Below are positions 1-64,000 of a DNA stretch of 64,000 nt, in pieces. This DNA is from Spiribacter salinus M19-40 (GTDB lineage Bacteria; Pseudomonadota; Gammaproteobacteria; Nitrococcales; Nitrococcaceae). The position numbers were made by a program, and so were the translations under genes. Within the stretch, counting starts at the first letter, position 1. Every line of letters begins with the position of its first letter. The stretch is from positions 868,001 to 932,000 of the forward strand of contig NC_021291.1 in NCBI RefSeq assembly GCF_000319575.2, read 5' to 3'. A model generated the notes under the pieces. The model had not been told where the DNA came from. It did no database searches and saw nothing but the letters and a program-made list of their open reading frames with translations.

Positions 1-451
1 GAGTCGCCAGGGCGCCACACACCTCGCAGCGCCACTCACGGCCCGCGTACTGCTGAAGGATGGTCTCGCGAATCTGCGGGCGTGCCACGAAGTCAGCGAG
101 GGTGAACCTCCGAAGAAATGCCTCGATCTCGCTGGAAAGATGTGACCAAAGCGCTTCATCCAGCGCCGAGCCCACCCGTCTGGGCCCACTGGCACCGTCC
201 ATGAGCGTCGTGATCTCGCCAATGGAGATGGCCTCCGCGGCTCGACCCAGCCGATAGCCACCCCCTGGCCCCGGTGTGCCCTGCACCAGGCCTTCACGAC
301 GAAGGCGCCAGAAAATCTGATCGATGTAGGACATGGAGATGCCCTGACAGACAGACACTTCCGCCAACGGCACCGCACCCGTGTCTTGGTGGACGGCCAG
401 ATGCATCAGTGCGCTGACGGCATAACGGCTTTTCGCAGACAGACGGATCAT
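1..451 (-). CDS. Rrf2-family transcriptional regulator, C-terminus cut by window edge
   Basis: Reading from the ATG at 449-451 gives at least 150 residues before the window ends, so the C-terminus is missing. The N-terminus (MIRLSAKSRYAVSALMHLAV) and the following helix-turn-helix with a GGGYRLGR wing are characteristic of the Rrf2 family, whose best known members are IscR (Fe-S sensing), NsrR (nitric oxide) and CymR. IscR carries three cysteines near residues 92-104 that hold a [2Fe-2S] cluster. Here that stretch (MDGASGPRRVGSALDEALW) has none, although a CxxC (WRCEVCG) appears close to the cut end. It follows thiD by 16 bases and is probably cotranscribed with it. The family call is firm; the signal sensed is unknown. 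Confidence 0.85.
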   Translation of the reverse strand, partial: MIRLSAKSRYAVSALMHLAVHQDTGAVPLAEVSVCQGISMSYIDQIFWRLRREGLVQGTPGPGGGYRLGRAAEAISIGEITTLMDGASGPRRVGSALDEALWSHLSSEIEAFLRRFTLADFVARPQIRETILQQYAGREWRCEVCGALAT

Positions 452-467
452 CTGCGTAGTATGCCAA

Positions 468-1289
468 TCAGCGAGCGATCTGTGGGGCCGCAAACGGAAT
501 CACGGTGTGTCCATGATTCACAGGACCGTGTCCGGTACCAAGCGGCACCGCCGTCTCAAGCGCCTGCTGGAGATAATCTCGCGCTCGCTCAACTGCAGCA
601 GGCAGAGCCATCCCCCGGCCAATGCCCTCAGCGATCGCCGAGGCCAGGGTGCAGCCGGTGCCATGGTCACTGGTGGTGGCGATGCGAGGATGATGCAGCC
701 TCAGGTAACCCCCAGCGTGGGCGAACACATCAACCAGGTCATCGCTGGATAAATGCCCGCCCTTGAGCAAAACGGCGTCACAGCCCAGGGCCCGCAGCGC
801 ATCGGCGGCGTCCTGCATTTCATCAGCGCTTTGAATGCGTTGGCCCAAGAGCGCTTCCGCCTCAGGAATATTGGGAGTAATCACGCTCGCCTGCGGGATC
901 AGGCGCTCACGCAGCCGGTTCATGGCAGCGTCATCCACCAGCCGATCACCGCTTTGCGCCACCATGACCGGATCAACAACGAGCGGCACATTGGGCGCCC
1001 GCGCGGTCAGACAATCCGCAATCGCATCGATCACGGCCGGCGCATGGAGCATGCCGGTTTTAATGCAATCAGCGCCCAGATCATCCAGTACAGAGTCCAT
1101 CTGTGCGCGAATAAACGCCTCAGGGATTCCCATGACGGACTGTACACCGAGGGTATTTTGCGCCGTTAGCGCGGTCACTGCGGTCATGGCATACCCCTCG
1201 AGGGCGCAAACCGTTTTAATATCCGCTTGGATGCCGGCCCCGCCTCCCGCGTCAGACCCGGCCACAATCAGAATGCGTGCGGGCGTCAT
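468..1289 (-). CDS. thiD: Hydroxymethylpyrimidine/phosphomethylpyrimidine kinase ThiD
   Basis: This 273-residue protein is a ribokinase-fold kinase that phosphorylates HMP and then HMP-phosphate to the pyrophosphate used for thiamine synthesis in the cytoplasm. The signature GSDAGGGAGIQADIKT lies at residues 11-26, and the C-terminal anion-hole motif DHGTGCTLASAIAEG is intact. Length matches the usual 265-280. Its start overlaps the stop of the upstream AMP-forming ligase by four bases (ATGA), so the two are translationally coupled. No thiamine pyrophosphate riboswitch was recognised in front of the operon, where only about 30 bases separate it from tatD. Confidence 0.95.
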   Translation of the reverse strand: MTPARILIVAGSDAGGGAGIQADIKTVCALEGYAMTAVTALTAQNTLGVQSVMGIPEAFIRAQMDSVLDDLGADCIKTGMLHAPAVIDAIADCLTARAPNVPLVVDPVMVAQSGDRLVDDAAMNRLRERLIPQASVITPNIPEAEALLGQRIQSADEMQDAADALRALGCDAVLLKGGHLSSDDLVDVFAHAGGYLRLHHPRIATTSDHGTGCTLASAIAEGIGRGMALPAAVERARDYLQQALETAVPLGTGHGPVNHGHTVIPFAAPQIAR

Positions 1290-2866
1290 GTCGGATCTCC
1301 GTGATGCTTGGAAAGATAATGCGCTTGTGCCGAACGCCGATCGGGTTTGCCCGCCCCGGTAAGCGGCAGGGTGTCGACCAACTCGATGGCCACCGGCTGC
1401 TTGAAGCGCGAGAGTTTGTCGTCGAGTGACGCCATGACCGCCGGTATCTCGCTTTCCTCAGGCCCGGTTACCCAGGCAACCGGCCGCTCTCCCCAGCGCT
1501 CGTCCGGAATGCCGAATACGAGGGCACTCTGTACGGCCTCATGTGCGACAAGGGCAGCCTCTACCTCCTCAGCCGCCACGTTCTCACCCCCGGTGATGAT
1601 CACATGATCCAGTCGACCAATCACCCGGACCTGCCCATTCTCCTCGGTAACCGCCAAATCCCCACTGCGCACCCAGCCATCTGGCCGAACGCGCTGCTGT
1701 GTTGCATCGGCATCATCCAGGTAGCCGTCGAACGTGTGCTGACTGCGTAGCTGCAACTCTCCCGGTACCCCCGGCGCTGTCTCGGTTTCGGTTTTTGGGT
1801 CAACGATCCGATAGTCACAATGAAACAAGCTCGTCCCAATCGATTGCTGCCGCGCCTCGAGCGTCTCCAGGCTTTGATCAGCGCGCGGTTGAAGGAAATT
1901 AGACGGGCCCGCCTCGGTGAGCCCATAGGACTGACTGACGGGGATACCACGGCGGAAGAACGGCGCCATGGTGGCCGGCGCACAGGGCGCGCCGGCTGTG
2001 GTGATGCCCTCAAGACTCGCCAGGTCACTCGATGCAAATGCCGGGGCTTGCGTCATTGCTTTGAGCATCGCCTCAACCGCACCGAAGTGATTCACCGCGT
2101 GTGTCTCAATGAGCTGCAGCGCCTCGGCTGCATCGAAAGCCGGCTGGAGGACCAAACAACCGCCGGCATGCAGGATGGGCGTCACCGTATTCCAGCCACC
2201 GATATGAAAGAGCGGAAACAGGACCAGTTCGCGTCGCCGCCCTAGTCCATCCGGCGCTGCACTCAAGAGCTCAAAAGCGTTCCAGACCATCTGTCGATGG
2301 CTGATGACACAGAGCTTTGGCAAGCCGGTACTGCCACCGGTGTGGACGATAAGCGCCGGATCGGCGAGCGCGACTTCGGTATTGACCGCATTGGCGGGGT
2401 AGCCGGGCAGGACGCGGTCGTAATCACTTTGTGGACCGCCAAAACTGAACTGGGGGCATTGCGTTGCCGTGCCGTGCAGCGCTGCGACAAATTCGCGCAA
2501 CGTCGTGTCATAAAATAGCCAGCTTGGGCGCAGACGGGCGAGTAGCTGACTCGCCTCATCGGCAGTGAGCCGATGGCTGATCGGCGCGAGCACGGCGCCC
2601 AGCTTGCCGCAGGCCAGATACAACTCGATCGCCTCGAGGCGATTCGTCGTGACCAGACCCACACGATCACCCGCGCGTATACCGGCTACCGCCTGCATCC
2701 AGCCGGCCAGCCGGCACACCCGATCGTCGAGCGCGCGATAATCGAGCCTGGTTCCGGTATGGGGTTCGATAACGGCAAGCCGATCAGGGGTGAGCGCCCG
2801 CCGTCGGCCGGCCCAATCACCCACCCAGTACATCGGCTGTCGGTCAGGATCGAGGTGACTGTTCAT
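1286..2866 (-). CDS. Class I adenylate-forming acyl-CoA ligase (MenE/long-chain type)
   Basis: The 526-residue protein belongs to the AMP-dependent synthetase/ligase family, which activates a carboxylic acid as acyl-AMP and usually transfers it to CoA. Visible motifs are the phosphate loop HTGGSTGLPK, YGLTEAG in the A5 position, DGWVRSGDLA (A7), and a C-terminal GAGKPDRR carrying the A10 lysine. The substrate cannot be deduced: the architecture fits o-succinylbenzoate-CoA ligase (MenE) and medium/long-chain acyl-CoA synthetases alike, and no other menaquinone gene is in the window. It is the first gene of a minus-strand group with thiD and the Rrf2 regulator and diverges from tatD across 30 bases. 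Confidence 0.85.
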   Translation of the reverse strand: MNSHLDPDRQPMYWVGDWAGRRRALTPDRLAVIEPHTGTRLDYRALDDRVCRLAGWMQAVAGIRAGDRVGLVTTNRLEAIELYLACGKLGAVLAPISHRLTADEASQLLARLRPSWLFYDTTLREFVAALHGTATQCPQFSFGGPQSDYDRVLPGYPANAVNTEVALADPALIVHTGGSTGLPKLCVISHRQMVWNAFELLSAAPDGLGRRRELVLFPLFHIGGWNTVTPILHAGGCLVLQPAFDAAEALQLIETHAVNHFGAVEAMLKAMTQAPAFASSDLASLEGITTAGAPCAPATMAPFFRRGIPVSQSYGLTEAGPSNFLQPRADQSLETLEARQQSIGTSLFHCDYRIVDPKTETETAPGVPGELQLRSQHTFDGYLDDADATQQRVRPDGWVRSGDLAVTEENGQVRVIGRLDHVIITGGENVAAEEVEAALVAHEAVQSALVFGIPDERWGERPVAWVTGPEESEIPAVMASLDDKLSRFKQPVAIELVDTLPLTGAGKPDRRSAQAHYLSKHHGDPT

Positions 2867-2896
2867 AAGGTGTCAAAATTCCCGCAAAATGCCGCC

Positions 2897-3691
2897 ATGG
2901 GGTATCACGAACTCATCGACATCGGCGTCAATCTGACGCATGGACGCTTTGACGTCGACCGTGAAGCGGTTATTCAACGTGCGATGGACGCGGGCGTTGC
3001 CCGCATGGTCCTCACCGGGGTCACCCTCACCGAGTCGTCCGAGGCCCTCGAGATGGCATCGAGCCATACAGGCGTGATGGTCGCTACCGCTGGTGTTCAC
3101 CCGCATCACGCAAGTGAATGGACCGCTCAGAGCACGGAGGCGCTCACCGCATTGCTGGCTCATCCTAACGCGGTTGCCGTTGGCGAAACCGGGTTGGATT
3201 ATTGCCGCGATTTCTCACCGCGATCAGCACAACGTCAGGCGTTTGAGGCGCAACTGGCCATTGCTGTCGAGAGCGGTTATCCCGCCTTTCTCCATCAGCG
3301 AGACGCCGAAGACGATTTTCTGGCTATCCTTCGGGATTATCGGGACCAGATAAGCGCCGCGGTCATCCACTGCTTTACCGGCGACCGTGCCTTTCTGCAC
3401 CGCTGCCTTGATCTGGACCTGCATGTCGGCGTCACCGGCTGGATTTGCGACGAGCGGCGTGGCAGTACCTTACGCGAGAGCGTGCCGGATATCCCGGATC
3501 ATCGCCTGATGATCGAGACCGATGCGCCGTTTCTGCTACCCCGAGATATGCCAGAGAAACCGGCCGACCGCCGCAATGAACCCGCTTTCCTGCCGCATGT
3601 CCTTGAGAGCGTGGCCCGACTTCGCGGGCAAGATCCCAGCCGACTTGCCGAATTCACCGCGACGAACAGTGAGGCCTTTTTCAGCCTCTAA
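2897..3691 (+). CDS. tatD: TatD-type metal-dependent deoxyribonuclease
   Basis: A TIM-barrel metallo-hydrolase of 264 residues, close to the 260 of E. coli TatD. It opens with LIDIGVNLTHGRF as true TatD proteins do, rather than the HxH of the YcfH/YjjV paralogues. Further landmarks are AGVHPHHASEW, VGETGLDYCRDF, VIHCFTG, GVTGWICDERRG and the metal-binding ETDAPFLLPRD. E. coli TatD is a 3'-5' exonuclease linked to DNA repair and degradation. The ATG at 2897 was chosen because homology starts there; the open frame further upstream lies opposite the ligase gene. The end overlaps dusA by four bases in convergent orientation. Confidence 0.93.
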   Translation: MGYHELIDIGVNLTHGRFDVDREAVIQRAMDAGVARMVLTGVTLTESSEALEMASSHTGVMVATAGVHPHHASEWTAQSTEALTALLAHPNAVAVGETGLDYCRDFSPRSAQRQAFEAQLAIAVESGYPAFLHQRDAEDDFLAILRDYRDQISAAVIHCFTGDRAFLHRCLDLDLHVGVTGWICDERRGSTLRESVPDIPDHRLMIETDAPFLLPRDMPEKPADRRNEPAFLPHVLESVARLRGQDPSRLAEFTATNSEAFFSL

Positions 3692-4710
3692 GCACTCGCC
3701 ACACTCGCTTCAAAACGCACCGAGGCGGCACATTCCGCCCACTGATCAAGCGCCTCATCAATGATTTCGGAGCCAGCGCCGGGTCGAGCGGCCGCCTCAC
3801 TGAGCGCCCGCCGCCACACCCTGGCACCGGGAAGCCCCTGAAACAGCCCCATTAAATGCCGTGTATACCGGGAAATTGGCACCCCAGCGTAATGCCGACA
3901 CGCGACATAATCGCGGTACTGCCGAGCGACGCTGGCTCGATCCGGGGCTTTCGGCGCCCCTGGCGCGGCGAAAATCCGCTGGTCTGCCTCAGCAAGCAGC
4001 CAGGGGTTATGGTATGCCTCCCGGCCGATCATGACCCCGTCGACTGCCTCGCCCCAGTGTTCGGCCGCGGCAAGATCCTTGATACCGCCATTCAGAACAA
4101 TCGTGAGCTGGGGGAAATCCGCTTTGAGCTGCGCGACCATGTCGTGCCGCAATGCGGGGATCTCGCGATTTTGCTTGGGTGATAGACCGCTCAGCCAAGC
4201 TTTACGAGCATGCACGATCAGTCCATCAGCCCCAGCGCTTGCCACGGTGTCGACGAACGCGCAGAGCTGGTCGTAGTGATCATCATGATCGACCCCAATC
4301 CGCGATTTCACAGTGACCGGCAGATCGCTCGCCTCCCGCATCGCGCGCACGAGGTCTGCAACCAGATCTGGCTCGCGCATGAGGCAGGCGCCAAAGCGAC
4401 CCGACTGCACCCGATCACTGGGGCAGCCCACATTCAGGTTAACCTCGTCGTAGCCCCACACTTGAGCCAAATGCGCCCCGTGAGCCAACTGCTGCGGGTC
4501 ACTCCCTCCTAACTGAACGGCCACTGGGTGCTCGCTGGCATCACCGGCAAGAAACCGTTCGGCCCGCCCATGCCAAAGGGCCTGGGCAGGTACCATCTCG
4601 GTATAAAGGAGCGTGTGTCGCGTAATTAGCCGCAACAAATACCGACAGGCTGGATCGGTCCAGTCCATCATCGGCGCCACACTTAGCTTGGGGTTGGGGG
4701 TCTGTCGCAT
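3688..4710 (-). CDS. dusA: tRNA-dihydrouridine(20/20a) synthase DusA
   Basis: An FMN-dependent enzyme of 340 residues that reduces uridine 20/20a in the tRNA D-loop. The N-terminal flavin segment SVAPMMDWTDPACRYLLRL, the catalytic-cysteine stretch NLNVGCPSDRVQSGRFGACL (active Cys in the FGACL segment) and KSRIGVDHDD are all present and match the DusA branch rather than DusB or DusC. Length is typical (330-345). It diverges from the glutaredoxin-like gene, whose start lies 58 bases away, and converges on tatD. Confidence 0.94.
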   Translation of the reverse strand: MRQTPNPKLSVAPMMDWTDPACRYLLRLITRHTLLYTEMVPAQALWHGRAERFLAGDASEHPVAVQLGGSDPQQLAHGAHLAQVWGYDEVNLNVGCPSDRVQSGRFGACLMREPDLVADLVRAMREASDLPVTVKSRIGVDHDDHYDQLCAFVDTVASAGADGLIVHARKAWLSGLSPKQNREIPALRHDMVAQLKADFPQLTIVLNGGIKDLAAAEHWGEAVDGVMIGREAYHNPWLLAEADQRIFAAPGAPKAPDRASVARQYRDYVACRHYAGVPISRYTRHLMGLFQGLPGARVWRRALSEAAARPGAGSEIIDEALDQWAECAASVRFEASVASA

Positions 4711-4768
4711 ATCAGCGATTGCGCGGTATCCTTATCACTTTGAAAAGATATCACGGAGCGTGCACTTC

Positions 4769-5005
4769 ATGCCTCTCGTCCGCTTCTACACCACAAGTGG
4801 ATGTCGTCTGTGCGACGAGGCATTCAATGTGGCCCGTCCAATTATAGAGCGCCTGAAATTTCGACTGCAGATTATTGAAATAATGGATGATCCGGACACA
4901 GAGGCCACTTACGGTGAGCGAATTCCCGTCATTCACCGAATGGACCAGGATGCGGTACTTGAATGGCCCTTCTCCGCCGCTGCAATTTACCGGTACCTGG
5001 CATGA
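4769..5005 (+). CDS. Glutaredoxin-like small thiol protein (DUF836 type)
   Basis: A 78-residue thioredoxin-fold protein beginning MPLVRFYTTSGCRLCDEA, with the CxxC redox pair at residues 12-15 and a shortened C-terminal half ending in WPFSAAAIYRYLA. This is the layout of the small glutaredoxin family proteins called DUF836, whose substrates are mostly unknown. The ATG at 4769 was selected because an ACGGAG ribosome site lies about ten bases upstream and the CxxC is then at the usual distance. The stop codon overlaps the start of the next gene, an exported L,D-transpeptidase, by four bases. The protein has no signal peptide, so it should act in the cytoplasm. Confidence 0.8.
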   Translation: MPLVRFYTTSGCRLCDEAFNVARPIIERLKFRLQIIEIMDDPDTEATYGERIPVIHRMDQDAVLEWPFSAAAIYRYLA

Positions 5006-5580
5006 GGACGACCCGACGACGTCTTCTGACTAGTCTGCTCGGCGCATCACTGGCCCTCCCCGCTTTGACCTGGGCAAGCACAAGCCTGCCACCTCACGAC
5101 GGGCTCTGGGTCCACGTCGACACGGATCGGTCGATGGCCACCGTGCTCCGCGGCACCAAAGTGGTAGAACAATTTGAGCATGTCGCCTTCGGCCGTGGCG
5201 GCGTCTCACCGCTGCGGCTAAAGGGGCGAGACAAGACACCGCTCGGGGAATTTCGTATTACTCGCGTCAACCAGAATAGCCCCTTTCATATTTTCCTCGG
5301 TATTGATTATCCGCGCCTCGAGCATATTGACCGGGCCCGCAAACGTGGCCTGATCAGTGACGCCGAGTACAAAAGATCAATCGATCATGGCGCAAGGCAC
5401 GGCGAATTCCCCCAAGACGGGCCACTGGGTGGCTATATCGGATTTCACGGAATTGGCGATGGCGATCCAGACGTTCATGACAATTTCCATTGGACTCAGG
5501 GCTGCATTGCCTTGACCAACGACCAAATTGAAACATTCGAATCACTGGTTGCTGTGGGTACGCCGGTTCGTATCGAGTAG
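5002..5580 (+). CDS. Exported L,D-transpeptidase (YkuD domain)
   Basis: The 192-residue product has an N-terminal export signal containing a twin-arginine-like TTRRRLLTS run followed by a hydrophobic stretch ending ALTWA. The rest is a YkuD catalytic domain with DKTPLGEFRI near the middle and the active site formed by the histidine of GFHGIGDGD and the cysteine of WTQGCIALTND (residues about 172-184). The family forms 3-3 crosslinks in peptidoglycan or attaches lipoproteins to it. This subgroup has WTxGC instead of the more common SHGC. The ATG at 5002 overlaps the preceding glutaredoxin-like stop, and the Lpp-like gene follows 128 bases later. Confidence 0.87.
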   Translation: MRTTRRRLLTSLLGASLALPALTWASTSLPPHDGLWVHVDTDRSMATVLRGTKVVEQFEHVAFGRGGVSPLRLKGRDKTPLGEFRITRVNQNSPFHIFLGIDYPRLEHIDRARKRGLISDAEYKRSIDHGARHGEFPQDGPLGGYIGFHGIGDGDPDVHDNFHWTQGCIALTNDQIETFESLVAVGTPVRIE

Positions 5581-5594
5581 CCATTCTCGGGGGG

Positions 5595-5623
5595 TTGAAA
5601 GTCGCCGGTAAGCGAGCAATCAT
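5595..5623 (+). promoter_or_regulatory. Candidate sigma-70 promoter for the lpp-like gene
   Basis: TTGAAA at 5595-5600 and AATCAT at 5618-5623 are separated by exactly 17 bases. The -35 box matches 5 of 6 and the -10 box 4 of 6 consensus positions. Transcription from here would give a leader of about 80 bases before the lipoprotein ATG. Called by eye. Confidence 0.35.
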
Positions 5624-5671
5624 GCGCCAGACGTTCGTGACGGCTTTAAACGGGCTGTTGCCGGGGTCTAA

Positions 5672-5683
5672 CGATTGCAATCG
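5672..5683. promoter_or_regulatory. Perfect 12-bp palindrome in the lpp leader
   Basis: CGATTGCAATCG is fully self-complementary and lies between the candidate promoter and the ribosome site of the lipoprotein gene. A short direct repeat GGCTTTAAA (5642-5650 and 5688-5696) brackets it. It may be an operator or a short mRNA hairpin. No regulator can be named. Confidence 0.3.
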
Positions 5684-5708
5684 CACAGGCTTTAAAGGAG
5701 TTCAATTT

Positions 5709-5936
5709 ATGAACCAGTCAATGAAAACGCTACTCAAACTGACTATCGCCGGCGCTTCGCTGGGTATTCTGGCTGGCTGCGCCACCCAGGCTTCCACCGA
5801 GGACCTGCAGGCACAGATCGACGCCGCCATGGATGAGGCCAGCCGCGCCACGGCGACTGCTGAGGGCGCGCAGCGCACCGCGGATGACAACGCCGAGAAG
5901 ATCGATCGCATGTTCGAGCGTTCGATGTACAAATAA
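5709..5936 (+). CDS. Lpp/OprI-like alanine-zipper outer-membrane lipoprotein
   Basis: A 75-residue precursor with a charged N-terminus, a hydrophobic stretch and lipobox LAGC, giving lipidated Cys24. The mature part of about 52 residues is a continuous Ala-rich helix that should form a trimeric coiled coil like Lpp or OprI, and it ends in a single lysine (SMYK). In E. coli the C-terminal lysine of Lpp is joined to diaminopimelate in peptidoglycan by L,D-transpeptidases. An L,D-transpeptidase gene lies on each side here, which fits that role. The start is supported by a strong AAAGGAG ten bases upstream. A hairpin terminator follows directly. Confidence 0.88.
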   Translation: MNQSMKTLLKLTIAGASLGILAGCATQASTEDLQAQIDAAMDEASRATATAEGAQRTADDNAEKIDRMFERSMYK

Positions 5937-5962
5937 GCAGAAGCGCTTCGCGACTGCGACAG

Positions 5963-5986
5963 GCCCCGCTCCGGCGGGGCTTTTTT
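5963..5986 (+). terminator. Rho-independent terminator after the lpp-like gene
   Basis: A 7-bp GC stem (GCCCCGC at 5963-5969 with GCGGGGC at 5974-5980), loop TCCG, and a run of six T from 5981. It lies 27 bases past the lipoprotein stop and in front of the convergent L,D-transpeptidase end. Confidence 0.88.
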
Positions 5987-6003
5987 ATGGGCTCACGCTG
6001 AGC

Positions 6004-7038
6004 TTAGTACAACAGCGTCGGTAGCTTTGCCTCGTCCAAGGCGATTTGGTGGGTGTTTGACCGTGAGACCGCGCCGGGGAGGCCGTCCGCCGAATTAACC
6101 GCGCCCGCCAGGCGCTCGTGATCAACTCGCACATCTCCCTGCTCCAGCACCCGCGCAACCGCAAGTACCGCTTCCATGATCGACGGCGGCTCAACGTTGT
6201 CAAAGGCATTCTCTGCCTCAGGCGGCAAAATCGGGTGCACCTCAACCAGCAGCTGATCGTCCAGCCATCCGGCCTTTACCGGCTGATTCACAATCTCTAC
6301 CGACGATCCGGATGGCAGCCGCTCATATAGCGACTCGACGTCTTCCGGGAACATTCGGATGCACCCGTGGGTGACGCGCATACCGATGCCCCGCGGCTCG
6401 TTGGTGCCGTGAATCAGGTATGCCCCCCCAGGAATATCCAAGCGCAGCTTATGGCGCCCCAGTGGATTATCAGGCCCCGGTGGCACCGCTTCGGGCAGCG
6501 GGCGTCCCTGCTCCCGCCGTTCGGTCAAAATTGACTCAGGCGGGAACCAGTAGGGATTTTCGGTTTTCTCGGTGATCTGGCTTTTCCCAAGCGGTGTCGA
6601 CCAGTCCATTCGCCCAACACTGATTGGGTAGGTCTCCACCATCCCGGTATTATCGCTTTCCGCCCCTGGGTAGTAGTAAAGGCGCATTTCCGCGAGGTTG
6701 ATCACGATGCCCTCACGAGCCGCCTCAGGCAGGATAAACCGACTTGGGATGGTCACCTGCGTCCCCTCGCCGGGCAACCAGACATCCACCTCCGGGTTGG
6801 CACGGCGCATCTCCTCATACCCAATGCCGTAACGCCGGCCGAGAGACAGCAGGGTATCCTCCTCGTCCGCTGCAATGACCTGCACTTCGCCAATGACATT
6901 GGTGTCCTCGGGTGGTAGCGGAAACATCAGCGCACTAGCCGTCCCCGACGCAAGGGACAGCCATAAGCCCGCGGCAAGCGCACCGATGGTCTGTACCCTC
7001 CATCCCATGACTGCTCTGATCGTTTCGTTCATTGCCAC
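6004..7038 (-). CDS. LysM-containing L,D-transpeptidase (ErfK/YbiS type)
   Basis: A 344-residue exported protein: signal peptide to about residue 36 (ending GTASA), a LysM-like peptidoglycan-binding segment about 51-100 and a YkuD domain about 108-240. The catalytic pattern is complete, with His210 in LIHGTNEP and THGC at 223-226. The C-terminal 100 residues are extra helical sequence of unknown role. E. coli relatives ErfK, YbiS, YcfS and YnhG crosslink Lpp to peptidoglycan, and this gene points directly at the Lpp-like gene. The first ATG was kept; in-frame ATGs at codons 3 and 11 are also possible and would leave a signal peptide. Confidence 0.92.
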   Translation of the reverse strand: MAMNETIRAVMGWRVQTIGALAAGLWLSLASGTASALMFPLPPEDTNVIGEVQVIAADEEDTLLSLGRRYGIGYEEMRRANPEVDVWLPGEGTQVTIPSRFILPEAAREGIVINLAEMRLYYYPGAESDNTGMVETYPISVGRMDWSTPLGKSQITEKTENPYWFPPESILTERREQGRPLPEAVPPGPDNPLGRHKLRLDIPGGAYLIHGTNEPRGIGMRVTHGCIRMFPEDVESLYERLPSGSSVEIVNQPVKAGWLDDQLLVEVHPILPPEAENAFDNVEPPSIMEAVLAVARVLEQGDVRVDHERLAGAVNSADGLPGAVSRSNTHQIALDEAKLPTLLY

Positions 7039-7097
7039 TCATACCCTGACATAATGAGGCACAGTATCCGCCAGAAGCCGTGTCGGAGGAAAGACAG

Positions 7098-7343
7098 TTG
7101 GACGAGCAAACTCGAATCGAATTGGAAGCAGCCGCTTTTCGCGCGCTTGTAAACCACCTGCGTGAGCGCAGTGATGTGCAGAATTTGGACCTGATGAATC
7201 TTGCCGGGTTCTGCCGTAATTGCCTGTCGCGCTGGTACGCCGAGGCTGCTGAGACGCGAGAAATTCCGATGGATCGAGACACCGCGCGAGAGATTGTTTA
7301 CGGAATGCCGTACGAAGAATGGAAGAAAAACCACCAAAGGTAG
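7098..7343 (+). CDS. DUF1244 conserved small protein, probable TTG start
   Basis: An 81-residue soluble protein of the DUF1244 family, recognised by NLDLMNLAGFCRNCLSRWY and MPYEEWKKNHQ near the end. The function of the family is not established. A GTG at 7080 would add six residues, but GGAGGA at 7085-7090 sits seven bases before a TTG at 7098. Starting there gives MDEQTRIELEAAAFRALV, which resembles the usual family N-terminus, so TTG is preferred. The invariant FCRNC cysteine pair suggests metal or redox chemistry, but this is inference. It diverges from the LysM L,D-transpeptidase. Confidence 0.85.
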   Translation: MDEQTRIELEAAAFRALVNHLRERSDVQNLDLMNLAGFCRNCLSRWYAEAAETREIPMDRDTAREIVYGMPYEEWKKNHQR

Positions 7344-7349
7344 GGCAAA

Positions 7350-7374
7350 CCCCCTTCGCTTTTGGGGGATTTTA
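7350..7374 (+). terminator. Weak terminator-like hairpin after the DUF1244 gene
   Basis: CCCCC (7350-7354) can pair with GGGGG (7364-7368) across a nine-base loop, followed by ATTTT. The stem is only five pairs, so activity is uncertain. Confidence 0.4.
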
Positions 7375-7389
7375 AGCAATAATATCGCC

Positions 7390-7965
7390 ATGTTCATCGT
7401 TAACGGTCAACGGTCAAGGATCATGGTCGCCATCGGGCTATTCAGCCTGTTGGCGCCGTGCGTTGCGTTTGCCCAACCTGCTGATTGGAGTTCGCGGGTC
7501 AGCCCCGGGCTCGAGCTGACCTCGCATCTCAATGACCGCCTCGACATCCGGTTTGGTGTCAATGACGAGCATCATGTCATCAACACGCATGGCTTAACAC
7601 TGGATGGTTCAGAGCAGACGCCCGTTCTCTCGGCGATGGTCGACTGGTCGGTTCATGACGGTGGGTTCCGCATGACCGGCGGTGCCGTTTATGGAGAGGA
7701 GCTTTTTAGCGAGTCCTCTGTGCCGGTCCCGGAAATCAGCACCGATGACATGCAGACGTACGTCGGTGTGGGTTATGACAACGACTTTGGGACCAATGGG
7801 CGCCTGGGCCTATCGCTCGACATGGGCCTGACCTTCGACAGTGTTTCCGGCAGCTCAATGGATGCACTTGATGATGACGATCTCGAAGATGCCGAACTGG
7901 GCAGCCGTTTCGAGAGTTTCCGTTACACACCGAGCTTTTCTGCTGGCGTTGAATACCGCTTCTAA
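7390..7965 (+). CDS. Small outer-membrane beta-barrel protein of unknown function
   Basis: The 191-residue product starts with a signal peptide (hydrophobic VAIGLFSLLAPCVAFA, cleaved before QPADW) and continues as alternating amphipathic strands with many Gly and aromatic residues. It ends in AGVEYRF, the C-terminal aromatic signature recognised by the Bam complex. An Asp/Glu-rich loop (DALDDDDLEDAE) precedes the last strand. The pattern matches the small hypothetical barrel proteins of Gammaproteobacteria; no ligand can be named. The ATG at 7390 is used; an ATG at 7423 has a ribosome site too close to it. The end overlaps the convergent dehalogenase gene by four bases. Confidence 0.75.
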   Translation: MFIVNGQRSRIMVAIGLFSLLAPCVAFAQPADWSSRVSPGLELTSHLNDRLDIRFGVNDEHHVINTHGLTLDGSEQTPVLSAMVDWSVHDGGFRMTGGAVYGEELFSESSVPVPEISTDDMQTYVGVGYDNDFGTNGRLGLSLDMGLTFDSVSGSSMDALDDDDLEDAELGSRFESFRYTPSFSAGVEYRF

Positions 7966-8657
7966 GTCCACTCGCTTGTTGCGATCTCCAGAAGTCCGTT
8001 CAGATCATCGACAATCCAGTCTGGGTGCCTAACACCTGGAGCCAGTATTTCCGCATTGCCCGCACGACGTACCAGCACCGTTTGCCAGCCCGCCGCCCCT
8101 GCGCCAATCGTATCCCAAACATGACAGGCCACCATGCAAAGTGCGCTCGGAGAGACGTCTAGGGCCTCAGCAACTTGCTGATAGGTATCCGGATGGGGTT
8201 TGAACCGCTCGACGGTATGGACCGAAAAGCTCTGCTCGAAAAACTCGGCAAGGCCGGCCCGCATAAGCGGGCTTTCCCCTGAGCCGGGTGGTGAGTTACT
8301 CAAGGTCACCAGACGATAACCTGATTGTTTGAGTGCGCTCAGCGCCGGATGGACGTCCGGCAGCGCAGGCAAGGTTGCCATTGCAGTGGACAGGGCTTCT
8401 ATATCGACGTCCTGAATGCCGACGCTCTTTGTCTTACCGAGCATTCTGAATACCCCGGCAGCCAGTATATTAAACGGCGTATAGCCACCAGACAGAGAAA
8501 CCGCCTCGGAGTAGAGGATCAACTGAGCAAACCACTCGCGCAGACTATCCGCATTACCGAACACGCGCTCGAAGATTGGCGCCAACGCCGTTATATCGAG
8601 CAGTGTCTCGTTGACGTCGAATACCAGAATAGGTCGATTGGTATTAGGGCCTGTCAT
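7962..8657 (-). CDS. Haloacid dehalogenase type II
   Basis: A 231-residue HAD-superfamily hydrolase. Motif I is FDVNETLLD with nucleophile Asp14, motif II is TLSNSPPG, motif III lysine is in RFKPHPDTY, and the C-terminal segment MVACHVWDTIGAGAAGW is typical of L-2-haloacid dehalogenases. Such enzymes hydrolyse short 2-halo acids to hydroxy acids, though many relatives have other substrates. It lies just downstream of the tRNA-Ser tail repeat on the same strand, and no strong ribosome site precedes the ATG. Confidence 0.88.
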   Translation of the reverse strand: MTGPNTNRPILVFDVNETLLDITALAPIFERVFGNADSLREWFAQLILYSEAVSLSGGYTPFNILAAGVFRMLGKTKSVGIQDVDIEALSTAMATLPALPDVHPALSALKQSGYRLVTLSNSPPGSGESPLMRAGLAEFFEQSFSVHTVERFKPHPDTYQQVAEALDVSPSALCMVACHVWDTIGAGAAGWQTVLVRRAGNAEILAPGVRHPDWIVDDLNGLLEIATSEWT

Positions 8658-8679
8658 GCAGAGCGTTCTTCTTAGTCAG

Positions 8680-8829
8680 TTGGCGGAGAGGGAGGGATTG
8701 ATTCGGCCCTGCGGGCCTCACCCTTCGGGCGCCTCGCTACGCTCGCCGTCCCCATCGGCTCGCGCCGATGGGTCGCACCCCAACAACTGTCAAATACAAA
8801 AAAGGCCCCTCGGGGGCCATTTTTGTATT
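8680..8829 (-). repeat. tRNA-Ser downstream unit ending in a second copy of the tRNA 3' end
   Basis: Bases 8680-8699 repeat bases 8829-8848 exactly (20 bases). The second copy is the 3' end of the tRNA-Ser gene including CCA plus one flanking base. The 149-base unit between them holds the terminator hairpin at 8792-8830 and a row of short GC hairpins at 8703-8773, among them an 8-bp stem closed by a GCGA tetraloop on the minus strand (8753-8772). There is no coding sequence. It resembles in plan the tRNA-derived repeats downstream of E. coli tyrT, or a collapsed integration site. Confidence 0.6.
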
Positions 8830-8830
8830 T
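8792..8830. terminator. Long bidirectional terminator hairpin next to tRNA-Ser
   Basis: A near-perfect inverted repeat: AAATACAAAAA arms flank a GGCCCC/GGGGCC core with a small loop. On the tRNA strand it starts directly after the encoded CCA and ends in a T-rich arm, so it should terminate tRNA transcription, and it could work in both directions. Confidence 0.85.
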
Positions 8831-8917
8831 GGCGGAGAGGGAGGGATTCGAACCCCCGGAGCCCTTAGGCTCAACGGATTTCAAGTCCGCCGCATTCGAC
8901 CACTCTGCCACCTCTCC
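8830..8917 (-). tRNA. serT: tRNA-Ser (anticodon UGA)
   Basis: The 88-base gene folds as a class II tRNA. The acceptor stem is GGAGAGG/CCTCTCC, discriminator G, and CCA is encoded. The D-arm is TGGCAGAGTGGTCGAATG, the anticodon loop in GGACTTGAAATCC reads TGA, the long variable arm is GTTGAGCCTAAGGGCTC, and the T-arm is GGGGGTTCGAATCCCTC. The UGA anticodon reads UCA and other UCN serine codons. The symbol is by analogy with the E. coli UGA isoacceptor. Confidence 0.97.
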
Positions 8918-8926
8918 AAGCTGCTC

Positions 8927-8955
8927 ATTGTCACCTGCCAAATCAATCAGGACAA
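8927..8955 (-). promoter_or_regulatory. Candidate promoter for tRNA-Ser
   Basis: On the minus strand TTGTCC (8950-8955) and GACAAT (8927-8932) are 17 bases apart, placing the start a few bases before the tRNA 5' end. The -35 box overlaps the last codons of pyrD. Called by eye. Confidence 0.5.
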
Positions 8956-9984
8956 GTGAGTCATAGTCGGCGATGCCGTGGCAATGGCCTTGGCAGCATC
9001 TCGAATCAAGCCTGGTCCGCGATAAATAAAGCCCGTATAAATCTGGACGAGGTCCGCACCGGCCTGCATCTTCTCCACAGCGTCGGCGGCATTGAGAATT
9101 CCACCCACTGCGATAATGGGAAGGTCCGGGCCGGCGGTTTCACGCACAAGGCGAACCACCGCCGTTGCGCGATCCCGCAGCGGAGCGCCACTCAGCCCCC
9201 CTGCCTCCTCCGCCACCGGATCTTCTCGCACGTCGGGGCGCCCGATCGTGGTATTGGTCGCCGTGATGCCATCGACACCGCATTCACGCAGCGCATCGAC
9301 CAATGCCCGAATGGGGTCATCATCCAGATCCGGCGCGATTTTGACGAGCAACGGAGCACGCCGACCTCGCGCGTCGGCTAGCGCGTCACGGCGTGCAATG
9401 AGTGTCTGGACCAAACCCGTGAGCTCCTGGCCTTCCTGCAAGCGGCGCAGCCCCGGTGTGTTGGGCGAGGAAAGGTTAACAACAATATAGTCGGCCGAGT
9501 CGTAGACCGCCTCGAGGCAACGTAGATAGTCATCCGTCGCGTGCTCGAGGGGGGTATCCCGATTTTTGCCGATGTTGATGCCAATCGGGACATTCGCCTG
9601 CGCGGTCTCAACGCGCTCCACCAGGTGATCAACGCCCTGATTGTTAAAGCCGAGTCGGTTAATGAGTGCCTCATGGTCAGGTATGCGGAACAACCGTGGC
9701 GCGGGATTACCCGGCTGGGCCACCGGTGTCACCGTCCCCAGCTCCAGAAAACCAAAACCCAGCCCGGTCAGGCCATTGATATGGTCCCCGTCCTTGTCGA
9801 GACCCGCCGCAAGGCCAACCGCGTTCGCGAACGTCAGCCCCATGAGGCGCCTGGGGTCACGAACCTGCCCGATCAGGCGCCGCGCCAGGCCCACACGCAT
9901 AACCCAGTCAAGCGTGCCAAGCGCCACGTCATGCGCCCGCTCAGGAGGAAGTGCGAATAGAGCCCGTCTTGCTACACCAAACAT
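8947..9984 (-). CDS. pyrD: Dihydroorotate dehydrogenase (quinone), class 2
   Basis: A 345-residue FMN enzyme that oxidises dihydroorotate to orotate with ubiquinone at the inner membrane. The N-terminal helical quinone-tunnel region (residues 1-45) identifies class 2. [30 protein letters not shown] and [11 protein letters not shown] with the catalytic serine at 172/173 are intact, as is the C-terminal phosphate-binding GGI and YTGFIYRGP region. Length is standard (336-346). It is transcribed towards tRNA-Ser and diverges from the ParA gene. Confidence 0.97.
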
Positions 9985-10062
9985 GATGCCTCTCGACCTG
10001 CGTTGACCACCTGCCTAGACTGATCCGACAGCTGTTGAGAAATCATAGCAGGGAGAGCGCCG

Positions 10063-10830
10063 ATGCGCCGGGTGATATTCAATCAAAAAGGTGGAGTCGG
10101 TAAGTCCACCATCGCCAGCAATCTGGCGGCGATGGCCGCACACCAGGGCTTACGCACCCTGGTGCTCGATCTGGATCCCCAGGGCAACGCAACCCGTTAT
10201 CTCCTCGGCGAGAATCCCGAGTCAGCTGACGAAACACTCGCTGGTTATTTCGAGGATACGCTAAGCCACCGGATCTACTCACGCGGGCCTGATGCCTTTG
10301 TGTGGCGATCCCCGTTTCAACACCTGTCTGTTATGCCGTCTCACCCTGCGCTTGAGACGCTTCAGGGGCGGCTGGAGTCACGCTACAAAATCTACAAGCT
10401 ACGGGACTCGCTCGCAGCGCTTGAGGGCTTTGATCGGGTCTACATCGATACACCGCCGGCGTTGAACTTCTATACGCTGTCAGCGCTGATCGCCGCGGAT
10501 CGCTGCCTGATCCCATTTGATTGCGATGCCTTCGCTCGCCAGGCACTTGATGAGCTGATGGCGAGCGCGGCGGAGCTCAAGGCCGATCATAATCCCGCGC
10601 TCGAAGTTGAGGGCGTCATCGTTAATCAGTTCCAGTCGCGTGCGCGCTTGCCGGCCTCCCTTGTGGAGTCACTCAAGGCCGATGGCAACACCGTGCTTGA
10701 GCCTTTTCTGTCTGCCTCGGTCAAAGTGCGGGAGTCTCATCAGGTCTCCAAACCCCTGGTTCATCTGGCACCAAGACACAAGCTCACCGCAGAATATGAG
10801 GCATTACATCAGCGCCTGGAGTCGGCATGA
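10063..10830 (+). CDS. Orphan ParA/MinD-family ATPase
   Basis: A 255-residue deviant Walker-A ATPase with NQKGGVGKST at residues 7-16, LDLDPQGNATRYL as switch region and YIDTPPALNF as Walker B. ParA-type proteins dimerise on ATP and bind DNA non-specifically to position DNA or protein cargo. No parB or parS-like gene lies next to it. Instead it overlaps by four bases a small conserved gene, so it is an orphan ParA, perhaps positioning a protein cluster rather than the chromosome. That role is inference. The ATG at 10063 follows AGGGAGAG. Confidence 0.87.
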   Translation: MRRVIFNQKGGVGKSTIASNLAAMAAHQGLRTLVLDLDPQGNATRYLLGENPESADETLAGYFEDTLSHRIYSRGPDAFVWRSPFQHLSVMPSHPALETLQGRLESRYKIYKLRDSLAALEGFDRVYIDTPPALNFYTLSALIAADRCLIPFDCDAFARQALDELMASAAELKADHNPALEVEGVIVNQFQSRARLPASLVESLKADGNTVLEPFLSASVKVRESHQVSKPLVHLAPRHKLTAEYEALHQRLESA

Positions 10831-11312
10831 CAACGGACGCCCTGGTCGACACTTCAGCGATGCTTGGGCAGCTGGTTGCCGAATGCGCGTCTGAGCGGGT
10901 CCTGCTCATCAGCGATCAATCATCGCTGACGAGCCAGGTGCTGGCACACGGCGGTCAGTCACTCACCGGCGCCGATAGCGAGGCGGAGCGCCTGCCAGAT
11001 GCCCGGCTCGAGTTAGCCATTGTCGATGGGGAAGCGAACCTACCCGCTGATTCGGCAACAACGCTCGTCAGTCGCTTGCGCGACGTCCATGCCGAGCGTG
11101 TCGTTGTGATTGCGGCAGCCGATGAGGGCACAATATTATCGCGTCAGGCCCTGATTGGGCTGGGTTTCCACCGCCGCGGCATCAGCGCTGATCACGGCAG
11201 CCGTCGCCGGCGCTGGTATGAATTTGACATGGCGCATTACAAAGTCACGCCAGACTGGCTCAACGCCCGCCATTGGGCTAATCCTGAGCTCTGGGACAAA
11301 TACCGCTGGTAG
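10827..11312 (+). CDS. Conserved protein coupled to ParA (DUF6231-like)
   Basis: A 161-residue soluble protein with no signal peptide or membrane segment. Its N-terminal two thirds look like a degenerate Rossmann-type domain (RVLLISDQS, LELAIVDGEA, RVVVIAAADE). The C-terminal MAHYKVTPDWLNARHWANPE and WDKYRW are highly patterned and resemble what I recall of the DUF6231 family; this was not checked against a database. Function is unknown. Its start overlaps the ParA stop by four bases, implying joint expression and perhaps interaction. Confidence 0.7.
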   Translation: MTTDALVDTSAMLGQLVAECASERVLLISDQSSLTSQVLAHGGQSLTGADSEAERLPDARLELAIVDGEANLPADSATTLVSRLRDVHAERVVVIAAADEGTILSRQALIGLGFHRRGISADHGSRRRRWYEFDMAHYKVTPDWLNARHWANPELWDKYRW

Positions 11313-12161
11313 CTAAATCCCGCTCGCCCACAGACCGCGGACAATCTCTTCGGCGACAGCCTCCCAACCCGGCTCAAGCATCATGGCATGTGCCATACCC
11401 GGCATGGCCTGCCAGTCCGCGCCCCAGAGACCTGCAGTCAGTTGGGTCTCCGGCGCGGAGAACAGGGTATCTTCCGCCCCTGCAATGACCCGCACCGGCG
11501 GTTTGGGATCCACTAGCCAGGGTCGCGCTGCGCCATGCATCGACATCTCCCAGAGCGCGCGCTGCGACTCCGGCTGCACGAAACGCGCAAAGCGCTCGAG
11601 ATCCTCAGGCGCCATACGGTCCGAGAACACGGCACGCCGTGCGATGTCCGCATCAACGACCCGGGCACCCATGGTTTGCATCAGTCCGAACTGGGCAAAA
11701 AGCATGGGATCGCCCAGCATCATTCGCAGCGTTGAGGGCATCAGCCCCTGCGGCGGCACCGGCGCGAGCAGGATGGCCGCTGAAGCCGGATGGCGCTCCA
11801 GGTAGCGCTGAACAACCAGCGCCCCCATCGAGTGGCCAATCAGAATCGGCGGCGGACCGGCCAGATCAGCGATGACGCGCTCCAGATCCCGCACATATTC
11901 ATTGATACCCGCATGCGACAGGGCGCCTGCCGACTCACTGGCGCCATGACCCCGCAAACTCGGCGCAATGGCACGAAACCCACGCTCAGCAAAATAGTCC
12001 AGAAAATGCTCCTGCCAACACCACGCCCCCACAAAGGCACCATGCACGAACACCACCGGCGTGCTCCGGGTCTGTGTGCGCACAGACGGGTTCGCGCTCA
12101 GGATTTCCAGCGCGGGGGCCGTACCGGATCGGCCGTAGGGCCAGACGAATTCAGCGAACAT
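11313..12161 (-). CDS. Alpha/beta hydrolase
   Basis: A 282-residue alpha/beta-hydrolase fold protein. The oxyanion segment FVHGAFVGAWCW, the nucleophile elbow GHSMG, an acidic residue in VIAGAEDTLF and the catalytic histidine in PGMAHAMML are in the right order. The cap region is rich in Met and Pro. There is no signal peptide, so it should be cytoplasmic. The substrate (ester, lactone or lysophospholipid) cannot be told. A GAGGGA ribosome site supports the ATG at 12161. It diverges from prc and ends right after the convergent ParA-partner gene. Confidence 0.85.
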   Translation of the reverse strand: MFAEFVWPYGRSGTAPALEILSANPSVRTQTRSTPVVFVHGAFVGAWCWQEHFLDYFAERGFRAIAPSLRGHGASESAGALSHAGINEYVRDLERVIADLAGPPPILIGHSMGALVVQRYLERHPASAAILLAPVPPQGLMPSTLRMMLGDPMLFAQFGLMQTMGARVVDADIARRAVFSDRMAPEDLERFARFVQPESQRALWEMSMHGAARPWLVDPKPPVRVIAGAEDTLFSAPETQLTAGLWGADWQAMPGMAHAMMLEPGWEAVAEEIVRGLWASGI

Positions 12162-12251
12162 TGGTTTCCCTCTTTGCTCAGGGGGGCTACGCTAACAGAT
12201 CCAGCAGGATATTCCTGTGATCACCGGTGTCACAATGAGGACTCAACCCGT

Positions 12252-14342
12252 ATGCGAGGGCATTCAGTGTCACGGTATTCATTATGTCACCACATCGCGC
12301 TGGCGCTGGCCCTGGCCATCGGGATCAGCTCGACGGCAGCCGCAGATCGACTCACGCCATCGGAAATACACCCACGGGCCTCCCAGGTCATCGGTGAGCT
12401 CTTGTCGCGGTATCACTACCGCGATGAGTCCATCGATGATGCCTTATCCGAAGCGGTCTATGACGCGTACTTCGAAGCCTTGGACCCGGATCGCTATTAT
12501 TTCCTTGAGGCCGACATCCAGGCGTTCCGCCATCGGGCGGATCAACTGGATGATGAACTCCGCGCTGGCGAGCTGGACACCGCTTTCGACATTTTCGCCC
12601 GCTATCGGGAACGCGTTGAAGACCGCAGTGAACATGCCCTGGATCGACTGGAGAAAGGACTCGCATTCGACACGGAGGCGCGCCTTGATCTCGATCGCAG
12701 CGATGCCGATTGGGCCGCCAGTCGCAGTGAACTCGATCAAATCTGGGATAAACGGGTCATCAATGATGCACTGATCCAGCGCCTGAATAGCCGGGACCGC
12801 ACCGAGGTGCGTGAGTCGCTGACCAAGCGCTACGAGCGATTGGTCCGCAGCCTCGAGCAATCCAGCGCCGAGGACGTCTTCCAGAGCTACATGAGCACCT
12901 GGGCGTCGCAATTCGACCCGCACAGCAGTTACATGTCCCCGCGGACGTCCGAGAACTTCGACATCAACATGAGCCTCTCGCTGGAGGGTATTGGCGCGAT
13001 GCTGACCAGCGAGGGAGACTTCGTTGAGATTGTCGAGCTCATCCCGGGTGGCCCTGCGGCGGGAAGTGGCGATCTGTCGCCGGGTGACCAGATCACCGGC
13101 GTCGGCGATGATCCAGACGCGATTCAGGACGTGGTGGGCTGGCGCCTCGGAGACGTGGTTGACCTGATTCGCGGACCGAAAGGCTCTGAAGTGCACTTGC
13201 GCGTCATGCCAGAAGGCCGCGATGGGCACGAGACGACCATTACCCTCACCCGCAATACCGTCGAGCTAGAGGAACAAGCGGCGCAGGCGGAGGTCCGCGA
13301 GGTAAAACGTGACGGGCAAAATCACCGCATCGGCGTTATTGATATTCCGGCTTTTTATGCGGATTTGGGCGCAGCCAACGCCGGCGCCGAGGATTACCGG
13401 AACACCAGCGATGATGTCGCCCGGCTTTTGGACTCCGAGACACTGTCCGACATCGACGGCCTGGTGATCGATCTGCGTGGCAACGCCGGCGGGTCGCTCG
13501 AAGAGGCTGTGCAAATGACCGGACTATTCATCGATCAGGGGCCGGTGGTGCAGGTGAATCGCAGTAACGGCCAGCGCGAGGTCCTCGAGGATCAAGCGGC
13601 TGAACCCGCCGAGTACGATGGCCCCCTTGGCGTGATGGTGGATAGCAACAGCGCTTCGGCATCAGAAATTTTCGCCGCCGCGTTGCAGGACTATGGCCGT
13701 GGTGTGGTGATTGGTGACCAAACCTTCGGCAAGGGCACGGTCCAGACCCTGATCGGACTTGACCAATTCGGCGTTGGATCGGGCGTTGAAGATGCGGCCA
13801 CTGGGCGGCTCAAGCTCACCATTGCCAAGTTCTACCGCATCAATGGCGAGAGCACGCAACTCGAGGGCGTTCAACCCGATCTCCATCTCCCCTACCCGCA
13901 GAGCAGCGATGAGAGCGGCGAACGCTCGGCTGAGCGTGCCCTGCCCTGGGATACGATTCGCTCAACGGAATACCGGCAACAGGGGGAGCTGGCGCGTTAT
14001 CTATCAGAACTTCGCCGCCGTCATGACCGGCGCATGCTCACCGATCCTGCGCTGATGAGTGTCAGTGCCGAGGCGAAACGGCTGCGCGAAGCGGAGGCCC
14101 GCACCGAAGTCTCTCTAAACGAAGACCGTCGACGCGCGGCCCAGGAGCAACAGGAAGCGGCTCGGCTGGAAGCAGTCAACGCACAGCTCGCGGCCTACGG
14201 CCGGGAGACCATTGAGGATCTGGATGACCTCGATCGAGATCAACTGCCAGATGCGCTACTGGATGAAACCGCCGAGGTGATGGTCGATCTCGCAGAACTC
14301 ATAGGCGAAGACGGCACCGTGGCTCAAGCTGCCGCGAGATAG
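12252..14342 (+). CDS. prc: Tail-specific periplasmic protease Prc/Tsp
   Basis: A 696-residue C-terminal processing protease with an N-terminal signal peptide (hydrophobic HHIALALALAIGISSTAAA). The helical N-terminal domain contains FDPHSSYMSP near the middle, followed by a PDZ domain (about 235-330) with SLEGIGAML. The S41 peptidase core has its catalytic serine in NSASASEIF (about residue 471) and lysine in GDQTFGKGTVQ (residue 494). E. coli Prc (682 residues) trims the C-terminus of FtsI and degrades periplasmic proteins, including MepS with NlpI. The ATG at 12252 gives the signal peptide; the open frame upstream is opposite the hydrolase. The 3' end overlaps recJ by 19 bases, convergently. 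Confidence 0.94.
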   Translation: MRGHSVSRYSLCHHIALALALAIGISSTAAADRLTPSEIHPRASQVIGELLSRYHYRDESIDDALSEAVYDAYFEALDPDRYYFLEADIQAFRHRADQLDDELRAGELDTAFDIFARYRERVEDRSEHALDRLEKGLAFDTEARLDLDRSDADWAASRSELDQIWDKRVINDALIQRLNSRDRTEVRESLTKRYERLVRSLEQSSAEDVFQSYMSTWASQFDPHSSYMSPRTSENFDINMSLSLEGIGAMLTSEGDFVEIVELIPGGPAAGSGDLSPGDQITGVGDDPDAIQDVVGWRLGDVVDLIRGPKGSEVHLRVMPEGRDGHETTITLTRNTVELEEQAAQAEVREVKRDGQNHRIGVIDIPAFYADLGAANAGAEDYRNTSDDVARLLDSETLSDIDGLVIDLRGNAGGSLEEAVQMTGLFIDQGPVVQVNRSNGQREVLEDQAAEPAEYDGPLGVMVDSNSASASEIFAAALQDYGRGVVIGDQTFGKGTVQTLIGLDQFGVGSGVEDAATGRLKLTIAKFYRINGESTQLEGVQPDLHLPYPQSSDESGERSAERALPWDTIRSTEYRQQGELARYLSELRRRHDRRMLTDPALMSVSAEAKRLREAEARTEVSLNEDRRRAAQEQQEAARLEAVNAQLAAYGRETIEDLDDLDRDQLPDALLDETAEVMVDLAELIGEDGTVAQAAAR

Positions 14343-16069
14343 TCAAAAACCAGCTGAAGCTGCTCACGGCCTCGATAGTAATTCACGTCGAGTCGGAAAA
14401 CGCCGGTGATCTGCCTGGTGTCTGAGCTCCAACCACGGTCGAGGGCGTTAAAGGCAATAGCATCCAGCTGCTGATTCGGTGCGCATGCTGGCGAGAGCAT
14501 CAGCTTGAGATGATTTTCACCCACGACACGCTGGCTGCGAACGTGAAACAGGCCGCGGAAGGACGGTTCAGGAAAGCCTGGCCCCCAGGGGCCGCCTTCT
14601 CGAATCTGGCGTGCCAGCTCGAGACTGAATTCCGCCGCCTCAAGCTCACCGTCAGTGACGATTTCCTCACCGGGCGGGTGGTCGCCCATGCGCTCGCGCA
14701 CAAGGCCCTGCAAAACGGACTGGAACGCGGGATACTGCGCCGCAGGCAGCGTCAGCCCCGCGGCCATGGCATGCCCACCAAAGCGCTGAATGACCGCTCC
14801 CTCGGTTCGCGTATCGACCGCCTCCAGCAGATCGCGGAGGTGAACACCGGCAATGGAGCGCCCAGAGCCTTTGAGTAGCCCATCCTCCGCCGGCGCAAAA
14901 GCAATCACCGGGCGTTGAAAACGCTCCTTGATCCGAGAGGCAACAATTCCGACAACCCCCTGATGCCACTGCTCGTCGTATAAACACAACACCGGTTCAA
15001 GTGCGCCGTCAGCGGCAAGCTGGGCGGCCTCAATACCGGCGAGCGCTTCATCGCGCATGCCATGCTCGAGCTCGCGGCGTGTCTGATTCAAGGTCTCCAG
15101 CTCTTTGGCGCGGGCTTCCGCGCTCGCCGTATCCTCAGCGAGCAGCGTTTCAATGCCAAGACTCATGTCGCCCAGTCGGCCGGCCGCATTCAGGCGGGGG
15201 GCGGCACCAAACCCCAAATCGGCGGCGTTGACCCGCGCTGGTTCCCGACGACTGGCTTTGAGCAGCGCCTGCACCCCTGGGCAACCCTGCCCGACTCGGA
15301 TGCGCCGCAGACCCTGTGCCACCAGCACACGATTGACCCGATCAAGCGGCACCACATCGGCAATGGTGCCAAGGGCCACCAAATCCAGCAGATCGACCAA
15401 CCCAGGCTCAGGTCGCCCTGTCGTAAACCAATCCTGATTGCGAAGGGCTGACCGCACCCCCAGCAGCAGATAAAAACAGACCCCTACTCCCGCCAGCCCC
15501 TGCCCGGCAAACTCGGCAGAAGCCACCTGTGGATTAACGATGGCCGCCGCAGCCGGCAGCGTTGGCCCCGGCAAATGGTGATCCGTGACGACTACGGGGA
15601 TGCCAGCCGCACTGGCGGCCTCAACGCCCGCATGCGCGGAGATCCCGTTATCAACGGTCAGGATCAAGTCCGGGTGATGGCCTCGCGCGACCTCAACCAA
15701 TTCCGGGCTCAGGCCGTACCCAAACTCAAAGCGATTCGGCACCAGATAATCAACGGAGGCCGCACCGAGAGCCCGCAGGCCGCGCAAGGCCACCGCGCAG
15801 CTCGTCGCGCCATCGGCATCAAAGTCGCCAACCACCAGTATGCGTTGGCCGGTGATGATGGCCTGCGCCATGATTGCCGCGGCCGCCTCTAACCCGTTAA
15901 GCGTATCCGGGTGCGGCAGCTGGGCAAGGCGATAATCCAGATCACCCGCCCCGTCGACGCCCCGCGCAGCATAGAGGCGCTGTAACAGCCCTGGCAGACC
16001 ATCGGGCAGGACCGGCCACGGCGTGGGCACGGGCCGATCGGTAAACCGGATGCTATCCCCCCTATTCAT
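14324..16069 (-). CDS. recJ: Single-stranded-DNA-specific exonuclease RecJ
   Basis: A 581-residue DHH-family 5'-3' exonuclease used in RecF-pathway recombination, mismatch repair and base excision repair. VVGDFDADGATSCAVAL, LTVDNGISAHAGVEAA, VVTDHHLPG and GFGAAPRLNAAGRL are the DHH motifs, and GSGRSIAGVHLRDLL with QRFGGHAMAAGLTL is the DHHA1 domain, followed by an OB fold. Length agrees with E. coli (577). The ATG at 16069 was chosen because it overlaps the stop of the upstream RpfE-like gene by four bases and homology begins there; an earlier ATG at 16123 would add 18 residues. Confidence 0.95.
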   Translation of the reverse strand: MNRGDSIRFTDRPVPTPWPVLPDGLPGLLQRLYAARGVDGAGDLDYRLAQLPHPDTLNGLEAAAAIMAQAIITGQRILVVGDFDADGATSCAVALRGLRALGAASVDYLVPNRFEFGYGLSPELVEVARGHHPDLILTVDNGISAHAGVEAASAAGIPVVVTDHHLPGPTLPAAAAIVNPQVASAEFAGQGLAGVGVCFYLLLGVRSALRNQDWFTTGRPEPGLVDLLDLVALGTIADVVPLDRVNRVLVAQGLRRIRVGQGCPGVQALLKASRREPARVNAADLGFGAAPRLNAAGRLGDMSLGIETLLAEDTASAEARAKELETLNQTRRELEHGMRDEALAGIEAAQLAADGALEPVLCLYDEQWHQGVVGIVASRIKERFQRPVIAFAPAEDGLLKGSGRSIAGVHLRDLLEAVDTRTEGAVIQRFGGHAMAAGLTLPAAQYPAFQSVLQGLVRERMGDHPPGEEIVTDGELEAAEFSLELARQIREGGPWGPGFPEPSFRGLFHVRSQRVVGENHLKLMLSPACAPNQQLDAIAFNALDRGWSSDTRQITGVFRLDVNYYRGREQLQLVFDYLAAA

Positions 16070-17073
16070 CCGCGTCGCGTCACCCGCCGGGACAATGGAT
16101 GCCGCCGACACCAAAAATGCCAATGGGCCCAGGGGCCCAAGCTCAAACGCTCACTGTTGCCGGAATAGAGATTGATGCGCGCACTACCCGCCTGCGCCGC
16201 CTTGACCAGTCTGGGGGCGATCAATGTCTCAAACCGCTCAACCGCGGCCATCCAGCCCGCGGCATCACCAGCAACGAGCGCGGCTTCGGCGTCAGTCCAG
16301 ATCAGTGTTATCTCACCGTTGTCGGCACCCAGGCCCGTGTCGACCCCCTCGAGTGCGGTTCCACCTAAGGTGGCCAGTCCCTGACTCAGGGCGTCGTCAC
16401 CCACCACCCGGTCGGATGCGAGCTCGCTTGGGGCTGCGGATGGCCCACCACCCCAGAACCATAATCCATTGATTGCAACCTCGCCGCGTGCCTCCCGTTG
16501 TTGATTGACGGGATGGTCATGCAAAAACATCTGCATCTCATTAAGAAGCTGTCGCCAGCGGCGGAACGCCACCTCGTCGGGCAGCACCGTATCCAGGTAA
16601 TAACCGGCCACCTGCGCCAGGGCTGGCAAATCGGGCCCGGGCGGTTCATCCACCAGCAACAGCCAGTCCGCGCCATTGCTCCACAGCGTTAAGCCATCGG
16701 CCCCAAACGTGTGGTTGAACGCGTCGACGAGCTGGGTCGACTCTTCCGGTAAGGGTTCAAACTCCGGCCCAGCGAACAGCAAAAGACGATCACGATCTGG
16801 CCGCAGATGAACGGGTGCCGCGCGATAGCCGTAGCCGGATAAAGGAAGACCCTGCCCTGCGGCGACCAGCGGACCGGGCGCGGGGAGCGATGGGTGGACT
16901 GAGGCGAGTAGGGTTTCGGTATCCACGCCCGCTGCCGGCTCACGCCGCGCGTGCGCCACCAGCCATTCAAGCTGCGGGAAGGGGCCAGCATCGGAAAGTG
17001 CATCAGCCAGGGTGCCGGGGACCGGCCCGAGCAGGCGTGGCGCAATGCACTCAATCTGCTGGGGCACGGGCAC
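16066..17073 (-). CDS. RpfE-like conserved protein (annotated in databases as phosphoglycerate mutase-related)
   Basis: About 335 residues. Recognisable landmarks are LLLFAGPEFEPLPEESTQLV, FLHDHPVNQQREARGEVAIN and GLWFWGGG, which mark a gammaproteobacterial family often labelled regulatory protein RpfE or phosphoglycerate mutase-like because of distant alkaline-phosphatase-superfamily resemblance. No metal-ligand set of a working mutase is evident. In Xanthomonas the rpfE gene also lies beside recJ, and here it is coupled to recJ by an ATGA overlap and follows thrC. There is no ATG near the N-terminus; GTG codons at 17073 and 17067, just after the thrC stop, are the likely starts. Confidence 0.75.
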   Translation of the reverse strand: MPVPQQIECIAPRLLGPVPGTLADALSDAGPFPQLEWLVAHARREPAAGVDTETLLASVHPSLPAPGPLVAAGQGLPLSGYGYRAAPVHLRPDRDRLLLFAGPEFEPLPEESTQLVDAFNHTFGADGLTLWSNGADWLLLVDEPPGPDLPALAQVAGYYLDTVLPDEVAFRRWRQLLNEMQMFLHDHPVNQQREARGEVAINGLWFWGGGPSAAPSELASDRVVGDDALSQGLATLGGTALEGVDTGLGADNGEITLIWTDAEAALVAGDAAGWMAAVERFETLIAPRLVKAAQAGSARINLYSGNSERLSLGPWAHWHFWCRRHPLSRRVTRRG

Positions 17074-17077
17074 CGCC

Positions 17078-18217
17078 TTAGTCCAACCGACGGAGGATTG
17101 CCTCGCGCACCGCGGTCGAATTCGCATCCACCGTGGAAACTGCTGCTTCGGCCCGGCGTTGAGCCACATCCGGATCCTTCAAACCATGTCCCGTGAGGGT
17201 ACAGACCACTGTACTACCCGGCTCGATATGCCCGGCGCGGATATCCCGCAGCGCGCCCGCAACCGATACGGCAGAGGCGGGCTCACAGAACACCCCCTCA
17301 CGACTGGCGAGCAACCACTGTGTTTCCAGGATCTGCTCATCGGTAAACTCATCAAACCAGCCGCCCGACTCTTCCGAGGCCGACTTGGCGTAATCCCAGC
17401 TCTGGGGGGCACCGATCCGAATGGCTGTCGCAATCGTCTCGGGATGGCTCACCGGCCCCCCGCGCAAAAATGGCGCTGAGCCACTTGCTTGATAGCCCAA
17501 CATAACGGGCCGGGACGACACGGCCGCCTGATGGTACTGACAGTCGCCAGCACAGAAGGCGCAGGCAGCCGTACCGGCCTCTCCAGGCGCCTTGGCCATT
17601 TCCGTATACCCCATCCAGTACGCGGTGATATTACCCGCGTTGCCCACTGGCAGACAGTGGTAGTCCGGCGCACGGCCCAACGCCTCGCAAATCTCGAACG
17701 CCGCGGTTTTCTGGCCCTGCAACCGATAGGGGTTGACCGAGTTGACCAGGCTGACCGGTGCCTGCTGAGCCATTTCCTTGACGATCCGCATACCGTCATC
17801 GAAATTGCCGCGGATCTGCATGACCTCGGCACCATGCATGATGGCCTGGGCCAGCTTGCCCATGGCGATCTTGCCATCCGGAATTAATACAAACGCCCGG
17901 ATACCGGCCCGGGCGGCATACGCGGCCGCCGAGGCCGAGGTGTTACCGGTCGAGGCGCAGATGATGGCCTGGCTGCCCTCGGCAACCGCCTGCGTGACCG
18001 CGACGGTCATCCCGCGGTCCTTGAATGAACCGGTGGGGTTCAGGCCCTCGAATTTAACGTAGAGCGCGACCTCGCGACCCAGATCAGACACCAGATTATC
18101 GAGTCGGATCAGCGGGGTGTTGCCCTCGCCCAAACTGATGGGCCGCGCATCGGCCGCTAACGGCAAGCGATCGCCGTAGGCCCCAATTAACCCGGTGTAG
18201 CGTTTGGTGTCGGTCAT
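17078..18217 (-). CDS. thrC: Threonine synthase with a Cys/His-containing insertion
   Basis: A 379-residue PLP enzyme (Bacillus-type) converting O-phosphohomoserine to threonine. [11 protein letters not shown] carries the PLP lysine (Lys66), and [14 protein letters not shown] and [16 protein letters not shown] are intact. Between residues 211 and 235 there is an extra segment with C219, C222, C226 and H229 ([12 protein letters not shown]) before the normal [18 protein letters not shown] continues. This spacing resembles a small metal-binding knuckle. The start overlaps the hom stop by four bases, and the gene forms an operon alaC-hom-thrC. Confidence 0.94.
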
Positions 18218-19524
18218 GCCAGCGTCTCCACACGAATACGCACCAGGCTGCCGTGCACTGCATCCAGCGCCTCAATGGCCTGACAGGCTGCATCCATCTT
18301 GGACTCGCGGACCCGATGCGTCAGCAGGATCACCGGCACCGTCTCGGCCCCTGGGGCAGGCTGTTTCTGGATCACCGCCTCGATACTGATGCCGGCCTGA
18401 CTGAGTACGCCGGTGACCTCTGCGAGAACGCCAGGCTCATCCTGCGCTTCAAGCCGAAGGTAGTAGGCGGTGTCCACCGCTTCCATACCCACCACCGGCT
18501 CATCAGAGAGCGAGTGGGACTGGAATGCCAGGTAAGGCACCCGGTTCTCTGGCTCCAGGGTGAACTCGCGCACCACATCCACCAGATCCGCAACCACGGC
18601 TGATGCGGTCGGGTCCGCGCCGGCGCCAGCACCGTAATACAGCGTGGGCCCCAGCGGATCGGCATTCACCATCACTGCGTTCATCACGCCATCCACGTTT
18701 GCGAGCAACTGGCGCTCCGGTAGCAGGGTTGGGTGCACGCGCAACCCGATGCCGTCCCCTTCCCGCCGGCAGATCCCAAGGTGTTTGATACGAAAACCCA
18801 GCTCACTGGCGTAGGCCACGTCATCGGTGCTGATCTGGCCGATGCCTTCCATGTGGACCTTGTCGAACTGCAAGGGGATGCCAAAAGCGATAGAGGCCAA
18901 GATGGTGAGCTTGTGCGCCGCATCCACGCCCTCCACATCGAACGTCGGGTCGGCTTCGGCGTACCCGAGACGCTGCGCCTCGGCGAGGACTTCACCGAAC
19001 TCACGGCCTGCATACAGCATTTCGGAGAGAATGAAATTGCTGGTGCCGTTAATGATACCGGCTAGCCACTCAATCCGATTACCTACCAGGCCCTCGCGCA
19101 CGGCCTTAATAATCGGGATGCCACCCGCTACCGCCGCCTCGAACCCGACCGTGACACCATTGTCTCGGGCCCGGGCAAAAATCTCGTTACCGTGCAGCGC
19201 AATCAGCGCCTTGTTGGCTGTCACGACGTGCTTGCCGCGCTCGATCGCCCGCAAAGTGAGTTCCTTGGCGAGGTCAACGCCACCAATGAGCTCAACGATG
19301 ATTTCTGTATCAGGGTCATCCACCACGGCAAAGGCATCGTATTCAAGGCGCATGTGCTCGGTACTACAGGTCCGCGCCCGATCCGGGTGACGGGCTGCTG
19401 CATGAACCACATCAATGGGCCGCCCGGCACGCCGCGTGATCTCATCGCGATTGCGCTCAAGCAGATTGACGGTGCCTCCGCCTACTGTGCCTAGGCCAAG
19501 CAGGCCTACCTTTACCGGCTGCAA
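18214..19524 (-). CDS. hom: Homoserine dehydrogenase
   Basis: A 436-residue monofunctional homoserine dehydrogenase (not fused to aspartokinase) that reduces aspartate semialdehyde to homoserine. The NAD(P)-binding [16 protein letters not shown] is at residues 7-22. [38 protein letters not shown], and [20 protein letters not shown] are typical. A C-terminal ACT domain (about 350-430, starting [20 protein letters not shown]) should sense threonine. It overlaps alaC by 13 bases and thrC by four, as expected for coupled expression of the threonine branch. Confidence 0.97.
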
Positions 19525-20756
19525 CTGGACTCTCCCGTGTTATGAACATGACCATCCCGCCGGAACATCTGCTTGATGCCCCGGACGGCTTGGCGTGTGC
19601 GGTGCTGATTCTCGATCAACCCGAAGCGGACATACTCATCCCCGTATTCACCGAAACCGATACCGGGCGAGACAGCAACACCCGCATCCCGCAGCAGTTT
19701 CTTCGAGAACTCGAGCGAGCCCATGTCGCGGTATGGCTCGGGGATCTGCGCCCAGACGAACATGGTCGCCTTGGGCTTTTCGACTGGCCAGCCAGCGGCT
19801 TGCAGCCCGTCGCAAAGCACATCCCGGCGCGCCTGATACGTATCCCGAATCTCAGTGACGCATTCCTGCGGACCCTCGAGCGCGTGGATCGCTGCCACCT
19901 GGATGGGAGTAAACATGCCGTAGTCGAGATACGATTTCATTCGGGCCAGCGCGGCAATGACCTGAGCATTGCCGCAAACAAAGCCGACTCGCCAACCCGG
20001 CATGTTATAGCTCTTCGATAGCGAGAAGGACTCCACGGCCACCTCCCGCGCGCCCTCGACCTGAAGAATAGAAGGCGCCTCGTAGCCGTCGTAGACCAGA
20101 TCCGCATAAGCCAGATCATGAACGATCCAGATGCCGTGCTCCCGACAGATCGCGACCACGCGCTCGAAGAACTCAAGCTCAACGCATTGCGCCGTCGGGT
20201 TGGCCGGGAAATTGAGGATCAGCATCTTCGGCTTCGGCCAGGTGTCCTTAATGGCCTTTTCCAGCTCCGTGAAGAAATCCCCCCCCTGCACCAGGGGCAC
20301 ATGGCGGATGTCCGCGCCCGCGATCACGATGCCGTAAGGATGAATGGGATACGCCGGGTTGGGCACTAACACCGCATCGCCGGGCCCCAGTGTCGCCAGG
20401 GCGAGGTGAGCTAGCCCTTCCTTGGACCCGATGGTGACGATGGCCTCGCTCTCTGGGTCAAGCGCGACATCGTAGCGTCGGTGGTACCAGCGCGTGATGG
20501 CTCGGCGCAGACGCGGGATGCCTCGAGACATGGAGTAGCGATGGGTATCCGGCCGTTGGGCCGCCTCCACCAGCTTCTCGACGATATGCGGTGGCGTGGG
20601 CAGATCCGGGTTGCCCATACCGAAGTCGACGATGTCTTCTCCCCGGGCCCGGGCCTGCGCTTTCAACTCGTTCACGATGTTGAAAACATAAGGTGGCAGG
20701 CGCTTGATGCGCTGGAATTCCTCGTTCAAGCCGATCCCCTGGGTTGCGATGTCCAT
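19512..20756 (-). CDS. alaC: Aminotransferase, AlaC-type (glutamate-pyruvate)
   Basis: A 414-residue fold type I class I/II aminotransferase. [17 protein letters not shown] opens the substrate domain, [10 protein letters not shown] is the cofactor-phosphate loop, and Lys248 in [17 protein letters not shown] binds PLP. Sequence style matches AlaC/YfdZ, which makes alanine from pyruvate and glutamate. In this group of bacteria the gene is often placed directly before hom, so a role supplying or balancing aspartate-family amino acids is also possible. It is the promoter-proximal gene of the operon. Confidence 0.9.
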
Positions 20757-20770
20757 ATGATAACCGGTGA

Positions 20771-20799
20771 ACGCTAAATTTGCCCCCTGTGCGTGTCAA
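20771..20799 (-). promoter_or_regulatory. Candidate promoter of the alaC-hom-thrC operon
   Basis: A consensus -35 TTGACA (20794-20799 on the minus strand) is followed after 17 bases by TAGCGT (20771-20776), which matches the -10 consensus only at its ends. The start would lie close to the alaC ATG, leaving no room for a leader-peptide attenuator. Confidence 0.5.
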
Positions 20800-20846
20800 A
20801 TGGACGCTCCTTGCTCAACCCCAAAGCCGGCGGCTATCGTTGCCTA

Positions 20847-21248
20847 ATGAAAATGAGTATGGACAGCGCGGAGGGTGCGTACCGCATCCTCGGCTACAGC
20901 GATGGCGAGATCCGGATCAACGATGCGCGATATAGCGCCAGTCTCCTGGTCAGCCCGGATACCCTGGTCACTGAGTGGGGCCCGACGAGCCTCGAGGCTC
21001 TAACGAGCGATCATCTACAGACCGTCAGCGAGCTGGCGCCCGAAGTGGTGCTGCTCGGGACGGGCGCCCAGCAGAGTTTCCCGGGCCGGGAGCTCATGCT
21101 TTCGCTAATGCGCGGTGGCATCGGTCTAGAGGTCATGGACACCGCCTCCGCGTGCCGAACCTATAACCTGCTGATGTCAGAGGGCCGTCGCGTGGTCGCC
21201 GCGCTCATCTTGGATGGTGGCGAGCTTACTGGCACTCAGGGGAGATAG
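20847..21248 (+). CDS. Mth938-like domain protein (DUF498)
   Basis: A 133-residue soluble protein of the Mth938/NDUFAF3-like family. The central TEWGPTSLEALTSDHLQTV, VVLLGTGAQQSFPG and GIGLEVMDTASACRTYNLL are diagnostic. The mitochondrial relative helps assemble complex I, while the bacterial role is not settled. ATGs at 20847 and 20853 are both plausible starts and no strong ribosome site distinguishes them. The last 13 bases overlap the convergent nlpD gene. Confidence 0.85.
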   Translation: MKMSMDSAEGAYRILGYSDGEIRINDARYSASLLVSPDTLVTEWGPTSLEALTSDHLQTVSELAPEVVLLGTGAQQSFPGRELMLSLMRGGIGLEVMDTASACRTYNLLMSEGRRVVAALILDGGELTGTQGR

Positions 21249-21919
21249 CTCGCCGGATTCACGGGATCGCCCTGCTGGCGGATCTCGAAATGCAGATGAC
21301 CCGCGCGCTCACCATCAGTGGCCACCCGGGCGATCGCATCGCCGCCCTCGACCCGCTCACCCTCGCCCACGAGCAGTTCGCTGTTATAGCCGTAGGCTGT
21401 AAGAAACTGGTCGTTGTGCTTGATAATCACCAAATTACCGTAGCCACGCAGTCCGCTGCCGCTGTAGACCACATCGCCGCCACCGGCAGCCGCGACGACG
21501 CTACCCGGCTCCGCGCCAATGCGAATCCCCCGCTTGCCGATCGCATTGGCGTCGTACGCCCCGACAATCTCCCCTTCCACAGGCCACTGCCAGGCAATCG
21601 GCCCGCTCAGCCCGCTGCTCTGCGCGCTGGACTGTGTTTGACCGCTGCCCGTATCAGCTGGGCCACTCAGCACCAGTTCCTGGCCTGCGAAGATCAGATC
21701 TGCCGAGCGCAGATCGTTCCAGCGGGCGACATCCCGAAAGTCGAGGCCGTATTGCCAGGCGATTTGATAGAGCGTCTCGCCTCGCTCAACCACATGCACG
21801 TCGCCCGCAACCACGTCAGTGTCCGCCTGACGCAGCGCCCGATCACTCGCATAGTCGAATTCCGTGCAGCCAGCGAGGATCATCACCACAGCCAGCAGGA
21901 CGCCGCCGCGAACCTTCAT
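21236..21919 (-). CDS. nlpD: NlpD-like LysM/LytM lipoprotein with degenerate peptidase site
   Basis: A 227-residue lipoprotein: signal peptide with lipobox LAGC (Cys18), a LysM domain (about 42-86; VHVVERGETLYQIAWQYGLD) and a LytM/M23 domain (about 110-225). The zinc ligands of active M23 enzymes are not conserved: the usual HxGxD region reads KRGIRIG and the YAHL histidine is replaced in AYGYN, though HLHFE remains. In E. coli NlpD is an inactive LytM protein that activates the amidase AmiC at the division septum, and this protein should work the same way. The ATG at 21919 overlaps the yqaA stop. The rpoS gene that normally follows is absent. Confidence 0.9.
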   Translation of the reverse strand: MKVRGGVLLAVVMILAGCTEFDYASDRALRQADTDVVAGDVHVVERGETLYQIAWQYGLDFRDVARWNDLRSADLIFAGQELVLSGPADTGSGQTQSSAQSSGLSGPIAWQWPVEGEIVGAYDANAIGKRGIRIGAEPGSVVAAAGGGDVVYSGSGLRGYGNLVIIKHNDQFLTAYGYNSELLVGEGERVEGGDAIARVATDGERAGHLHFEIRQQGDPVNPASYLP

Positions 21920-22494
21920 AGCGAGACCGCGAGGACGACCACAACCAGAGCCAGCACGGTCAACCAACCGATCCGCTCCATGTAGCGCCGCAGCCAGGGT
22001 TCCGCCCTTGGCCCACCCCAGGCCAGCACGCTTGCCACCAGGTAGAAGCGGGCCCCGCGCCCCAACAGCGAGGCCAGCACGAACGGCAGCCAGGCGATGG
22101 CCATTGCACCGGCCGCGATCGTGAAGATCTTGTAAGGAATCGGTGAAAAGCCCGCAACGAGCACGACCCAGAATCCCCAGTCAACAAACCAGCTGCGCGC
22201 CATTTCATAGGCGCCGGCATGGCCGGTGTCCACAATCACCGGCATGACAAGCTCCAGGCCCACCACGCCGATCAAATAACCCAGCAAACCACCGGCAACG
22301 GAGGTCAGCGTTGTCAGCCCCGCCAGGTGCAAGGCCCGATCCGGGCGCGCCACACTCATCGGCGCCAGCATCACATCCGGGGGAATCGGGAAAAATGAGG
22401 ACTCTGCAAAGCTCAGCGCGCCCAGAAACCAGGGGGCCCGGCGATGTCGAGCCCAGCGCAGAACCGCATCGTACAGCCGTGTGAACACGCCCAT
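21916..22494 (-). CDS. yqaA: YqaA/DedA-family inner-membrane protein
   Basis: A 192-residue integral membrane protein with four or five hydrophobic segments. The DedA/VTT hallmark SFAESSFFPIPPDVML near residue 28 and the GFSPIPYKIFTIAAG re-entrant motif place it with E. coli YqaA. DedA proteins are implicated in lipid-carrier flipping and envelope homeostasis; the YqaA branch is not characterised. It sits between pcm (TAATG overlap) and nlpD (ATGA overlap), so it is part of a translationally coupled envelope and stress cluster. Confidence 0.9.
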   Translation of the reverse strand: MGVFTRLYDAVLRWARHRRAPWFLGALSFAESSFFPIPPDVMLAPMSVARPDRALHLAGLTTLTSVAGGLLGYLIGVVGLELVMPVIVDTGHAGAYEMARSWFVDWGFWVVLVAGFSPIPYKIFTIAAGAMAIAWLPFVLASLLGRGARFYLVASVLAWGGPRAEPWLRRYMERIGWLTVLALVVVVLAVSL

Positions 22495-23156
22495 TACTCC
22501 GTCCCGGCGATCATCGGCACAAAACTCACGGCCTCAACCCCTTCCTCCACCACGGTGTCGCCGCTGCGACGGTAAATGCGCAACTCCTGCGCCTGGCTAT
22601 CACCGACCGGTGCAAGCAGTTCTCCGCCCTCGGCCAGCTGCTCAAGGAGCGGCTCGGGGATCACCGTGGGCGCCGCCGTCAAAATGATCGCATTGAACGG
22701 CCCCGCACTGGCCCAGCCGGCATGGCCGTCGCCGAGCCGTTGCCGGATGTTGGAAAGCCCCAGCTGCCGAAACAGCGCTCGGCTGCGTTCATGGAGCGCG
22801 CGAATCCGCTCAATAGTGTGGACCTGCCCGACCAGCGCCGCGAGAACGGCCGCCTGATAGCCGGAGCCGGTGCCAATCTCAAGGATGCGCTCCGGTATCC
22901 CTTCGCGAATCAGAATTTCTGTCATGCGCGCCACGACAAATGGCTGCGAAATCGTCTGCCCATGACCAATCGGCAGCGAGCTGTCCTCGTAGGCGCGGGA
23001 GGCCAGCGCCTCGTCCACGAACAAATGGCGGGGCACCTGACGAATGACATTCAGCACATGGACATTACGGATACCGGCGTCGCCAAGCCGCCTGGCAAGC
23101 CGCTCACGCGTCCGCTGCGAGGTCATGCCGATACCATCACGCCGGCGGGCATCCAT
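22494..23156 (-). CDS. pcm: Protein-L-isoaspartate O-methyltransferase
   Basis: A SAM-dependent methyltransferase of 220 residues that starts the repair of isoaspartyl damage in aged proteins. RVLNVIR-type N-terminal helices, VDEALASRAYEDSSLPIGHG, QTISQPFVVARM, ILEIGTGSGYQAAVLA (SAM site) and PFNAIILTAA are as in E. coli Pcm (208 residues). The ATG at 23156 overlaps the surE stop by one base (TGATG) and was preferred over an ATG seven codons upstream. The surE-pcm pairing is conserved across the class. Confidence 0.94.
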   Translation of the reverse strand: MDARRRDGIGMTSQRTRERLARRLGDAGIRNVHVLNVIRQVPRHLFVDEALASRAYEDSSLPIGHGQTISQPFVVARMTEILIREGIPERILEIGTGSGYQAAVLAALVGQVHTIERIRALHERSRALFRQLGLSNIRQRLGDGHAGWASAGPFNAIILTAAPTVIPEPLLEQLAEGGELLAPVGDSQAQELRIYRRSGDTVVEEGVEAVSFVPMIAGTE

Positions 23157-23905
23157 CAGCCAAGGCCTCCAATCCAACCCGAGATCTGATCGAGCGCCGG
23201 ATACCGGGTGAGATCGACCTGGATGGGGGTAACTGAGACGAAGCCGCGCGAGACGGCGTTGAAGTCCGTCCCTGGCCCGGCATCTTGCTGCGCCCCGGGT
23301 GGACCAATCCAGTAGATGGGCCGGCCTCGCGGATCCTGCGTGCGAATTGCGGCCTCGGCGCGGTGCCGCTGACCCAGCCGCGTGGCCTCAAAGCCTTCGA
23401 GAGACGCCCAGGGCACATCGGGCACGTTGATATTCAGAATCGTATCGGCCGGCAATGGTTCGTCACTCAGCCGCCGTATGACCCGTCTGGCTACCTCGGC
23501 CGCGGTGTCGTAATGCGTGGGCTCGTGACTGGCCAGCGAGATCGCGATGGCCGGCAGGCCTAAACTTCGGCCCTCCATGGCGGCTGCCACCGTGCCGCTG
23601 TAGAGCACATCGTCGCCGAGGTTCGCCCCCGCGTTGATCCCGGAAACCACCATGTCGGGGAGTTGCTCCAGCAATCCGGTAATGGCGAGATGCACGCAGT
23701 CCGTTGGCGTCCCTTCCACCCGATAGACGGCACCGTATTCATGCGACACCCGAATCGGCCACTCCAGCGTCAGCGAGTTGCTCGCGCCACTGCGATCGCG
23801 TGAGGGCGCTACAACCGTGACCTCCGAGCGCTCGGCCAGGGCCGTCGCCAACGTCTGAATACCGGTGGAGTCATAGCCATCGTCGTTACTGACGAGAATC
23901 CTCAT
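23156..23905 (-). CDS. surE: 5'/3'-nucleotidase SurE
   Basis: A metal-dependent phosphatase of 249 residues acting on nucleoside monophosphates and short polyphosphates. The N-terminal [16 protein letters not shown] with the metal-binding Asp pair, [17 protein letters not shown] and [26 protein letters not shown] are the family signatures, and length is normal. It heads the surE-pcm-yqaA-nlpD operon and is divergent from smr, with 70 bases between the two starts. Confidence 0.96.
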
Positions 23906-23975
23906 AGCGCTCTCTTGTTATCCTTGAACATCGCCCGTGTACTATACCGATCAATGAGCGTTGCGGGAGCCAGTG

Positions 23976-24512
23976 ATGCAGGATGACGACCCGGATACCG
24001 CACTGTTTCGTGCCGCCATGTCGGATGTCCGCCCCATGCGCTCACGCCAGACTGCCGAGCTAAAACGCCGGCGCCCGCCACCCGTGCCCGGACAGCGGCA
24101 TGCCGATGACCGCGCCGTGCTGCGGGAACTCGCTGAGGGCGACCCCGATGGCAATCCGCTTGGCGTGGAGCTGGGCGAAGCACTTGCCTATGCCCGCCCC
24201 GGCCTGCAAAAACGCACCCTCAAGCGACTGCGGCGCGGTGAGTTCAGCGTCATGGCCGAGCTGGATCTCCATGGACAGACGGTTGAACCGGCAAAACGCC
24301 TGCTGCATGACTTCATTAACGAGTGCCATCGTCGCCACCTGGGCTGCGTGCGCGTAATTCATGGCAAGGGCCGACGCTCCTCCAATGCCGGCCCCGTGCT
24401 TAAAGGCCAGGTCGACCGCTGGCTACGCCAGCGCGATGACGTGCTGGCCTTTTGCTCCGCACGGCCCGTGGACGGGGGAACGGGCGCCCTCTATGTCCTA
24501 CTCAGGCGCTGA
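23976..24512 (+). CDS. Smr-domain protein
   Basis: A 178-residue protein with a basic, Pro/Arg-rich N-terminal half (RRRPPPVPGQRHADD) and a C-terminal Smr domain: AELDLHGQTVEPAKRLL, VRVIHGKGRRS and a closing [12 protein letters not shown]. Smr domains are nucleases or RNA-binding modules; E. coli SmrB cuts mRNA at collided ribosomes, and this size and layout fit SmrA/SmrB. The ATG at 23976 follows GGGAG by six bases. It lies on the plus strand between truD and surE and overlaps truD by 15 bases at the 3' end. Confidence 0.9.
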   Translation: MQDDDPDTALFRAAMSDVRPMRSRQTAELKRRRPPPVPGQRHADDRAVLRELAEGDPDGNPLGVELGEALAYARPGLQKRTLKRLRRGEFSVMAELDLHGQTVEPAKRLLHDFINECHRRHLGCVRVIHGKGRRSSNAGPVLKGQVDRWLRQRDDVLAFCSARPVDGGTGALYVLLRR

Positions 24513-25571
24513 CCAGGTCACCAGCTCCCGTAACACGGTGGTGGCATAGGCCCCACGCGGCAACCTGCAGGTGATCACCAGCGTTTGTGGCGCAGGCCAG
24601 GCCCAGGCGAGCTCCCCAACACTCAGCCGAAGCGCACGTCGGGCGGCATCAAGCCCCTGGGCGGTCAGGCCGTCCACAGCCGCTGCCAGGCAAGGCGTTT
24701 GTTTGTCTTCCCAGTCGGCCAGCGCCGCCGGCAACCGCAGGGCATCCGCCCGACGGCCAGGCAACGGGCCCGTGGCGTGAACGTGCAAGCCGGCCATACG
24801 CCGCGCCAGTGAGTCCGCAGGCTCCTCACTTGCCGGGAACAGACTGCCGCGCCCATCGAGGACCATCAGGTCGTCCGCTATGGCTTGATTCCAGCTGCCA
24901 TCGAGCACGCGCGCCGCTAGCACCCGATTAAAGACCTCGCTACGCAGCGCCGAGAGCTGCATGCTGCGATCACTCCGACCCCGGGGGCGCCTACCCCCGG
25001 TTAACCAGTCAACCGCGGCCGAGAGGTTGCGACCGCCGCGTCCGAACCGCTGCGGGCCAAAGTAATTGGGGACACCACAGCGCGCCACCCTGGCAAGCCG
25101 GCTACTCACCGCTCTCGGGTCCAGGCTCGCCTCGCGCAGCGTCAGCCGAAAGCGATTGCCCTGCAAGGCACCGATTCGCAGCTTGCGGCGGTGGCGCTCA
25201 ACGCTCAACACCACCAGACCCTCACCGATTGGCCCGGTCTCCGGTAATGCGGCATTCACTGGCCAGGGCACACTGAGCCATTGCCGCGTCACGGCCTGTC
25301 GATCTTTACGACCGGCGTAACCCATCTCACGCCGCGGGCAGTCCCACGCGCGCGCAAGCTGCTGCATCGCGTCCGCGGTACTCAAGCCGCACTTTTCGAT
25401 CTCAACGAGCAGATGCGGGCCTTCGCCATCCGCACGATAGCCAAGCACCTCGGTCACCTGAAAATCTGCGGGAGAGGCCGCCACCCGGGCCTGTCCCAGC
25501 GGTGCGCCCCAGGCGTTTACCGGCGTTATCGGGCTAATGGGCCCCGTCAGGCCAGCCGTCGGCTCACTCAC
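24498..25571 (-). CDS. truD: tRNA pseudouridine(13) synthase TruD
   Basis: A 357-residue pseudouridine synthase of the TruD family, which modifies U13 of tRNA-Glu. [29 protein letters not shown] with the catalytic aspartate of the GRKDR motif, [16 protein letters not shown] and [14 protein letters not shown] are all present. Length fits E. coli TruD (349). The start overlaps the ispF stop by four bases (ATGA). It is the last gene of the long minus-strand block. Confidence 0.96.
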
Positions 25572-26056
25572 GAGTCAGCGTTGGACTCGAGCATGACAGC
25601 GGCCATCGCCGCAATCCCCTCGCCCCGGCCCGTAAAGCCCATCCACTCCAGCGTTGTGGCCTTGAGATTGATGCGCCCCGGTGTCACACCAAGATCCTCG
25701 GCGAGATGGGCCTGCATGGCCGGGAGATATTCCATTAACTTGGGGCGCTGGGCGATGAGCGTTGCATCGATATTCACCACCGACCAGGTCGGGTCAAGCA
25801 CCTCCCGAACCACCTGACGCAACAGCCCACGGCTGTCCGCACCGGCATAGGTGGGATCCGTATCAGGGAAGTGCTGCCCAATATCCCCCGCACCAGCCGC
25901 ACCAAGCAGCGCATCGGTGATCGCATGCAGGAGCACATCACCATCGGAGTGTGCGGCAAGTCCGTAATCGAAAGGAATCGCTACCCCACCGAGGATCAGC
26001 GGCCGCCCAGCCACCAACTGATGGGCATCCACGCCCTGGCCGATGCGCAAATTCAC
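25568..26056 (-). CDS. ispF: 2-C-methyl-D-erythritol 2,4-cyclodiphosphate synthase
   Basis: A 162-residue enzyme of the non-mevalonate isoprenoid pathway. [12 protein letters not shown] with the zinc aspartate/histidine pair, [32 protein letters not shown] and a C-terminal [16 protein letters not shown] are diagnostic. It works as a trimer after IspD and IspE. The gene overlaps both ispD (four bases) and truD (four bases), the usual tight arrangement. Confidence 0.97.
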
Positions 26057-26757
26057 GCGCCCTCACCGCCCGTGCTAATCATCCATCGCGCCAACAATGG
26101 CGCATCTTCGGGATAGGTGTATTTGATGTTTGACAGGCTCGCGGCAACCAGGATGGGCCGCGCACCCATGCGCTCCATGGCACCGGCTTCATCGGTTACA
26201 CGGTCATCTGCGGCATCCAGGGCGTCGCGCAAGCGACCCAATGGAAAGAGTTGCGGCGTCATCGCTTGCCATAAGCCCTCGCGCGCAGCGGTCTCGGCGA
26301 CAGCCCCATTGGCATCAGCGCGTTTGAGCGTATCGCGCACAGGGCAGGCAAGCAGCCCGCCATCCGGCTCATCACCAACCGCGTCGACCAGACGCTCAAT
26401 GTCTGACACCGCCACTGCAGGCCGGGCCGCATCGTGGACCAGCACCCAGTCCTCATCGCCTGCCCCAATCGCTGCCAGGGCGCGCAGCGCGGAGCGCACA
26501 CTGGCCGCGCGCTCCGCCCCGCCAGAACAAAAATGCACGCGGCTGTCTTCCGCCGCGGGCAGCGTCGTTGCACGGGTATCTTCAGCGGCCACCGCCAGCA
26601 TCACACCACTCATCCCGGGAACGGCCAGTAAGGCATCCAGCGACCAGGCCAGAACCGAGCGCCCCGCGACCACATGATACTGCTTCGGGATTTCGTCACC
26701 GGCGCGCAGCCCTGCGCCCGCCGCCGCAATCACGCCCCACAGTGGACTAGCGCTCAT
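26053..26757 (-). CDS. ispD: 2-C-methyl-D-erythritol 4-phosphate cytidylyltransferase
   Basis: A 234-residue nucleotidyltransferase. The CTP-binding [20 protein letters not shown] contains the expected AAGxGxR and PKQY elements, with [11 protein letters not shown] and [11 protein letters not shown] further on. It produces CDP-methylerythritol from MEP. Its first codons overlap the end of ftsB by 11 bases and its end overlaps ispF by four. Confidence 0.96.
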
Positions 26758-27028
26758 CAGGCTCGATCACCAGGTAAAACTGCTCGTCAGCACCGACCAT
26801 GCCAAGCTCCCGACGGGCTCGCTCTTCGATGGCCTCCTGGCCCTGACGCAGATCGGCAACGTCAGCCGCCAATGCGCGATTGCGCTCGTCCAGGGCTTCG
26901 TTCTGCGACGCCTGCTCTTTAACGGCGTGCTGGAGTCGCCAAACCTCCGGAATCGAGCCATCCCCGAGCCACAGACGCGACTGCAACAGGAACAACACCA
27001 GGAGCAGAAGGGCTGCGACGATCCGCAT
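26747..27028 (-). CDS. ftsB: Cell division protein FtsB
   Basis: A 93-residue bitopic protein with one N-terminal membrane helix (RIVAALLLLVLFLLQSRLWL) and a periplasmic coiled coil (about 30-72) ending in ARRELGMVGADEQFYLVI. FtsB forms the FtsQ-FtsB-FtsL subcomplex that licenses septal peptidoglycan synthesis by FtsW and FtsI. The eno-ftsB-ispD order is the classical one. It starts nine bases after the eno stop. Confidence 0.94.
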   Translation of the reverse strand: MRIVAALLLLVLFLLQSRLWLGDGSIPEVWRLQHAVKEQASQNEALDERNRALAADVADLRQGQEAIEERARRELGMVGADEQFYLVIEPDER

Positions 27029-27037
27029 GCCGCGTTC

Positions 27038-32285
<5,248 letters not shown>

Positions 32286-32297
32286 GGCGACAACCGC

Positions 32298-33254
32298 TTA
32301 CTCGCGGAAGTGTCCGAGGTTCATCAGCCGCTGATAGCGCTGCTCGAGGCGGGCTTCTGTCTCAAGGTCAATCACCTCCGCCAGCTGCCGGCGCAGGGCA
32401 TCAGCAACCCGGCTGCTGGCTAGCGCCCAGTCGCGATGCGCACCACCGAGAGGCTCTTCAATCACCTCATCCACCAGCTCAAGTTCATTCAGGCGCGTGG
32501 CGGTAATCCCCATTGCCTCAGCGGCATCGGCTGCCTTGTCGGCACTCTTCCAGAGAATTGACGCGCAGCCCTCCGGGGAAATGACGGAGTAGGTACTGTA
32601 TTCGAGCATCAAAAGTCGGTCACCCACGCCAATCGCGAGTGCGCCCCCGGAGCCGCCCTCACCCGTGACCGTGCAGATCACCGGGACCCGCAGACGCGAC
32701 ATCACGGCGAGATTACGGGCGATGGCCTCACTCTGACCGCGCTCCTCAGCGCCAACACCCGGATAAGCGCCGGGTGTGTCGATGAAGGTAAAAATCGGCA
32801 GCCCAAAGCGCTCGGCCATCTCCATCAGCCGCTTGGCCTTGCGATAGCCCTCCGGCCGGGGCATCCCGAAATTGCGCTGGATCTTCTCGCGGGTATCGCG
32901 GCCCTTCTGCTCACCAATCACCATGACCGGGCGCCCGTCCAGTCGAGCAACGCCGCCAATAACAGCAGCATCGTCCGCGTAGGCGCGATCGCCATGAAGC
33001 TCTTCAAATTCGGTAAAGATTGCCGCGATGTAATCCCGGGCATAGGGCCGTTGGGGATGCCGCGCAAGCTGAGAGACCTGCCACGGGGTCAGGTTGCGAA
33101 AAATCTGCTCGGTCAGCTGACGGCTTTTCGCCTGCAGCCGCACCAGCTCGTCGCTGATGCTGACTTCCGCGTCATCGCTGACGTGCCGCAATTCGTCGAT
33201 CTTCGCCTCGAGCTCGGCAATGGGTCGCTCGAATTCAAGGAAGTTCAGATCCAT
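32298..33254 (-). CDS. accA: Acetyl-CoA carboxylase carboxyltransferase subunit alpha
   Basis: A 318-residue subunit that with AccD transfers the carboxyl group from biotin to acetyl-CoA, the first step of fatty-acid synthesis. [70 protein letters not shown] and [15 protein letters not shown] are characteristic. The ATG at 33254 yields the usual MDLNFLEFE start, 11 codons inside the open frame. The dnaE-accA-tilS order is conserved. Confidence 0.97.
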
Positions 33255-33326
33255 GGACGCCAAGACAGATGCTCCCTGACCACACAACGTTTTATCGTAT
33301 CACGCTGGCCGGCCCCGGCCATCGCC

Positions 33327-36300
33327 CTATCGACGGTAGTCGACCGCCACCCGGTCGGGGGGAAGGAGTTGGCCCAGGCGCTCAAGCAAGTCCGGATCCG
33401 GCCTCACCCGCCAGGCCTCGCCCAGGCGCAGCCGCGCTGTGGCCCCACGCCCCTCATAGTCGATACACACCGTGCACTCACCGCTTTGATACGGCGCCAG
33501 TGTCTCCTGGAGCCGGGGGACGAACCCGTTGCCCGCCTGACCCGCATCCACACGCAGGACGAGCCGCCGAGCGAAAGCCATGCGTGCGCCGGCGAGGTCA
33601 AAAACCCGCTCACCTGACACGCGGTAGCCATCACTGAACTCGTCATAGCCAAGATCCCCCTCGACAACGACCAACGCATCCTTTTCAAGAAGATGACGAT
33701 GGCGCTGGTAGGCATCACCAAACAGGATCACCTCCAGTCGAGCGGTGCGGTCATCGAGCGTCAAAAACCCCAGACGCCGCCCTGATTGGGTAATGCGCGT
33801 GCGCACGGCCACGACCAGCCCGGCCACGATGACTCGGCGTTCCTTGTCACGACCGCCGGTCGCCTCATTCAGGCGGCAGCTGATAAACCCGGACAGCTCT
33901 GCCTCATGCTCGCTAATCGGGTGGCCGGTAAGATAAAGCCCCAGGGTCTCCTTCTCTGCCGTCAGCCGCTCACGCTCATCCCACTCCGCAACCGGTTCGA
34001 CCTCGTGGTCCGGCGCGCTGGATGCAGCGCCATCACCCAGGCCAAACAAATCATCCTGACCCAACTCGGTGTTGCGGCTCTGCTGCTCGGCCGCCTGCAA
34101 TGCCGAGGCGAGCATGGCCATCGCGCTGGCCCGGTTGGGTGTCACGGTATCCAGGCTGCCCGAGCGAATCAGCGCCTCCAGCACTCGTCGATTCACCCGG
34201 CGTAAGTCCACGCGTCGGCATAAATCGTAGAGATCCGTGTACTCACCGTTGCTTTGGCGGGCCTCGACAATGGCCTCCACGGCAGAATAGCCGACTCCCT
34301 TGACCGCCCCCAGACCGTAGATGGCCCGCTCATCCCCGGCCGCCTGGAACATCCAGTCCGAGCGATTGATATCCGGCGGATCCACAGCGAGACGCATCGC
34401 TCGACATTCATCGATCAGGGTCACGACCTTGTCGGTGTTATCCATATCCGAGGACAACACCGCCGCCATGAACGCAGCTGGGTAATGCGCCTTCAGCCAA
34501 GCCGTTTGATAGGACAAAAGGGCATAGGCCGCGGAGTGGGATTTGTTGAATCCGTACCCCGCGAACTTCTCCATCAGATCGAACAGGCCTTCGGCGTGCT
34601 CGCGCCGCAGCCCCTGATTCATGGCGCCTTCCAGGAAGATACTGCGCTGCTTGGCCATCTCTTCGGGCTTTTTCTTGCCCATGGCCCGGCGCAGCAAATC
34701 GGCCTCGCCGAGACTGTAGCCGCCCACCGCCTGCGCAATCTGCATCACCTGCTCCTGATAGAGGATGACGCCGTACGTGGGCTTGAGAATCGGCTTTAAC
34801 GCATCGTGATGGAGCTCCGGTGTGGGATAGGCCACCGGCTTGCGGCCATGCTTGCGGTCAATGAAGTCCTCCACCATGCCCGACTGCAGCGGGCCGGGCC
34901 GGAACAACGCCACCAGTGCGATAATGTCCTCGAACGAATCCGGTTGCAGGCGCCGGATGAGATCCTTCATGCCACGAGATTCCAGCTGAAAGACCGCCGT
35001 GGTATGGCAGGCCTGCAACTGCGCGAAGGTCTTCGTGTCATTCAGCGGGATCTTGTCAATTTCAAGCGCCGGCTCACCGCGTTCAGCGCGTATGGCGGCA
35101 ACGGCCTTGACCGTCCAGTCGATGATGGTGAGCGTCCGTAGGCCAAGGAAGTCGAACTTGACCAGACCAATCGCCTCGACATCGTCCTTGTCGAACTGTG
35201 TGGCCAGCCCAGCACCGCCAGGCTCACAAAACAGCGGCGCAAAATCGGTTAAATCCGAGGGTGCGATCACGACCCCGCCGGCGTGCTTGCCCACGTTGCG
35301 CGACAACCCCTCCAGACGTCCGGCCAAATCCAGCAGGAACGCAACATCCTCGTCTGATTCGCGCAGCTCACGCAGATCAGCCTCCTGCGCAAGGGCCTTA
35401 TCGAGCGTCATCCCCAGCTCGAAGGGAATCATCTTTGCGATCCGGTCGACATAGCCATAACCATGGCCGAGCACACGGCCCACGTCGCGCACGACGGCTC
35501 GGGCCGCCATCGTCCCGTGCGTCGCGATCTGGGAGACCTTCTCCCGGCCGTAGCGCTCCGCCACGTAATCGATGACCTGGTCGCGTTTTTCCATGCAGAA
35601 GTCGACATCAAAGTCGGGCATGGAGACACGCTCAGGGTTTAGAAAGCGCTCGAAGAGAAGATCGTAACGCAATGGATCCAAGTCAGTTATTGACAGCGCA
35701 TAAGCGACGAGTGAGCCGGCACCAGAGCCACGCCCCGGTCCAACGGGGATGTCCCGTGATTTCGCCCAGCGAATAAAGTCGGCCACGATGAGGAAGTAGC
35801 CTGGAAAACCCATCTGCTCGATCACGGCCAGCTCGTAATCGAGCCGTTCCTGATACGCCTCGGGCGTGCCGCCGGGGGTACCCAAGGCCTCGATCCGTTC
35901 CGCAAGACCCGCTTCCGACTCCGCCCTCAGGTGCGCCTCGATCGAGCGCCCCGCTGGCACCGGGAAATCCGGCGGCGCGTTCTGATCCAGCGTCAAAGAG
36001 AGATTACAGCGCCGAGCGATCGCCACCGTGTTTTCAATGGCCTCGGGCAAGTCGGCGAACAGCTCCATCATCTCAGCGGGACTGCGCAGGTGCTGCGCCT
36101 GGGCGTAGTCACGCGGGCGCTGCTCGTCATGCAGAATCCGACCCTGATGAATGCAAACGCGCGCCTCGTGCGCCTCGAAGTCATCCGGTTCAAGAAAGCG
36201 AACGGCATTGGTGGCCACGACGGGACAGGACGCTTCGCCCGCCAGTGCAACAGCGGCATGCACATGCGACTCGTCACCGGGCCGTCCCGTCCGCTGGAGT

Positions 36301-36800
36301 TCAAGATAGTAACGATCACCCAGACAGCCCTGCCAGAAGGCCAGGCGGTCGCGAGCGAGCGCCTCATCACCGGCGAGCAGCGCCTCGCCGACATCGCCAC
36401 GGGCGCCGCCGGACAGGACGATTAAGCCGTCCGTACCCTCAGTGAGCCAGGCCCGCTCCACCACCGGCACGCCCTGGGCCTGGCCGTCGAGATAACTGGC
36501 GGTAATCAGCCGGGTCAGCGCGCCATAGCCCGCATCATTCATGCACAGGAAACTGAGGATGTGGTGGCGGCTGCCGTCTTCACTGGCAATCCGCAGATCC
36601 GCCCCGATCAGCGGCTTGATCCCGGCCTTTAGCGCCGCCTCGTAGAACTTCACCATCCCGAACAGGTTGCCCTGATCCGTCACGGCCACCGCCGGCATCC
36701 CCTGCGCGACCGCCGCCTGGATCAGGGGCTTGACCCGCACCGTGCCGTCAATCAGCGAGAATTCGGTATGGACGTTGAGATGGATGAAGCCGGATGCCAT
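33327..36800 (-). CDS. dnaE: DNA polymerase III alpha subunit
   Basis: A 1157-residue replicative polymerase (E. coli 1160). The PHP domain starts FIHLNVHTEFSLIDGTVRV. The catalytic palm has GPGRGSGAGSLVAY and the aspartate pair PDFDVDFCMEKR (about residues 399-410). The tandem helix-hairpin-helix, an OB fold (about 990-1070; VIVAGLVVAVRTRITQSGRR) and a C-terminal tau-binding region follow. The first PHP histidine pair seen in proofreading-competent enzymes reads HLNVHTE, as in E. coli. It starts 78 bases after the rnhB stop, with AAGGCGA as ribosome site. Confidence 0.98.
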   Translation of the reverse strand: MASGFIHLNVHTEFSLIDGTVRVKPLIQAAVAQGMPAVAVTDQGNLFGMVKFYEAALKAGIKPLIGADLRIASEDGSRHHILSFLCMNDAGYGALTRLITASYLDGQAQGVPVVERAWLTEGTDGLIVLSGGARGDVGEALLAGDEALARDRLAFWQGCLGDRYYLELQRTGRPGDESHVHAAVALAGEASCPVVATNAVRFLEPDDFEAHEARVCIHQGRILHDEQRPRDYAQAQHLRSPAEMMELFADLPEAIENTVAIARRCNLSLTLDQNAPPDFPVPAGRSIEAHLRAESEAGLAERIEALGTPGGTPEAYQERLDYELAVIEQMGFPGYFLIVADFIRWAKSRDIPVGPGRGSGAGSLVAYALSITDLDPLRYDLLFERFLNPERVSMPDFDVDFCMEKRDQVIDYVAERYGREKVSQIATHGTMAARAVVRDVGRVLGHGYGYVDRIAKMIPFELGMTLDKALAQEADLRELRESDEDVAFLLDLAGRLEGLSRNVGKHAGGVVIAPSDLTDFAPLFCEPGGAGLATQFDKDDVEAIGLVKFDFLGLRTLTIIDWTVKAVAAIRAERGEPALEIDKIPLNDTKTFAQLQACHTTAVFQLESRGMKDLIRRLQPDSFEDIIALVALFRPGPLQSGMVEDFIDRKHGRKPVAYPTPELHHDALKPILKPTYGVILYQEQVMQIAQAVGGYSLGEADLLRRAMGKKKPEEMAKQRSIFLEGAMNQGLRREHAEGLFDLMEKFAGYGFNKSHSAAYALLSYQTAWLKAHYPAAFMAAVLSSDMDNTDKVVTLIDECRAMRLAVDPPDINRSDWMFQAAGDERAIYGLGAVKGVGYSAVEAIVEARQSNGEYTDLYDLCRRVDLRRVNRRVLEALIRSGSLDTVTPNRASAMAMLASALQAAEQQSRNTELGQDDLFGLGDGAASSAPDHEVEPVAEWDERERLTAEKETLGLYLTGHPISEHEAELSGFISCRLNEATGGRDKERRVIVAGLVVAVRTRITQSGRRLGFLTLDDRTARLEVILFGDAYQRHRHLLEKDALVVVEGDLGYDEFSDGYRVSGERVFDLAGARMAFARRLVLRVDAGQAGNGFVPRLQETLAPYQSGECTVCIDYEGRGATARLRLGEAWRVRPDPDLLERLGQLLPPDRVAVDYRR

Positions 36801-36878
36801 GAAATCGCCTTGCCTGACCTGCCCGCTGAGGATACTGCGGAACCGGTCATGGATGATAGGCGCCCAAGGGCCCCTGCA

Positions 36879-37454
36879 CTAGAGATCGCGAACGGGTTTG
36901 AACGAGCGGCGATGAGCATCCGACGGGCCATGCAGGCGCAGCTGTTCACGATGCATCGCCGTGGGATACCCCATGTGCTGATCAAAACCATACACGGGAT
37001 AGGCTTTGTGCAGGCCCAGCATCGCCTCATCCCGGTGCACTTTCGCGATGATGGATGCCGCGGAAATACATAAAACCGTTGCATCCCCTCCGATGACTGC
37101 TTGCGCCGGACAGGCGAGGTCCGGCAGGTCCTGACCGTCAACCAGGGCCTCGTCTGCGCGGGGGTCGAGCCCTTCAAAGGCTCTTTTCATTGCCAGGAGC
37201 GAGGCCTGGCGGATATTCAGCTGGTCGATTTCCTCAACGCTCGCCTCACCGATCGCCCAGGCGCTCGCCTTTGCCTTGATTTCATCTGTCAACGCATGTC
37301 GGCGTTTAACCGACAGGCGTTTTGAATCCCGAAGATGAGACCAATCACTGTCAGACGAGAGCACGACCGCTGCCGCGATCACCGGCCCGGCAAGCGGCCC
37401 TCTGCCAACCTCGTCAATACCCGCGACGCGCTCGGCATGCCCAGGCGCTCTCAT
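36879..37454 (-). CDS. rnhB: Ribonuclease HII
   Basis: A 191-residue ribonuclease that removes single ribonucleotides and RNA from DNA hybrids. The DEDD site is visible: GIDEVGRGPLAGPV near the start, then DSKRLSVKRR, GGDATVLCISAASIIAKVHRD and a conserved HMGYPTAMH tail. It overlaps lpxB by four bases. The lpxB-rnhB-dnaE order is the standard one in the class. Confidence 0.96.
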   Translation of the reverse strand: MRAPGHAERVAGIDEVGRGPLAGPVIAAAVVLSSDSDWSHLRDSKRLSVKRRHALTDEIKAKASAWAIGEASVEEIDQLNIRQASLLAMKRAFEGLDPRADEALVDGQDLPDLACPAQAVIGGDATVLCISAASIIAKVHRDEAMLGLHKAYPVYGFDQHMGYPTAMHREQLRLHGPSDAHRRSFKPVRDL

Positions 37455-38590
37455 GCCGTGTCCTTGTCCAAAAGCTCGCTGACCACCTCGGCCGCTCGTT
37501 CTGCTGCATCACACTGGAGGCTGGCATGGAGACTCGCGAAGCGACGCTGAAGCGCCGCCCGCGTCTCGCCGTTCGCAAGCATCTCAATCAGCGCCGTCGC
37601 GATCGGCGCGGCGCGCGCCTCGCTTTGCACGAACTCCGGGATTAGCGCATGGCCCGCCAGAATATTGGGCAACGCGAAATAACGGGTTTTAAGACTTAAT
37701 CGGACCACCAGGGCCGTTAATGGATTCACTCGGTAGGCCATGACCATCGGTGCCCTCACCAGCATGGCCTCAAACGTTGCCGTGCCCGACGCCACCAGCG
37801 CGACGTCTGCGCCGGCCAGTACCTCGCGCGCCTGACCCGCAATCACTTGGATGGGCGGCGTTGTCGCCTGCTCTGTCATCTGTGTGATTGTGGCTTCAAG
37901 GCTGGGCGTAGCGGCTGGCAACACAAACCGACAGCCTGGGTTAAAACCTTGCAGACGTTTTGCCACATCCAGATACAGCGGCATCAGCCGCTTGATCTCG
38001 CTTGCTCGACTTCCCGGCAGCAACGCCACCATGGTCTGGGCGTCCGCTATCCCCAATCGCTCCCGGGCTGATGCACGATCTGGCTGCAACGGGATATCAT
38101 CGGCCAGCGGATGGCCAACAAACCGCCCATCAATGCCATGTTCAGCAAGGAATTGAGGTTCGAACGGCAAAATACACAGCACGCAGTCAACGGCCTTCCT
38201 CAAACCATTGACCCGACCCGATCGCCAGGCCCAAACGCTCGGGCTCACATACTGCACCGTGGTCACACCAGCGCGCTTCAATCTTTTAGCAAGCGGGAGA
38301 TTGAAATCGGGCGAATCGACACCGATGAATAGGTCCGGCGGATCATCAAGCCAGCGCTCGGCAAGCCCACGACGGATTCTTAAAAGCTGAGGAAGATGGG
38401 AGAGCACCTCGCCAATCCCCATGACCGATAACGCATCCATCGGGAACAACGAGGAGAGCCCGGCAGCCGTCATGCGCTGCCCGCCAATCCCCTCAAAGCA
38501 GGCACCGGGGTAGCGTTTGGATAACGACTGGATCAGCCCAGCGCCAAGATAATCTCCGGAAGGCTCGCCTGCCACGACCGCGATTTTCAC
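37451..38590 (-). CDS. lpxB: Lipid-A-disaccharide synthase, probable GTG start
   Basis: A 379-residue GT19 glycosyltransferase that joins lipid X and UDP-2,3-diacylglucosamine at the inner membrane. KIAVVAGEPSGDYLGAGLI opens the protein, followed by FIGVDSPDFNLPLAKRLK, YVSPSVWAWRSGR, FVGHPLAD and LLPGSRASEIKRLMPL. The GTG at 38590 immediately precedes the conserved KIAVVAGE and lies 13 bases past the lpxA stop. An ATG at 38614 would add eight residues and overlap lpxA by 11 bases, so the start is not fully settled. Confidence 0.94.
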   Translation of the reverse strand: MKIAVVAGEPSGDYLGAGLIQSLSKRYPGACFEGIGGQRMTAAGLSSLFPMDALSVMGIGEVLSHLPQLLRIRRGLAERWLDDPPDLFIGVDSPDFNLPLAKRLKRAGVTTVQYVSPSVWAWRSGRVNGLRKAVDCVLCILPFEPQFLAEHGIDGRFVGHPLADDIPLQPDRASARERLGIADAQTMVALLPGSRASEIKRLMPLYLDVAKRLQGFNPGCRFVLPAATPSLEATITQMTEQATTPPIQVIAGQAREVLAGADVALVASGTATFEAMLVRAPMVMAYRVNPLTALVVRLSLKTRYFALPNILAGHALIPEFVQSEARAAPIATALIEMLANGETRAALQRRFASLHASLQCDAAERAAEVVSELLDKDTA

Positions 38591-38603
38591 AGCCGCGCAC
38601 CGC

Positions 38604-39380
38604 TCAGCGCACAACGCCTCGGGACGAGGCTCGAAGGAAATGGGCCATTCCGTTCAGCACCGGATCATCGGGCGAGAGTGCCTCGATCGAGTCAATCGCA
38701 TCGTGAAACGCGCGTCCTTGCCGATAGAGCATTTTATAGGCAGTCCGCACGCGCTGACGGGCCTCACTGTCAAACCCGCGGCGCTTCAAACCCTCGTTAT
38801 TAATCCCGTGCGGTTGACCCGGGTCGCCAGACACCATCACCCAAGGCGGGACGTCACGGCGAATACAGCTGCCCATTGAGGTAAAACAACCCTCGCCGAG
38901 CTGGCAGAACTGATGGACCAGCGTGAAACCACCCAGAGTGACCGCGTCGCCAACGCAGACATGACCGGCGAGCGATGTACCGTTGGCAAAGACACCCTCA
39001 TTGCCGAGCAGGCAGTCGTGAGCGATATGCACATAGGCCATGATCCAATTGCGATCTCCGATCCGAGTGACCCCGCCCCCTTCGCCAGTCCCGCGATTAA
39101 TCGTCACGCCCTCGCGAATGGTGTTATCCGTGCCGATCTCCAGCCAGGTGTGCTCACCGTCGAACTTTTTATCCTGTGGCTCCTCACCAATCGACGAAAA
39201 CTGGAAAATGCGCGTACCCGAGCCAATCGACGCAGGCCCGCGAATAACGACGTGAGGGCCAACCCAGCAGCCGCCTTCAAGGGTTACCTCACCCTCAATC
39301 ACCGAGTACGGTCCCACCACGGTCCCTTCGCCGATCTTTGCCCGTGGGTCGACGATCGCTGTCGGATGAATCTCCATCAC
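38604..39380 (-). CDS. lpxA: UDP-N-acetylglucosamine acyltransferase LpxA
   Basis: A 258-residue left-handed beta-helix acyltransferase starting lipid A synthesis. It opens EIHPTAIVDPRAKIGEGTVVGPYSVIEG, has hexapeptide repeats to about residue 185 with the catalytic-histidine segment MAYVHIAHDC, and ends in a helical domain starting GINNEGLKRRGF. Two adjacent ATGs (39380 and 39377) overlap the fabZ stop. Length is typical (255-262). Confidence 0.97.
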   Translation of the reverse strand: MMEIHPTAIVDPRAKIGEGTVVGPYSVIEGEVTLEGGCWVGPHVVIRGPASIGSGTRIFQFSSIGEEPQDKKFDGEHTWLEIGTDNTIREGVTINRGTGEGGGVTRIGDRNWIMAYVHIAHDCLLGNEGVFANGTSLAGHVCVGDAVTLGGFTLVHQFCQLGEGCFTSMGSCIRRDVPPWVMVSGDPGQPHGINNEGLKRRGFDSEARQRVRTAYKMLYRQGRAFHDAIDSIEALSPDDPVLNGMAHFLRASSRGVVR

Positions 39381-39847
39381 ATTTCCTTCATCGTGCAGCG
39401 AATCCCCGCGCTAGCAGCGAGGTTGCCGTCGACCTCGGCACGCGCCTCAAAAAGCCAGATACCGCGGACGACACGGCCTAGACTAATCCGAAGATCCACC
39501 GTATCCCCCGGTTCAACCGGACGTTTGAACCGCGCGTTATCGACGCCCACCAGGAAAAATAACGGTGCCTCGGGTGGCAGCTCAGAGCCAGGCTCGGCTT
39601 CCCGCGTGACAAAAGCCATCAAACCGCACGCCTGCGCCATCGCTTCAGTCAGCAGCACACCCGGCATAATCGCCTGCCCCGGGAAGTGCCCCGTCACCCA
39701 GGGTTCATTCGCTGAGACCTGCTTGCGTGCGTGGAGCGATTCCCCCGGCACATAATCCACCACTCGATCGACCAGCAGAAACGGATAGCGGTGGGGTAAC
39801 CGGCGCTTGATGCCCTCAAGGTCCAGTGTGTTCGTTGTTGTCATCAT
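39377..39847 (-). CDS. fabZ: (3R)-hydroxyacyl-ACP dehydratase FabZ
   Basis: A 156-residue hotdog-fold dehydratase of fatty-acid elongation. RLPHRYPFLLVDRVVDYVPG and the catalytic GHFPGQAIMPGVLLTEAMAQ are complete. Two tandem ATGs (39847, 39844) lie inside the last codons of lpxD; an AAAGGA site six bases upstream supports this 29-32 base overlap. FabZ competes with LpxA for hydroxyacyl-ACP, so co-expression with the lpx genes may help balance the two pathways. Confidence 0.96.
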   Translation of the reverse strand: MMTTTNTLDLEGIKRRLPHRYPFLLVDRVVDYVPGESLHARKQVSANEPWVTGHFPGQAIMPGVLLTEAMAQACGLMAFVTREAEPGSELPPEAPLFFLVGVDNARFKRPVEPGDTVDLRISLGRVVRGIWLFEARAEVDGNLAASAGIRCTMKEM

Positions 39848-40877
39848 TCATCCTTTCAAGCGCCTTTTCGAGCGCATCAATCCGTCTCGCCATGGCATCA
39901 AGCTGGCGGAAGCGAACCGCGCTTCGCCGCCAATCCTGCGCGGGCATCGCCGGGATACCGGACGAATAAACCCCGGCTTCACGGACGTTGCCCGTCACCA
40001 TGGCCATGCCGGTGAAAGTGGTGCCATCGGCGATGTTCAAATGGCCGGCAATTCCGACCGAACCCGCGATAATACAGCACCGTCCAATCCGCGTACTTCC
40101 CGAAATACCGGTACACGCAGCAATCACCGTGTGCTCACCCACTTCCACGTTGTGGGCAATCTGAACCAGATTATCGATCTTGCAGCCCTGACGGATTCGC
40201 GTGTCTCCCTGGGAGCCGCGATCAACCGTGGTATTGGCGCCAATGCTGACGTCATCTTCTATTTGTACGGTACCCAGCTGTGGCACGGCCTCCCAGCGCT
40301 CACCATCCTGCGCGAAGCCAAAGCCATCAGCCCCAATCACCGCACCTGCACTGACCTGCACCCGGTCACCTAGTTGGCAGCCCTCCGCAATGGTCACGTT
40401 TGGACCGATCACACAGTCAGCGCCGAGAACTGCACCCACGCCGATAACCGCACCGGAGCAAACCACACTGCCAGCACCGATGCGGGACTCATTATGAACC
40501 ACAGCGTGTGGGGCGACTTCCGCTGCCGGGTCAACGTAAGCACCAGGAGCCACCCAGGCACTGGGGTCAACCCCAGGCTGTGCAGGACGCTGCGGGTTCA
40601 GCGCACGGGCCACCCGCGCGAAGGCAAGATACGGGTTGTTGGAGAAGACTGCCGGGACGGCCGGCGCCGAGGCGCGCATGTCCATCGGAAGGATGACGGC
40701 ACTGGCCCGGGTCGTCGCAACGGCACGGCGATAGCGTGGATTGGCAAGAAAACTGATCGAACCACTTTCCGCCGTCTCGAGTGGTGCTACCGAATCGATT
40801 ACAAGATTGCCATCACCGGAGAGCTCGCTGCCCGTGAGCTCGGCTAACTCTGCCAGCGTGAATGACTGTCCTTGCAA
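39816..40877 (-). CDS. lpxD: UDP-3-O-(3-hydroxyacyl)glucosamine N-acyltransferase LpxD
   Basis: A 353-residue acyltransferase adding the second hydroxyacyl chain in lipid A synthesis. It has an N-terminal uridine-binding domain (SFTLAELAELTGSELSGDG), hexapeptide repeats (about 105-290) with the catalytic histidine in LVQIAHNVEVGEHTVIAA, and a C-terminal helix (about 320-345) that holds the extended fabZ overlap. Length is slightly above E. coli (341). It begins 14 bases after the skp stop. Confidence 0.96.
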   Translation of the reverse strand: MQGQSFTLAELAELTGSELSGDGNLVIDSVAPLETAESGSISFLANPRYRRAVATTRASAVILPMDMRASAPAVPAVFSNNPYLAFARVARALNPQRPAQPGVDPSAWVAPGAYVDPAAEVAPHAVVHNESRIGAGSVVCSGAVIGVGAVLGADCVIGPNVTIAEGCQLGDRVQVSAGAVIGADGFGFAQDGERWEAVPQLGTVQIEDDVSIGANTTVDRGSQGDTRIRQGCKIDNLVQIAHNVEVGEHTVIAACTGISGSTRIGRCCIIAGSVGIAGHLNIADGTTFTGMAMVTGNVREAGVYSSGIPAMPAQDWRRSAVRFRQLDAMARRIDALEKALERMNDDNNEHTGP

Positions 40878-40891
40878 GCCGATGCCCCCTG

Positions 40892-41464
40892 CTATTCAGC
40901 GCCTTGATCGCGCTCGTACTGGCGCTGGAGACGCTGGATAATCCGATCGGTGATGTTGACCTGGTCACTGGCGTAAACCACGCCATCACTCACGACCAGG
41001 TCAAAGCTTTGCTCCTCGGCAAATTCACTTACCACTCGCAGGATTCGGCGCTGAAGATCTCCCAGTGCCTCATTGCGGCGCATGTTGAAATCTTCTCGGA
41101 AGGCCTCTTGTTGGCGCTGAATCTGGCGGCGCTGCACAACAATTTGCTGCTGCATCTCCTCCTGTTCATCCTGACCCAGGCTGAGGCGCTGCTCTGCCAG
41201 CCGGTCCTCAAGCGCCCGCAGCGAGTCCTGCATTGAGAGGATTTCTTCATCCCGAGGCGCGAACTCTTCCTGTAACTGCTCACGCGCCGCATCGGCCTGT
41301 GGGGCCTCATCCGAAACACGGCCTGGATTCACGTAACCGATTTTCAACGACTCATCGGCTGACACACCGTTGGCAGAAACGGCGAGGAAGAAAATCAGCA
41401 TTAAAAGCAGCGAGTGGCATGCCCTCTTGGCGCGCATCGCCGTCTCAGGTGAATTCATCGCCAT
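40892..41464 (-). CDS. skp: Periplasmic chaperone Skp/OmpH
   Basis: A 190-residue precursor with signal peptide (SLLLMLIFFLAVSANGVSA) and a mature part of about 155 residues that is mostly a long Gln/Glu/Arg-rich helical hairpin (about 60-130), as in the jellyfish-shaped Skp trimer that carries unfolded barrel proteins. LKIGYVNPGRVSDEAPQADA is the usual mature N-terminus. The ATG at 41464 comes one base after the bamA stop; ATGs at 41458 and upstream are alternatives. It lies between bamA and lpxD as in E. coli. Confidence 0.92.
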   Translation of the reverse strand: MAMNSPETAMRAKRACHSLLLMLIFFLAVSANGVSADESLKIGYVNPGRVSDEAPQADAAREQLQEEFAPRDEEILSMQDSLRALEDRLAEQRLSLGQDEQEEMQQQIVVQRRQIQRQQEAFREDFNMRRNEALGDLQRRILRVVSEFAEEQSFDLVVSDGVVYASDQVNITDRIIQRLQRQYERDQGAE

Positions 41465-41465
41465 G

Positions 41466-43760
41466 TCAGAAGGTCGCTCCAATCGTGAACTGGAAAAATT
41501 GCGTCTCATCGCCTGGTTCATCATTGAGTGGCCGAGCCAGACTCATCGTCAGCGGACCAATCGGGGAGTAGTAAGTCAGCCCGGCACCCGCCGAGAAGCG
41601 CAAATCCGCCGTGTCGAATTGATCAAAGCCACCCAGGCCCTCGCGCTCCAGATCCCAAACCTGGCCGCCATCAACAAAGGCACTCAATCTCAGGTTATTG
41701 GCGTCGTCATCCAGCGATGGGCGAACCTGCATCTCGACGCGGCCGAGCACGCGCAGGTTGCCACCCACTTGCTCATCACTGTCGTCGGTCGGGCCCAGTG
41801 AATTGCGATCATAGCCTCGAACAGTACGAATACCACCGGCATAGAAGTTTTCGTAGAAGGGCAGAATTTCCGAATCGCCGTAGCCATCACCGTACGAGAG
41901 CGTCCCGTCAAGCATGAGGGTGAATCGCTCGTTGAGTGCGGCATAGCGGGTTTGATCAACGCTCAGCCGGTAGTACTCGAAATCCGAGACGCCGGGAAGG
42001 GACACCTCAAGGCGAGACTGCTGCCGGCCCCCTTGCGTCGGGAAAACAGCCCGATTGCGCGTATCCCGCGTCCAGGAGATATTCGCGCGGACAACGGCAT
42101 TACTGCGCCCCTCGCGGGCAATCTCATCCACCAGATAAGAATCGGCGTCCGCGGGAAGATCGATATCCGTCTCCTCGAACTCCAGATCCGCACCAACACG
42201 ATCATTCGATGAGACCGGCAAACGGTAACCGTATGATGCCGTCGCCGATTTAAGACCGTAGTCGTTCAAATCAAATTCATCGGCTTCACGGTCGCGGAAG
42301 GCGATGGCGTAGCGACGATCGATGCCACTGAGCGTGTGATTACGCTCCAAATAGGACAGCCGGTATTCCGTATCCGCGTCGTTGCTGTTGGCCACGAACT
42401 CGGCGCGATCACCGGTACCAAAGACGTTGTCTTGTTGAACACCCAAATTCAGGATCACGCCCTGGTCACTGCCAAAGCCGACACCCGCGCGCAAACTGCC
42501 TGACAAGCGCTCGGTGGTCTCTACTTCAACGTCGACCTGGTTATTGGTACCTGGCACCCGCGGCGTGTTGACCCGCACATCACCAAAAAAGCCGGTCCGG
42601 CCAAGACGGCGTTCAGACTCCTCAAGATCAGAGGTTGAGAGCCATGTCCCCTCAAACTGGCGCATCTCACCGCGGATCACATCATCTCGCGTGGTCTCAT
42701 TACCACTGATCCGGACACGCCGAACATAGACGCGATCGGCCGGATCGACAAAAAAGGTCAAATCCACCGCTTCATCAGCGGCCCGGATCTCTGGGACCGG
42801 GTTGATCCGTGCAAACGCATAGCCGCGCTCGCCCAGCTTGTCCCGAAGCGCATCCACCGTCTCGCCGATACGCCGCTGATTATAGACCTCGCCGCTTTTT
42901 ACGGTGAGCAGCTCACGCAGTTCCGCTTCATCAAAAATCAGATCACCCGCGAGTTCGATCTCGCCGACGTTGTACCTCTGGCCTTCATTCAGATTGACGG
43001 TGATATGAATTCGCTGGCGATCCGGGCTGATCGCCACCTGCGTCGAGTCAATGGCAAAATTGGCGTAGCCGCGATCGCGGTAGAATCGCTGCAGACGATC
43101 TAGATCGGCGGAGAGCCGCTGACGCGAATACTTATCGCGGTCTGATAGAAAAGCCCACCAGGCCCGCGGGCCCATCTCGAACTCATCACGAAGCGTATCG
43201 CCGTCAAAGGCCTGATTACCAATGAACTGGATAGGCTGTACGGAAGCCGGTTCGCCCTCTTCAATGTCCAGGCGAAGGCTGACTCGGTTTCGGGGCAGCG
43301 GAGAGACGGTACTCTCAATATCGATGTCGTAGTATCCAAGCGCGAAGTACTGCTGCTCGAGCTCACGCTCGATGGTTGAGAGCAGCGATGGATCAAAACT
43401 CTGCCCCTCACCCAGACCGGCGCCCGATAGGCCATCTCGCAGCCGATCACCCGGAATTTCGTCATTGCCCGTGAATTCGATCTGCGCAATGCCAGGGCGC
43501 TCGTCCACCTCGATGATCAGCGTATCGCCATCGCGCAGGAGCTGAACATCATCAAAGAATCCTGTCTCGAACAAGGACTCAACGGCGTCGGCACTGGCTG
43601 TGGCATCGATCTCGTCACCACGCTCAAGTGGCAAATAGTTCAGCACAGTGCCCTCGGCGATACGCTCGATACCGCGAATATCGATGTCCTCGACCGTAAA
43701 TCCCTGGGCTGCACCGGCCCCACACATCAGAAAAAGCGCTGCAAATTTCTTGCGCATCAT
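41466..43760 (-). CDS. bamA: Outer membrane protein assembly factor BamA
   Basis: A 764-residue Omp85 protein. The signal peptide ends GAAQG, then five POTRA domains run from FTVEDIDIRGIERI to about residue 420, and the 16-stranded barrel follows, with the conserved GGIRTVRGYDRNSLGP of loop 6 (VRGF/Y motif) and the terminal FQFTIGATF. It inserts barrel proteins into the outer membrane. Length is close to E. coli (810) with shorter loops. The rseP-bamA-skp-lpxD order is conserved. Confidence 0.97.
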   Translation of the reverse strand: MMRKKFAALFLMCGAGAAQGFTVEDIDIRGIERIAEGTVLNYLPLERGDEIDATASADAVESLFETGFFDDVQLLRDGDTLIIEVDERPGIAQIEFTGNDEIPGDRLRDGLSGAGLGEGQSFDPSLLSTIERELEQQYFALGYYDIDIESTVSPLPRNRVSLRLDIEEGEPASVQPIQFIGNQAFDGDTLRDEFEMGPRAWWAFLSDRDKYSRQRLSADLDRLQRFYRDRGYANFAIDSTQVAISPDRQRIHITVNLNEGQRYNVGEIELAGDLIFDEAELRELLTVKSGEVYNQRRIGETVDALRDKLGERGYAFARINPVPEIRAADEAVDLTFFVDPADRVYVRRVRISGNETTRDDVIRGEMRQFEGTWLSTSDLEESERRLGRTGFFGDVRVNTPRVPGTNNQVDVEVETTERLSGSLRAGVGFGSDQGVILNLGVQQDNVFGTGDRAEFVANSNDADTEYRLSYLERNHTLSGIDRRYAIAFRDREADEFDLNDYGLKSATASYGYRLPVSSNDRVGADLEFEETDIDLPADADSYLVDEIAREGRSNAVVRANISWTRDTRNRAVFPTQGGRQQSRLEVSLPGVSDFEYYRLSVDQTRYAALNERFTLMLDGTLSYGDGYGDSEILPFYENFYAGGIRTVRGYDRNSLGPTDDSDEQVGGNLRVLGRVEMQVRPSLDDDANNLRLSAFVDGGQVWDLEREGLGGFDQFDTADLRFSAGAGLTYYSPIGPLTMSLARPLNDEPGDETQFFQFTIGATF

Positions 43761-43772
43761 CAGCCTTTTTAA

Positions 43773-45137
43773 TCAGCCCCCGGTCACGAAGATTCGGTGC
43801 AGGTCATTGTAAAAAGCCAGCGCCATCAGCATGACCAGCAGTGCGAGACCAATCTGCTGGCCGATACCCTGAGCTGCCTCGGACAAAGGCCGCCCGCGGA
43901 CCCACTCGATCGTGTTGTACAAAAGGTGCCCACCATCCAGCACCGGCACAGGCAATAGGTTCAGGATACCAAGACTGATGCTGACAATCGCCAGGAACTT
44001 GAGAAATGGCGTTATCCCGAGCGAGACGCTATCACCGGCATACTGGGCAATGTTGATCGGACCGCTGAGGTTTTTCACCGACGCCTCCCCAATGACCATG
44101 CTGGCCAACACCTCCACGGTGAGCGCGCCGGCTCGCCAGCTCGCCTCAGTCGCCTTGGGTATTGCAGCCACTGGGCCGTAACGGACCTGATGGCGCATGT
44201 CCTCAAACAACCCGTCCGGCACACGTGGCGTCACGCCGAGCACGCCGATCTGCTGGTCGCCCCCGCCGCGTGCCTGCAGATTAACCGTTAACTGACGCGG
44301 CTCGTCGCCGCGTATCACGGTCAAATCCACGGTTTCGTTGGGATAGCGCCGGATCGACTCAACCAACGCCCCCCAGCGCTCGACCGGCTCGCCTTCGACC
44401 GCCACGATCCGATCACCAGACTGGATCCCGGCCTCGGCCGCGGCACCCCCATCGACCGCCTGATCGATGACCGGATCGATCCGTGGCCGCCAGGTTTGAA
44501 ACCCAATCTTGTTAAGCACCTCACCCTGATCATCCAGCAAGCGCTCGTCTGACAGGTCCAGTTCACGCTGCGTCTGCGTACCATCCTGTCGCTCGACCAC
44601 CACGGGTATCGGGGGATTATCGGCGGCGCGTATTAGCGTCAACACCGCCTCATCCCAGGCTTGAATATCGCTGCCAGCGACCTGTTTGAGTTCATCACCC
44701 GCCTGAAACCCTGCCGCTTCCGCTGGGGTATCCGGCAGGATTTCGCCGAGCACGGGTCGCATTTCGGTGGCCCCGATCACAAAAACGGCCCAGTAGGCCA
44801 AAATCGCCAGCGCGAAATTGAACACAGGGCCCGCGGCGATCACCGCGTTGCGCGCCCAGAGCGGCTTGCGGTTAAACGCCTGACTTTGGTGAGCCGGGTC
44901 GACCGGGCCCTCACGCTCATCCAGCATCTTGACGTAGCCGCCAAGGGGGATGGCCGCAATAACGTATTCCGTGCCATCCGCGCCTGTACGCTGCAGCAAA
45001 GGGCGACCAAATCCGATAGAGAACCGCAAAACCCGCACACCAACCCGCCGGGCTACCCAGAAATGCCCGAACTCATGCACCGCCACCAGTACGCCGATGA
45101 CCAGCAGGAATCCGAGAATATTAGTCAGCACGCCCAT
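43773..45137 (-). CDS. rseP: Intramembrane site-2 zinc protease RseP
   Basis: A 454-residue membrane protease. HEFGH (residues 21-25) in the first membrane helix binds zinc and LPVPVLDGGHLL in the C-terminal part provides the third ligand; two PDZ domains lie between (about 115-195 and 205-290). In E. coli RseP cleaves RseA after DegS to release sigma-E and also removes signal peptides. The ATG at 45137 overlaps the dxr stop by one base (TGATG). Next to bamA and skp, it completes an envelope-stress group. Confidence 0.96.
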   Translation of the reverse strand: MGVLTNILGFLLVIGVLVAVHEFGHFWVARRVGVRVLRFSIGFGRPLLQRTGADGTEYVIAAIPLGGYVKMLDEREGPVDPAHQSQAFNRKPLWARNAVIAAGPVFNFALAILAYWAVFVIGATEMRPVLGEILPDTPAEAAGFQAGDELKQVAGSDIQAWDEAVLTLIRAADNPPIPVVVERQDGTQTQRELDLSDERLLDDQGEVLNKIGFQTWRPRIDPVIDQAVDGGAAAEAGIQSGDRIVAVEGEPVERWGALVESIRRYPNETVDLTVIRGDEPRQLTVNLQARGGGDQQIGVLGVTPRVPDGLFEDMRHQVRYGPVAAIPKATEASWRAGALTVEVLASMVIGEASVKNLSGPINIAQYAGDSVSLGITPFLKFLAIVSISLGILNLLPVPVLDGGHLLYNTIEWVRGRPLSEAAQGIGQQIGLALLVMLMALAFYNDLHRIFVTGG

Positions 45138-46339
45138 CACTGCCTCCAACGCCGGACGTGCTCACCGGCAACGTGGCGCGCGGACTGCTCATGAGAAAGC
45201 AATGCCTCGAGGTCGCTCATGGGTGCGTGTGTCATGCCCTCCAGAGTAGCCTCTATCACCGGTGCGATGCGATGAAAACCAATCTCTCCAGACAAAAACG
45301 CCGCCACGGCTATTTCGTTCGCTGCGTTCAAGGCCGCGGTACTGGCACTGCCCGACTCCAATGCGGCGCGTGCCAATCCAAGGCAGGGGAACCGGCCAGG
45401 CTCGGGGGGCTCGAAATCGAGTTGTCCCAGCCGCGTCATGTCCAGCCCCTCGACGCCGGCCTCAATCCGCGCGGGCCAGGCCAGTGCCGCCGCGATCGGT
45501 GTGCGCATATCAGGCCGCCCAAGCTGCGCCAAGGTGGAGCCATCTCGATATTGCACCAGCGCATGCACCAGACTTTGCGGGTGAATCACCACCTCAACCC
45601 GCTCTGACTCCATTTCAAAAAACCTAGAAGCCTCAATGACTTCCAGGCCTTTATTCATCATGGTTGCAGAGTCTACCGAGATTTTTCGTCCCATGGACCA
45701 GTTCGGGTGCGCACAGGCCTCCGCCACTGTCACCGTTGCCAGCGTTTCCACTGGGCGAGTACGGAATGGACCACCAGAGGCTGTTAACACCAGACGATCA
45801 ACATCGTTCACAGACCGCTCAGCGCGGCCGGGTGCCGTCTCAGGCAGGCATTGAAAAAGCCCGTTGTGCTCACTGTCGATGGGCAACACCACCGCCCCGC
45901 TTCGACGTGCCGCTGCCATGACCAGATCCCCGGCAACAACCAACGCCTCTTTGTTCGCAATCAATACCCGCTTGCCTGCCTCAACCGCCGCCAGGCAAGA
46001 CGCGAGTCCTGCAGCGCCAACGATCCCGGCCACGACAGTGTCCACCTCCGGATATGCTGCGGCTTCAACGACCGCTGCTTCCCCCGCCTGCACTTGTGTC
46101 GGGTGATCAGGCCCGAGTGCATCGGCTAGCGCAGCAGCTGCCGAGGCATCCGCCATCACCGCAATCGCCGGGCGGAAGCGCTCGCAAAGCGCTGTCATGG
46201 AGGCCACATCGCGAAGGGCAGTAAGTGCCTGGATGCGATACCGATCGGGATGACGCGCCACGACGTCGAGCGTGCTGGTCCCGATGGAGCCCGTCGCACC
46301 AAGAAGACAGAGCCGCTGACTCATGATCGTCTTGGTCAT
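45137..46339 (-). CDS. dxr: 1-deoxy-D-xylulose 5-phosphate reductoisomerase
   Basis: A 400-residue enzyme making MEP, the committed isoprenoid intermediate. The NADPH site LLGATGSIGTSTLDVV, LIANKEALVVAG, PIDSEHNGLFQCL, LTASGGPFR and SMGRKISVDSATMMNKGLEVIEA are in order. The first ATG overlaps the cdsA stop by four bases; an ATG six codons later is possible. With ispD and ispF downstream, three of the pathway genes are in the same block. Confidence 0.97.
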   Translation of the reverse strand: MTKTIMSQRLCLLGATGSIGTSTLDVVARHPDRYRIQALTALRDVASMTALCERFRPAIAVMADASAAAALADALGPDHPTQVQAGEAAVVEAAAYPEVDTVVAGIVGAAGLASCLAAVEAGKRVLIANKEALVVAGDLVMAAARRSGAVVLPIDSEHNGLFQCLPETAPGRAERSVNDVDRLVLTASGGPFRTRPVETLATVTVAEACAHPNWSMGRKISVDSATMMNKGLEVIEASRFFEMESERVEVVIHPQSLVHALVQYRDGSTLAQLGRPDMRTPIAAALAWPARIEAGVEGLDMTRLGQLDFEPPEPGRFPCLGLARAALESGSASTAALNAANEIAVAAFLSGEIGFHRIAPVIEATLEGMTHAPMSDLEALLSHEQSARHVAGEHVRRWRQ

Positions 46340-47166
46340 GCCAGTTGCATCAACGCGGTCGTCATAACGGGCGCAGCAGCCAGCAACGCATCCACACGAT
46401 CCAGGACACCGCCATGACCCGGCAGCAACCGGCCGCTGTCTTTTACGTCCGCCCAGCGCTTGAGCACACTCTCGCCGAGATCACCAACGACCGAAGCCGC
46501 CATGACAATAAGCGCCGTTGGCACAAGCCAGCCGAGAGACGGAAACGCTTCGCCAAGGCCCTTCCCCATGACCATGAGCAAAACCATAAGCGCTAGACCC
46601 GTCACAATGCCCCCCGCAACGCCTTCCCAGGTTTTACCGGGACTGATCGCTGGCGCAAGCCGGAGTCGGCCAAATCGATGACCCGCAAAATAGGCCCCGA
46701 TGTCGGCACCCCATACCAGACTGAATAGCACGGTCAGCCAGAACGCTCCGTCATCAGGACGGGTATGGATCGCGACGAGCCCAAGCCACGCCAGACTCAG
46801 CGTGATCAGGCCCGCCACCATGCGCGCGGCTGGCGGTAATAACACCGCATCCGGGCGGCGTGACTGGGCAAGCAAGAGCACCAGCACGGCAAGCCACCAG
46901 ATTAACGCGGGCACACCCCACACTTCCTGAAACCGGGGCGCGGCGGCCCCTGCGGCGTTCAACCCCGCGAGAACGGCAGCAAAAAGTGAGACATACAAAA
47001 GCCGCACCGCAAGCGTTTGTCGACCACACAACGCGACCCATTCCCAGGCGCCGAGCAGCGCGACCAACGCAAAAAGCGCACTCACCCATGTGCTGGGCGC
47101 AAACCAGATCAGCGCAAGGACGCCAGCGGCCAGTGGCAAAGCGGTTAGCAAACGCGCCCTAAGCAT
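46336..47166 (-). CDS. cdsA: Phosphatidate cytidylyltransferase
   Basis: A 276-residue inner-membrane enzyme making CDP-diacylglycerol, with about eight hydrophobic segments. The full C-terminal family signature is readable: SVVGDLGESVLKRWADVKD followed by LPGHGGVLDRVD. The ATG at 47166 lies inside the last codons of uppS (8-base overlap) and starts the first membrane helix; the long open frame before it is opposite-frame sequence in uppS and was not included. Confidence 0.95.
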   Translation of the reverse strand: MLRARLLTALPLAAGVLALIWFAPSTWVSALFALVALLGAWEWVALCGRQTLAVRLLYVSLFAAVLAGLNAAGAAAPRFQEVWGVPALIWWLAVLVLLLAQSRRPDAVLLPPAARMVAGLITLSLAWLGLVAIHTRPDDGAFWLTVLFSLVWGADIGAYFAGHRFGRLRLAPAISPGKTWEGVAGGIVTGLALMVLLMVMGKGLGEAFPSLGWLVPTALIVMAASVVGDLGESVLKRWADVKDSGRLLPGHGGVLDRVDALLAAAPVMTTALMQLA

Positions 47167-47902
47167 CCGGTGCCGCCTCGCTAGCGCCGGCAAGGCCACC
47201 GAAGCGACGCTCCCGGCTCGCAAACCAGTCAAGTGCGGTTTGCAACTCGGGAGCCTTGAAATCGGGCCAGAGCGTATCGGTGAAATAGAGTTCGGTATAG
47301 GCGAGCTGCCAAAGCAGAAAATTGCTGATCCGCTGCTCGCCGCCGGTGCGGATGAACAAATCAGGCTCAGGGGCGTGTCCAAGACAGACGGTCTGGCCAA
47401 GGGCCGCCTCATCAATGGACGCCGCATCGCGCTCGCCACGCTCCACTTCTTCAGCCAGCGTGCGCGCGGCTTGAGCAAGATCCCAGCGGCCGCCGTAACT
47501 CGCCGCAATATTGAGGTCCATACGGGTGTTAGCCGCTGTCAGCGATTCGGCAGCGGCGCAGCGTCTTTGAAGCTTGTCGGACAATTGCGCGCGATCACCG
47601 ATCACCGACAGGCGGATGCCATTCTCGTGGAGTCGATCGGTCTCGCGGTCAAGCACCCGCAGGAACAATTCCATGAGCATACCGACCTCGTTGGCCGGCC
47701 GGCGCCAGTTCTCACTGCTAAAGGCAAAGAGCGTCAGTGCACTCACACCCGCGCGCGCCGCCGCCTCGACCACCGCACGCACCGAGTCCGCCCCAGCCCG
47801 GTGGCCCTGATGACGGGGCTCGCCGTGGTGTGCCGCCCACCGACCATTACCATCCATGATGATCGCCACGTGGGCGGGCACGGGTTTGCCTGCAGCGTTC
47901 AT
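47159..47902 (-). CDS. uppS: Undecaprenyl diphosphate synthase
   Basis: A 247-residue cis-prenyltransferase that makes the C55 carrier for peptidoglycan and O-antigen. HVAIIMDGNGRWA holds the catalytic aspartate, and GHRAGADSVRAVV, LTLFAFSSENWRRP, LNIAASYGGRWD and PDLFIRTGGEQRISNFLLWQ are the remaining signatures. Length is typical (about 250). It starts 25 bases after the frr stop. Confidence 0.97.
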   Translation of the reverse strand: MNAAGKPVPAHVAIIMDGNGRWAAHHGEPRHQGHRAGADSVRAVVEAAARAGVSALTLFAFSSENWRRPANEVGMLMELFLRVLDRETDRLHENGIRLSVIGDRAQLSDKLQRRCAAAESLTAANTRMDLNIAASYGGRWDLAQAARTLAEEVERGERDAASIDEAALGQTVCLGHAPEPDLFIRTGGEQRISNFLLWQLAYTELYFTDTLWPDFKAPELQTALDWFASRERRFGGLAGASEAAPDA

Positions 47903-47927
47903 GGCGGCGTCTATCGACCTGATGGCC

Positions 47928-48485
47928 TTAAACGGACATCAGCTCCTCTTCCTTGCCAGCCAACAGCTCATCGATCGCCTGAATGTGCTTGTCCGTCAGC
48001 TTCTGGATGCGATCCTCACCCTGCTTCTCTTCGTCTTCGGTGATCTCTTTTTCCTTGAGGAGCTGTTTGAAGTCGCTGTTCGCATCGCGTCGGATATTGC
48101 GCACTGCGACTTTGGCCTGCTCGCCCTCGCTGCGCACCACTTTGACCAAATCGCGCCGGCGCTCCTCGGTGAGCGGCGGCAGCGGAATCCGGATCGCTTG
48201 GCCCGCCGTGTTCGGCGTCAAACCCAGATTGGATTCCATGATCGCCTTTTCAATCGGCCCGGTCATGCTCTTCTCGAAGGGCGTCACAACCAGCGTGCGC
48301 GCATCACCCACGGAGACCGTAGCCGCCTGATTCAACGGCACCTCCGTGCCGTAGTAACTCACACTCACCTGGTCCAGCAGGCTCGTATGCGCTCGGCCGG
48401 TGCGGATTTTGTGCAGATCCTGATTCAGGTTCTCGACGCTTTTCGCCATACGCTGGTCCGCGTCTTTTGCAATCTCGTCTATCAT
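47928..48485 (-). CDS. frr: Ribosome recycling factor
   Basis: A 185-residue two-domain factor that splits post-termination ribosomes with [57 protein letters not shown] and [20 protein letters not shown] match the family exactly, and length equals E. coli Frr (185). The ATG at 48485 is four bases past the pyrH stop. Confidence 0.98.
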
Positions 48486-48489
48486 TGCC

Positions 48490-49209
48490 TCATCCCCGCT
48501 CGACCCGGGTCCCCACACGCTCGCCCTCGACGATACGCGCCAGCACGCCAGGCTCGTTAATATCAAAAACCACGATGGGCATGTTCTGATCACGGCACAT
48601 GACGATCGCCGTGGCATCCATCACGGACAACCGATCGTCGAGCACCTGATCGTAGGTCAGCTGGTCGTAGCGCAAGGCCGAGGGATCGGTCATGGGATCC
48701 GCGGAATAGACACCGTCCACCTTGGTCGCTTTCAACATCAGATCCGCACCGATTTCCACCGCCCGCAGGCTTGCTGCCGAGTCAGTGGTGAAAAACGGGT
48801 TACCCGTTCCCGCGGCAAAGATCACGACCCGGCCTTTCTCGAGATGGCGAACAGCCCGGCGGCGGATGTAATCCTCACAGACCTGATTAATCTTGATCGC
48901 GGACATCACGCGGGTGAAGACATTCTCGCGCTCCAGGGCATCCTGCATCGCCAGGCCGTTCATGACCGTGGCAAGCATGCCCATGTGATCCGCGCCCACC
49001 CGGTCCATGCCGGCCTCAGCGAGCCCGGCACCCCGGAAGATATTGCCCCCGCCGATGACCAGTGCAACCTCCACACCGCGGTCAACCAACGCGTGGATTT
49101 CGGCCGCGAGCCGACGCAATACCAGAGGATCGATGCCGTAATCGGCCTCGCCGAGCAGCGCCTCCCCGCTGAGTTTGAGGAGGATGCGTTGGTAAACCGG
49201 TTCGGCCAT
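48490..49209 (-). CDS. pyrH: UMP kinase
   Basis: A 239-residue hexameric amino-acid-kinase-fold enzyme phosphorylating [50 protein letters not shown] and [23 protein letters not shown] are diagnostic. The ATG at 49209 is preceded by AAGGGG. Gene order tsf-pyrH-frr is nearly universal in the phylum. Confidence 0.98.
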
Positions 49210-49219
49210 GGGGATCCCC

Positions 49220-50104
49220 TTAACTGCCTTGAATCGTAGCCGCCACCTCTTCGGCGAAGTTCTCCGCGCGCTTTTCGATGCCCTCACCCACCTCAAGGCG
49301 GGCAAACCGTACCACCCGGGCGCCACGGCTCTTCAGCAGCGCCTCGACGGTCTGATCAGGATCTTTCACGAACGGCTGACCGAGCAGCGTGATCTCGGCA
49401 AGCCACTTGCGCAGCCGCCCCTCGACCATCTTTTCGATGATTTCCTGCGGCTTACCCGACTCCTGCGCCTGGGCAATCAGAATCTCGCGCTCATGCTGCG
49501 CCCGCTCCTCGGATACATCATCTACGCTGACACAGACGGGCTGGCTGGCTGCGATGTGCATGCACAAGTCGCGGCCAAGGTCAGTATCGCCACCTTCCAG
49601 TTCCAGCAGTACGCCGATGCGTCCACCGTGGAGGTAGTGATGAACGGCACCTGACTCGGTCTCAAAGCGCTGGAAGCGACGGACCTGGATGTTCTCGCCG
49701 ATCTTGGCCACGAGCTCTTTTTGAGCCATTTCGACATCCGGGCCACCGGCTTCGAGCGGCAGCGTCATCAGTGCGCCGAGATCCGCCGGATCATTGATCA
49801 GGATGCGCTCGACCACCTGCCGGGCAAAGGTCTTGAAGTCATCGCCATTGGCGACGAAATCCGTCTCGCTGTTGATCTCGACAATCGCGCCCACCTTGCC
49901 GTTATCAGCAATCGAGGCCACCACAGCCCCTTCCGCTGCCACGCGGTCGGCTTTTTTGTCCGCCTTCGCGAGTCCACGCTTGCGCATGTACTCAACGGCC
50001 GCGTCCATATCACCGCTGGTTTCAACCAGCGCCTTTTTGCACTCCATCATGCCGGCACCCGTGCGCTCGCGCAGGTCCTTGACGAGTTGTGCGGTAATCG
50101 CCAT
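49220..50104 (-). CDS. tsf: Elongation factor Ts
   Basis: A 294-residue guanine-nucleotide exchange factor for EF-Tu. [45 protein letters not shown] and [16 protein letters not shown] mark the N-terminal and core domains. Length is slightly over E. coli (283). It starts 26 bases after the rpsB stop with an AGGGGA ribosome site. Confidence 0.98.
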
Positions 50105-50130
50105 CAGTACGTTCCCCTGTTCGGTTCGGT

Positions 50131-51054
50131 CTAGCCGTCAGTTTTTGCCGCGTCGTCGTCGGCCGCCGGTGTGTCGGTCGGCTCCGGCTCAGCGGCAGGC
50201 GCTTCTGCGGGTGTCTCTGCCGGTGCCTCTGCTGGCGCCTCCGCCGGTGTCTCTGCGGGTGCTTCGGCGGCCGCCGCGGTCGGCGCTGCCTTGGTCGCAG
50301 CTTCAGCCGGGGCTTCAGCGGCCCCACTCGACATCTCGACGAATTCATCTTCGCCGCTGCTGCCGGGCGCTGTCGTCATCCGCGCATCCACAATGGCATC
50401 CGCTGCTCCGTGCAGATACAGCCGAATGGCACGAATCGCGTCGTCGTTGCCCGGAATGACGTAGTCAACTTCCTTCGGGCTGTTGTTCGTATCCACCACG
50501 GCCACAACCGGAATACCGAGCTTGCGGGCCTCCTGGATCGCGATCTTCTCAAAGCCAACGTCAACCACGAACAGGGCGTCCGGCAAGGACTCCATATCGA
50601 CGATGCCGCCAAAGGCGCGTTCGAGCTTGTCCATCTCACGCTGCAGGGAAAGGACCTCACGCTTGCCGAGCTTGTCGAACGTCCCGTCCTGCTTCTGCTC
50701 CTGGAGCTCCTTGAAGCGGCGAATCGAGCGCTTGACGGTACGGAAGTTGGTCAGCATGCCACCGAGCCAGCGGTGGTTGACGTAAGGCATCTTGCAGCGC
50801 AAGGCCTCTTCACGTACGGCATCCCGTGCCGCGCGCTTGGTGCCAACGAACAGGATCCGACCGCCGTTGCCGGCCAGTTTGCCCACGTAATTCAGGGCGT
50901 CCTGATACAGCGGCAGGCTCTTTTCGAGGTTAACGATGTGAATCTTGTTGCGCTCGCCAAAGATGTACGGCGCCATCTTCGGGTCCCAGTAACGGGTCTG
51001 GTGGCCGAAATGAACGCCGGCCTCCAGCATCTGTCGCATGGTCACTTTGGCCAT
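50131..51054 (-). CDS. rpsB: Ribosomal protein S2 with a long Ala/Pro/Glu-rich C-terminal tail
   Basis: A 307-residue S2 protein; E. coli S2 has 241. Residues 1-240 are a normal S2 ([62 protein letters not shown]). From about 241 to the end is a low-complexity extension made of [12 protein letters not shown]-type repeats, finishing with an acidic [12 protein letters not shown]; it contains only two lysines and no arginine. S2 binds S1 and completes the small subunit. A GGAG ribosome site, a folded leader and a promoter precede the ATG at 51054. Confidence 0.97.
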
Positions 51055-51086
51055 GGTGAAATCTCCTTGTATCGGGTTAAGCCTCC

Positions 51087-51140
51087 ATGCACCCGCAACT
51101 GACAACCCCTTGGGGCACCCCGCCAGTCGTGTCGGTGCAT
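51087..51140 (-). promoter_or_regulatory. Structured rpsB leader, candidate S2 autoregulatory element
   Basis: In the minus-strand leader ATGCACC (51134-51140) pairs with GGTGCAT (51087-51093), ACTGGC (51122-51127) with GTCAGT (51098-51103, one G-U), and the apex is a GGGGTGCCCC hairpin. The structure ends about 33 bases before the rpsB ATG. In Gammaproteobacteria S2 represses its own operon by binding a conserved rpsB leader, and this is in the right place. Identity with that motif was not verified. Confidence 0.55.
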
Positions 51141-51179
51141 GTGTGAAGTTTTCTCTTGCATTGCCCTGAGGGCGTCGCG

Positions 51180-51208
51180 TTTATACCATAGACGGCTTGC
51201 AGCGACAA
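51180..51208 (-). promoter_or_regulatory. Promoter of the rpsB-tsf block
   Basis: TTGTCG (51203-51208) and TATAAA (51180-51185) on the minus strand are exactly 17 bases apart, giving a leader of about 120 bases. It is the clearest promoter-like site seen in front of the 25-gene block. Confidence 0.65.
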
Positions 51209-51268
51209 TTTCGGATGCCGCGCAAAACGCCATTTCCGGGGTTATTCGACCCTGCAGACGGATACACC

Positions 51269-52027
51269 ATGAGCATCACGACAAAAACGGCCGCCGAGAT
51301 CGAACAGATGCGCGAGGCTGGCCGCCGCGCCGCCTCGGTTCTGGACATGATCACCGAACACGTGCGCCCGGGCATTTCCACCGGCGAGCTCGATCGGCTT
51401 TGTCACGCCTACATCGACTCCATCGACTGCGTCCCCGCCCCCCTGAATTACCGCGGCTTCCCGAAGGCCACCTGCATTTCGGTCAATCACGTGATCTGCC
51501 ATGGCATCCCAGGCGACAAAAAACTCAAACGGGGCGACATCCTCAACATCGATGTGACCGTGATTTATAACGGCTGGCATGGCGACACAAGCCGCATGTA
51601 CTTTGCAGGTCAGCCCGGTATTCAGGCCCGCCGCGTCACGGAGATTGCCCAGGCCGCCCTTGAGGCGGGCATCCGTGCCGTCCAGCCCGGCGCCCGCCTT
51701 GGCGACATCGGCCATGCGATTCAAACGCTGGTTGAAGGTGAGGGGTGCTCCGTGGTCCGCGAATACTGTGGCCATGGTATTGGCCGCGGCTTCCACGAAG
51801 AGCCCCAGGTCCTTCACTACGGCAAACCTGGCACCGGCATGACCCTGCAGCCTGGCATGACGTTCACGATTGAGCCCATGGTCAACGCCGGCCGCCCCGA
51901 CACCCGGCTGCTCGGTGATCAGTGGACGGTGGTCACCAAGGATCACAGCCCGTCAGCGCAATGGGAGCACACCGTTGCTGTCACCGACGATGGCGTCGAC
52001 ATCCTCACGCTGAGTGCGCCCGACTAA
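51269..52027 (+). CDS. map: Methionine aminopeptidase, type I
   Basis: A 252-residue metalloenzyme removing the initiator methionine. The five metal ligands are all visible: Asp in LNIDVTVIYNGWHGDTSRM (two), His in YCGHGIGRGFHEEPQV, Glu in FTIEPMVN and Glu in QWEHTVAV. Length is close to E. coli Map (264). The ATG at 51269 begins the conserved region (ITTKTAAEIEQMREAGR). It diverges from rpsB, a conserved arrangement, and glnD follows after one base. Confidence 0.96.
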   Translation: MSITTKTAAEIEQMREAGRRAASVLDMITEHVRPGISTGELDRLCHAYIDSIDCVPAPLNYRGFPKATCISVNHVICHGIPGDKKLKRGDILNIDVTVIYNGWHGDTSRMYFAGQPGIQARRVTEIAQAALEAGIRAVQPGARLGDIGHAIQTLVEGEGCSVVREYCGHGIGRGFHEEPQVLHYGKPGTGMTLQPGMTFTIEPMVNAGRPDTRLLGDQWTVVTKDHSPSAQWEHTVAVTDDGVDILTLSAPD

Positions 52028-52028
52028 C

Positions 52029-54740
52029 ATGGTGGCTATGGCGCCTGCCCTGGACGACGAAGGCCTCGACCGTCAGCTGCTCGACCTCGACGCACTGGAT
52101 AGCCAGCTTGACGGCGATCCGAACCCGGCCATACGGCTGCGCCAGACACTTCGCGATGCAGACGAGACGCTGGCCGCCCGGTTTCAGGAGGGCACACCGG
52201 CTTCCACCCTGGTCCCGCTACGCGCGACACTCATGGACGCCATCGTCATCCGATTATGGCAACGCCTCATGGGGGATTTCGCGGACATCGGCTGTCTTGT
52301 GGCGGTGGGCGGTTACGGCCGCGGGGAGCTCCACCCTGCCTCCGACACCGATCTCATGGTGCTTGTGCCAGCCACACCCGTGGAGGGGCTTGATGCCAGG
52401 CTGACCGGGTTTATCACGGCGCTTTGGGATGTCGGCATCGAGGTTGGGCATAGCGTGCGCAGCATCGATGACTGCGTCACCGAGGCGGACAAGGACATTA
52501 CGGTTGCCACAAACCTGATGGAGGCTCGCCCACTGGCGGGCGATTCCACCCTGTTCAAGGACATGGAAGCGGCCACCAGCCCCTTCCGCATCTGGCCTGG
52601 TCCCGCCTTTTTCGAGGCGAAGTGGGCCGAACAGCAGCGCCGTCATGAGCGTTATCACGACACCGCCTACAACCTGGAGCCGAACCTCAAGGAGAGTCCG
52701 GGCGGGCTGCGGGATATCCACATGATTGGCTGGGTGGCGAAGCGGCATTTCAATGCGAACTCGCTCGGCGACCTGGTGGATCTCGGTTTTCTGACCGACG
52801 GCGAGTACGATGCCTTGTTGCAAGGCCAGCACTTTCTCTGGGACCTGCGTTTTGCCCTGCACCTGCAAGCGGGCCGGCGCGAAGATCGGCTGCTGTTTGA
52901 ATACCAGACCGAGCTTGCTCGCCAGTTTGGCTACAAAGACGCCGAGCACACCCTGGCCGTCGAGCAGTTCATGCAGCGCTACTACCGCATGATCATGCGA
53001 CTCAACCGCCTCAATGAAATGCTCCTGCAGCTCTACCAGGAGTCCATTCTGTACGGCGATGTTGATGAAAAACCGCGGCTGCTAAACAAACGTTTTCAGG
53101 TGAAACGGGGTTTTATTGAGGTCACCCACCGCAACATCTTTAAGCGCTATCCCATTGCCATTCTTGAGCTTTTTTTGCTCATGCAGCAGCACCCCGAAGT
53201 ACGAGGGATTCGCGCGGCCACGGTGCGACAGTTACGTGAGCACCGCTATCTGATCGACGAGCGCTTTCGTGAGGACCTGCGGGTGCGCAGCCTGTTCATG
53301 GAAATCCTGCGTCAGCCTGAAGGCATCACCCACGCACTGCGCCGCATGCATGGCCACGGCATCCTCGGCCGCTACATCCCCGCCTTCGCCGAGATCACCG
53401 GGCGGATGCAGTACGACCTGTTTCATGTCTATACCGTCGACACCCACACCTTGATGGTTGTGAGAAATCTGCGCCGGTTAGCCATGCCAGAGCACCGGGG
53501 AGAGTTCCCACTACTCAGCCAGATCCACGGGCGCATCCCCAAACCGGAGCTGCTCTACCTGGCCGGTCTGTTTCACGACATCGCCAAGGGCCGCGGTGGC
53601 GACCACTCCGAACTCGGTGCGGAAGATGCCTACGCGTTCTGTCTGCAGCACGGGCTGTCACGCTATGACTGCCGCTTTGTCGCCTGGCTCGTGCGCAAGC
53701 ACCTGCTGATGTCGATGACCGCACAGCGCCGTGATATCAGCGACCCAGCGGTGATCAACGAGTTCGCTGCCGAGGCGGGCGACCTGACGCATCTTGATTA
53801 CCTGTACTTACTGACGGTGGCCGATATCCGGGCAACCGACCCCAAACTCTGGAACAGCTGGCGCGAGGCCTTGCTCCTCGAGCTCTACCGCCGGGCAAGC
53901 CGGGCCCTGCGCCGTGGGCTGGGTGCCCCGGTTGATGAAGAAGAGCTGGTCAGTGAAGCACAAACCCGCGCCCGCGATCTATTGCGCGACCAGGGCCTGC
54001 ATCACATGACCGTGCGCTCTATCTGGCGGCACTTCACGCCCGAGTATTTCCTGCGCTACACCGCCGACGAGGTCGCCTGGCACACCGCCGCCATCCATTC
54101 CGCCGGCAGTGCCGCCCATGTCCCGCTGATTTTGATTGACCCGCAAACCCGTCGCGGTGGTACCGAAGTCTTTATCTACACCCGCGATCGCGACAACATC
54201 TTTGCCCTGGCGGTCTCGGCGATGGATCAGCTCGGTCTGGATATTCAGGACGCGCGCATCATTACCACCACCAATGGCTATACCCTCGACAGCTTTCTCG
54301 TGCTCGAAGAAACGGATCAGGGCCTCGAGCGTGACGCCCGGACAGCCATGATCCGCGAGACGCTCACCGAGGTCCTTGGCGAGACCCGAAAGCCACCAGA
54401 GCCCGGGCACCGCGGCCTGCCGCGACGCCTACGCCACTTCAACACGCCAACCCAGGTCGATTTCAGCGAGGACACGGGTAACGGGCGCACCGCGGTCGAG
54501 CTCATTACCGGCGATCAGCCGGGCCTGCTTGCCCGCGTGGGCAGCGTATTCGCGCGCCACAGCCTGCGGGTGCAAAACGCCAAGATCGCCACCATTGGCG
54601 AGCGCGCCGAGGATGTGTTCTTTCTGACCGATGCCGATAACGCGCCGCTGACACCAGCGCTGCGCCAGCAACTGCGCAGTGAACTCCTCGAGCTGTTTGA
54701 GGGCGATAGCGACATTATGCGCCGCGGAGATGGGGTTTAG
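52029..54740 (+). CDS. glnD: Bifunctional uridylyltransferase/uridylyl-removing enzyme GlnD
   Basis: A 903-residue sensor of glutamine that uridylylates or deuridylylates PII. Domains in order: nucleotidyltransferase with GGYGRGELHPASDTDL at residues 94-109; a helical linker; an HD domain with LFHDIAKGRGGDHSELGAEDA (about 514-534); and two C-terminal ACT domains (about 720-800 and 825-900, the second beginning TAVELITGDQPGLLARVG). The ATG at 52029 follows the map stop by one base; another ATG lies at 52038. Expression with map is likely. Confidence 0.96.
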   Translation: MVAMAPALDDEGLDRQLLDLDALDSQLDGDPNPAIRLRQTLRDADETLAARFQEGTPASTLVPLRATLMDAIVIRLWQRLMGDFADIGCLVAVGGYGRGELHPASDTDLMVLVPATPVEGLDARLTGFITALWDVGIEVGHSVRSIDDCVTEADKDITVATNLMEARPLAGDSTLFKDMEAATSPFRIWPGPAFFEAKWAEQQRRHERYHDTAYNLEPNLKESPGGLRDIHMIGWVAKRHFNANSLGDLVDLGFLTDGEYDALLQGQHFLWDLRFALHLQAGRREDRLLFEYQTELARQFGYKDAEHTLAVEQFMQRYYRMIMRLNRLNEMLLQLYQESILYGDVDEKPRLLNKRFQVKRGFIEVTHRNIFKRYPIAILELFLLMQQHPEVRGIRAATVRQLREHRYLIDERFREDLRVRSLFMEILRQPEGITHALRRMHGHGILGRYIPAFAEITGRMQYDLFHVYTVDTHTLMVVRNLRRLAMPEHRGEFPLLSQIHGRIPKPELLYLAGLFHDIAKGRGGDHSELGAEDAYAFCLQHGLSRYDCRFVAWLVRKHLLMSMTAQRRDISDPAVINEFAAEAGDLTHLDYLYLLTVADIRATDPKLWNSWREALLLELYRRASRALRRGLGAPVDEEELVSEAQTRARDLLRDQGLHHMTVRSIWRHFTPEYFLRYTADEVAWHTAAIHSAGSAAHVPLILIDPQTRRGGTEVFIYTRDRDNIFALAVSAMDQLGLDIQDARIITTTNGYTLDSFLVLEETDQGLERDARTAMIRETLTEVLGETRKPPEPGHRGLPRRLRHFNTPTQVDFSEDTGNGRTAVELITGDQPGLLARVGSVFARHSLRVQNAKIATIGERAEDVFFLTDADNAPLTPALRQQLRSELLELFEGDSDIMRRGDGV

Positions 54741-54741
54741 C

Positions 54742-55959
54742 ATGAGCCATCACAGCCACCCCGGCCTTGCGCGCCTGCAACCCTATCCGTTCCAACGCCT
54801 CCGGGCGTTGCTGGAGGGCGTCGAACCCCCTGCCGGGGTTACGCCTGTTCCGCTGTCGATTGGTGAGCCCAAGCACCCCGCCCCTGATTTCATCGCCGAG
54901 ACCCTGCGCCAGGCCATCGACTCGAGCATCGGCCGCTACCCGGCAACCCTGGGTAGTGCGTCACTGCGCGAAGGCATCGCCGAGTGGCTCACCCGGCGCT
55001 TTAATCTGCCATCGGGCGGCATGGATCCCACCACGCAGGTGCTCCCGGCCGCCGGTACACGCGAGGCCCTGTTCGCCGTTACCCAGGCCCTGATCGACCC
55101 GGCTCAACGCCCGGGCGTGATCATGCCCAATCCGTTCTATCAGATCTATGAAGGCGCCGCCCTCCTCGCCGGGGCCGAGCCGATCTACCTGAACACCGAT
55201 CACGCTTCGGATGAACTGCCCGACATTGACCGGATTGATGCAGCCACCTGGCGCCGCTGTGGCCTGATTTATCTGTGTAGCCCCGGCAATCCCAGCGGGC
55301 GCGTACTCCCGCAAAGCTTCTGGGCCCGCCTTTTCGAGCTGCAGGACACCCACGGCTTCCTCATCGCGGCCGACGAATGCTATAGCGAGCTCTACCGGGA
55401 TGAAGCCGCGCCACCGCTGGGCCTGCTGGCCGCCTGTCAGGCTGCCGGACGACCCGATTACAGCGGCTGTCTCGTTTTTCACAGTCTGTCCAAGCGCTCT
55501 AATGTTCCGGGCTTGCGCTCGGGGTTCATCGCCGGTGACGCACAACTCATTCGTGACTTCACGGCCTACCGAACCTACCAGGGCTGCGCGCTGCCGCTAC
55601 ACACCCAGCAGGCGAGCCTCATGGCCTGGCAGGACGAGGCCCACGTGCGGGACAACCGGGCGGCTTATCGAGCGAAGTTCGAAATCGCCAGCCGCTTGTT
55701 GCAGGACGTCGTCCCCTATCGCGAGCCCGAGGCCGGTTTTTATCTCTGGTTACCCGTGCCCCGTGGCAACGACGAAGCATTTGCCCGCGATCTCTACGCG
55801 GCCACGGGCGTCACGGTTCTGCCCGGGCGTTATCTCTCGCGGCCCACCGCCGCGGGTGACCCGGGGGCGGGCCGAGTTCGCCTGGCGCTGGTGGCAGAGA
55901 CAGGCATCTGCGAGGATGCCCTCGGGCGCATTCGCCAATTCATTGAACAGACCGACTGA
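54742..55959 (+). CDS. dapC: Succinyldiaminopimelate transaminase DapC
   Basis: A 405-residue fold type I aminotransferase. PVPLSIGEPKHPAP and GRYPATLGSASLREGIAEWL are typical of the DapC branch, and Lys251 in HSLSKRSNVPGLRSGF holds PLP. It converts N-succinyl-2-amino-6-ketopimelate to succinyl-diaminopimelate. The start is one base after the glnD stop; dapD and dapE follow. The glnD-dapC-dapD neighbourhood is known from Pseudomonas. Confidence 0.94.
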   Translation: MSHHSHPGLARLQPYPFQRLRALLEGVEPPAGVTPVPLSIGEPKHPAPDFIAETLRQAIDSSIGRYPATLGSASLREGIAEWLTRRFNLPSGGMDPTTQVLPAAGTREALFAVTQALIDPAQRPGVIMPNPFYQIYEGAALLAGAEPIYLNTDHASDELPDIDRIDAATWRRCGLIYLCSPGNPSGRVLPQSFWARLFELQDTHGFLIAADECYSELYRDEAAPPLGLLAACQAAGRPDYSGCLVFHSLSKRSNVPGLRSGFIAGDAQLIRDFTAYRTYQGCALPLHTQQASLMAWQDEAHVRDNRAAYRAKFEIASRLLQDVVPYREPEAGFYLWLPVPRGNDEAFARDLYAATGVTVLPGRYLSRPTAAGDPGAGRVRLALVAETGICEDALGRIRQFIEQTD

Positions 55960-55971
55960 CGGAGACCCCCC

Positions 55972-56790
55972 ATGGCCGCGATCCAGAGCATTATTGAGAC
56001 CGCCTTTGAGCAACGCGACGAACTAACCCCCGAGAGCGCCCCGACGGAGGTTCGTGAAGCGGTCGAACAGGCCCTCGGTCAGCTTGATCGCGGTGATGCA
56101 CGGGTCGCTGAAAAGGTGAACGGCCAGTGGCAGGTCAACCAGTGGCTCAAAAAAGCCGTGCTCCTGTCCTTCCGGCTGCAGCCCAATACGCGGATACGCG
56201 GCGGCGCGACCGATTACTACGACAAGGTCCCGCTCAAGTACGCCGACTACAACAGTGCCGATTTCGCAGTGGACGGCGTGCGTGTGGTGCCACCGGCGGC
56301 AGCCCGGCGTGGCGCGCACATTGCTGCCGGTGTTGTCTTAATGCCCTCGTACGTCAACATTGGCGCGTATGTCGATACCGGCACCATGGTGGACACCTGG
56401 GCCACCGTTGGCTCCTGTGCCCAGATTGGCCGCAACGTGCACCTGTCGGGTGGTGTGGGCATTGGTGGCGTGCTGGAGCCCTTGCAGGCCAATCCCACCA
56501 TTATCGAAGACAACTGCTTCATCGGCGCCCGCTCCGAGATTGTCGAGGGCGTGATTGTCGGCGAGGGTGCGGTGATCTCCATGGGCGTGTACATCGGCCA
56601 GAGCACCAAGATCTATAACCGCGAGACGGGCGAAGTCACGTTTGGCGAGGTGCCGCCGGGTGCCGTGGTTGTCTCCGGTAGCCTACCCGCGGCTGATGGC
56701 AGCCACAGCCTCTACTGCGCGGTGATCATCAAGCAGGTGGACGCCAAAACGCGCGCCAAGGTCGGGATCAACGAGCTGCTGCGCCCCTGA
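55972..56790 (+). CDS. dapD: Tetrahydrodipicolinate N-succinyltransferase DapD
   Basis: A 272-residue left-handed beta-helix transferase (E. coli 274). [61 protein letters not shown] and [20 protein letters not shown] are all standard. It supplies the substrate for DapC in the succinylase branch of lysine and diaminopimelate synthesis. A GGAG site precedes the ATG by seven bases. Confidence 0.97.
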
Positions 56791-56792
56791 TC

Positions 56793-57968
56793 ATGCACGG
56801 CCAACCGCTCGCCCTTGCCGAGGCGCTGATCGCCCGGCCCTCCATCACGCCAGACGATGCCGGCTGCCAGGCCCTGCTCGCCGAGCGCCTGGCGGCCCTC
56901 GGCTTTGCCCTCCATTCACTGCCTCAGGGTGAGGTGAGTAACCTGCTGGCGTTGCGCTCACCCGACAGCGCCGGGGCCACGGATTCCAGCACACCGCTGC
57001 TGCTTTTTCTGGGCCACACCGATGTCGTGCCCACCGGCCCGGTAGAGGCCTGGCAGAGCGAACCGTTTACACCAAGCATTCGCGACGGCCGCCTCTACGG
57101 CCGTGGTGCGGCCGATATGAAAGGCAGTGTGGCGGCGTGGGTAACGGCCTGTGAACGGCTGCTTGAGTCAGAGGCCCTGGGTGGCCTGCGCCTGGGGATC
57201 CTTCTGACCAGTGACGAAGAGGGCCCGGCAAACGATGGCATTCGTGCGATCGCCCCAACACTCACGGGGCTGACGGGGCCAATCGATTGGTGCCTGGTCG
57301 GCGAGCCCAGCAGCGAGCACACTCTCGGCGATACCATCCGCATTGGTCGGCGGGGGTCACTCAGCGGCACCGTGACCGTCACCGGCCGCCAGGGTCATGT
57401 TGCCTACCCGGCACTCGCCGATAATTCGCTGCATCGACTGACCGCTCTCCTCGCCGAGCTTGTCGCAGAAGAATGGGATCATGGCACCCCGGCCTTTCCC
57501 CCAACAACACTGCAGGTCACCGACATCGACGCAGATACGGATGCGAGCAATGTCATCCCCGGCGAGTCGAGTGCACGGTTCAACCTGCGCTTCTCGCCCG
57601 CCTCTACAGCGACCGAGCTGCAGGCCCGCATCACCGACATCGTGCATCGACATGCCCCCGGCGCCCGCATCGACTGGCACCTCTCAGCGGAGCCCTTCTC
57701 CAGCGAGCCAGGCGCCCTGCGCGAGGCCATCACCACGTGTGTTGAAGCACAGCTCGGCCTGACGCCCCAGGGCAATACGGCGGGTGGCACGTCTGATGGA
57801 CGGTTTATCGCGCCCCTTGGCGCTGAGGTGGTGGAGATCGGCCCGGTGAATGCCAGTATCCACCAGGTCGACGAATCCATCGACATCGCAGAACTGGAGG
57901 CCCTGAGCGAGCTTTACGAAGCGATTATTCGCCGCCTTGCGGCGAGCCCGAGCGCTCAGCTGCGCTGA
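56793..57968 (+). CDS. dapE: Succinyl-diaminopimelate desuccinylase DapE
   Basis: A 391-residue M20 zinc peptidase-family enzyme that releases diaminopimelate. LFLGHTDVVPTGP, GRGAADMKGSVAAWVTA and LLTSDEEGPANDGI provide the metal ligands and the catalytic Glu, and GNTAGGTSDGRFIAPLGAEVVEIGPVN is the C-terminal catalytic region. It starts two bases after dapD, closing the dapC-dapD-dapE run. Its last 44 bases overlap the convergent oxidoreductase gene. Confidence 0.96.
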   Translation: MHGQPLALAEALIARPSITPDDAGCQALLAERLAALGFALHSLPQGEVSNLLALRSPDSAGATDSSTPLLLFLGHTDVVPTGPVEAWQSEPFTPSIRDGRLYGRGAADMKGSVAAWVTACERLLESEALGGLRLGILLTSDEEGPANDGIRAIAPTLTGLTGPIDWCLVGEPSSEHTLGDTIRIGRRGSLSGTVTVTGRQGHVAYPALADNSLHRLTALLAELVAEEWDHGTPAFPPTTLQVTDIDADTDASNVIPGESSARFNLRFSPASTATELQARITDIVHRHAPGARIDWHLSAEPFSSEPGALREAITTCVEAQLGLTPQGNTAGGTSDGRFIAPLGAEVVEIGPVNASIHQVDESIDIAELEALSELYEAIIRRLAASPSAQLR

Positions 57969-58923
57969 TCAATCGCCGTGCTGCGGCGCATCCACTGTGC
58001 CAGGCCCCCTCAATCCGGCCATCCGACACCCAGTCGCCCGCACACAGGATGTCCTCATGCTCAAGATAGCCGTCCGCTGCCTTGAGCGCGCCCCGTGCGC
58101 GTGCAAAGCGCCAGCGGTGAGCGACGCGCTCGGCAATCGCCGGTGGGCGTCGCAACAGATCACCAAAGGCCTGGGCAAGGAATTCACTCACCGCCTCCGG
58201 CGACCACTCAATGTTCGCCTCACTCCAGGCGGCCGTCGCGTGCAGTATCCAGATCTCAGGCAAATGCGGGCGATCCGGGCGTGAGCCGGCACGTGCCACC
58301 CATCCCAGCGGCCCACTGCTCGGGAAACCGGCGTCAAAATCAACCTCAAGTGGACGCTCCAGCACCAGACCGACCGACCAGCATGGCTGCATGTGAGCGG
58401 CAGCCGCCTCCGTTGCTAGCCGCGGACTCGGCTCTGCCAGCAAGGATTGACTCTGGGGCGCCGGGGCGGTCAGGAGCACCTGATCAAACTCCCCCAGCGT
58501 TTCGCCCGTGCGCTCTCGCAAGACCCACCCGGTGAGCTCCCGAGTGATTTCACTGACCTGTACCTCGGTGTGCAGATCAAGCCCATCGCTCAAGTGTTTG
58601 GCCAGGGATGACATCCGCGGCACCCCCACCAGACGGGTCTCGGGCCGCGCGGGCTGTCGCTCAGGCAGGACGACCGGTGTCACTGACCAGGGCAGAACAA
58701 CGCCTGCAGCTTGCCATTCGGCCACAACCGCCTGGAACGCGGGGTCCCGCGCGGTGAAATACTGTGCCCCCAGATCGATCGAACCGTGCTCAGTGCGCTT
58801 GCTGACGGTCCGCCCGCCCGGGCCCCGGCCTTTGTCATACACGACCGCCTCGATGCCGGCGGCCTGCAGCGTACGCGCTGCCGCGAGTCCCGCGATGCCG
58901 GCGCCGATAATCGCTATGCGCAT
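57925..58923 (-). CDS. NAD(P)/FAD-dependent amine oxidase-like (renalase-type) oxidoreductase
   Basis: A 332-residue flavoprotein. The N-terminal dinucleotide-binding fold MRIAIIGAGIAGLAAARTLQ is followed by VVYDKGRGPGGRTVSKR, and the C-terminal CAGDWVSDGRIEGAWHSGCAAA binds FAD. The middle resembles the bacterial renalase-like family, some members of which oxidise isomeric forms of beta-NAD(P)H. The actual substrate is unknown. It lies 27 bases downstream of dapB on the same strand and overlaps the 3' end of dapE by 44 bases. Confidence 0.85.
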   Translation of the reverse strand: MRIAIIGAGIAGLAAARTLQAAGIEAVVYDKGRGPGGRTVSKRTEHGSIDLGAQYFTARDPAFQAVVAEWQAAGVVLPWSVTPVVLPERQPARPETRLVGVPRMSSLAKHLSDGLDLHTEVQVSEITRELTGWVLRERTGETLGEFDQVLLTAPAPQSQSLLAEPSPRLATEAAAAHMQPCWSVGLVLERPLEVDFDAGFPSSGPLGWVARAGSRPDRPHLPEIWILHATAAWSEANIEWSPEAVSEFLAQAFGDLLRRPPAIAERVAHRWRFARARGALKAADGYLEHEDILCAGDWVSDGRIEGAWHSGCAAARRLISAAERSGSPQGGE

Positions 58924-58950
58924 GACGGTCTCTCTATCGGTCGAATCCGC

Positions 58951-59757
58951 TCAGGCGCTCAACCCAAGCACGTCTTCCATGTCGAAGCGCCCCGCGGACT
59001 GATGAACCAGCCAACCCGCGGCCCGCAGGGCGCCACGCGCAAAAGTGTCCCGGCTTGATGCCCGATGGGTCAGTTCGATGCGCTCGCCCTGGCCCGCCAG
59101 CATCACGGTGTGTTCGCCCACGATATCGCCGCCCCGCAAAGTCTGAAAACCAATCGCACCCACCGGTCTTTCACCGGTGATTCCGTCTCGACTGCGCACC
59201 GACTGCTCCGTCAGGTTGACGCCACGGGCCGCCGCTACCGCCTCGCCCAAGGCAAGGGCCGTGCCGGACGGCGCATCTTTCTTCAGCCGATGATGCGCCT
59301 CTAGTATCTCGACATCATAATCATCGCCAAGTGCCCCGGCGGCCAGCTCGGCGAGGCGGCGCATCAGTGTTACACCGCTGCTGTAGTTTGCCGCCTGGAC
59401 AATCGGAATATGTGAAGCCGCGCCATCGAGCGCCGCCTCCGCCTCGGCATCCAACCCCGTGGTACCGATGACAATGGGGGTGCCAGCGCTGACAGCCGCC
59501 TGCAAGTTGTCCTCAAACGCCGCAGGCAGTGTGAAGTCGATGAGCACATCAACCGCTGCCGCCGCCGCCGCGAGATCATCCGTCAGCGCGATATCCAGTG
59601 CGCCAACGCCCGCGAGCACCCCAGCATCGCCGTCCAGCTCAGCATGCCCTGGCCGCAACGTCGCCGCCCCCAGGGTCAAGCCCTGTTCGTCTGCCAGCGC
59701 AGCAACAAGCGCACGGCCCATGCGCCCCCCGGCCCCGAGAATTCCCACGGTGGTCAT
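58951..59757 (-). CDS. dapB: 4-hydroxy-tetrahydrodipicolinate reductase
   Basis: A 268-residue reductase of the lysine pathway. VGILGAGGRMGRALVAAL binds NAD(P)H, GTTGLDAEAEAAL and ANYSSGVTLMRRL follow, and the catalytic EAHHRLKKDAPSGTALALGE is intact apart from Arg-Leu in place of the common Arg-His. Length equals the usual 267-273. It starts one base after the dnaJ stop. The dnaK-dnaJ-dapB order is common in Gammaproteobacteria. Confidence 0.96.
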   Translation of the reverse strand: MTTVGILGAGGRMGRALVAALADEQGLTLGAATLRPGHAELDGDAGVLAGVGALDIALTDDLAAAAAAVDVLIDFTLPAAFEDNLQAAVSAGTPIVIGTTGLDAEAEAALDGAASHIPIVQAANYSSGVTLMRRLAELAAGALGDDYDVEILEAHHRLKKDAPSGTALALGEAVAAARGVNLTEQSVRSRDGITGERPVGAIGFQTLRGGDIVGEHTVMLAGQGERIELTHRASSRDTFARGALRAAGWLVHQSAGRFDMEDVLGLSA

Positions 59758-59758
59758 A

Positions 59759-60898
59759 TCAGAACTTCATCCCTTCAAAGAACTTCTTCACCGAATCCAG
59801 CCAGGAGCTACCCCGCGGGTTATGGTGCTCACCGCCATCTTCCAGTGTCTCGGCGAGCTCTTCGAGCAATTCCTTCTGCCGTCCGGTGAGATTCACCGGC
59901 GTCTCGACACTCACCCGGCACAGCAAATCGCCCTGGGCACCCCCCCGCACGGGCTTCACACCCTTGCCACGGATCCGAAAGACCTTACCGGACTGCGTGC
60001 CACTCGGCACCCTGAGCGTCACCCGCCCATCCAGCGTCGGCACCTCGATTTCGCCACCCAGTGCCGCTGTCGTGAACGCGAGCGGGATTTCGCAACGCAG
60101 ATCAGACCCGTCACGCGTGAAGATGGGGTGAGGCTTAACAGCCACCTCGACGTACAGATCACCGGCGGGGCCACCCTGCTCACCTGGCTCCCCTTCGCCA
60201 CTCAGCCGGATTCGGTCACCGGTATCCACACCCGCCGGAATGCGAACGTTGAGCGTTTTCTGATCGGGGACAGTGCCATTGCCGCCGCACTGCACGCAGG
60301 GATCAGCGATGACCTCCCCGGTGCCGCTGCAGCGCGGGCACGTTTGCTGGATCGAGAAAAATCCCTGCTGGACGCGTACATCACCATGCCCATGACAGGT
60401 TGGGCAGGTCTCCGGTGTGCTGCCGGGTGCGGCGCCACTTCCATCGCACGCCTCACAGCGCACCTGCGTCGGAATGCGGATATCCCGCTCAACGCCCTCG
60501 ACCGCCTCCTCCAGGGAGATCTCCATACGATAGCGCAGGTCCGCTCCGCGAAAGGCCCGGCCGCCCCCGCCGCGGCCACCACCAAAGATATCGCCAAAAA
60601 CATCCGAGAAGATGTCGGAGAAGTCTGCGCCGCCGCCACCAAAGCCGCCGCGACCGCCACCACCGGCACTCGGATCCACGCCGGCATGCCCGAACTGGTC
60701 ATAGGCCGCGCGCTTTTGCCCGTCGCTGAGCACCTCGTAGGCCTCTTTGGCCTCTTTAAAGCGGACTTCCGCGTCCGTATCCCCCGTGTTGCGATCGGGG
60801 TGATACTTCATTGCCAGGCGTCGATACGCCTTTTTGATATCGCTCTCAGAGGCGTTCTGGGATACCCCGAGGATCTCGTAATAGTCGCGTTTCGCCAT
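59759..60898 (-). CDS. dnaJ: Chaperone DnaJ
   Basis: A 379-residue type I J-protein. J domain (5-70) with YHPDRN, Gly/Phe-rich linker (about 75-120), four CxxCxGxG zinc repeats ([32 protein letters not shown]; about 148-210) and the C-terminal substrate domain. It delivers unfolded proteins to DnaK and stimulates ATP hydrolysis. The spacer to dnaK is 136 bases and is strongly folded. Confidence 0.98.
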
Positions 60899-60929
60899 GG
60901 TGCCCGTACTGTTCGAATTGGTTGCAGGT

Positions 60930-61037
60930 TAACCGGCGCGGCCGCAACGGCAAAGGCGCAGCGACCAGCCACACCGTCACTCGGTGGGTAGCCCACTGCG
61001 CCCTGCCTGGCGAAGCCCGCTTCGCCGGCCGCGGTTA
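60930..61037 (-). other. Structured dnaK-dnaJ intergenic spacer
   Basis: Several nested inverted repeats fill the spacer. TAACCG (60930-60935) pairs with CGGTTA (61032-61037), which includes the dnaK stop codon, and GGCCG (60940-60944) with CGGCC (61026-61030). Inside are GGCGAAG/CTTCGCC (61009-61015/61020-61026), GGCGCAG/CTGCGCC (60955-60961/60996-61002) and CACCG/CGGTG (60972-60976/60982-60986). The helices share a few bases, so not all can form at once. No T run follows, so it does not look like a simple terminator. Confidence 0.5.
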
Positions 61038-62969
61038 CTTCTTGTCGTCGTCCTTCACTTCCTCGAACTCGGCGTCGACCACATCGTCCTGATTGGCAGA
61101 CTCACCCTCACCCGAGGCCTGCGCGCCATCGCCCGCGCCATCGGCACCACCGGCATCCTGATAGAGCTTCTCGGCAAGCTTGCCAGAGGCCTCCGCCAGT
61201 GCCTGCGTCTTGGTCTCGATGGTGTCCTTGTCGCCATCCTTCATGGCTTCCTCAACCTCGCCGATGGCGTCTTCAACGGCCTTCTTCTCCTCGTCAGAAG
61301 CCTTGTCACCGACCTCCTCGAGGCTCTTGCGCGCCGCATGAATCAGGTTATCCGCCTGGTTACGCGCCTCGACAAGCTCACGGGCCTTGCGGTCCTCCTC
61401 GGCGTGCGACTCGGCGTCGGTGACCATCCGCTCGATCTCGTCCTCGGATAGGCCACTGGAGGCACGAATCTGAATCGACTGCTCCTTGCCGGTGCCCTTG
61501 TCACGGGCCGTGACATGCAGAATGCCGTTGGCGTCGATATCAAAGGTGACCTCCACCTGCGGCACGCCCCGCGGTGCGGGCGGAATGTCCGACAGATCAA
61601 ACTTGCCAAGCGACTTGTTATCCGCCGCCATCTCACGCTCACCCTGGAGCACATGCACGGTCACCGCGCTCTGATTGTCCTCAGCCGTCGAGAAGACCTG
61701 ATTCGCCTTGGTCGGAATCGTGGTGTTCTTCTCGATCAGCTTGGTCATCACGCCACCGAGCGTCTCGATGCCCAGCGACAGCGGGGTCACGTCGAGGAGC
61801 AGCACGTCCTTGACGTCGCCACCCAGCACACCGCCCTGAATTGCGGCGCCAATCGCCACCGCTTCGTCGGGGTTCACATCCCGGCGCGGCTCTTTGCCAA
61901 AGAAGTCCTTCACCGCCTCCTGGACCTTGGGCATGCGGGTCTGACCACCCACCAGAATGACCTCGTCAACCTCGCTTGCCTTGAGCCCGGCGTCATTCAA
62001 CGCGACCTCGCAGGGCTTGATCGTGCGACTCACCAGGTTCTCAACCAGGCTCTCGAGCTTCGCCCGCGTCAGCTTCAGGTTCAGATGCTTCGGCCCGGTC
62101 TGATCCGCCGTGATATACGGCAGGTTGACCTCGGTCTGCTGGGCGGAGGACAGCTCAATCTTGGCTTTCTCAGCCGCCTCTTTCAGTCGCTGCAGGGCAA
62201 GCCGGTCACTCGACAGATCAATGCCCTGGTCTTTCTTGAACTCAGCAACGAGATAATCAATCACTGCGCGGTCAAAGTCCTCACCGCCAAGGAAGGTGTC
62301 ACCGTTGGTGGAAAGCACCTCGAACTGATGCTCACCCTCAACCTCGGCAATTTCGATGATCGACACGTCAAACGTGCCGCCACCAAGGTCGTAGACCGCC
62401 ACCTTGCGATCACCACCCTTTTTGTCGAGACCATAGGCGAGCGCGGCCGCCGTGGGCTCGTTGATGATGCGGTTGACCTCAAGGCCGGCAATCCGCCCGG
62501 CATCCTTGGTCGCCTGACGCTGTGAGTCGTTGAAGTACGCCGGCACCGTGATGACCGCCTCGGTCACCTCTTCACCCAGATAATCCTCGACGGTGCTCTT
62601 CATTTTCTGGAGCACGCGGGCCGAGATTTCCGGTGGCGCCATTTTCTTGTCGCGCACCTCCACCCAGGCGTCGCCGTTGTCCGCTTTGACAATGCTGTAC
62701 GGCATTTCCTTGACGTCGCGCTGGACCACGTCTTCCTCGAACTTGCGCCCGATCAGCCGTTTGATGGCGTGCAGCGTGTTCTCCGGGTTGGTGACCGCCT
62801 GGCGCTTGGCGGCAGCCCCAACGAGCACCTCGCCATCTTCACTGAATGCCACGGTCGATGGCGTGGTCCGATCACCCTCGGCATTTTCGATAACCCGAGA
62901 CGACCCCCCTTCCATGACGGCGACGCAGGAATTGGTCGTTCCCAGATCGATTCCGATGATCTTGCCCAT
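61035..62969 (-). CDS. dnaK: Chaperone DnaK (Hsp70)
   Basis: A 644-residue Hsp70. The ATPase domain starts [21 protein letters not shown], with [16 protein letters not shown] and [17 protein letters not shown]; the substrate domain has [20 protein letters not shown]; the lid ends in an acidic disordered tail ([16 protein letters not shown]). Length is near E. coli DnaK (638). It works with DnaJ and GrpE, whose genes flank it. Confidence 0.99.
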
Positions 62970-63010
62970 GATTAATCGCTCCTCAAAAACAAATTCAGTT
63001 CATTGCCTGA

Positions 63011-63037
63011 AGTGTAGGCAGGGGCAGGATTTTTCAA
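63011..63037 (-). promoter_or_regulatory. Candidate heat-shock or vegetative promoter of dnaK
   Basis: On the minus strand GTTGAAA (from 63038) is followed after 15 bases by TACACT (63011-63016). The -35 part fits both sigma-32 (CTTGAAA) and sigma-70; the downstream box is a poor match to either, and 15 bases is short for sigma-70. The -35 overlaps the grpE stop codon. Confidence 0.35.
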
Positions 63038-63630
63038 CCCTCGCCGCCGTTTTCTTCCGGTGCCTTGGCGACAATGACCATGGCTGGACGCAACAGTCGC
63101 TCGCCTAGGCGATAGCCCTTTTGCACAACATTCAGCACGGTATTCGGCTCAGCATCGGCGGCTGGCTGCGCCGCCATCGCCTCGTGACAGGCCGGATCAA
63201 ATCGCTCGCCTTCCGGATTGATTTCCTCAATACGGAATTTCTCGAGGGCCTGGTTGAACATTCGCAGCGTTAGCTCCGAGCCCTCCGCAATCTGGGTGAT
63301 ATCCGCCCCTTCTGAGCGCGCGGTCTGAACACCCATTTCAAGGCTGTCCTTAACCGCGAGCAGCTCACCGGCGAGTTTCTCCAGCGATTGCTGCCGGGCC
63401 TGTGCAACGTCTTTTTCGGCGCGCCGGCGCAGATTCTCCATCTCAGCCCGCGCCCGCAGGAACTGATTCCAGTTCTCTTCGGCGCGCGCCTCGGCCTCGG
63501 CTAGGGCCGTCTCCGTATCCGGCTCGCCCTGCTCAGCCTGCTCGGCCGCTTCTGCCGGCTGCGCTTTAGCCTGCTCTGCGGCTTCTTCCTCGTCGTTCGA
63601 CGAGTCCTTGCGCTTGTCGTCCTCGTTCAT
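63034..63630 (-). CDS. grpE: Nucleotide exchange factor GrpE
   Basis: A 198-residue dimeric cochaperone. The first 55 residues are a very acidic, Ala/Glu-rich disordered segment (SSNDEEEAAEQAKAQPAE), followed by a long coiled-coil helix (about 50-110) and the C-terminal beta domain (PEGERFDPACHEAMAAQ, VLNVVQKGYRLGERLLRPAMV). It releases ADP from DnaK. The ATG at 63630 lies 52 bases after hrcA, in the order hrcA-grpE-dnaK-dnaJ. Confidence 0.97.
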   Translation of the reverse strand: MNEDDKRKDSSNDEEEAAEQAKAQPAEAAEQAEQGEPDTETALAEAEARAEENWNQFLRARAEMENLRRRAEKDVAQARQQSLEKLAGELLAVKDSLEMGVQTARSEGADITQIAEGSELTLRMFNQALEKFRIEEINPEGERFDPACHEAMAAQPAADAEPNTVLNVVQKGYRLGERLLRPAMVIVAKAPEENGGEG

Positions 63631-63682
63631 CGTGTTCTCCGAAAATTCAGTGCGTACCCGTCCCTGCCGGGTGATGTGGGGT

Positions 63683-64000
63683 TCAATGTCCGGTTTTCAA
63701 GGCATGCCCCAACAGTCGAGCCGTAACATCCACAATCGGGATCACCCGGTCATATTCCATGCGGGTTGGCCCGATCACGCCGAGGACGCCCAGCACTTCG
63801 TCATCCGTCTGATAGGTCGAAGTCACCAGACTCACGCCATCAAAGGCCCGGTAGCCGGACTCTTGGCCAATAAAGATCTGCACCCCGTCCGCGGAGAGCG
63901 AGCGATCGAGCAGATGCAGGATGTCGCGCTTGCGGCCGAACGCATCGAACAGCTCCTTGAGTTTCTCGACGCTCGAGAGCTCGGCGAAGGTCATCAGGTT
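63683..64000 (-). CDS. hrcA: Heat-inducible repressor HrcA, N-terminus outside window
   Basis: Only the C-terminal 105 residues are present; the frame stays open to the window end. SSVEKLKELFDAFGRKRDILHLL and VLGVIGPTRMEYDRVIPIVDVTARLL are the family C-terminus. HrcA represses class I heat-shock genes by binding the CIRCE inverted repeat and is stabilised by GroEL. E. coli lacks it. Its own promoter region, where a CIRCE element would be expected, is not in the window. Confidence 0.94.
   Translation of the reverse strand, partial: NLMTFAELSSVEKLKELFDAFGRKRDILHLLDRSLSADGVQIFIGQESGYRAFDGVSLVTSTYQTDDEVLGVLGVIGPTRMEYDRVIPIVDVTARLLGHALKTGH

Follow-up and report, generated by a model that had tools for sequence, protein, structure and literature searches.

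A divergent tRNA-linked repeat behind tRNA-Ser of Spiribacter salinus and its putatively mobile 74-nt core

Introduction

The window analyzed here (64,000 nt of the S. salinus M19-40 genome) contains a tRNA-Ser gene whose 3′ end recurs a short distance downstream. An earlier note on this DNA compared the plan to that of the Escherichia coli tyrT operon and its rtT repeats, considered the sequence to be unrelated, and offered a collapsed integrative element as the other explanation. What is this unit, and why does it carry a second tRNA 3′ end? The E. coli repeats are tRNA-linked repeats (TLRs), which were first described in 1978, occur in K-12 as 22 copies at ten loci, and still had no known function by 2021 (PMC8144298).

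The repeat unit at the tRNA-Ser(UGA) locus

The single tRNA gene that ARAGORN found in the window is tRNA-Ser(TGA) on the minus strand (Table 1). Its 3′ end recurs in a perfect direct repeat of 20 bases with a spacing of 149, as the earlier note had it, except that on the minus strand 19 of them belong to the tRNA 3′ end (AATCCCTCCCTCTCCGCCA) and one is a flanking base. Between the two copies lie a terminator-like hairpin, with 19-nt arms (8791–8809 and 8813–8831) that are 95% complementary, and a GC-rich multi-hairpin stretch. In minus-strand order, the CCA at 8830 is followed by the hairpin, 11 bases, the motif GGTGCGA, a core of 74 nt (hereafter, X), and ATCCCTCCCTCTCCGCCA. An open reading frame (ORF) matching HAD hydrolases starts 23 bases downstream of the unit, and pyrD lies upstream. 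Folded as RNA, the unit with its tRNA and terminator was more stable than shuffled sequences (z −3.9); the unit alone, folded as DNA, was no more stable than shuffles (z −0.69). The window also contains an ordinary t44 RNA match (51076–51163, minus strand, 72.3 bits).

Table 1 Features of the tRNA-Ser(UGA) locus (positions within the window)
Feature	Position	Strand	Evidence
tRNA-Ser(UGA) gene; last 19 bases are repeat copy 1	8830–8917	−	ARAGORN; Rfam tRNA, 61.1 bits
Repeat copy 1, 20 bases (tRNA 3′ end + one base)	8829–8848	−	Repeat search
Terminator-like hairpin with A-run and T-run, directly 3′ of the tRNA	8791–8831		Inverted repeat
Left T-loop flank of core X, degenerate (GGTGCGA, not GGTTCGA)	8773–8779	−	Sequence and consensus of relatives
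Core X, four-hairpin 74-nt module	8699–8772	−	R2 match G000:876699-876772, 71.7 bits
18-base copy of the tRNA 3′ end (ATCCCTCCCTCTCCGCCA), 3′ of core X	8681–8698	−	Sequence and repeat
Repeat copy 2, 20 bases	8680–8699	−	Repeat search

Relationship to the tRNA-linked repeats of E. coli

A covariance model (R1) was built from 26 units of the genus and family, tRNA flanks included. In a search of 78 kb, R1 found the E. coli tyrT–tyrV unit (E 6e-6) and three rtT units (E 9e-4 to 2e-3), and the four K-12 tyrT-region units score 35.4, 25.6, 24.2, and 23.9 bits. In the one alignment shown, the first K-12 unit is in register and has the same T-loop junction, and the tyrT and rrnB cores of E. coli align with the other cores in alignment A2. 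The Rfam RtT model (RF00391) matches both units of the S. salinus genome from end to end and at the expected position, scoring 28.6 bits (E 0.088) for the window unit and 27.9 bits (E 0.13) for the other. These scores are under the gathering cut-off of 45 bits, and Rfam would therefore not call the two units; above the cut-off are the tRNA-Tyr units of locus L090 and a tRNA-Ser unit of L237. The likeness in plan to tyrT/rtT was correctly recognized and is stronger than had been claimed, since R1 finds the tyrT-region units, and the sequence cannot be called unrelated, because R1 and Rfam RtT match in register. Judged by these models and alignments, the window unit is an authentic but divergent TLR of the same family as E. 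coli rtT.

Like the E. coli TLRs (tyrT rtT/RttR, rrA/rrB/rrF), the unit has a multi-hairpin core followed by 18–19 bases from the 3′ end of the stable RNA gene before it, and there are several copies per genome (two loci in S. salinus, with tandem units in congeners at a spacing of 168–184 bp; E. coli rtT units are spaced 178 bp). The K-12 tyrT units read AAGGTTCGA[core]ATCCTTCCCCCACCACCA, with GGTTCGG in one of the four, so that the T-loop junction, GGTTCG(A/G)^X^ATCC, is alike. At K-12 rrnB, which reads GAGTAGGA[core]ACTGCCAGGCATC, the core lies 3′ of the first terminator-like hairpin and before the copy of the 5S end, placing X between two terminator-like hairpins. Unlike the E. coli TLRs, the unit studied here stands on tRNA-Ser of a small, non-enterobacterial genome, its loops are mostly GNA instead of GGA, and what precedes X in most of the congeners read is an inverted T-arm/variable arm, which has degenerated in the window copy.

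Other Rfam families gave sub-cut-off matches, including sX4 (RF02223) and Plastid-psbl-rps4 (RF04351) to tRNA-Ser genes or their antisense (L001, L002, L088, L093, and others) and AaHKsRNA22 (RF02902) to the core region (L093 and L236). These three families may overlap tRNA-Ser or TLRs.

Copies in the genome, genus, and family

The S. salinus genome is a single contig of 1.74 Mb with 43 tRNA genes, among which downstream signals are distinctive at the tRNA-Ser genes only. Downstream of tRNA-Ser TGA and CGA lies a 19-nt copy of the gene's own 3′ end; inverted T-arm copies follow the CGA (16 nt) and GCT (15 nt) genes. The GCT gene has the terminator and the inverted T-arm and lacks the core, and tRNA-Ser(GGA) has no core and an inverted match of just 9 nt, the same as other tRNAs; the 39 non-Ser tRNAs reach at most 9 nt for either a 3′-end copy or an inverted T-arm. 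The unit behind tRNA-Ser(CGA) shows 98% identity to the window unit over 101 bases and is followed by another terminator and inverted T-arm.

Further copies beside tRNA genes, which the earlier note had proposed to look for, were found at tRNA-Ser(CGA) and in all 14 congeneric genomes searched; three of nine other genomes of the family also have matches. Given this recurrence behind tRNA-Ser(CGA) and throughout the genus genomes, the window repeat is more than chance. A tRNA-Ser gene is present at 23 of 28 loci, some of them overlapping (anticodons TGA, CGA, GGA, and GCT); four of the remaining five abut a contig end, and the fifth (L030) is a weak partial match. At the GGA locus before a katG-like gene (named by reading the sequence), the core is present in two congeners (L009 and L010) and absent from S. 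salinus (L003).

Cores are partially homogenized within genomes. Among 33 cores of the genus, tandem cores are 99.4% identical (seven pairs), with a mean of 86.8% between tRNA-Ser genes of one genome and 81% between genomes. For 12 of 22 cores, the nearest relative is from the same genome; for six of the 22, it is from the same isoacceptor. Exchange between tRNA-Ser genes of the same genome via their common 3′ end would explain this kinship best, with ten of the 22 showing no such pattern.

Three further loci of the genus deserve mention. A TLR-like unit stands behind tRNA-Arg(ACG) (L224, G004:C1:1073220-1074270), and TLRs of the genus are thus not limited to tRNA-Ser. An orphan unit (L214, G001:C1:175080-176060, at about 436–528) has a tRNA-Ser 3′ end and terminator in a stretch without a tRNA gene. 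The same one-contig congener contains, as its sole near-full tRNA-Ser(GGA) match, an 83-nt sequence (vs. 91 nt; G001:C1:1210497-1210579, L215 and L244) in which the T-arm is replaced by an apparent core 3′ end (..GGGTCA^ATCCC) and which ARAGORN does not call. Faulty recombination with the repeat could have removed the T-arm, or the assembly could be wrong at this point.

Structure and insertion point of the core

Based on the consensus of relatives, X is placed exactly within the T-loop (GGTTCGA^X^ATCC...CCA). Within the family, a different genus (G022) has extra full-length tRNA-Ser copies that X splits at this same point (L078–L080), and the split copies stand just before an intact tRNA-Ser. 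Four hairpins are common to 40 cores from across the class, including those of E. coli tyrT and rrnB. Compensatory change in these 40 cores is strong: of the 18 base pairs tested, 13 have changed on both sides, 93.5% of cells are paired, and double-change cells number 105, compared to 23.8 in shuffles. Outside the class, X also forms exact, contiguous head-to-tail arrays (G560:C83 15857-15929/15930-16002/16003-16076, L231, and L242). Because of this contiguity, the ends inferred from T-loops are the true ends of X.

Distribution and flanks across genomes

Because R1 contains tRNA flanks, its matches are biased to tRNA-Ser, and a second model (R2) was therefore made from the core alone, with most seeds taken from R1 matches. 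With 11–13 candidates scored per genome and strict filters, the following genome counts are lower bounds: R2 matches (E ≤ 1e-4) occur in at least 143 of 369 gammaproteobacterial genomes and, in the search of the phylum, in at least 83 of 378 genomes, of which at least 54 are outside the class. In the S. salinus genome, R2 found two copies only, both at T-loops (13 candidates scored). The 17 named stretches that fit one strict pattern include Microbulbifer, Lysobacterales, Woeseiaceae, Oceanospirillales, Nitrococcus, and Thiotrichales. The sole Desulfobulbaceae record (L255) is probably mis-binned; its insertion is identical to that of a gammaproteobacterial bin from the same project series (L259).

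Flanks were tabulated for 97 loci chosen among the matches listed, in which R2 re-scoring gave 125 matches. A T-loop left flank precedes X in 85 of these (for 73 of them, the fetched stretch includes a tRNA; for 12, it does not), 17 are near a tRNA with another flank, and 23 have another flank with no tRNA or 5S found. The flank is matched to the isotype in many cases: the 3′ end of the nearest tRNA itself is exact (18/18, best of small shifts) in 39 of the 125 matches (Arg 15, Ser 11, Gln 6, Tyr 4, Glu 2, Met 1), 34 of which have the T-loop flank, and the remaining matches agree partially or not at all with the nearest tRNA's 3′ end. One copy of X stands behind tmRNA (L229) and reads GTTCGA^X^AACCCGCC, with eight bases in common. 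Among 41 matches without the T-loop flank, an A precedes X in 33 (25 GA, 7 CA, 1 AA) and is missing in eight, and X ends in TCA, TAA, or TGA in 37.

A search of plasmid records with the window unit gave a partial match to a Serratia marcescens plasmid record (NZ_CP042515.1, 5997–6040, 84% over 48%, at four places).

Copies within protein genes

At two loci X interrupts a protein gene, encoding HsdM (L156) and an IS91 transposase (L212). When the flanks are joined, the HsdM_N domain is restored across the joint (53–157, joint at 145), as is the Zn_Tnp_IS91 domain (97–175, joint at 136). With X in place, no frame of at least 120 aa spans it in L156, and in L212 (X at 452–522) the sole such frame has two codons on one side. 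A 73-base X also lies in an IS91-like transposase, recognized by eye, of a Nitrococcus bin (L263, 3680–3752), and the points at which the core stands in the two IS91-type genes (L212 and L263) differ. In L128, L197, and L207, the length of X is divisible by three and a long frame continues across it, which could be due to chance in GC-rich DNA. Several dispersed copies in G144 are carried inside a larger repeat, and not every dispersed copy need therefore be an independent insertion.

REP/BIME and other small palindromic repeats form a class that includes elements inside ORFs. X resembles them in being short, multi-hairpin, dispersed, and at times within genes; by description, its four hairpins in constant order, its sharply defined ends, and its strong preference for the T-loops of tRNA copies set it apart. 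In the open-licence literature, we found no paper recognizable as describing the TLR core as an insertion element.

X may transpose in its own right, presumably by the action of an enzyme. Y1 transposases (PF01797) were found in 110 of 143 X-bearing and 131 of 226 other genomes (odds ratio 2.4, p-value 2e-4, genome size uncontrolled). Y1 transposases are thus commoner in X-bearing genomes, and a single-strand (Y1/HUH) enzyme may be a partner of X, though apparently not a required one, as 33 of the 143 X-bearing genomes have no PF01797 match.

Origin of the unit

We consider it probable that X is a mobile DNA element of ~74 nt and that in a TLR it is lodged within a duplicated tRNA 3′ end, at the T-loop. 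The TLR would then consist of a terminator behind the tRNA, a second tRNA T-arm as a scar, the ~74-nt X, and the tRNA's last 18 bases in a second copy. X would insert mostly behind (G/C)A and most often in the tRNA T-loop (GGTTCGA^ATCC), other sites being tmRNA and 5S copies, intergenic DNA, and protein genes. Insertion would be tolerated because the interrupted copy is a duplicate 3′ end behind an intact tRNA, an order of duplication and insertion that we infer. Recombination between identical 3′ ends could account for both tandem multiplication and copying between tRNA loci, and the unit may be transcribed by read-through from the tRNA promoter.

A different and rather doubtful explanation is that the unit is primarily a functional RNA: an sRNA co-transcribed with tRNA or rRNA and processed from the transcript would titrate CsrA and bind Hfq, its abundance would report growth rate, and selection would keep the copies. 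The rRNA-linked RrA/B/F are reported to be transcribed and processed and to bind Hfq and CsrA in vitro (PMC8144298), and RtT RNAs were detected in Actinobacillus and Thioalkalivibrio (PMC4986893, PMC8092127). The motif recognized by CsrA is GGA, and at least two predicted GGA hairpin loops occur in 62% of 117 distinct cores, compared to 1.9% of dinucleotide shuffles. CsrA was found in the S. salinus genome and in 313 of 369 genomes of the class, a frequency at which its presence provides no usable contrast. However, only three of the 26 genus and family units have at least two GGA loops, and none is predicted in the window core. For E. coli, PMC8144298 gives a CsrA probability <0.01 for the 19 tRNA-linked members and reports no clear phenotype for RrA/B/F. 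Furthermore, cores with at least two GGA loops are no rarer away from tRNAs (17 of 21 distinct cores) than at T-loops (48/79), with eight of 17 near a tRNA with another flank; this points to a feature of the element itself rather than of an sRNA coupled to a tRNA. In other lineages, CsrA titration appears plausible because RrA/B/F bind CsrA in vitro (PMC8144298), and in S. salinus it seems unlikely.

Still less probable, in our judgment, is that the tRNA 3′-end unit alone duplicates, by hairpin-primed copying and unequal crossing-over, with X as a fixed part of it and the dispersed copies as secondary escapes. Between the terminator and X there is often a stretch that repeats the 3′ half of the adjacent tRNA in inverted orientation. 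Over 50 units, the mean length of the longest such match is 9.8 nt when a unit is compared with its own tRNA and 6.9 nt when it is compared with others (Wilcoxon p-value 1e-12); the match is as long as 19 nt and in many units remains at the chance level. In L133 and L157, the palindrome extends through the terminator, and in the window copy most of the inverted stretch is gone. These inverted copies look like products of hairpin-primed copying, and the 99.4% identity of tandem copies and the orphan unit L214, with its tRNA end in a stretch without a tRNA, are also as expected from duplication of the unit. The dispersed copies, in genes and in arrays, argue against this reading, since they consist of X alone, with T-loop-type ends and without tRNA sequence.

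The collapsed integrative island, in which an integrase-bearing element at the tRNA 3′ end was lost and left the duplicated end behind, retains hardly any credibility: the geometry of the 19-base duplication fits, and T-loops are classic integrase attachment sites, but the flanks are pyrD and the HAD hydrolase gene, six nearby proteins were tested and include no integrase, the tandem units at the congeneric loci read have no larger or integrase-bearing element between the copies, the same core with the same boundaries lies behind tRNAs of many isotypes and in protein genes, and neither the 50,697 phage records nor the 72,556 plasmid records searched gave a match to the core of the dispersed copy L212. 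An integrase island is not needed to explain the unit; the earlier proposal of an insertion at the tRNA was right in part, with the ~74-bp core as the apparent insert.

Implications of a proposed mobile core

Returning to X as a mobile element, a broader proposition, on which we do not lean to either side, is that the TLR core, also found behind the 5S of E. coli rrnB, represents a previously unrecognized class of gene-less mobile elements. Such an element would be ~74 bp long with four hairpins, would insert mostly behind (G/C)A without clear target duplication, and would stack head to tail, with the tRNA T-loop as a hot spot and tmRNA and 5S as rarer hosts. It would occur across Gammaproteobacteria and at least one other class of the phylum and would have CsrA-type loops in many lineages; what began as a parasite of tRNA genes may thus have turned into a growth-coupled regulatory RNA.

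If the core is mobile with a hot spot in the T-loop, the 18–19-base tRNA ends would be a consequence of the insertion site and not a signal. The question of what TLRs do would become testable, and function could be searched for in species in which the copies differ. The core-bearing rrnB sequence is part of common rrnB terminator cassettes, which would then carry such an element. The insertions in genes and the tRNA-Ser(GGA)-like gene of G001, which is without a T-arm and stands beside such units, suggest that these repeats can reshape important genes.

Proximity to csrA

TLR matches lie within ~1 kb of csrA in several genomes of the class (e.g., G144, G155, and G339). In the S. salinus genome, a csrA match (G000:C1:770368-770523) ends ~100 bases before tRNA-Ser(GCT) (770625–770713), a linkage between csrA and tRNA-Ser that is known in E. 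coli.
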